Both the position numbers and the translations under genes were made by a program. The notes beneath the pieces were generated by a model. That model saw only the letters and a list, made by a program, of their open reading frames with translations. It was not told the DNA's origin and ran no database searches. From positions 1 to 20,653 of IMG/VR virus record IMGVR_UViG_3300021425_000235: a stretch of DNA of 20,653 nucleotides, one strand, 5' to 3'. This document shows positions 1 through 20,653 of the stretch, in pieces. The DNA comes from a virus. Position 1 is the first letter of the stretch. Every line of letters begins with the position of its first letter.

Positions 1-1097
1 TCTAACTTGGCTGCTTTACCTGTAGAACCAGACCCCATAAACGGATCAAGAACTACACCACCCTTTGGCGTTACCATACGAATCAAATACTTCATAAGGT
101 CCGTAGGTTTCACAGTAGGGTGAGTGTTTTTGCGCTTGGTGTCACGTCCCTCAGACATAGAGGAAGGTTTGCCACTTGCTCCGTTGCCTGTCTGCCACTG
201 AACAAACTGCTGTTCTTCCATATGATCCAAACCTTCATCACGGTCCTTCTTAGACGCCTTGGCACAGTAGAAGAAACGGGCGTAATCACCTGCTAACTCA
301 ACCACTTCATCAGAACCGTCATGGATTAGGTTGGCGGGGAAACGTCCTTGATTTGTTGAGGCTCCGGTACGGTTTTTGTTTCCTGTGTTGATATTTGACC
401 TGTCGGACTTGCCATGACTTCTATAGCTAAACTCCGGGATTGCCTCACCCTCGTTGCCAACTCGACTCTCATCAATATTGATAGCACCAGTGCCATACTT
501 CAGAACATTCTCTGCAATAGATTTTTCTGCAACAGGTTTACGAGCAACAGTGATAGGTTCAAGGGCAGGTTTCAGAGCAGTACCCCAACCGTCCCATTGT
601 TGTGCTTCAGGTGTGGCGGGGGCGGTTATTGCCTTTGCACTCATATCTAGTACATCGTCACGGCCCTCATTTTTTCTCCAATTTGTATTTATGGCCTTTG
701 ATGTTCGTGACTTTCCATCATACATTCCTCTTGGGTCATACGTCTCAACAACCTCACGTTTAGCCCCGGCCATCTTATCAATCGCCTTGCTAATATTGTG
801 AGACTTAGGAAAGCCAGAACCATAGACCCATGCAATCATGTCACGGATTTCAAATCCTGCATCTTCAATATTCACAGCCATTCTATGCTGTGTGCGAGTG
901 CCAGCAAAGGCAAGCAAATGACCACCGGGTTTCAGAACACGAAAGCATTCTTCCCAAATATTTACAGCAGGAACATCATAGTCCCACTTCTTACCCATGA
1001 ATGACAGACCATATGGTGGGTCAGTCACAATGGAGTCCACCGAGCTATCATCAAGTTCCTTGAGTTTATCAAGGCAATTACCAAGCATCAGTTTCAT
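1..1097 (-). CDS. DNA methyltransferase (N6-adenine or N4-cytosine), 3' end outside window
   Basis: About 365 residues are visible and the frame is open to the window edge, so the C-terminus is missing. The N-terminus has the catalytic DPPYG motif (residues 26-30), and [10 protein letters not shown], the S-adenosylmethionine-binding motif I, lies at residues 351-360. Catalytic motif first and SAM motif last is the beta-class order, with the target-recognition region between. DPPY is commoner in adenine enzymes, but N4-cytosine cannot be excluded. It would methylate phage or host DNA in the cytoplasm, most simply to resist host restriction; no restriction partner is visible. The ATG at 1097 shares an ATGA overlap with the polymerase stop, so it is probably translationally coupled to gp43 and transcribed from the gp43 promoter. 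Specificity cannot be read from the sequence. Confidence 0.88.
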
Positions 1098-3580
1098 GCA
1101 AAAAAGTCCTCTAGTGTTACAGTCTTCTCAGTCTCCCAGCCTACAGCATCAAGGATGACACGCAGAGGTTCTAGGAAAGTCTTTTCAAACTGTTTGTCAT
1201 AGTCAATGTAGTCATGCAGGTTCATCTCTTTAGGAAGCATGACCGGATAGGATATAATATTTTCTTTGATAGGGTTAGGTTGCTTCAAGTAGGTGAACTT
1301 AATCTTCTCACCATTCTTAATCATTTCATACTGTTTGTCAAGCTTTAAATCTTTTACACGATTGTTGAAGAGGATTGCACCACGCACATGAATAGGAGTG
1401 CCTTTCTTGTAAACAGTATTCTTATCTATCCATTTGGTTAGATTAGAGACACCACGGGGGAAAGAAATATCTTCGGGTGGTAGACTACCAAATTCATCTT
1501 TAAACTGCTGTATGAACCTCTGTGTGCGTTCCTCGTCCCCTTCCATGATGATCTTGAAGGATTGCTTGAACTTGTCACGGACCACCTGTGGAGTAGAAGA
1601 TTTGATTGCTTCAATGCCCATGATCTTTAGTTTAGGTTCAGCATACCGCACACCTTCTTTGTCCAGAACATTTAGGATGTAACGTTTCTTGGCAGTCCAA
1701 ACACCACGGTCAGCAATAACTTCACGTTCCATATCCATACGGTTTTCGATACAGTTTAGTTTCTCAAACATATTTTGGTATTCGACGTTAAGCATCTTCT
1801 CAAAGTATTCAGCACCAGTCTTGTCTAGGAAGTCTACAGGGCTCTTAGGGGCAAACTTATCAACTAATGGTTTCATATTAACATAGAGTGAGTCTGTATC
1901 AATAGCAATCACATAGTCATCATCTTTCTCTACCAGTTTACACATAGCAGCATTCATTGCACGTTCTGCCCATAGGATAGTCAACTTGCCACTATAGGTG
2001 ATTGCCTCTGCAATGCGTTGGTCAAAGTAGTTGAACCATTGGTTGCCCATAGCACCATAGAGGGAGTTAAGCAGAATCTTAATGGACATCTGCTCATTCT
2101 CTAACTGACCAATATCTTTGGTAAGCTGGTAGGTCTTGCCGTTTTCTTCTACAAACTTTTCTGCTTCAAGTTGTTTCTTCTTGATAACCTTACGTTCTGT
2201 GTAATAGTCTTTAATAATCTTGGGGATTTGCCCGACTTCATCTGTGCGGAAAGCAATACCATTTGCAGCAATAGTCTGGTTAGCATCACAGTCTACATCA
2301 ACACCAGCAAGCACAGACTCTACAGTAACACCAGACTTGAATACACCATCCATAATAGTTTCTGGTGACATATTCCATTGCACAATGATGTTAGGATACA
2401 GGGATGCAAGGTCAAAGGAAGTTACCCACTCATACATGCCGGGAACAGGTTCCTTGACATAGGCACCGGGATACTTGCTCTTTTCTTTGTCACGTTTGAG
2501 ATGCGGCACAATCTTACTAGACATAAGGTGACGGTAGATGATTGTCTCCCAGATACCTGTAGTGCCGAGTGTATCTACAAAGTTAGACCCTGCCTTGTAA
2601 GCCATGGTCATTGCTAATGTAATCAAACCAAGTTTGTCTTCTAGTCGTGCAACTAGTTCTACATCTTTAATGTTGTAGTCTACAAACTTCTTGAAGTCAG
2701 ACTTGTAGAGACCATGCAGAGAACCATACTCATCATAAGAGAGTTTGTTCTCTCCTAGAACAACATAGGCAATGTGGTCAAGTTTATAGGACTCTTGCTT
2801 GCCATAGGTATAGGCAAACTTCTTGAACAGGTCTTGATAGTCTAGTTGTTGAATGCCTGTGATTTCATAGGTTTGGTTTTCGTTCTGGTGCTGGTCTCTT
2901 ACAATGCGTTCTCGGATATGTTTCCAAGGAGACATCATCTTTGCTTTATCATCACCCAGCACTTTAGTAACACGATTAATCAGGTAGGGAATATCAAAGA
3001 AGGTAGTGTTCCAACCTGTAACTACATCGGGACAGTTAGAAGGGTTATGCCAGTGAGCAAGAAAAGAAAGAAGTAGTTCTGCTTCATCTGCGCACTCATA
3101 GTAGACAACATTGTTGCGGTCAGGTGTATACTCACCCATGCCCCATACATGATAAAGGTCATCAATGTTATTTTTGCAAGAGATTGTAATGACAGGATAC
3201 TCAGCAAACTCTGGTTTAGGGAATCCGTCATCAGACGCCACTTCAATATCAATTGTGGTCGTGTTGATAACTTCACGGTCAAATCTAATCTTGTCAGGAT
3301 ATACATCGTAAACGTACTGAGCAACATGATTTGTATTGCCCACCACCTCAAAATTATCCAGGCCCTTATATTGTTTATTAAACTCACGGGCTTCTTTGGC
3401 ATCGGCAAAGGTGACTGGTGCGACAGGGTTTCCACGCAGGGACTTCCATTCAGTAGGTTCTTTAGTAGGAACATAGTATGTTGGTTTGAACTTAATGCGT
3501 TCTTGAGTCTTTACACCGTCTTTATAACCCCGCACAAGAATGGAGTTGCCTAGACGATTGACTGATGTGTAAAATTGCAT
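1094..3580 (-). CDS. 43: DNA polymerase, family B (T4 gp43-like)
   Basis: Replicative polymerase with 3'-5' proofreading exonuclease, 828 residues against about 900 in T4. Exo I is DIEVA (near residue 112), Exo II NTTFFD (near 191) and Exo III YNIKD (near 302). Polymerase motif A is SFDLASLYP (near 388), motif B contains NSLYGAMGN and motif C is IDTDSLY. All catalytic aspartates are present. The C-terminal LEDFFA resembles a sliding-clamp-binding tail, so it should bind gp45, also encoded here. The frame also opens at a GTG at 3583, but GAGGG at 3586-3590 lies only 2 nt from that GTG and 5 nt from the ATG at 3580, so ATG is preferred. It has its own consensus promoter. The methylase start overlaps its stop. 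Confidence 0.97.
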
Positions 3581-3607
3581 CACTACCCTCTTTAAGTATG
3601 AAGGAAC

Positions 3608-3636
3608 ATTATATAGGAGATTTTACTTTGTGTCAA
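3608..3636 (-). promoter_or_regulatory. Consensus sigma70-type promoter for gp43
   Basis: TTGACA at 3631-3636, a 17-bp spacer and TATAAT at 3608-3613, reading toward gp43. Both hexamers are perfect consensus, so host sigma70 RNA polymerase should use it early. The -35 box starts on the base after the T-tract of the upstream terminator. Confidence 0.9.
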
Positions 3637-3664
3637 GAAAAAAGGGTGGCAAAACACCACCCTT
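3637..3664 (-). terminator. Rho-independent terminator after the small gene at 3673
   Basis: On the minus strand an 8-bp stem AAGGGTGG/CCACCCTT with a 7-nt loop is followed by a T-rich tract. It lies 9 nt after the stop of the upstream gene and abuts the -35 box of the gp43 promoter, so it separates two transcription units with no spare bases. Confidence 0.85.
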
Positions 3665-3672
3665 CTTTAACA

Positions 3673-3870
3673 TTACTGGTATTGTTGGACATCTAACCAA
3701 TGACGACCATTGATTTGATATGGAGCTTGACCATACATGATCCGCTTTTGACGACCTTCAAGGTCTACAAGGTCAGTTGAGTCAGAAAGATATCTTTCTT
3801 CATCTGACATTCTAGCTCTCTTGATTGCATTGCTAAATGATTTAGTGAGTGATTTTAAAAACAGTTGCAT
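3673..3870 (-). CDS. Small DUF3563-like protein, unknown function
   Basis: A 65-residue protein. A longer frame reaches 3972, but its upstream part is a shadow of the neighbouring gene. AAAGG at 3880-3884 is 9 nt from the ATG at 3870 and directly abuts the ATG at 3879, so I chose 3870. The N-terminal third is a basic amphipathic helix (LFLKSLTKSF, NAIKRAR). It is followed by YLSDSTDLVDLEGRQK, which resembles the short DUF3563 signature (tyrosine-leucine, then an acidic DL.DLE.R run). The C-terminus is rich in Q, Y and W. It overlaps the upstream gene by 29 nt and ends at a terminator, so it closes the Hsp20 unit. The function is unknown and the family link is from memory of the motif. Confidence 0.72.
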   Translation of the reverse strand: MQLFLKSLTKSFSNAIKRARMSDEERYLSDSTDLVDLEGRQKRIMYGQAPYQINGRHWLDVQQYQ

Positions 3871-4021
3871 CAAAACCATCCTTTCTAACCATGTGAGCAA
3901 TTTCAGACTGATTGTAGTGTGTACGATATTCAGTCTTAATGTAACCTGCCACACCGTAACAGGCAGCGTCAAGTCGGGATTCGTATAGGGCTTTACCCAT
4001 TTTCCGTAAGAAGTTCAGCAT
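3842..4021 (-). CDS. Small hypothetical protein overlapping Hsp20
   Basis: A 59-residue protein beginning MLNFLRKMGKALYESR. The ATG at 4021 lies inside the last codons of Hsp20 and has GAGGT at a suitable distance. A second ATG at 4000 is possible but has weaker ribosome-binding support. The composition is plausible for a real protein: a basic start, then a tyrosine-rich helix (YGVAGYIKTEYRTHYNQSEIA) and an FDATVF strand. It overlaps Hsp20 by 29 nt at its start and the next gene by 29 nt at its end, so the three genes form a translationally linked chain under one promoter. I do not recognise a family. Confidence 0.65.
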   Translation of the reverse strand: MLNFLRKMGKALYESRLDAACYGVAGYIKTEYRTHYNQSEIAHMVRKDGFDATVFKITH

Positions 4022-4454
4022 TTGTTGTTACCTCGCTGTGATTGTTAATTGCAATTTTGCGAGGCTTCTTCTCTTCGGGCAGTACGACTTCTAAATGAAT
4101 TGCTAGAATGCCGTTCTCCAGAGAAGCTCCTGTAACTTGTGTATATTCAGATAGTCTAAAAGAACGATGGAACTTACGGGTGGAAATGCCTTTATGAATA
4201 AATTCCAAACCTCTTGGGGTATGGTCACCATTCACTTCAAGAATACCATCTTTAAGTTCAATCTTTAACTCTTCTTCCTTAAATCCAGCTGTTGCAACTT
4301 CGATACGATACTTCATATCTTCATCTTTAATGATGTTATGTGGAGGATAATGATCTGAAGCATGCTTGGTCATTTCTTCAAGTTCTTTGAAGATGTGATC
4401 GAAGCCTACAAAGGCAGAACGTGGAAAACGAGCGTATTTCTGATTGTTTGTCAT
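3993..4454 (-). CDS. Small heat-shock protein, Hsp20/alpha-crystallin family
   Basis: A 153-residue cytoplasmic ATP-independent holdase. The alpha-crystallin domain spans about residues 40-135, with strands RIEVATAGFKEEELKIELKDG and the late motif ASLENGILAIHL (the A.l.nGvL signature), followed by a C-terminal RKIAI, the IxI-type motif used for oligomer assembly. The start at 4454 is fixed by AGGAG 7 nt upstream; the longer frame to 4601 has no support and overruns the promoter and RegA. Small Hsps recur in marine T4-like phages, where they are thought to protect phage proteins or the host machinery during infection. The gene sits between regA and gp43 and has its own promoter carrying both host-type and late-type elements. 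Confidence 0.93.
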   Translation of the reverse strand: MTNNQKYARFPRSAFVGFDHIFKELEEMTKHASDHYPPHNIIKDEDMKYRIEVATAGFKEEELKIELKDGILEVNGDHTPRGLEFIHKGISTRKFHRSFRLSEYTQVTGASLENGILAIHLEVVLPEEKKPRKIAINNHSEVTTNAELLTENG

Positions 4455-4513
4455 CTGAAATCTCCTATTAAATTTTAGCGAGAAAGTAGACCGATTATTC
4501 GCATCTACAGAAA

Positions 4514-4544
4514 TATTTATACCAGAGGTAACACCATTTGTCAA
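4514..4544 (-). promoter_or_regulatory. Composite early and late promoter for Hsp20
   Basis: TTGACA at 4539-4544, a 17-bp spacer and TATAAA at 4516-4521 form a strong sigma70-type promoter. The -10 extends to TATAAATA (4514-4521), the T4 late-promoter consensus read by gp55. The same start region could therefore be used early by host sigma and late by phage gp55. Confidence 0.8.
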
Positions 4545-4560
4545 GCAAAAAATGAAAAGG

Positions 4561-4980
4561 TTATTTGCCGATATTGTATTTTGGACATAGTTCCCAGTCA
4601 TTCTTTTCTTTGAATGGTAGGACTTTGATTTGTCTCAAAGGTGCAACATCTTTTGCATTTTCATTATTGACAATAGTAAGCAACCCCCAATCAGATAAAA
4701 GAGTAGCAATTGTATTGCGTCTTTGAATATCTGTATCTTCAAGTGTAGACTTATTACCATCAAGTAGGAACAACTCCTTGAAGTGTGTAATAAAGTATCT
4801 ACCTTGTTTATGGAGAATATGACAGGACTGGTATAACTTCTTATCCTTACGGGATGCAATACCAATACGAGTCAATGTTTCTTTTACTTTTAAAAAATCA
4901 TCTGGTTCATTAAGTGTGATTTCCAGCATATCACTAGGCTGCCAATCAACTAGATTTACTTCTCTTTTTTCTTCCACCAT
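4561..4980 (-). CDS. regA: RegA translational repressor
   Basis: RegA binds the ribosome-binding regions of early phage mRNAs and lowers their translation, including its own in T4. Family blocks are clear: MLEITL, DDFLKVKETLTRIGIA, KLYQSCHIL, HFKELF and a C-terminal CPKYNIG. The protein has 139 residues, against about 122 in T4. The excess is an N-terminal extension of 17 residues before MLEITL, the usual start. The ATG at 4980 has AGAAGGT just upstream, whereas the internal ATG at 4929 has no clear ribosome-binding site, so the extension is probably real. The gene overlaps gp62 by 35 nt, and regA-62 adjacency is as in T4. The Hsp20 promoter begins 17 nt after its stop. Confidence 0.95.
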   Translation of the reverse strand: MVEEKREVNLVDWQPSDMLEITLNEPDDFLKVKETLTRIGIASRKDKKLYQSCHILHKQGRYFITHFKELFLLDGNKSTLEDTDIQRRNTIATLLSDWGLLTIVNNENAKDVAPLRQIKVLPFKEKNDWELCPKYNIGK

Positions 4981-5341
4981 GATCTACCTTCTTCTTAATT
5001 ATGTTTATTTCTTCAGTAGAAAGTAGTGAAAGAGCAGAACGAGCCTTACTATTGCTATATCCATAATATTCTTTCACCGCTTCAAGACTTCCATCCTCAA
5101 TAGTTTTATTCCATTTGGAGAACCGTTTTGGATTTTTTCTAATAGTATTTAGCAAAAAGTCATTTTGGAGTTTTGTGTCAATATTATGGTAGACGTTCAT
5201 TTCATTAGCAAGTAGAACAGTATCAGGGAAGTAGGAAAAGGAATGATTAATCATATATGAGTTGTATGCTTTCTCATCTAGATCATCACGCATGATATCT
5301 TTTTTAGTATTAATCGCCTTGACGAACTCGAATGGATTCAT
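4946..5341 (-). CDS. 62: Clamp-loader small subunit (gp62-like)
   Basis: This protein pairs with gp44 to load the gp45 sliding clamp on primer-template DNA. It has 131 residues against 187 in T4; short versions are usual in marine relatives as far as I recall. The start MNPFEFVKAINTKKDIM, the central SYFPDTVLLANEMN and KNPKRFSKW, and the position between gp44 and regA support the call. The C-terminus is strongly basic (KKKVDHGGRKKRSKSS). It overlaps the upstream nucleotidyltransferase by 32 nt and RegA by 35 nt, which suggests translational coupling. In T4, genes 44 and 62 are adjacent; here two accessory genes lie between them. Confidence 0.85.
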   Translation of the reverse strand: MNPFEFVKAINTKKDIMRDDLDEKAYNSYMINHSFSYFPDTVLLANEMNVYHNIDTKLQNDFLLNTIRKNPKRFSKWNKTIEDGSLEAVKEYYGYSNSKARSALSLLSTEEINIIKKKVDHGGRKKRSKSS

Positions 5342-5741
5342 TGGAAACTCTTTCTCTCAAATCAGAAGATGAAAAACGATGTTCACGTTTGTTGTAGTAT
5401 AACTCAATTCCACGTTTTGCGCAAGCTGCACGTCCTGTGAACTTACCGTTTTTATACTCTTCTCCCAGAATACGAACATTGATAGGAAACATATTTAAAA
5501 TATCTTCTAAGTCCTGTTCAGTCTGGTAAGGAACAATCTCATCAACATATGAAATAGCATTAAGTTGAATGTATCGTTCTAGTAGAGTCTGAACAGGTTT
5601 GTTCTTTTCTGGACGGTCAATAGATGGATCAGTCTGTAGACCTACAATTAAATAATCGCAAATAGTTTTTGCTTCACGCAACATCATAACATGACCAGCA
5701 TGAAGCAAATCAAAAGTGCTACAGGTGAAACCTACTTTCAT
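5310..5741 (-). CDS. Cytidylyltransferase-like nucleotidyltransferase (TagD type)
   Basis: A 143-residue single-domain protein of the HIGH-superfamily nucleotidyltransferases. The N-terminus FTCSTFDLLHAGHVMMLREA carries the HxGH nucleotide-binding motif, and the C-terminal HRFSSSDLRERV matches the position and style of the second family motif (normally ...TSxLR). Glycerol-3-phosphate cytidylyltransferase (TagD) is the nearest well-known relative and has a similar length; it forms CDP-glycerol from CTP and glycerol-3-phosphate. The true substrate cannot be read from sequence, and related phage enzymes could modify sugars, lipids or nucleotides. It overlaps the glutaredoxin by 4 nt and gp62 by 32 nt, inserted in the clamp-loader operon. 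Confidence 0.85.
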   Translation of the reverse strand: MKVGFTCSTFDLLHAGHVMMLREAKTICDYLIVGLQTDPSIDRPEKNKPVQTLLERYIQLNAISYVDEIVPYQTEQDLEDILNMFPINVRILGEEYKNGKFTGRAACAKRGIELYYNKREHRFSSSDLRERVSNESIRVRQGD

Positions 5742-6007
5742 TTCACCTCATCCAAATGACCAATGTATTGTTCAAGAATACCTTGAGTAAAGTCTTCTGT
5801 GGTCACATTCGAATTTACATTAGCATTACCATAGTAGAGTTGTGGTACAGTTTTATGCCCTTTATCCAAGACGATAAATGCCTTTGCTTGCTCATCTGCC
5901 TTGATATTTACAATTTCGTATTTGTATCCCCAACGATCAAGTTTAGACTTCATCATATCGCAATACATGCAGTTAGGTTGTGTGTAAAGGGTTAGTGTAT
6001 GCTTCAT
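5738..6007 (-). CDS. Glutaredoxin
   Basis: An 89-residue thioredoxin-fold protein with a CMYC redox centre in YTQPNCMYCDMMK near the N-terminus and the cis-proline segment KTVPQLYYG about 50 residues later, both expected for glutaredoxin. It would reduce disulfides and probably supply electrons to ribonucleotide reductase, as T4 NrdC does. The frame opens further upstream to 6043, but GGAGG inside the end of gp44 points to ATG 6013 (4 nt away) or ATG 6007 (10 nt away). I chose 6007 because it forms an ATGA overlap with the gp44 stop; 6013 is nearly as likely and adds two residues. It is followed with overlap by the nucleotidyltransferase. Confidence 0.88.
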   Translation of the reverse strand: MKHTLTLYTQPNCMYCDMMKSKLDRWGYKYEIVNIKADEQAKAFIVLDKGHKTVPQLYYGNANVNSNVTTEDFTQGILEQYIGHLDEVK

Positions 6008-6939
6008 TTCCATTCTACCTCCGCCATAAGTTCTGTTAGACAAGCGACCACATTTAGTTCATGGTCTGCTACGAATGCATTCTTATACTGATAGTCTGCT
6101 AGAATAAGCACAGCACGGGGAATGCTATTGGGTTGCATAGTTTCTGTCATAGAGTCATAAATGCTTCTGAAGATACCAGAAGTATCTGTATCTATATTGT
6201 TGCTTACCCATGACCTCATTTTTTTGAAATCTTTAGCTTTAAGATATCCAATAACATCATTAACGGCATTGTTAGAAAGAAGAGACAGAATCCCACTATC
6301 AATAGTGCCACTAAGAGAATAACGCTGACACTCATTAATAACCCGTCGCCAATCAGGTGCAAACCGAATGATAAGTTCTGCCAAAACCTTTTTATCATAG
6401 GTGATAGTCTCCTGATCTAGAATCCATCCTAGACGTTTCATGAACTGCATAGACAGTTCTGCCATAGACTTCTTGCTGGTGTTAAACTCATAGACACCAC
6501 AACGGGAATGTAGTGGTTCAATAATACGGTTCTTAAAGTTACAGGTCAGAATGAATCGGCAGTTGTTTGCAAACTCTTCAATGAAACCACGCAGGGCAGG
6601 TTGAAACGACTGAGCATTTAGGTAGTCTGCCTCATCTAGAATGACTACCTTGTATCCACCCTGTAGGGATACAGTAGAGGCAAACTGTTTGATTTTAGTC
6701 CTAAGAGTATCAATACCAGACTCTTCACTACCGTTAATCAGAATCCAGTCAAGGTTCAGTTCATTACAGATAGCTTTAGCAACAGTCGTTTTACCAAGTC
6801 CAGCTGTTCCGGAGAATAGCATGTTAGGGATTTCACCAGTCTCCACAATCTGCTGAAAGGTTTCTTTTAATGTTGAGGGGAGAATGCAATCATCAATCTT
6901 TTGTGGTCGGTATTTTTCTACCCAAAGAAAATCAGTCAT
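6004..6939 (-). CDS. 44: Clamp-loader ATPase large subunit (gp44-like)
   Basis: An AAA+ ATPase that opens and loads the gp45 clamp with gp62; 311 residues, close to T4 gp44. It starts with the RFC-like WVEKYRPQKIDD. Walker A is GTAGLGKT (44-51), Walker B LDEADYL with DEAD at 102-105, sensor 1 LTCNF (131-135) and the SRC arginine-finger motif at 145-147. The frame opens with a TTG at 6942, but the ATG at 6939 has AAGGA at good spacing and is the better start. It is the first gene after a terminator-promoter joint, so it leads the gp44-glutaredoxin-nucleotidyltransferase-gp62-regA unit. All ATPase residues are intact. Confidence 0.96.
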   Translation of the reverse strand: MTDFLWVEKYRPQKIDDCILPSTLKETFQQIVETGEIPNMLFSGTAGLGKTTVAKAICNELNLDWILINGSEESGIDTLRTKIKQFASTVSLQGGYKVVILDEADYLNAQSFQPALRGFIEEFANNCRFILTCNFKNRIIEPLHSRCGVYEFNTSKKSMAELSMQFMKRLGWILDQETITYDKKVLAELIIRFAPDWRRVINECQRYSLSGTIDSGILSLLSNNAVNDVIGYLKAKDFKKMRSWVSNNIDTDTSGIFRSIYDSMTETMQPNSIPRAVLILADYQYKNAFVADHELNVVACLTELMAEVEWK

Positions 6940-6967
6940 CAATATTCCTTACTAGAGTTAGGAAACC

Positions 6968-6996
6968 ATTATATAAGAAAAAAGAATGGGGGTCAA
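6968..6996 (-). promoter_or_regulatory. Sigma70-type promoter for the gp44 unit, -35 inside a terminator loop
   Basis: TTGACC at 6991-6996, a 17-bp spacer and TATAAT at 6968-6973. The TTGA part of the -35 box is the loop of the terminator hairpin at 6978-7004, so the two elements share bases. Confidence 0.8.
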
Positions 6997-7004
6997 GCCC
7001 CCAT
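6978..7004 (-). terminator. Rho-independent terminator after the gene at 7012
   Basis: Minus-strand stem ATGGGGG/CCCCCAT with a 5-nt loop CTTGA, then TCTTTTTT. It follows the stop of the gene at 7012-7227 by a few bases and overlaps the gp44 promoter. Confidence 0.85.
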
Positions 7005-7011
7005 TTTAATA

Positions 7012-7227
7012 TTAGTCACTTACTGTTTCAGCAGTGAGACCTTTAACATATGTAAAAGAGCATCCTTGAAGAAAATATGCTGTGTGTTGAAGAATGTCTT
7101 TCAGTTCATCTTCATTAGAACGAAAAGTAGAAGAAACATCATTCACGCAATCATGGTTTTCATACCGACGCATTGTCAAAGTGTATTCAGTGTAAACACC
7201 ATCATCTTCATCATTATAACGACCCAT
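7012..7227 (-). CDS. Small hypothetical protein
   Basis: A 71-residue protein beginning MGRYNDEDDGVYTEYTL. The frame extends to 7272, but that stretch is the shadow of the upstream gene's acidic tail. The ATG at 7227 lies 4 nt after that gene's stop and has an AGAGGAA ribosome site. An acidic N-terminus leads into alternating strand-like segments and a helix (EDELKDILQHTAYFLQG), ending with TYVKGLTAETVSD. No family is recognised. It is the last gene of the gp45 unit, before a terminator. Its location between gp44 and gp45 suggests a replication or transcription accessory, but this is only inference from position. Confidence 0.7.
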   Translation of the reverse strand: MGRYNDEDDGVYTEYTLTMRRYENHDCVNDVSSTFRSNEDELKDILQHTAYFLQGCSFTYVKGLTAETVSD

Positions 7228-7231
7228 TATA

Positions 7232-7435
7232 CTATTCCTCTTCTTCTTCGTTTTCTGCGGCTTCTTGCTCACGTTCTTCAGTTGCTTGAATCAACTGCAC
7301 ACACTGGTCACGCAGACCACCTACTGTAGACAGTTCTTCACCTTTAAATGCGCCACGTTGCACAATCGCATCAATGATAGCAATAGACGAACGGGCGACT
7401 TTAAGGTTCAAATCATAAAATTGAGAATCATTCAT
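7232..7435 (-). CDS. Small conserved-looking protein downstream of gp45
   Basis: A 67-residue, probably all-helical protein: MNDSQFYDLNLKVARSSIA, then AIIDAIVQRGAFKGEELSTVGGLRDQCVQLIQ and an acidic tail ending in five glutamates. The segment QRGAFKGEELSTVGxLRDQ looks like one I associate with marine T4-like phages, with no assigned function. In T4 a small RNA-polymerase-binding protein (RpbA) is encoded beside gene 45. This gene has a similar position, but I see no sequence evidence for that role. It lies 15 nt after gp45 and 4 nt before the next gene in the same unit. Confidence 0.75.
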   Translation of the reverse strand: MNDSQFYDLNLKVARSSIAIIDAIVQRGAFKGEELSTVGGLRDQCVQLIQATEEREQEAAENEEEEE

Positions 7436-7450
7436 TAGAAATATATTCCT

Positions 7451-8113
7451 TTAGTTTTTTTCTAGAGCAACCCAGTATTGGAGCTGCCGACTAACGTTAG
7501 TAAACTTACTGATAAGTTTGGACGAAACTTCTACAGCATAATCACCGGGAAGAAGTTTCAGATTATCAATGTTAATGCTAAGTCGTGCGTTTGCATGGAT
7601 ATCGCCATGCCATGCACCATCAACTTCAATGGTATACTCATTGGAAGTTGTATTCTTAGGATCAACGATTGATAGGGTTACTGAGTCATTTTCAGTGCGA
7701 CCAATGATCACGCTCTTATGACCAAGAGCAGAAGATGCTTTACGCACCTGACTCAGAATATCTTGAGTGAGATTGAATGTTACTTCTGGATTAGGAACCT
7801 GTAGGTCTTTCTCAGGTGGATTAGTCAACATTTCAATATCAGAATAGAAATAGTTAATAGAAGATTGACCATTAGCAATAACCATATGCTTGTCTTGGTA
7901 ATGCACAGTACCGTCTTCTACAAGGTTATATGCACCAATAAACTCATTCACATCATAAATGCCAAAGTCCTGTGGAAACTCTTCATCAAGAGTAGCCTGT
8001 GCTAGAACGTTCTTAGCATCTGCAATAGTGCGCAGAACGTTACCTTGTCGAACCACAAGGTTTTGGTTAATGGTTCCGAAGTTTTTAATAACTTCCATAG
8101 TATTATTCAACAT
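7451..8113 (-). CDS. 45: Sliding clamp / processivity factor (gp45-like)
   Basis: A 220-residue trimeric DNA clamp that tethers gp43 and also activates late transcription with gp55. The start region MLNNTMEVIKNFGTINQNL parallels T4 gp45, where KNFATIN lies about ten residues from the start. The sequence then has clamp-like alternating strands and ends LQYWVALEKN. Three starts compete: the frame opens at 8161 inside the upstream gene; the ATG at 8098 has no ribosome site; the ATG at 8113 has GAGGAA at good spacing and the best family fit. With 8113 the gene overlaps its upstream neighbour by 11 nt. Family assignment rests on the N-terminus, length and position, since clamps have no catalytic motif. 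Confidence 0.9.
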   Translation of the reverse strand: MLNNTMEVIKNFGTINQNLVVRQGNVLRTIADAKNVLAQATLDEEFPQDFGIYDVNEFIGAYNLVEDGTVHYQDKHMVIANGQSSINYFYSDIEMLTNPPEKDLQVPNPEVTFNLTQDILSQVRKASSALGHKSVIIGRTENDSVTLSIVDPKNTTSNEYTIEVDGAWHGDIHANARLSINIDNLKLLPGDYAVEVSSKLISKFTNVSRQLQYWVALEKN

Positions 8114-8378
8114 CAAATGTTTCCTCATCTTGATCATGTACATGGAGTGCCATAATAGCATAGTGTGCGATTTTCATCAAGTCTGCACGATTACGACCAT
8201 TCTTCTTGCCATAACGTTGTGCATACTTCATTACGTTACCGAGACAGAACCCCATCCCGTGACCAGCATCAATAATAAACTCAGTAGCCTGAAACTTCTG
8301 CTTTGAGTAATGCCCCTCATATGTTTTGAGGATATACTCATTTAGTTCTGTTAGAATTCGGTCTTCACTGTATTTCAT
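8103..8378 (-). CDS. DUF3310-like small phage protein
   Basis: A 91-residue protein. The centre has FIIDAGHGMGFCLGNVMKYAQRYGKK followed by RADLMKIAHYAIMAL, which fits the DUF3310 pattern: a short helix, then FxLGNxxKYxxRxGKK, then DLxKAxxY. That family is widespread in phages and its function is not settled. The ATG at 8378 is the first gene after a good promoter, and the gene overlaps gp45 by 11 nt, so it leads the clamp unit. Nothing looks broken. Assignment to DUF3310 is from the motif only. Confidence 0.8.
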   Translation of the reverse strand: MKYSEDRILTELNEYILKTYEGHYSKQKFQATEFIIDAGHGMGFCLGNVMKYAQRYGKKNGRNRADLMKIAHYAIMALHVHDQDEETFDVE

Positions 8379-8411
8379 ATTGTAGTCTCACTGTTTCGAA
8401 CTTAGAAGTGT

Positions 8412-8440
8412 ATAGTATATTATTCTGTTCCTGTTGTCAA
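8412..8440 (-). promoter_or_regulatory. Sigma70-type promoter for the gp45 unit
   Basis: TTGACA at 8435-8440, a 17-bp spacer and TACTAT at 8412-8417, reading into the DUF3310-like gene and gp45. No convincing terminator lies between it and the gp46 stop at 8449, so gp46 transcripts may read through. Confidence 0.8.
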
Positions 8441-8448
8441 GAACTTTT

Positions 8449-10161
8449 TTAACGCATTTTGGAAAAGTTTTTATCCTTGTAGAATTCCATCTTGGATTTG
8501 AAACGACCATCTAGAATCTCACCTTTATGTGAAATAACAAATACATTTGTATCAGCACCCAAGGTATGAATAATCTTAAACAAGTTTTCTACACCATCGT
8601 TATCTAGGCTGGAGTCAAATGTCTCATCCAGAATAAGCAGATTGGTTGCTACAGAGTTTTTCATCTTAGCAATCTGCCTCCATGTAAACAGCAGTGCAAG
8701 GTCAATGCGTTGCTTCTCACCTTCAGAGAAAGAGTCATAGGAGAAACTATCACGGTGCCGTGAACGGATGGTCTCAGAGAAACTTTCATTCAATTCAAAA
8801 TGAACAAAGAAGTCTAGTGTCTGTAAATACTGGTTTACCAACTTATTCATAACAGGAAGATACTGTTTGATAATCTTAGTCTTAATACCAGTGTCTTTGA
8901 GCATATCAGCAATCACACTGCTGTAATCATACTCTTCAGACAGTTCAACTTTTTCTGTAATCAAACCATCTTTCTCATCAATAAAGTCTTCAAGGTCTTG
9001 GGCAGCTTGTTTGATATTATCTTTGCTATCAGAAGTATTAGAAATCTCTTCTTCTAGTTTAGCAATCAACCTACGAGACATATTAATCTTGGTGTTATTA
9101 TCCCGCAGCAGACCTTGTAGTTCCATAGACTTTCTATTCTGGTCTTGTAGGTCATCTACAGTAGACTTACCATTAGATAGTTTATCTTCTACCGCCTGAA
9201 ACGTCTTCTGGATTTCCTTCGCTTTCGCTGCGATACCTTTAACCTTCTGACCTTTAATATTTTCGTCAATCTCTTGCGTACAAGTCGGACAAACGTCATT
9301 GTCCTGAAAGAACTTATCCTCTTTAACAAGTTTCTTCATCTCCGATTGAAGGTTAGATTTTTCTATACGAGCATCCTGAAATGCATTGCCAGCTTGCTCT
9401 AGTTGTTTTGCAACCTGATCATACTTAGTCTCAAGAGTTTTTTGTATTTCTTCATTTTGAGCATTGACTTGCTCAATTGAATCTTCCTGCGCCTTGATTT
9501 CAGTTTGCTTCTCACGGTTCTTTTCCTCATTTAGATTCTTAATATCATTAATATACTTGCGTTGAACTTCAATCTTATTCTTAACAATATCTACCTGATG
9601 AGCAGCATCACGAATCTTATCCTTCAGACTAGCAATGTTATCCTTCAGAACCATATTCATTTTAGAAAAGATATTAATGTCCAGTAAGTCTTCAATCACT
9701 TCACGTCTATTAGCAGCAGTCAGCTGCATAAACGGAATGAAAGATGATGAACCAAGCACTACAATCTGATGGAATGACTTATGGTTTAGTTTTAGAATGT
9801 TTTGCTCTAGCAGTTTTTGAAACTCTTTAGAATGGGAAGATTCATTAATAACCTCACCATTTTTATAGATTTCAAACACGTTAGGTTTGATACCCCGAAT
9901 AACTTTGAACCTGCTAGGGCCAACTGAGAACTCGACCTCGACCACACAATCCTTACTATTAATAGTATTGATCAGTTGTGGTTTGTTGATGTTCCTGTAG
10001 GGTTTACCGAATAAACCAAACGATAATGCATCTAGCATAGTAGACTTGCCAGCACCATTGGCACCTACAACCAAAGTAGTAGGGGCATTATCTAGGTCAA
10101 TTTTTGTGAATGAATTTCCAGTAGATAGAAAGTTTTTATACTGGACAGAATGGAATTTAAT
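8449..10161 (-). CDS. 46: Recombination exonuclease ATPase subunit (gp46-like, Rad50/SbcC)
   Basis: An SMC-type ATPase that works with gp47 to resect DNA ends for recombination-dependent replication. About 570 residues, close to T4 (560). Walker A is GANGAGKST (33-41), followed by LFGKPYRNINKPQLIN and QIVVLGSSSFIPFM. A long coiled coil surrounds the zinc-hook CPTC, then come the signature FSEGEKQRIDLALLF and Walker B LLILDETFD. No ATG, GTG or TTG precedes Walker A at a sensible distance. The TTG at 10074 would remove the first 29 residues, including the conserved YKNFLSTGNSFTKIDL. AGGAG at 10171-10175 points to ATC 10164 or ATT 10161 as a rare start codon. It has its own promoter. Confidence 0.94.
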   Translation of the reverse strand: MKFHSVQYKNFLSTGNSFTKIDLDNAPTTLVVGANGAGKSTMLDALSFGLFGKPYRNINKPQLINTINSKDCVVEVEFSVGPSRFKVIRGIKPNVFEIYKNGEVINESSHSKEFQKLLEQNILKLNHKSFHQIVVLGSSSFIPFMQLTAANRREVIEDLLDINIFSKMNMVLKDNIASLKDKIRDAAHQVDIVKNKIEVQRKYINDIKNLNEEKNREKQTEIKAQEDSIEQVNAQNEEIQKTLETKYDQVAKQLEQAGNAFQDARIEKSNLQSEMKKLVKEDKFFQDNDVCPTCTQEIDENIKGQKVKGIAAKAKEIQKTFQAVEDKLSNGKSTVDDLQDQNRKSMELQGLLRDNNTKINMSRRLIAKLEEEISNTSDSKDNIKQAAQDLEDFIDEKDGLITEKVELSEEYDYSSVIADMLKDTGIKTKIIKQYLPVMNKLVNQYLQTLDFFVHFELNESFSETIRSRHRDSFSYDSFSEGEKQRIDLALLFTWRQIAKMKNSVATNLLILDETFDSSLDNDGVENLFKIIHTLGADTNVFVISHKGEILDGRFKSKMEFYKDKNFSKMR

Positions 10162-10200
10162 GATAAGACTCTCCTAATCACTCAAATCATAATATAGAGT

Positions 10201-10229
10201 ATTATATATCATTCCACAGGAGTTGTCAA
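10201..10229 (-). promoter_or_regulatory. Consensus sigma70-type promoter for gp46
   Basis: TTGACA at 10224-10229, a 17-bp spacer and TATAAT at 10201-10206. It is divergent from the plus-strand late promoter at 10239-10246, so early minus-strand and late plus-strand transcription separate in this 113-bp gap. Confidence 0.9.
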
Positions 10230-10238
10230 TAACAAATG

Positions 10239-10246
10239 TATAAATA
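10239..10246 (+). promoter_or_regulatory. T4-type late promoter
   Basis: TATAAATA matches the T4 late consensus recognised by gp55, 32 nt before the plus-strand gene start at 10278. No -35 box lies at the right distance, as expected for a late promoter. Confidence 0.72.
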
Positions 10247-10277
10247 AGTTTGTTATGTAAACCAAACGGAGGATATT

Positions 10278-10511
10278 ATGGATATTATTACTAGCGTAAA
10301 GGGTTGGGTCGGCAAACTTGCTGAACTTGGCGTAAGTCTCCTTGCCCTTACAATCGTAGCTGAGCTTCTTGGTCTCGGCGCAGTTCCATTCATGCCAGAA
10401 GGCGTAAGTGTAATTAGTAATGTGACAGGCGTAGTTGATGGACTTGGTTCATCCGGTCTTGTCGGGTTGTTGGCAGTATGGGTTCTTTGGGCCATCTGGC
10501 AGCGACGGTGA
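10278..10511 (+). CDS. Small membrane protein, two predicted helices (holin-like?)
   Basis: A 77-residue protein with a strong ribosome site (GGAGG 5 nt before the ATG). After a short amphipathic start (MDIITSVKGWVGKLAELG) there is a hydrophobic stretch at about residues 18-36 (VSLLALTIVAELLGLGAVPF), a glycine-rich linker (ISNVTGVVDGLGSSG) and a second hydrophobic stretch at about 60-74 (LVGLLAVWVLWAIW), ending in QRR. This suggests two membrane helices with a positively charged end. It is the only gene here with a pure late promoter and is closed by a terminator, so it is expressed late, in keeping with a holin or a membrane or virion component. Small size and two helices alone do not prove a holin. 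Confidence 0.72.
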   Translation: MDIITSVKGWVGKLAELGVSLLALTIVAELLGLGAVPFMPEGVSVISNVTGVVDGLGSSGLVGLLAVWVLWAIWQRR

Positions 10512-10534
10512 TTATTTCATAATAGATATTTTTC

Positions 10535-10564
10535 AAGGGGGGCTATTTCAGTCCCCCTTTTTTT
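10535..10564 (+). terminator. Rho-independent terminator after the membrane protein gene
   Basis: A 10-bp stem (AAGGGGGGCT pairing with AGTCCCCCTT, one G-T pair) with loop ATTTC, followed by a T-run into 10564. It separates the membrane gene from the synthetase gene, for which I see no clear promoter in the 27 nt that remain. Confidence 0.88.
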
Positions 10565-10591
10565 GAACTTAACTTTAACAGAGAGTAGCAA

Positions 10592-11407
10592 ATGACACAG
10601 TTAATTGATCCAACGAAATTTACAAATGCAGTAAGCAAATTAAGAACATTCTTTATGGAAAAAGGTTTCGAAGAAGTTCATACACAAAACAGACTTAGCA
10701 TTTTAGCAGCATGTGAAGACCCATTTAATGTTGCCACCTACAAATATGAAGGCCGTGTATGGCCATTGCCACAGACAGGTCAGATGTGGTTAGAACACGA
10801 ATTACTTACTAAACCTTCTTCAAAAGGTTTTTTTTGTGTCTCAACTTCTTACAGACAAGAACCTAATGCTATTCCGGGCAGACACGATACAATCTTTCCA
10901 ATGTTTGAATTTGAAATGCCGGGTGATATTAATGACCTTGAAGCAATGGAACACGAACTGTGCGAGTATATGGGATTTGGTGATATCACTGGTAAGACCT
11001 ATGCTGAGTGGCAGAAAGAATATAATGTAGATGGTGAACTAGAAGACGAACACGAAAAGAAGATGTATCAAGAATACGGTTCTACAATGATCAAAGACTT
11101 CCCTGAGTTTACTTCACCGTTTTGGAACATGTCCAGATACGAAGATGGAGTAACATCCAAAAAGATTGATGTTATCTTGGGTGGTATGGAAACTATTGGT
11201 TCAGCGGAACGATCTACAGATGTTAAACAGATGAGAGATACATTCCATACGATTGCAAATGGTGAGTATGCTAACTTACTGTTTGATTTGTTTGGTAGAG
11301 GACGTGTTGAAAACGAATTGGAAGAGTTTTTGAAGTATGACTTCTTCCCTAGAGTTGGTGGTGGTATTGGCATGACTCGTATGATTGCTGCACTAGACAA
11401 ACTCTAA
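10592..11407 (+). CDS. Class II aminoacyl-tRNA-synthetase-like catalytic core (Asp/Asn type)
   Basis: A 271-residue protein with the class II adenylate-forming fold. Motif 2 is YRQEPNAIPGRHDTIFPMFE (R88, E90; the Arg activates ATP). The segment GGMETIGSAER near 198 resembles the Asp/Asn enzyme loop, and motif 3 is GGGIGMTR (R263). TGQMWLE near 62 recalls the substrate-site segment of Asp/AsnRS. Full enzymes have over 430 residues including an anticodon-binding domain; here the protein is only the catalytic core. It could charge a tRNA through acceptor contacts alone, be an asparagine synthetase of the archaeal AspRS-like kind, or modify another molecule. A tRNA with anticodon GTT starts 9 nt after its stop on the same strand, which favours a tRNA-linked role. 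Confidence 0.82.
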   Translation: MTQLIDPTKFTNAVSKLRTFFMEKGFEEVHTQNRLSILAACEDPFNVATYKYEGRVWPLPQTGQMWLEHELLTKPSSKGFFCVSTSYRQEPNAIPGRHDTIFPMFEFEMPGDINDLEAMEHELCEYMGFGDITGKTYAEWQKEYNVDGELEDEHEKKMYQEYGSTMIKDFPEFTSPFWNMSRYEDGVTSKKIDVILGGMETIGSAERSTDVKQMRDTFHTIANGEYANLLFDLFGRGRVENELEEFLKYDFFPRVGGGIGMTRMIAALDKL

Positions 11408-11416
11408 AAAGAACAA

Positions 11417-11502
11417 TCCGGGGTGGTGAAATAGGTAAACACGCACGACCGTTTATCGTGTGCTTAATAGGCTTGAAGGTTCGATTCCTTCTCCCGGAGC
11501 CA
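11417..11502 (+). tRNA. Unusual tRNA, anticodon GTT (Asn) on a long-variable-arm body
   Basis: An 86-nt cloverleaf with encoded CCA. Acceptor TCCGGGG/TCCCGGA; D arm GTG/CAC with an 11-nt loop holding GG; anticodon stem CACGA/TCGTG (five pairs) with loop CCGTTTA; T arm GAAGG/CCTTC with loop TTCGATT. The anticodon position reads GTT (11451-11453). G73 and the U1-A72 pair also fit tRNA-Asn. Yet the D arm is nearly that of tRNA-Leu, and the variable region is 14 nt (11461-11474), which is type II (Leu, Ser, Tyr) and not Asn. Position 33 is C instead of the almost universal T, and 37 is T instead of A. It may be a functional odd tRNA-Asn, a drifting relic of tRNA-Leu, or a tRNA-like RNA with another use. 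Confidence 0.82.
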
Positions 11503-11504
11503 AT

Positions 11505-11537
11505 AAAAAGAGGGAGTTTTTTGCTCCCTCTTTTTTT
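11505..11537 (+). terminator. Bidirectional terminator after the synthetase-tRNA unit
   Basis: A stem of AAAGAGGGAG pairing with CTCCCTCTTT, loop TTTTTTG, then a T-run on the plus strand. The minus strand also gives a T-rich tract after the stem, so it can end the convergent minus-strand unit at 11569 as well. Confidence 0.9.
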
Positions 11538-11568
11538 ATGTCTTATGATATTGCGAAACGATATGCCC

Positions 11569-12042
11569 TTATGGTTTCCTTTCTTTATTCTTTTGTTTCC
11601 ATTCTAAAGTCTCTAAAGATCGCACTAATGCATCTTCATTCACTCCTTCTACCCCGCAGTCCCACCAGTTTTTATCTTGGGGAAGGCAGGTTTCATGGTA
11701 ATGAAAAGCCCATGTGTCCATCATGTAAAGAATTTTCTTTAGAGCAGTAGCAATATGACGGTCATTGATTGGGTTACCTTCATTATCATAGATATATGCA
11801 AGGTAACCAGACTGACCACCATACCACTTGTCAGACCAGTCAGGTGACAGGACTCGATCATTATATTCCCACCGTGGATGTGTATCATCATAACTACGCT
11901 GAGCGCACACTTCCCGAAAAACTGCCCAAGCATCTATGATTGCTTCTTTAGGATCATCTGATATGGTGCAACGGAAGTGTTTGCAAAGCACAGTCTCAAA
12001 GTCACTCCAAAGTCGGTTGAATGCTTTGTTGGTCATTTTCAT
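11569..12042 (-). CDS. Hypothetical protein, 157 residues
   Basis: I do not recognise a family. The protein begins MKMTNKAFNRLWSDFETVLCKHF with a ribosome site AAGGA 8 nt before the ATG. It is rich in Trp, Tyr, Asp and His, with segments such as DDTHPRWEYNDRVLSPDWSDKWYGG and HYHETCLPQDKNWWDCG, and has a helical C-terminus (EDALVRSLETLEWKQKNKERK). No signal peptide or membrane segment is visible, so it is probably cytoplasmic. It follows the gene at 12055 by 12 nt and ends opposite the bidirectional terminator, so the two form one unit. Cys and His pairs could bind metal, but the spacing does not match a motif I know. Confidence 0.75.
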   Translation of the reverse strand: MKMTNKAFNRLWSDFETVLCKHFRCTISDDPKEAIIDAWAVFREVCAQRSYDDTHPRWEYNDRVLSPDWSDKWYGGQSGYLAYIYDNEGNPINDRHIATALKKILYMMDTWAFHYHETCLPQDKNWWDCGVEGVNEDALVRSLETLEWKQKNKERKP

Positions 12043-12054
12043 AAGTTCATTCCT

Positions 12055-12279
12055 TTATAAAGAGTAATCGTCTTTTACGTCAAAGATTAGTTCATCAGCA
12101 GACTCGCACCACTGCTCAAGGGTCAGTTCATTCAACCGATAAACGTAAACAGAACGAGTGTGGTAGATGCAGTGAACGGGGTCATCGTAGACAAAGTACC
12201 AGTAACCTTCGCCTTTGTAAAGGTTAATGTGGGGGTTGTTGATTGCGTTGACGATAGTAGCACGACGAAGGTTGTTCAT
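12055..12279 (-). CDS. Small hypothetical protein, 74 residues
   Basis: Begins MNNLRRATIVNAINNPHINLYKGEGYWYFVYDDP, giving a short helix followed by strand-like aromatic segments (YWYFVYDD, RSVYVYRLNEL), then LTLEQWCESADELIFD, an acidic helix. The pattern is common among small phage proteins of unknown role; no family is recognised. It follows the terminator at 12329-12367. A weak -10 candidate (TATATT, minus strand, near 12310-12320) could serve it but lacks a good -35 box. It is in an operon with the 157-residue gene 12 nt downstream. Confidence 0.7.
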   Translation of the reverse strand: MNNLRRATIVNAINNPHINLYKGEGYWYFVYDDPVHCIYHTRSVYVYRLNELTLEQWCESADELIFDVKDDYSL

Positions 12280-12328
12280 ATTTGACTTTCTCTCTTTCTC
12301 TTACATTATTAATATAATCACTTTTGAG

Positions 12329-12367
12329 AAAAAAACAACCCCCTAAAGGTATTTCTCTAGGGGGTGT
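12329..12367 (-). terminator. Rho-independent terminator after the gene at 12378
   Basis: Minus-strand stem CCCCCTA/TAGGGGG (7 bp) with a 12-nt loop, then TGTTTTTTT. It is positioned 11 nt after the stop of the 59-residue gene. Confidence 0.82.
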
Positions 12368-12377
12368 TACATTTATG

Positions 12378-12557
12378 TCACTTCTCTTCTTTGGTAATGT
12401 AGGAGACGATAATCTCAACTTTATCCCAATACTTGTTTCGGTAATACATTGCCTCATCGGATGCTGCATGACCTGAGTATTCATATTCTGTATGAATCAC
12501 TTCACCTGCTTTGTTGAAGACTTCAACGAGGTAGTGTGGATAACGAATATTGGTCAT
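12378..12557 (-). CDS. Small hypothetical protein, 59 residues
   Basis: Starts MTNIRYPHYLVEVFNKAGEV and ends VEIIVSYITKEEK. Predicted from sequence as strand, strand, helix (AASDEAMYYRNKYWD), strand. The ATG at 12557 is preceded by GAAAGGAAAAC, a fair ribosome site. It stands alone between two terminators, so it is a single-gene unit. A TTGAC box in the loop of the upstream terminator may be part of its promoter, but the matching -10 is poor (AATTAT at 17 bp). The order of elements is like that of the reading frame just upstream at 12630-12830, which might mean a shared fold. Function unknown. Confidence 0.68.
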   Translation of the reverse strand: MTNIRYPHYLVEVFNKAGEVIHTEYEYSGHAASDEAMYYRNKYWDKVEIIVSYITKEEK

Positions 12558-12599
12558 TTTGTTTTCCTTTCAGTGAAGAGGTTATGCTTTATAATTGCA

Positions 12600-12627
12600 T
12601 AAAAAAAAGGGGCCGTCAAGCCCCTTT
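12600..12627 (-). terminator. Rho-independent terminator with TTGACG loop
   Basis: Minus-strand stem AAAGGGGC/GCCCCTTT (8 bp) with loop TTGACG and a T-run of about eight bases. The loop equals a near-perfect -35 hexamer (12614-12619), as at 6991-6996. The -10 partner for the gene at 12378 is weak, so the hairpin is certain and the promoter is not. Confidence 0.88.
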
Positions 12628-12629
12628 CT

Positions 12630-12830
12630 TTATTTTTTTCCAACTACTTTACAGTCTATCATGAATACCTGATATGTATCATCTGGACCAGCATTGTTTT
12701 TTAGTCTGCTATATTCATCCATTGCCTCATAGTAAGGCAGTCTGGCGGACACCGTTGTAGGAGGCGCCCACCAGTCTCTGTCATCATAATGGATGACAAC
12801 ATAGAGATTGGTTAATTCGGCAGTGATGCC
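12630..12830 (-). CDS. Reading frame without a normal start codon, protein-like
   Basis: The frame is open for 66 codons between an in-frame TGA at 12831-12833 and TAA at 12630-12632, and the terminator follows at once. The translation from about 12800 looks like a real small protein: NLYVVIHYDDRDWW, then APPTTVSARLPYYEAMDEYSRLKN, then DTYQVFMIDCKVVGKK (strands and one helix). There is no ATG before residue 30 of that stretch, nor a GTG or TTG with a ribosome site. It overlaps the 3' end of the BMP gene. Options are a rare start codon coupled to BMP termination (an ATC is available near 12827), a frameshift from BMP, a sequencing error, or a decayed gene. Confidence 0.4.
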   Translation of the reverse strand, partial: GITAELTNLYVVIHYDDRDWWAPPTTVSARLPYYEAMDEYSRLKNNAGPDDTYQVFMIDCKVVGKK

Positions 12831-13915
12831 TCAATTCCTTCTACATACCAATCCATAGACAGCAGAGTTGGCCAGTCATCCAAATGTTCTGCACCAGCAG
12901 CACACTCATCAGGAACAGAACCATCTTGCTTCAGTAGACCTTCACATGGGAATGCATGACGATCACCATTTGCCAGTGCTGCCTCAAGCGCCAATGCTTC
13001 TGCTACAAGGTCTTCACCCATAGCATCTACATTGTAACTCTCAAGAGCAACCATGCCTACTTCACCACCTTTACCGTCTTTAGTGAAACCCCACCAAGTA
13101 TCGCCACCAGTCCATGTGCCGTCCATTACCTGACCTACACGGTCAACATAGTAAGAATCCCAATCATCTACAATAGAAACAAGATGCGCATTAGGACCAA
13201 AGGCAGACATGTTAGATGCCTGACCAAATGCATAGACACCAGCATTTTCTGCTACTTGTACAGGTGCAGGAGAGTCAGTATGCTGCACAATAATATCAGC
13301 ACCTTCGTCAATCAGTGCCTGTGCAGCACCAGCTTCCTTAGCAGGATCAAACCATGTATACAACCAAATAATATCTACTTCAATATCAGGGTTATGTTTC
13401 TGTGCTTCCAGCATGAATGCGTTAATACCACGCACTACTTCTGGAATAGGGAATGATGCAATATAACCAATTTTATTTGTTTCGGTCATATTAGCAGCAA
13501 TCATACCTTGGACTACACGACCTTCATAGAATCGTGCAGAGAAAGTAGACATATTGTCAGTGTCACGAATGTAACCTGTAGCATGTTCAAATGCTACTTC
13601 TGGATAGTTGGCAGCAACTTCGTTAGTTGCATCCATATAACCAAAAGAGGTTGTAAAGATAATATCATGACCAGTTTCAGCAAGCTGAGTGATTGCCTCT
13701 ACTGCTTCTGGACCTTCTGGAACCATTTCCAAATAGGTAGTAGACACGTCAGGACCATAGGCTTCTTCTACAGCAAGACGACCAACATCATGTCGGTATG
13801 TCCAGCCAAGATCACCAATTGGACCTACATAAATGAAACCTACTTTGGTTTCAGCAAATGCAGCAGTTGCAGTTGCAATAGTGAGTGTTAGGGATGCTAG
13901 AATATTCTTAAGCAT
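12812..13915 (-). CDS. BMP-family ABC-transporter substrate-binding protein
   Basis: A 367-residue periplasmic binding protein of the BMP/PnrA (Med) type, whose characterised members bind purine nucleosides and related compounds. The signal peptide MLKNILASLTLTIATATAAFA-E has a basic start, a hydrophobic core and an AFA cleavage site, with no lipobox Cys. The mature part starts TKVGFIYVGPIGDLGWTYRHD, the family N-terminal strand and ligand loop; SFGYMDA, ARFYEGRVVQGMIA and DIIVQHTDSPAPVQVAE follow as the usual two-lobe fold. The phage gene would supply a binding protein to a host permease, as no permease for it is visible. It follows PstS across a terminator. The ligand cannot be fixed from sequence. 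Confidence 0.9.
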   Translation of the reverse strand: MLKNILASLTLTIATATAAFAETKVGFIYVGPIGDLGWTYRHDVGRLAVEEAYGPDVSTTYLEMVPEGPEAVEAITQLAETGHDIIFTTSFGYMDATNEVAANYPEVAFEHATGYIRDTDNMSTFSARFYEGRVVQGMIAANMTETNKIGYIASFPIPEVVRGINAFMLEAQKHNPDIEVDIIWLYTWFDPAKEAGAAQALIDEGADIIVQHTDSPAPVQVAENAGVYAFGQASNMSAFGPNAHLVSIVDDWDSYYVDRVGQVMDGTWTGGDTWWGFTKDGKGGEVGMVALESYNVDAMGEDLVAEALALEAALANGDRHAFPCEGLLKQDGSVPDECAAGAEHLDDWPTLLSMDWYVEGIEASLPN

Positions 13916-13942
13916 GGTTTGCAGTTTCCTTGTTTTATATTT

Positions 13943-13974
13943 AAAAAAGAAAAGGGAACATAAGTTCCCCTTTC
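13943..13974 (-). terminator. Terminator or attenuator between PstS and the BMP gene
   Basis: Minus-strand stem AAAGGGGAAC/GTTCCCTTTT (one G-T pair) with loop TTAT, then CTTTTTT. A TATAAA lies just after it but without a good -35 box, so BMP expression may depend on read-through. Confidence 0.8.
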
Positions 13975-13985
13975 CAACTTATCCC

Positions 13986-14975
13986 TTAGAGGGATTCGAG
14001 CGCCTCATACATAGCGTCTTGATCATCATCCCCACCGGGAATCAGACCTTCATCTACCAGAGGACCATCAGGACCAGCCATGAGTACAAACTCTTCAGAG
14101 TACTCTGCCAGACCTTCAATTACTCCAATGTGGTTATTCTTCACATAGAAGTAGAGAGAACGAGAGATTGGATAATCACCAGAGGCAATATTTTCAAACT
14201 CAGGTTCTACATCATTAATTACAGCACCTTTAATAAGGTCTGCATTGTTCTGTAAAAAGGAGAAACCAAAAATTCCTACAGCATATTCATCTTGTGTAAG
14301 CTGACCAATAATCAGGTTATCGTTTTCACCAGACTCAACATATACACCATCAGCACGAACCTTTGCTGACTTATATACATCTTTAGAACAACCAAGATGC
14401 TTCAGACCATCCTGTACTACCAGTTCCATGTATGCATCACGAGTACCAGAAGATGATGGCGGACCGAGAAGCATAATGTCAAAGTCTGGAAGTGCTGGAT
14501 TGATATCAGACCACTTAGTATATGGATTAGCAGTCATAGAAGTGCAGTCCGCATTTGGAATTTCTTCTACAGTTGCCAGTGCCAACTCTTCAATGGTGAA
14601 CGCAAGGTCTACACCATCAATAGAGTTAGAGATAACGATACCGTCGTAGCCAATCATAAATTCAGTAAACTCTACACCGTTAGCGGCACAGGTTTCTGCT
14701 TCAGATGATTTCATTGCACGGGATGCATTAGTTACATCTGGGTGGTCAAGACCAACACCAGAACAGAACAACTTCATACCGCCACCAGAGCCAGTAGACT
14801 CAATAACTGGAGTGTTGAAGTCAGATGCTTCCCCAAACGTTTCAGCAACTTTAGAAGCGAATGGGTAAACGGTAGATGAACCAACAATAGAAATAGTGTT
14901 GGCACGATCAGCGACTGCTGCGGACGTGGCGATTAAACTCACGAACATTGCAATCATTACGTTAAATGCTCTCAT
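13986..14975 (-). CDS. pstS: Phosphate-binding periplasmic protein (PstS-like)
   Basis: A 329-residue high-affinity phosphate-binding protein. The signal peptide MRAFNVMIAMFVSLIATSAAVA is followed by NTISIVGSSTVYPFASKVAETF, the classical PstS start in which GSSTVYPF contributes to the phosphate site. TGSGGGMKLFCSG and NASRAMK follow, then GPPSSSGTRDAYMEL, the second phosphate loop (SSGTR), and the late YFYVKNNHIG. All ligand segments are intact. It is separated by 21 nt from the PiT permease, so the two are one operon. pstS is a known phage-borne metabolic gene in marine phages, thought to keep phosphate uptake going during infection. No PHO-box could be identified with confidence. Confidence 0.95.
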   Translation of the reverse strand: MRAFNVMIAMFVSLIATSAAVADRANTISIVGSSTVYPFASKVAETFGEASDFNTPVIESTGSGGGMKLFCSGVGLDHPDVTNASRAMKSSEAETCAANGVEFTEFMIGYDGIVISNSIDGVDLAFTIEELALATVEEIPNADCTSMTANPYTKWSDINPALPDFDIMLLGPPSSSGTRDAYMELVVQDGLKHLGCSKDVYKSAKVRADGVYVESGENDNLIIGQLTQDEYAVGIFGFSFLQNNADLIKGAVINDVEPEFENIASGDYPISRSLYFYVKNNHIGVIEGLAEYSEEFVLMAGPDGPLVDEGLIPGGDDDQDAMYEALESL

Positions 14976-14996
14976 CTTTTTCTCCTTTAAAGAACA

Positions 14997-15947
14997 TTAT
15001 TGTGGTTGTAACAGTGTGTGAATCATAATCACAATACCAACAGAAGCAGCAAGTCCAATCATCATCTTAAAGAAGTCTTTACCAACAAGTGGGAAGACTG
15101 AACGGAACTTACGTTTCTGAGTAAAGCTTGCGATTGCTAATTCACGACCTGTTAACAGACCAATGAATACCCAAGTGGTAGACATTGGAATATCGTTCCA
15201 CTCCTTGAAGAACCACAAGATCAAGAAGTAGAATAGGTCAATGATAGTTGCGGAACGCACATACCGAGTATTGTGTTTCTCCAATACGACGGTTTGAATA
15301 CGTCCACCATTTTCTCTGAACATCCAGTAAAGACCAGATACAAAAATAACAGAGATTGCGAACATCATTTCAATCGGGACTTGACGTGGCAGGAACACCG
15401 CAATGTTTGCCATGTCGTGGCTGAGCCATGTATACCACAAGAACCCTGTAGTTACCCACTGAGCAACTACCCAATACTTTTTGTGTTCATCCTTTACAGG
15501 ATTAGACTCATCCAAGAGTTTACTGATAACAAACCAGATACCATAGGCAGATACAGCAGCAATAGCATATCCCATAATCGACTTGACCAGCATCTTTTCC
15601 AACACAAAGGTTGAAGCAAATGCAGATAGGACAAGGAACGATGTAGACACAGGAACACCAAATCTAGTCAGTACAAGGAGTACCGCTGGAGCGAGTGCAT
15701 GATACCATTGAATTTCTTGGAAGGGAATTTTGTTAAGTCGGCCGTAGGAGATATCACCTCCATTTGAATACCAACCGAACCAAATAGTAAAGAGTAGGAC
15801 TGCTGACGCTGCTGCCCACATAATCATACGATTTGTTTTTTGATTTGAAGCGATCCATGTTCCGAGCGTCTGAACAGAATCGTTAGCGATTACTGAGTAG
15901 GATGCAAGTAGGAAACCTACAATCATCCAGATTGAAATATAGTCCAT
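14997..15947 (-). CDS. PiT-family inorganic phosphate transporter
   Basis: A 316-residue membrane protein with about eight to ten hydrophobic segments. The two inverted half-signatures of the PiT (PHO4) family can be seen: VIANDSVQTLGTW near residue 20 with GVPVSTSF about 75 residues later, and LSHDMANIAVFLPR near 175 with IPMSTTW about 75 residues later. The paired aspartates and the P.ST. loops are the phosphate and cation sites. It is much shorter than E. coli PitA (about 500). It would import phosphate with H+ or Na+ across the inner membrane. It precedes pstS by 21 nt, which gives one phage operon a permease of one system and a binding protein of another. Confidence 0.82.
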   Translation of the reverse strand: MDYISIWMIVGFLLASYSVIANDSVQTLGTWIASNQKTNRMIMWAAASAVLLFTIWFGWYSNGGDISYGRLNKIPFQEIQWYHALAPAVLLVLTRFGVPVSTSFLVLSAFASTFVLEKMLVKSIMGYAIAAVSAYGIWFVISKLLDESNPVKDEHKKYWVVAQWVTTGFLWYTWLSHDMANIAVFLPRQVPIEMMFAISVIFVSGLYWMFRENGGRIQTVVLEKHNTRYVRSATIIDLFYFLILWFFKEWNDIPMSTTWVFIGLLTGRELAIASFTQKRKFRSVFPLVGKDFFKMMIGLAASVGIVIMIHTLLQPQ

Positions 15948-15963
15948 TTTTTAATTCCTTTTT

Positions 15964-15981
15964 GTAGGTTATTATACCTAC
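15964..15981 (-). repeat. Inverted repeat overlapping a -10-like box before the PiT gene
   Basis: GTAGGT and ACCTAC flank a 6-nt spacer. On the minus strand a TATAAT (15971-15976) starts inside the left arm and fills most of the spacer; no matching -35 box exists 16-18 bp upstream. It lies between tRNA-Gly and the PiT ribosome site. It could be an operator, an mRNA hairpin or a processing signal. Confidence 0.5.
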
Positions 15982-15998
15982 GATGAAGGTGTTAGAGT

Positions 15999-16073
15999 TG
16001 GAGCGGGTAGACGGAATCGAACCGACATCATCTGCTTGGAAGGCAGAGGTAATAGCCTTTATACGATACCCGC
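15999..16073 (-). tRNA. tRNA-Gly (anticodon TCC)
   Basis: A 75-nt cloverleaf with encoded CCA. Acceptor GCGGGTA/TACCCGC, anticodon stem TCTGC/GCAGA, loop CTTCCAA (T33, anticodon TCC), T loop TTCGATT. The D stem is short (GTA/TAC) and the T stem has one T-T mismatch at its second pair. The gene lies 10 nt after the stop of the 86-residue gene and is probably cut from a longer transcript. It reads GGA and, by wobble, GGG codons. Confidence 0.92.
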
Positions 16074-16083
16074 ATAGTTTTTT

Positions 16084-16344
16084 TTATTCTATAATTTTTC
16101 TAATAATATCTTCAAACTCTTCAACTTTCTGAACACGATTAGGCCAATATATATAATCCTTCTCAGGATTAAGTTTGAGGTTAGAGAGAAGTGGGAGGAT
16201 GGCATTGTAGAGTTTGTTTAGTTTGTCTTCATTGACTGTTGCTGATGCAGCAGCTTCTTCTGCGCTGGCAGCAGTCTTCTGAACAACTTCTAATTCTTTT
16301 TCGTCAACTGCGGTAAAACCGAAGTCAAAAATATCTTCTGTCAT
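16084..16344 (-). CDS. Conserved T4-like-phage protein of unknown function
   Basis: An 86-residue acidic protein. The start MTEDIFDFGFTAVDEKELEVVQK is followed by an alanine- and glutamate-rich helix likely to form a coiled coil (TAASAEEAAASATVNEDKLNKLYNAI). The C-terminal segment PLLSNLKLNPEKDYIYWPNRVQKVEEFEDII contains a YIxWPNR block. I recognise this DIFDFGF...YWPNR arrangement from marine T4-like phages, where it has no assigned role. It starts within TAATG of the gene before it and is followed by tRNA-Gly, so it ends the gp55-gp47 unit. A structural or replication-accessory role would be a guess. Confidence 0.8.
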   Translation of the reverse strand: MTEDIFDFGFTAVDEKELEVVQKTAASAEEAAASATVNEDKLNKLYNAILPLLSNLKLNPEKDYIYWPNRVQKVEEFEDIIRKIIE

Positions 16345-16574
16345 TATAGCACCTTTAGTATCTTGCGACCTTTTTTATCTTCTCTTAGATCACCATAGTA
16401 ACCAATCTGAGTCATATAAAGTGTTTCACTTGTAATTGAGTTGAGATTTTGTAAGATAGACTTCTTCTTTACTCTAGCTGGAATTTTAGTTGCAGCATTC
16501 AAAGATACTTCGCCATAGATAATATCTGCTTTTTCAACTACCTTAATAAATTCTTTAAGAGAATATCTCTTCAT
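16344..16574 (-). CDS. Small hypothetical protein in the gp47 operon
   Basis: A 76-residue, strongly basic protein: MKRYSLKEFIKVVEKADIIYGEV is a helix then a strand, followed by a basic block (PARVKKKSILQNL) and TSETLYMTQIGYYGDL with KKGRKILKV at the end. The basic composition would fit nucleic-acid binding, but no known motif is present. Its ATG overlaps the gp47 stop (ATGA), and its TAA overlaps the start of the next gene (TAATG). It is therefore tightly coupled to gp47 translation, which suggests a role near recombination. No family is recognised. Confidence 0.75.
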   Translation of the reverse strand: MKRYSLKEFIKVVEKADIIYGEVSLNAATKIPARVKKKSILQNLNSITSETLYMTQIGYYGDLREDKKGRKILKVL

Positions 16575-17623
16575 ACTAATTCCAGTGCCTGTGCTTGATT
16601 ATAGAGACTGCGCATGTCAGTCTTTAATTTATCTTTGCTTAGATCAGTATTTATAGCATCAACATAGGTATCAAGTAACATAGCAGTATCCTCTACAACT
16701 AGTTTATCATCATCTACATCAGACAGAATATCATCAAAGTTCTCAGCAATCTTCAGTTCATGAATATTTTGATCCTGAATTTTATCAATGAAATCTTCAA
16801 ACATCTTTGGATTACTCTTGTTTACTACAACTACTTTAACAAACTTATCTGTTAAATCTTGAACACTAGTATACTCGTATTTTTCATCGTTGTAAACAAT
16901 TTTTTTGAATAGAGTGTGTGGGTTCTGGATTGCAGTAATTTCATGGGTCTCTGTATCTAGAATATGAAAGTGCTTCTTATCACCAGCATCACCCCAAAAA
17001 AATTCCATTTGCGTGCCAAGGTAGTGAATGTTATCAATACTAGACTTGGTATGATAATGACCAGTCAAAACTTTCTTAAACCTTTTGAATGGAGATGGGT
17101 CCATACCGTGTTCATTCTTGATACCACGCATCATATCAAACCCACTCAGTTCAAGGTGTGCGCCTAGCATATCAGCATCACAGGTGCGAACAAAGTTCAT
17201 ACTATCTTCATAGTTACTCTTATTGATCCAAGGAAGCATGGCAAACTTGAGACTATCATATTGCATTACTTTTGGTTTTTCAATGATTGCAACTTCGTTG
17301 ATAAAGAAGCCGAGTAGTTCCTTGAGAGAGTTTGGATTATTGGTATCTTTATAATAAACATCATGATTACCGGGAATAATATCCATTCTAATTCCCAGTT
17401 CTCGCATAGGTTCAAGAAAGTGTTTTCTATTGTGGTGTAGAGCTTTAATATTGATTGCTTTACGGTTGTCATAGTAGTCACCTAAATGAACAATCTGTTT
17501 AATATTGTGTTCCCGCATATAGGGAAAAAATACTTCATCATAAAATTTAGCAGCATTATCAAGGAAGATATCACCAGAGTTGCGAATGCCGCAATGGGTA
17601 TCGTTCAATAGAGCAATTTTCAT
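16571..17623 (-). CDS. 47: Recombination nuclease subunit (gp47-like, Mre11/SbcD)
   Basis: The nuclease partner of gp46, 350 residues (T4 gp47 is about 340). Metallophosphoesterase motifs are complete: NDTHCG (D8, H10), LGDYYD (D49), PGNHD (N86, H87), GAHLELSG and TGHYHTKS. They coordinate the two metal ions for end resection. The C-terminal part (residues 260-350) is a capping and partner-binding region. It starts one base after the gp55 stop and overlaps the next gene by 4 nt. Unlike in T4, gp47 lies 6 kb from gp46 here, so the complex is made from two units with separate promoters. Confidence 0.96.
   Translation of the reverse strand: MKIALLNDTHCGIRNSGDIFLDNAAKFYDEVFFPYMREHNIKQIVHLGDYYDNRKAINIKALHHNRKHFLEPMRELGIRMDIIPGNHDVYYKDTNNPNSLKELLGFFINEVAIIEKPKVMQYDSLKFAMLPWINKSNYEDSMNFVRTCDADMLGAHLELSGFDMMRGIKNEHGMDPSPFKRFKKVLTGHYHTKSSIDNIHYLGTQMEFFWGDAGDKKHFHILDTETHEITAIQNPHTLFKKIVYNDEKYEYTSVQDLTDKFVKVVVVNKSNPKMFEDFIDKIQDQNIHELKIAENFDDILSDVDDDKLVVEDTAMLLDTYVDAINTDLSKDKLKTDMRSLYNQAQALELV
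16648..16655 (-). promoter_or_regulatory. Possible internal late promoter in gp47
   Basis: TATAAATA on the minus strand inside the 3' part of gp47. It would start about 60 nt before the 76-residue gene and could give late expression of the downstream genes and tRNA-Gly. An 8-bp AT-rich match inside a gene can be chance. Confidence 0.3.
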
Positions 17624-17624
17624 A

Positions 17625-18215
17625 TTATAAAAAGTCCGTTACATCAGAGTCATTAGTTTTACGAATACGTTTTTTCGGTAATGTATCTTCCATAGTATCA
17701 AAATATTCTTCGTCTGTCAACTCTTCATTTTCATTCATACGTCTTTTTGCTGTCTCAATCGCTGCATAGGCGACATACGCAGAACTAGCATCTTGGTCAG
17801 GAGCAGTTTCAATCAAGTCTGAAGCAAAACTACTTCCAAAGTATGAGTCTTTAATCTCTTGCTGTTTCTTTTCTTTAGCAATACGACGCAAGAATGCATA
17901 GTAGGTAATCTGTGTGAAGTAGGCAAAGGCATTAGGTTTACCTGTGCGAGTTGCTGCTTCAATATTATAGTTACGAATAGCACGGAGACAGTTTTCAATA
18001 GCATCCATAACCATCTCATCACGGTATGAATATGAAATGAAGTTAGGTCTATGGGACAGACCTTCTGCAATCTGTTTGAACCCTAGAGCGATGTAGTTAG
18101 GAACAACAGGGACTGCTATGTTCTTCTCTTTACATTCATTACATTCTTTTACATATGAAAATACCGCTTCAGAAAATTCTTTATTATTAATATAGTTTTC
18201 GGATTTACGTTTCAT
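17625..18215 (-). CDS. 55: Late-transcription sigma factor (gp55-like)
   Basis: A 196-residue minimal sigma factor that directs RNA polymerase to late promoters (TATAAATA). A region 2-like segment is visible at about residues 65-125: YRDEMVMDAIENCLRAIRNY, then NAFAYFTQITYYAFLRRIAKEKKQQ, the core-binding and -10-reading helices. There is no region 4, as expected. The C-terminus ends VTDFL after an acidic and basic linker, in keeping with the short gp45-clamp-binding tail of T4 gp55; gp43 also ends with LEDFFA. It has a strong host-type promoter, so it is made early, and matching late boxes occur at 4514 and 10239. gp47 follows one base after its stop. Confidence 0.95.
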   Translation of the reverse strand: MKRKSENYINNKEFSEAVFSYVKECNECKEKNIAVPVVPNYIALGFKQIAEGLSHRPNFISYSYRDEMVMDAIENCLRAIRNYNIEAATRTGKPNAFAYFTQITYYAFLRRIAKEKKQQEIKDSYFGSSFASDLIETAPDQDASSAYVAYAAIETAKRRMNENEELTDEEYFDTMEDTLPKKRIRKTNDSDVTDFL

Positions 18216-18251
18216 TTGGGTGTAATACCTTTGGTTGATAATATAAAGAAG

Positions 18252-18280
18252 AGTATACTATAAAATATTATGTATGTCAA
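18252..18280 (-). promoter_or_regulatory. Sigma70-type promoter for gp55-gp47
   Basis: TTGACA at 18275-18280, a 17-bp spacer and TATACT at 18252-18257, reading into gp55. It is back to back with a plus-strand promoter whose -35 box starts 13 bp away. Confidence 0.88.
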
Positions 18281-18299
18281 GTTATTTTTTTGCTTGACA
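18275..18299. repeat. Perfect inverted repeat formed by two facing -35 boxes
   Basis: TGTCAAG and CTTGACA (7 bp arms) with an 11-nt T-rich spacer. Each arm contains the -35 hexamer of one divergent promoter. It could bind a dimeric regulator covering both promoters, or merely reflect two consensus boxes placed close together. Confidence 0.6.
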
Positions 18300-18322
18300 A
18301 CTTTTAAATCTTAGTATATAAT
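18294..18322 (+). promoter_or_regulatory. Consensus plus-strand promoter with no obvious gene
   Basis: TTGACA at 18294-18299, a 17-bp spacer and TATAAT at 18317-18322, a perfect match. Transcription would start near 18330, cross the GC-rich run GGGGCCCGGGG at 18336-18346 and run antisense into the gene at 18357-18764. No plus-strand reading frame of note follows. The rest of the 18216-18356 gap holds only the divergent gp55 promoter. Confidence 0.75.
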
Positions 18323-18356
18323 AAGTTTACTTTTAGGGGCCCGGGGAATATATACC

Positions 18357-18764
18357 TTAATGGTAAGTTGGTGTATCATCATCTGATTCTTCTAGAAGGA
18401 TTTCATTATATTCTTCTTCGTCATCATCTTCTTCATCATCAGATTCGGTTAGACTCTTTACCATTTCTTCTCTGTATGTATAATAGTTGTCTACTACCAA
18501 TTGTTCAGCAGCAGATACAGAAACAACAGAAGCACCAGATAGGGTCATTACCTTAGAATAATCAGCACCTACCATCCATTTACTAAGAAAAAGAGAACCT
18601 TTGATAGAGTTGTATCTAATCTCTAAAGGAACTTCAACAACAAAATAATGCGCATCAGTTCTAGCTACAGTTGTGATAATTTCTTCACCTGTAATAAGTT
18701 TAAATACTCTAGGTTCAGTTTCTTCTTCATTAGGCATTTCGTCAATTTCATCATAGTCAATCAT
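18357..18764 (-). CDS. Acidic conserved-looking protein beside UvsW
   Basis: A 135-residue protein. The centre (residues 18-100) is strand-rich: RVFKLITGEEIITTVARTD, HYFVVEVPLEIRYN, FLSKWMVGADYSKVMTLSGASVVSVSAAEQLVVDNYYTYRE. The opening GEEIIT block and short strand pattern recall an Sm-like barrel, but this is only an impression. The C-terminal 30 residues are almost all Asp and Glu, suggesting a disordered DNA-mimic or partner-binding tail. It overlaps UvsW by ATGA, so it is coupled to the helicase. In T4, small genes also lie next to uvsW, but they are not clearly the same. An antisense promoter points into its 3' end. Confidence 0.8.
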   Translation of the reverse strand: MIDYDEIDEMPNEEETEPRVFKLITGEEIITTVARTDAHYFVVEVPLEIRYNSIKGSLFLSKWMVGADYSKVMTLSGASVVSVSAAEQLVVDNYYTYREEMVKSLTESDDEEDDDEEEYNEILLEESDDDTPTYH

Positions 18765-20242
18765 ACCTTAACCTCAAAGATTTCAAAATCAAACTCTTCT
18801 TTTTTATATATTTTCATACGTTCAATCGCATGAATAAGAGTATAGTTCTTTTTCTGCCTATAGTGCATATCATCCATCAGGTCAAAGAGTACAGTAGTTC
18901 TACCGTCTTCAGACTTTCTAAGACCACGACCAATAGACTGCAATACTTTTACCTGAGATTTAGAAGGTGATGCAAAGATGATATTGTGTAGATTTTTGAT
19001 ATTTACTCCTGTAGAGAACGTTCCTAAGCTGGCAACAATAATAGCATTCTTTTGTTTTTCTACAATACCACGGATTTCTTCACGGACTTCAGCATCTACT
19101 TCACCTGATACATAGAACACTTTTCTTTTCTTGTGTGCTTTGTCTTTGATAAGTTCATAGAGTGGTTTACCGTGTTTTTCGACATATTGAAACAATACTA
19201 GCGTATTGCCTTCCTGCTCTAATGCTAGATTAGTAATTAGTCTATTGCGTTTGATATTACCAACTATATAGTCAATCTCATAGTGGTAGTCTTTACTATT
19301 GACAATATCCTTAGAGACTTCATCAGGGTATTTTAGAGCAAGAATATTAATCTTTAGGTCTGCTAGTGTATCTTCATCCATAAGTTTTCGTGTAGTAGTA
19401 ACTTTATATACTCTGCCGAATAACCCTTCCAAAACAAGTTTGTGCGTCTGTGTGCCGTCTAGAGTGCCAGTAGTGCCTATTCTATACTCTGCTTCTCTAG
19501 ATTTGTTCATCAGGCCTGATAAAGACTTTGCTTTGAAGTTATGGACTTCATCACCAAAGATACAACCAAACTGTTCAAACCATGTAGAAGGTAACTTATA
19601 GATTGACTGCCATGTAGAAATGAATACTCTCTGTGGAATATTATTCTTAGGCATACCAGAATAGATTCTGTGACAGACTTCTGCTGCTTCTAAACCATAG
19701 TTATCAAAGTCAGAGAACATCTGCTGAACAAGTGATGTAGTAGGAACAACAATAAGAACACGTTTGTTATAGTGTTCCAGATACCACATCATCAGAACAT
19801 AGATGATAAGAGACTTACCTGAACCTGTAGGAGACAGCAGAATAGCACGTTTTGACCTTAGTGCCTGACAGATAGCATCAAACTGATAGTCTCTTACTTC
19901 AAAAGGTAAGTTCAGTTTCTGAATAAACTCATAGACTTCTTTAGGGTCTACTAACGATTTAGTGTCAGGTGCGCCATACTGATTGTCATATTCTACTTCT
20001 AATGTATAGTTTCTTGGTTTGATAAAGTCTGACAGATATTCCCAGAGACCAACAGGCAGTTCATTATTGCGGTTATTAAATAGTCTGGTCTTACCGTCCC
20101 ATTTACCACTCTTATAAGCTGGCATGTATTTGTAACCCGGAGTTTCAAATGAGAAGTAATCTGTCAACTCATTTGAAACATGTGGTTCACACTGGATTTC
20201 TAGTGCAGAATAGTTTTTCTGTCTAACTAATAAATCTGTCAT
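18761..20242 (-). CDS. uvsW: UvsW-like superfamily 2 helicase
   Basis: A 493-residue SF2 helicase; T4 UvsW unwinds branched DNA and R-loops and helps switch from origin-dependent to recombination-dependent replication. An N-terminal substrate domain of about 110 residues contains YMPAYKSGKWDGKTRLF. Q-motif-like VRDYQFDAI is near 117, Walker A SPTGSGKS at 137-144, motif Ia VVPTTSLVQQ, DEVH at 231-234, motif III GTTGTL, motif V SLGTFSTGVNIKNL, and motif VI QSIGRGLRKS near 440. All ATPase motifs are present. It starts in a TAATG overlap with the phosphoribosyltransferase and overlaps the acidic gene by 4 nt. Length and domain order match T4 UvsW (about 500). Confidence 0.96.
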   Translation of the reverse strand: MTDLLVRQKNYSALEIQCEPHVSNELTDYFSFETPGYKYMPAYKSGKWDGKTRLFNNRNNELPVGLWEYLSDFIKPRNYTLEVEYDNQYGAPDTKSLVDPKEVYEFIQKLNLPFEVRDYQFDAICQALRSKRAILLSPTGSGKSLIIYVLMMWYLEHYNKRVLIVVPTTSLVQQMFSDFDNYGLEAAEVCHRIYSGMPKNNIPQRVFISTWQSIYKLPSTWFEQFGCIFGDEVHNFKAKSLSGLMNKSREAEYRIGTTGTLDGTQTHKLVLEGLFGRVYKVTTTRKLMDEDTLADLKINILALKYPDEVSKDIVNSKDYHYEIDYIVGNIKRNRLITNLALEQEGNTLVLFQYVEKHGKPLYELIKDKAHKKRKVFYVSGEVDAEVREEIRGIVEKQKNAIIVASLGTFSTGVNIKNLHNIIFASPSKSQVKVLQSIGRGLRKSEDGRTTVLFDLMDDMHYRQKKNYTLIHAIERMKIYKKEEFDFEIFEVKV

Positions 20243-20637
20243 TATTTGAGGTTAGTTCGCATAGTAGATGGCATTTGAAACAGAACATTAATAGGACCAG
20301 ATACTACATCACGAGCAAACACTGCCCAACAAATAGTTTCATCATCAGGATAATGTTCAATCATATATTCCCTGAAACTAGTGCCTGTTGTATATACATC
20401 ATCTACAATCAGAACAGGGTCATCAGGATTACCTGTAGCAGATTCATTTAGAATATCGCCCAGACGTTTACCACCACGGGGAATACCTACTGCTTTACGA
20501 AACGAACGTGTCTCATACTCTAGGATCATCTTGGCAAGACAACGCCAATCATTCTCATAGAGTGCATCCATTTCAATCTTCCATCCTAGTTTATTACCAG
20601 CATGTGAAATAAAATCTTCGTCAACAAATAAAGCCAT
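20242..20637 (-). CDS. Phosphoribosyltransferase-like protein
   Basis: A 131-residue PRTase-fold protein. The PRPP-binding motif VLIVDDVYTTGTSF is complete, with the two acidic residues and the TTGTS loop, and an upstream GIPRGGKRLGD resembles the first PRPP-site loop. It is short compared with orotate or hypoxanthine PRTases (170-215) and lacks an obvious base-specific hood, so the substrate is unknown; it could salvage a base or be a regulatory relative. The ATG at 20637 has GGGGGT 6 nt upstream. It overlaps UvsW by one base, so it is translated together with the helicase. Its promoter would be outside the window. Confidence 0.87.
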   Translation of the reverse strand: MALFVDEDFISHAGNKLGWKIEMDALYENDWRCLAKMILEYETRSFRKAVGIPRGGKRLGDILNESATGNPDDPVLIVDDVYTTGTSFREYMIEHYPDDETICWAVFARDVVSGPINVLFQMPSTMRTNLK

Positions 20638-20653
20638 ATCAACCCCCAGCTTC

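Follow-up and report, generated by a model that had tools for sequence, protein, structure and literature searches.

The stretch of DNA analysed here (the window) is a complete virus record of 20,653 bases in which T4-like replication genes occupy the minus strand. On the plus strand, a gene for a synthetase-like protein—here called gene X—is followed, 9 nt after its stop codon, by a tRNA (Table 1). An initial annotation of this DNA had described a 271-residue synthetase core devoid of an anticodon-binding domain, a GTT tRNA 9 nt behind it, and a terminator closing the unit, all of which was borne out by ORF calling, Pfam, ARAGORN, Rfam, and structural modelling; a further terminator-like hairpin was found upstream of gene X. 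The pair forms a plus-strand unit, as had been claimed, but does not stand alone on an otherwise minus-strand genome, since a second short plus-strand ORF (10278–10511) precedes it. A series of minus-strand genes at 12812–15947 encodes, as read from the sequences, a probable substrate-binding transport protein, a PstS-like protein, and a PitA-like phosphate transporter, and PitA-like genes often neighbour gene X at other viral loci too. The PyrE-like gene of the window was dropped as specific support for a role in pyrimidine synthesis, since phage P-SSM7 has T4-GC139 at the same spot beside uvsW. By this position, the window gene is probably T4-GC139, the 'methylamine utilization protein' of P-SSM7, and, instead of belonging to the pair, it may be a gene of general occurrence in marine T4-like phages.

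Table 1. Features of the gene X locus and related elements of the window
Feature	Position	Strand	Basis
Terminator-like hairpin just 5′ of gene X	10535–10559	+	
Gene X, 271-aa free-standing class II AsnRS-like catalytic core	10592–11407	+	ORF call, Pfam, phrog_29758, AF2 model, fold search
Motif 2 region of gene X protein, STSYRQEPNAIPGRHDTIFPMFEFE; R88 and E90 invariant	10841–10915	+	Alignment of 63 viral and cellular homologues
Motif 3 region of gene X protein, RVGGGIGMTRMIAAL; R263 invariant	11351–11395	+	Alignment of 63 viral and cellular homologues
Type II tRNA, anticodon GUU, U1-A72, G73, encoded CCA	11417–11502	+	ARAGORN; Rfam RF00005, 46 bits
Anticodon GTT in loop CCGTTTA (C33, U37)	11451–11453	+	ARAGORN and tRNA alignment
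Long variable arm, TGCTTAATAGGCTT	11461–11474	+	14 nt; tRNA alignment and covariation
Terminator-like hairpin directly 3′ of the tRNA, closing the unit	11505–11535	+	
PyrE-like phosphoribosyltransferase adjoining uvsW	20242–20637	−	Family of PRTases in cellular gene X-pyr operons, E=1.6e-39

The gene X protein matches the Pfam family tRNA-synt_2 (PF00152, E=5.5e-14) over residues 12–268 and phrog_29758, a family of 'unknown function', with E=8.5e-131. A homologue is annotated as 'tRNA ligase' in the Prochlorococcus phages P-SSM2, P-SSM5, and P-SSM7; the homologue of P-SSM2/P-SSM7 is T4-GC194, which Sullivan et al. 2010 list without comment (PMC3037559). PF00152 is the sole Pfam domain, and an AlphaFold2 model based on 63 relatives consists of one catalytic domain (pLDDT 92.5), the N-terminal OB-fold that serves as anticodon-binding domain being absent from both. 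The solved folds closest to this model are those of AsnRS (Z 27, 2.1 Å over 245 residues), with AspRS close behind and archaeal AsnA and GenX next (Z about 23–24; about 23.6 for AsnA). When the PDB was searched by sequence, the single protein gave marginal matches only and the profile gave AsnRS and AspRS. The initial annotation had assigned the protein to an undivided Asp/Asn type. Its class II motifs 2 and 3 were confirmed, their residues R88, E90, and R263 being invariant in the aligned homologues; the type could be narrowed to AsnRS, because an invariant L67-E68 (in TGQMWLE) aligns to the AsnRS residues at a site where AspRS has Lys-Gln (profile alignment, Brugia AsnRS versus AspRS). The protein thus carries the Leu/Val-Glu signature of an Asn-type pocket, and a conserved R207 aligns to the Asx-binding arginine. 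Identity to AsnRS amounts to 20%, and the full-length AsnRS model TIGR00457 was not matched (26.3 bits versus a cut-off of 342.6). The models for AsnA, including PRK06462, were likewise not matched, with 14–15 bits for the window protein and 20–26 bits for cellular homologues versus cut-offs of 322–389. Viral gene X proteins, with a pI of about 4.7 and a net charge of about −18, are strongly acidic, which is atypical for tRNA binders.

Asparaginyl-tRNA synthetases read GUU, G73, and U1-A72, and these elements are invariant in all 126 unique partner tRNAs. In this respect the tRNA is Asn-like, as initially described; the remainder of the molecule is not. Rather than an ordinary tRNA-Asn, the partner is a type II tRNA with a tRNA-Leu-like D-arm and body and a long variable arm, the window copy having a variable arm of 14 nt and the anticodon loop CCGUUUA with C33 and U37. 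Position 37 is a pyrimidine in 115/126 partner tRNAs and position 33 is not U in 14/126, versus 0/66 in either case among the other tRNAs from the loci first collected, all of which have U33 and a purine at 37 (five U37 tRNAs in the comparison listing are members of the partner family and stand outside the 66). As a family, the partner tRNAs depart from the tRNA-Asn set of class I body with short variable loop, U33, and purine 37. Pyrimidine 37 and a non-U33 are poor for decoding, and, judged from its sequence, the partner tRNA has lost decoding features. Its variable region ranges from 11 to 39 nt, and a shorter 79-nt form, in which GTT is kept, occurs in four divergent relatives. In an alignment of 47 partner tRNAs, for the register of which pairing of the acceptor stem was required, 98.3% of pair cells are paired, and both sides of a pair have changed in 177 cells as opposed to 35 in shuffles. 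The outer pairs of the variable arm covary, and some arms reach about 10 pairs. The A4 long-arm tRNAs (e.g., L029 4676–4776) have variable arms of 28–39 nt, an unusual length for a tRNA, forming as many as about 10 base pairs with a CTGCAA loop.

The adjacency of gene and tRNA recurs in other phage genomes, as a search of the kind suggested by the initial annotation revealed. For 183 distinct viral homologues, 140 nt or more of the downstream sequence was available; a type II tRNA lies no more than 20 nt from the gene X stop codon in 155 of these, 12 more have one within about 220 nt, and four of the rest have the 79-nt form. A thirteenth case of a more distant tRNA, L270, proved to be a false call. 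About a dozen of the 183 homologues (about 11) are without any such tRNA. In the reverse direction, a 29-nt tRNA pattern, which covers one common tRNA subclass and was searched irrespective of the protein, led to 108 sites with enough upstream sequence, and gene X lies directly upstream at all 108. Within this sample, the tRNA depends on gene X and gene X does not depend on the tRNA. In viruses, a dedicated enzyme–RNA pair, as initially claimed, has strong support, the association exceeding chance by far; it does not extend to cells. Two loci deviate in their annotation or layout. Behind gene X of L091 (4859–4886), the tRNA is cut to two acceptor-stem halves plus CCA (TCCGGGG TCCCCCGGAGCCA), representing either a clean deletion or an assembly artefact. 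In P-SSM2 (L082), the tRNA is found directly behind gene X at 162083–162171 (L082 3814–3902), whereas GenBank places the tRNA-Asn of this phage at 164094–164179 (L082 5825–5910).

A scan of bacterial and archaeal genomes yielded many relatives of gene X, 54–65% identical, in Patescibacteria, Bacteroidota, Pasteurella atlantica, Midichloriaceae, and others. An adjacent partner tRNA is essentially absent from these cellular relatives, the exceptions being virus-like contigs. The initial annotation had named the routine occurrence of homologues without the tRNA as grounds for giving up the partnership; such occurrence is the rule among cellular homologues and not among viral ones. A pattern combining the D-loop with TGTT matched 17 cellular genomes no more commonly than its reversed control and gave no recognisable tRNA, and the score of the tRNA covariance model R1 is uninformative for cellular genomes because this model also matches cellular tRNA-Leu.

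Many cellular relatives reside beside genes for OMP decarboxylase, orotate phosphoribosyltransferase, dihydroorotate dehydrogenase, or PRPP synthetase. At 28/74 cellular loci, the pyr-cluster queries matched a neighbouring gene, mostly pyrD, pyrE, or pyrF and at a few just ArgH or an amidohydrolase; unbiased clustering of the neighbours of cellular loci placed the PyrE/F family first (21 loci) and PyrD second (17 loci). Pyrimidine neighbours also occur in phages, at 17/196 viral loci, most having none: L050 has the order pyrD–gene X–tRNA–pyrE-like, L024 and L044 are similar, L088 and L094 have a pyrD-like neighbour, L075 has PRPP synthetase, and in L341 a pyrE-like gene lies right behind the gene X tRNA.

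The genomes that carry gene X in cells are depleted of the enzymes that precede PyrD. PyrB (aspartate carbamoyltransferase) exceeds the cut-off in 0/15 carriers versus 14/14 controls, and in 0/19 carrier genomes overall; weaker transcarbamylase matches occur in three of the 15, one of them beside CarB. CarB is missing from 17/19 carriers and PyrD is retained in 16/19, some of these genomes being MAGs, in which the absence of a gene may reflect incompleteness. The strict test of PyrB exclusion comes from one order with five carriers, that of Aureispira (149 genomes, 144 of them non-carriers), the order of G012 contributing a single carrier. In the Aureispira order, PyrB is lacking from 5/5 carriers and from 5/144 non-carriers (p=4e-7), and true CarB from 5/5 and 9/144, respectively (p=3.5e-6). 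The PyrC model is unmatched in 11/15 carriers, with a twelfth containing only a fragment and the search covering one of the two dihydroorotase types (TIGR00856 being the other); carriers in the Aureispira order keep a lower-scoring PyrC-like protein (about 220–261 bits). In the order of G005, the large genomes G033, G047, G070, and G098 are without PyrB, CarB, or gene X, and are either auxotrophs or users of yet another pyrimidine entry. Phylogenetic profile and synteny together support the view that gene X would substitute for PyrB, and usually CarB, in cells.

The gene X enzyme is probably not a translation enzyme, and the gene X–tRNA pair may well be a phage pyrimidine-entry module, a reading that falls a little short of being probable. 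Its parts differ in strength. It is likely, going by gene content and gene order, that in cells the AsnRS-like adenylating core replaces carbamoyl phosphate synthetase and aspartate carbamoyltransferase, often together with the canonical dihydroorotase, and feeds PyrD, PyrE, and PyrF. In phages, the enzyme very probably works with its dedicated tRNA, which was never found alone, the adjacency holding in both directions. The chemistry is more doubtful. Asparagine would be activated to asparaginyl-AMP and would react with bicarbonate to form an N-carboxyanhydride, the C2 carbonyl of which would be attacked by the side-chain amide to give L-dihydroorotate. Aminoacyl adenylates go through N-carboxyanhydrides if CO2 is present (PMC6462974). 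By such a reaction, carbamoyl phosphate would be unnecessary, every ring atom would be accounted for, and the dihydroorotate would have a free carboxylate. Alternatively, the product could be carbamoyl-aspartate formed by another route, with PyrC still required, in keeping with the PyrC-like protein of carriers in the Aureispira order. The function of the tRNA can be proposed only tentatively: it would hold asparagine for the gene X reaction, charged by either the host AsnRS or the gene X enzyme, and would act largely outside translation. A role as asparagine carrier or donor fits better than decoding because the identity set is kept, decoding features are lost, and the enzyme accompanies the tRNA wherever the latter was found. 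The tRNA is not necessarily part of the reaction, since cells and about 11 viral homologues are without it; cells and a few phages would instead use ordinary tRNA-Asn or free asparagine, and the enzyme, possessing its own ATP-binding arginines, may need no charged tRNA. Taken as a whole, a portable phage unit for a tRNA-assisted, carbamoyl-phosphate-independent route from bicarbonate and asparagine, free or on a non-decoding tRNA, to dihydroorotate, bypassing CarAB, PyrB, and PyrC, is rather unlikely to be correct in every part.

The purposes put forward by the initial annotation, orthogonal charging or replacement of cleaved host tRNA-Asn, are not favoured, given the pyrD/pyrE/pyrF context and the substitution for PyrB and CarB. 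An orthogonal AsnRS:tRNA pair, in which the type II tRNA receives asparagine from its own minimal enzyme and lets the phage decode AAC/AAU without recourse to the host, would agree with a pocket of AsnRS type, with motifs 2 and 3 being intact, with the constant presence of the enzyme beside the tRNA in the pattern sample, and with a long variable arm that would keep host synthetases apart. It would agree, too, with the invariant GUU, an anticodon of which a synthetase core devoid of an anticodon-binding domain would have no need. This explanation, also in a form with relaxed decoding, is nevertheless fairly unlikely: the closest cellular relatives have no tRNA and lie in pyrimidine clusters of genomes without PyrB and mostly without CarB, an anticodon loop with pyrimidine 37 or a non-U33 is bad for decoding and absent from the 66 other tRNAs, the variable arm differs greatly in length between family members, and the protein is strongly acidic. 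The same objections apply to a spare tRNA-Asn whose altered loop evades host anticodon nucleases and which the enzyme charges in its altered state. Phage tRNAs with anticodon-loop mutations have been proposed to escape host tRNases (PMC10264068), and loss of A37 would remove t6A. As nothing ties the cellular relatives to tRNA repair, a spare tRNA is improbable.

An enzyme that converts aspartate and ammonia into free asparagine, with the tRNA aiding the use of the product in translation, is quite improbable. Aminoacyl-tRNA synthetase paralogs are known to have been recruited to metabolic roles (AsnA, EpmA), and gene X resembles archaeal AsnA (AsnRS-related; PDB 3p8t, 3reu) and EpmA/GenX in being a free-standing class II core of similar size and fold and, probably, in acting outside translation. 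It differs from them by its weak sequence scores, its genomic context, and its associated tRNA. The production of free asparagine, which the initial annotation had named as a refuting outcome, is unsupported as far as membership of the AsnA family is concerned, since the model scores fall far below the cut-offs; moreover, the pocket is AsnRS-like rather than AspRS-like, and neither the loss of PyrB and CarB nor the pyr synteny would be explained. Finally, the tRNA might simply hitchhike behind gene X in a frozen gene order that serves no function. Variable phage regions often contain tRNAs (PMC3037559), and the homologues without a tRNA would be in line with this. Yet the identity set is invariant while the remainder of the tRNA diverges, compensatory changes exceed those in shuffles, and the adjacency is retained across very different neighbourhoods, with the tRNA depending on the gene throughout the reverse search, which together make hitchhiking highly improbable.

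As usually taught, pyrimidines are made by a single universal route that starts from carbamoyl phosphate and aspartate. By phylogenetic profile, gene X would fill the same metabolic slot as CarAB, PyrB, and perhaps PyrC, beside PyrD, PyrE, and PyrF, despite an unrelated fold, and most carriers are without carbamoyl phosphate synthetase. With AsnRS (class IIb) the protein shares the catalytic fold, motifs 2 and 3, the Asn-type pocket, and the Asx-binding Arg, and differs from it by the missing OB-fold domain, the low identity, a model score far under the cut-off, and cellular relatives in pyrimidine clusters that probably replace PyrB/CarB. PylRS/tRNA-Pyl and similar pairs likewise consist of a small class II enzyme and a linked, structurally unusual tRNA; the gene X tRNA, however, has the sense anticodon GUU, and the context of its enzyme family in cells is other than translation. 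Some tRNAs have roles outside translation, e.g., cell-wall tRNA-Gly, in which, as in the partner tRNA, identity elements are kept and ribosome features are lost; unlike tRNA-Gly, the gene X tRNA is tied to pyrimidine genes and its charging is putative. To our knowledge, no known system unites an AsnRS-like core with a dedicated tRNA at the entry to pyrimidine synthesis, and in the open-access literature searched, no account of the enzyme, of its pairing with a tRNA, or of another way into pyrimidines was found beyond the bare label 'tRNA ligase' for T4-GC194. By itself, the enzyme could count as a variant of the known recruitment of synthetase paralogs, the combination with tRNA and pyrimidine entry being apparently new. 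If correct, the proposed module would constitute a second pyrimidine route, present in bacteria and widespread in marine phages, would account for organisms in which pyrD/E/F occur in the absence of carAB/pyrB, and would alter models of how phages take over the nucleotide supply of the host; a tRNA dedicated to a pyrimidine pathway would be a new use of tRNA. If the pair serves translation instead, its small natural AsnRS and type II GUU tRNA would be of interest to builders of orthogonal translation systems.

In a phylogenetic tree with SH-aLRT supports from a quick run, in which the jumbo-phage rows form long branches, the tRNA-bearing viral sequences fall into two groups, and the CPR and Bacteroidota sequences lie outside them. 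Viral homologues lacking the tRNA occur at scattered places in the tree, suggesting that the tRNA was lost several times. The small operons of Pasteurella, Midichloriaceae, and a Rhodospirillaceae MAG (L118, L127, L145, L148, L149), with the order gene X–pyrF–pyrE-like(–pyrD-like), nest among the tRNA-bearing viral sequences, and this nesting suggests that the pyrimidine module may have moved between phages and cells. In L112, L130, L166, and L162, an ArgH-like lyase precedes gene X, at some of these loci together with an amidohydrolase, which in L112 and L166 belongs to the PRK06886 'hypothetical protein' family; lyase and amidohydrolase are possibly further parts of an unusual pyrimidine route.

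Follow-up and report, generated by a model that had tools for sequence, protein, structure and literature searches.

A type II tRNA with asparagine identity and its linked asparaginyl-tRNA synthetase-like gene in marine phages

Introduction

The window analysed here is the whole of a 20,653-nucleotide stretch of viral DNA (IMG/VR record IMGVR_UViG_3300021425_000235), and positions 11417-11502 of it were identified by ARAGORN as a tRNA-Asn(gtt). The initial annotation had described this RNA as a chimera, with the D arm and long variable region of a tRNA-Leu, the anticodon and discriminator of a tRNA-Asn, and no U33. What, then, would a phage use such a tRNA for? The identity set for asparagine charging consists of the anticodon, G73 and the U1-A72 pair read by GatCAB. 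U33 and a purine at position 37 serve decoding, and C33 or U37 lowers decoding without abolishing it. The two sets of positions can therefore be followed separately among relatives of the tRNA, together with the gene that lies immediately upstream of it.

Structure and identity of the tRNA

The acceptor stem, parsed by hand, is formed by seven pairs (TCCGGGG/TCCCGGA) and the anticodon stem by five (CACGA/TCGTG), enclosing a loop that reads C32 C33 G34 T35 T36 T37 A38. This is followed by the variable region, TGCTTAATAGGCTT, a T arm with five stem pairs (GAAGG-TTCGATT-CCTTC) and the discriminator G73 (Table 1). The CCA end is encoded in the group to which the window belongs and not in the group of phages P-SSM2 and P-SSM7. 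The Rfam model RF00005 matches the tRNA with 46.1 bits (E 3.9e-7), every aligned stem position being paired, as had been claimed when simple decay was argued against. The folding energy of this copy alone is unremarkable (z -1.1), so that the structural evidence is the covariation among its relatives described below, not stability.

Table 1. Features of the enzyme-tRNA unit in the window
Feature	Position	Strand	Basis or detail
Intrinsic terminator separating the unit from the preceding ORF	10535..10559	+	
AsnRS-like class II catalytic domain, 271 aa, no anticodon-binding domain	10592..11407	+	PF00152, phrog_29758
Asn-identity type II tRNA on a Leu-like body (GUU, U1-A72, G73)	11417..11499	+	ARAGORN, Rfam, covariation, identity
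Leu-type D arm, 3-bp stem GTG/CAC	11426..11442	+	
Anticodon loop CCGTTTA	11449..11455	+	Anticodon GTT 11451-11453; C33 = 11450; T37 = 11454
Variable region, 14 nt	11461..11474	+	
Encoded CCA end	11500..11502	+	Read from sequence
Intrinsic terminator directly behind the tRNA	11505..11535	+	

The tRNA resembles bacterial tRNA-Leu in its D arm, its long variable region and its overall body. Among the tRNAs in hand, the best identity is to a tRNA-Leu (70%), with Ser and Tyr at 56-57%, and tRNA-Leu was the top match of the family covariance model in each of nine cellular genomes for which the best matches were inspected; the Leu-like body originally proposed is thus borne out. It differs from tRNA-Leu in its GUU anticodon, its U1-A72 pair, G73 in place of A73 and a pyrimidine at position 37. 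The anticodon, G73 and U1-A72 are instead those of bacterial tRNA-Asn, from which it departs by its type II body, whose variable region is longer still in many relatives than in the window, by the usual lack of a purine at position 37 in the phage family and, in the window copy, by the lack of U33. No type II tRNA-Asn was found among the best family-model matches inspected in cellular genomes, which were ordinary tRNA-Leu.

A second tRNA in the window, a tRNA-Gly (TCC) at 15999-16073 on the minus strand, has ordinary features.

Conservation of the tRNA family

Scans anchored on the upstream enzyme gene recovered 99 distinct tRNAs of this family downstream of it. In an alignment of 28 of the family sequences, 20 of 20 pairs form in every sequence, with a covariation of 0.756, against 0.203 for shuffled and at most 0.15 for slid controls. 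Chance or decay as the origin of the window tRNA was rejected on the basis of this covariation and the 99 relatives. The whole family retains the unusual type II body, although the length of the variable region varies widely, whole tRNAs measuring 80-107 nt.

The positions used for charging and those used for decoding behave differently. GTT, U1-A72 and G73 are invariant in all 99 distinct tRNAs, confirming the asparagine identity read from the window copy. This invariance across a broad, old family lends no support to the earlier suggestion of an evolving anticodon switch. These anticodon statistics were taken from the enzyme-anchored set only, since the tRNA-anchored patterns fixed TGTT (first scan) or CTGTTTA (second scan). 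At position 37, 90 of the tRNAs have T, two C and seven A, so that 92 of 99 lack a purine there. At position 33, 86 have T, 12 C and one G. The C33 and T37 of the window, both noticed at the outset, are therefore of unequal standing: loss of U33 (13/99) is a local trait spread over several lineages, while a non-purine at 37 is the family norm. All 88 other distinct tRNAs from the same kind of phage contigs keep both U33 and a purine at 37 (Fisher, family against these controls: 2e-45 at position 37, 2e-4 at position 33, related sequences not being independent).

As the identity for asparagine charging is kept while the decoding positions are relaxed, the family tRNA appears to be under selection for charging with asparagine and under weak selection for efficient decoding. 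The invariance of GUU would be expected just as much if the tRNA decoded. The proposal of poor decoding, or of a function off the ribosome, fits the relaxed positions 33 and 37, set against the normal tRNAs of the same phages.

For about 20 family tRNAs of around 100 nt, ARAGORN errs on isotype or anticodon (various loci among L012-L085), and it overlooks some others; the anticodon errors arise from the long variable arm. The other anticodons that it suggested (Glu, Asp, Ile, Ala, Thr, Leu and stop) were rejected, as direct parsing gave GTT in all. At one further locus (L353), a family-like tRNA lies about 225 bases behind the enzyme gene and has mismatches at pairs 1 and 2 and A73; it is perhaps a decaying exception to the identity set.

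Linkage of the tRNA to an upstream gene

The ORF directly upstream ends ten bases before the tRNA on the same strand, and the layout of the two terminators suggests that the two genes form one transcription unit. This AsnRS-like gene is the key fact overlooked by the initial annotation, whose interpretation was otherwise supported in part. In two IMG/VR scans anchored on the tRNA, the enzyme gene was directly upstream on the same strand in 210 of 210 testable matches (104 and 106, some contigs being present in more than one scan). The remaining matches were cut by contig ends, except for three without a T arm, which were chance matches. No family tRNA without the enzyme was found among the testable matches. 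Beyond these two genes the neighbourhood is not conserved. The same two genes are present in Prochlorococcus phages P-SSM7, P-SSM2 and P-SSM5, where they are annotated as 'tRNA ligase' and 'tRNA-Asn'. The 'tRNA ligase' of P-SSM2 and P-SSM7, T4-GC 194, is listed in PMC3037559, and the two genes have been annotated separately. The P-SSM2 record (AY939844.2; L002) gives 164094-164179, which falls within a coding gene, as the location of its tRNA-Asn; the tRNA actually lies at 162083-162168, directly behind the 'tRNA ligase' gene.

The linkage holds in one direction. Three contigs inside the tRNA-bearing clade (L024, L050 and L071) encode the enzyme with no family tRNA downstream, and the family model found no such tRNA on the whole contigs, with one match of ordinary tRNA length in that of L071 and only 4 kb available for L050. 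Four huge phages (L004, L005, L279 and L280) likewise encode the enzyme without an adjacent tRNA. As the enzyme is kept in places without the tRNA and the tRNA was not found without the enzyme, the tRNA appears to be accessory to the enzyme and dependent on it in distribution, not the reverse, and the enzyme appears to have a use that is independent of the tRNA.

Some neighbouring genes were also recorded. In L286 the enzyme gene comes after a ribonucleotide reductase gene of phage type. A tRNA-bearing contig (L288) has a shortened PyrD-like (dihydroorotate-dehydrogenase-like) gene two genes behind the pair (5324-6025). The window encodes a phosphoribosyltransferase-like protein (20242-20637, minus strand) without a Pfam match of its own, which has 43% identity over 89 aa to a protein in a pyrimidine cluster of Pasteurella atlantica and no match in 50,697 phage records. 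Such a gene lies directly behind the pair in L029, L049, L051 and L055. It was rejected as a stable partner, being present in 5 of 30 enzyme contigs. Genes of phosphate-uptake type, encoding PstS-like and PnrA/Bmp-like binding proteins, occupy 12812-15947 on the minus strand, and an adjoining membrane protein that matches no Pfam family is a possible permease.

The partner enzyme

The enzyme matches the catalytic domain of class II (D, K and N) synthetases and fills its ORF with this domain; the N-terminal anticodon-binding OB domain of AsnRS is absent. An AlphaFold model (pLDDT 92.6) has AsnRS catalytic domains as its nearest solved folds (Z 26.6-27.2), followed by AspRS, EpmA, archaeal asparagine synthetase A (AsnA) and LysRS. 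Class II motifs and Asn-type residues are shared with AsnRS: the Q-x-G-Q-x-W-L-E stretch aligns between the two, as does an arginine located seven residues beyond the conserved glutamate of the ET(I/F)G motif, and in AsnRS both read the asparagine side chain. R88, R263, E68 and R207 are invariant in the enzyme family, with the arginines of motifs 2 and 3 and an Asn-type pocket present. It is probably an Asn-binding catalytic domain. It differs from AsnRS, besides the missing domain, in having EDP in place of the EGG motif and in scoring only 26.3 bits against the AsnRS equivalog TIGR00457 (cut-off 342.6). As a stand-alone class II catalytic domain it resembles archaeal AsnA and EpmA (GenX), which are not ordinary tRNA synthetases (fold Z 24), from which it is set apart by 15.1 bits against the AsnA model PRK06462 (cut-off 389), by a pyrE/pyrD context and, in phages, by its tRNA partner.

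Phage and cellular enzymes share an invariant active site, and the phage enzyme thus probably performs the same chemistry as its cellular homologues. Compared with those homologues, the phage enzymes are more acidic (net charge -20 against -11) and show neither a gain of basic residues nor an evident new basic surface, which argues mildly against a newly gained tRNA-binding function. A search for phage-specific tRNA-binding residues gave no evident candidates: phage-specific positions are few, and most are common to members without the tRNA.

Cellular homologues and pyrimidine genes

A scan of genomes matched 125 homologues. Among the 80 listed, most have 51-65% identity; their hosts include Patescibacteria, Bacteroidota, Midichloriaceae and Pasteurella atlantica, among others, a few listed contigs being phage. 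Nearly all listed cellular homologues lack an adjacent tRNA, so the tRNA is not needed for the basic reaction. Among 75 loci, pyrE is a neighbour in 20 and pyrD in 17; neighbour clusters were named from representatives, and pyrF and a pyrF-pyrE fusion were confirmed.

In 19 genomes with a homologue (G001-G019), aspartate carbamoyltransferase (PyrB) scored over its cut-off in none and the large subunit of carbamoyl-phosphate synthetase was found in one. Dihydroorotase exceeded the TIGR00857 cut-off in none, with weaker matches in seven. Canonical AsnRS was found over its cut-off in 11, and a PyrD-family match, in some cases weak, in 14. In the order of Aureispira, the true enzyme was present in 7 of 149 genomes, of which none had PyrB, against a PyrB match in 126 of the 142 others (Fisher 9e-7). 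In Pasteurellaceae the anticorrelation is uninformative, as PyrB is absent from most relatives too. Outside that family, the cellular homologues are present where PyrB is absent and are clustered with pyr genes.

The proximity to pyrE and pyrD and the absence of PyrB indicate that the enzyme is probably part of an alternative route to pyrimidines that uses asparagine or aspartate. The cellular enzyme seems to replace the first three pyrimidine steps, judging by gene neighbours and missing genes, and its occurrence near pyrE, pyrD and pyrF, in genomes that have no PyrB, mostly no carbamoyl-phosphate synthetase and no dihydroorotase above the cut-off, marks a candidate alternative entry into pyrimidine synthesis. 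Cyclisation of an ATP-activated N-carboxy-asparagine to dihydroorotate is a speculation about the chemistry.

Possible roles of the tRNA

The explanation tentatively favoured here, which may well prove wrong, is that the tRNA has asparagine identity, is charged by the host and serves the partner enzyme chiefly by carrying asparagine, not as an efficient decoder. A body of tRNA-Leu type would have been given the asparagine identity (GUU, G73 and U1-A72). Charging would most likely proceed by a host route that reads the anticodon, namely AsnRS or a non-discriminating AspRS with GatCAB, since a domain for reading the invariant anticodon is missing from the partner enzyme. The charged tRNA would then serve mostly off the ribosome, as suggested by relaxed U33 and purine 37 alongside strict charging identity. 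The reaction of the partner is, speculatively, an ATP-driven step towards dihydroorotate fed by asparagine or aspartate, for which the tRNA would supply or buffer asparagine during phage DNA synthesis. A carrier role off the ribosome fits the pattern at positions 33 and 37, the occurrence of the enzyme without the tRNA and the cellular role. It gives no account of the need for a Leu-type body. In its fullest form, where a phage Asn-tRNA freed from decoding feeds asparagine to an AsnRS-derived enzyme that takes the place of carbamoyl phosphate synthetase, aspartate carbamoyltransferase and dihydroorotase, the proposal is unlikely.

The main rival of a carrier role is a dedicated orthogonal pair, in which a minimal 271-aa AsnRS would read the acceptor end and the Leu-type body and charge only this tRNA, placing the reading of Asn codons under phage control. 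This is somewhat unlikely, although the one-to-one linkage, the AsnRS-like fold and pocket and the invariant GUU and U1-A72/G73 all agree with it, no other tRNA-Asn was found in any phage locus examined, and in P-SSM2 the family tRNA is the sole match of the family model. Set against these are the persistence of the enzyme without the tRNA, the acidity of the phage enzymes and the scarcity of positions specific to them, while a non-purine at 37 and a lost U33 would be odd in a decoding tRNA.

It is improbable that the tRNA is an ordinary supplementary tRNA-Asn which the host charges for use in translation and whose link to the enzyme reflects no more than a shared cassette. Its charging identity elements are complete, phages often carry tRNAs and several others lie near the pair; linkage in every testable match with no free copies, the loss of a purine at 37 that all control tRNAs keep, and the retention of the type II body are not what such a cassette would be expected to give. 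Very improbable is a nuclease decoy or cleavage-resistant substitute shielding Asn decoding from a host anticodon nuclease. With the anticodon itself intact, changed bases at 33 and 37 would alter the nuclease site, but this explains neither the stable Leu-like body nor the obligate pairing with an enzyme of Asn-activating type. Both of these fit less well than a carrier role or an orthogonal pair.

Conclusions

A type II tRNA of asparagine identity is associated with one aminoacyl-tRNA synthetase-like gene in hundreds of marine phage contigs. No description of the pairing, of the type II asparagine identity or of the link to cellular pyrimidine clusters was found in the open-access journal literature searched. 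The association points either to a natural orthogonal pair, based on a minimal synthetase that is blind to the anticodon, or to a tRNA employed outside translation. The cellular relatives of the enzyme point to a solution for missing steps of pyrimidine synthesis in Patescibacteria and some Bacteroidota. If the tRNA does feed asparagine to the enzyme, this would tie tRNA charging to the supply of pyrimidines for phage DNA.
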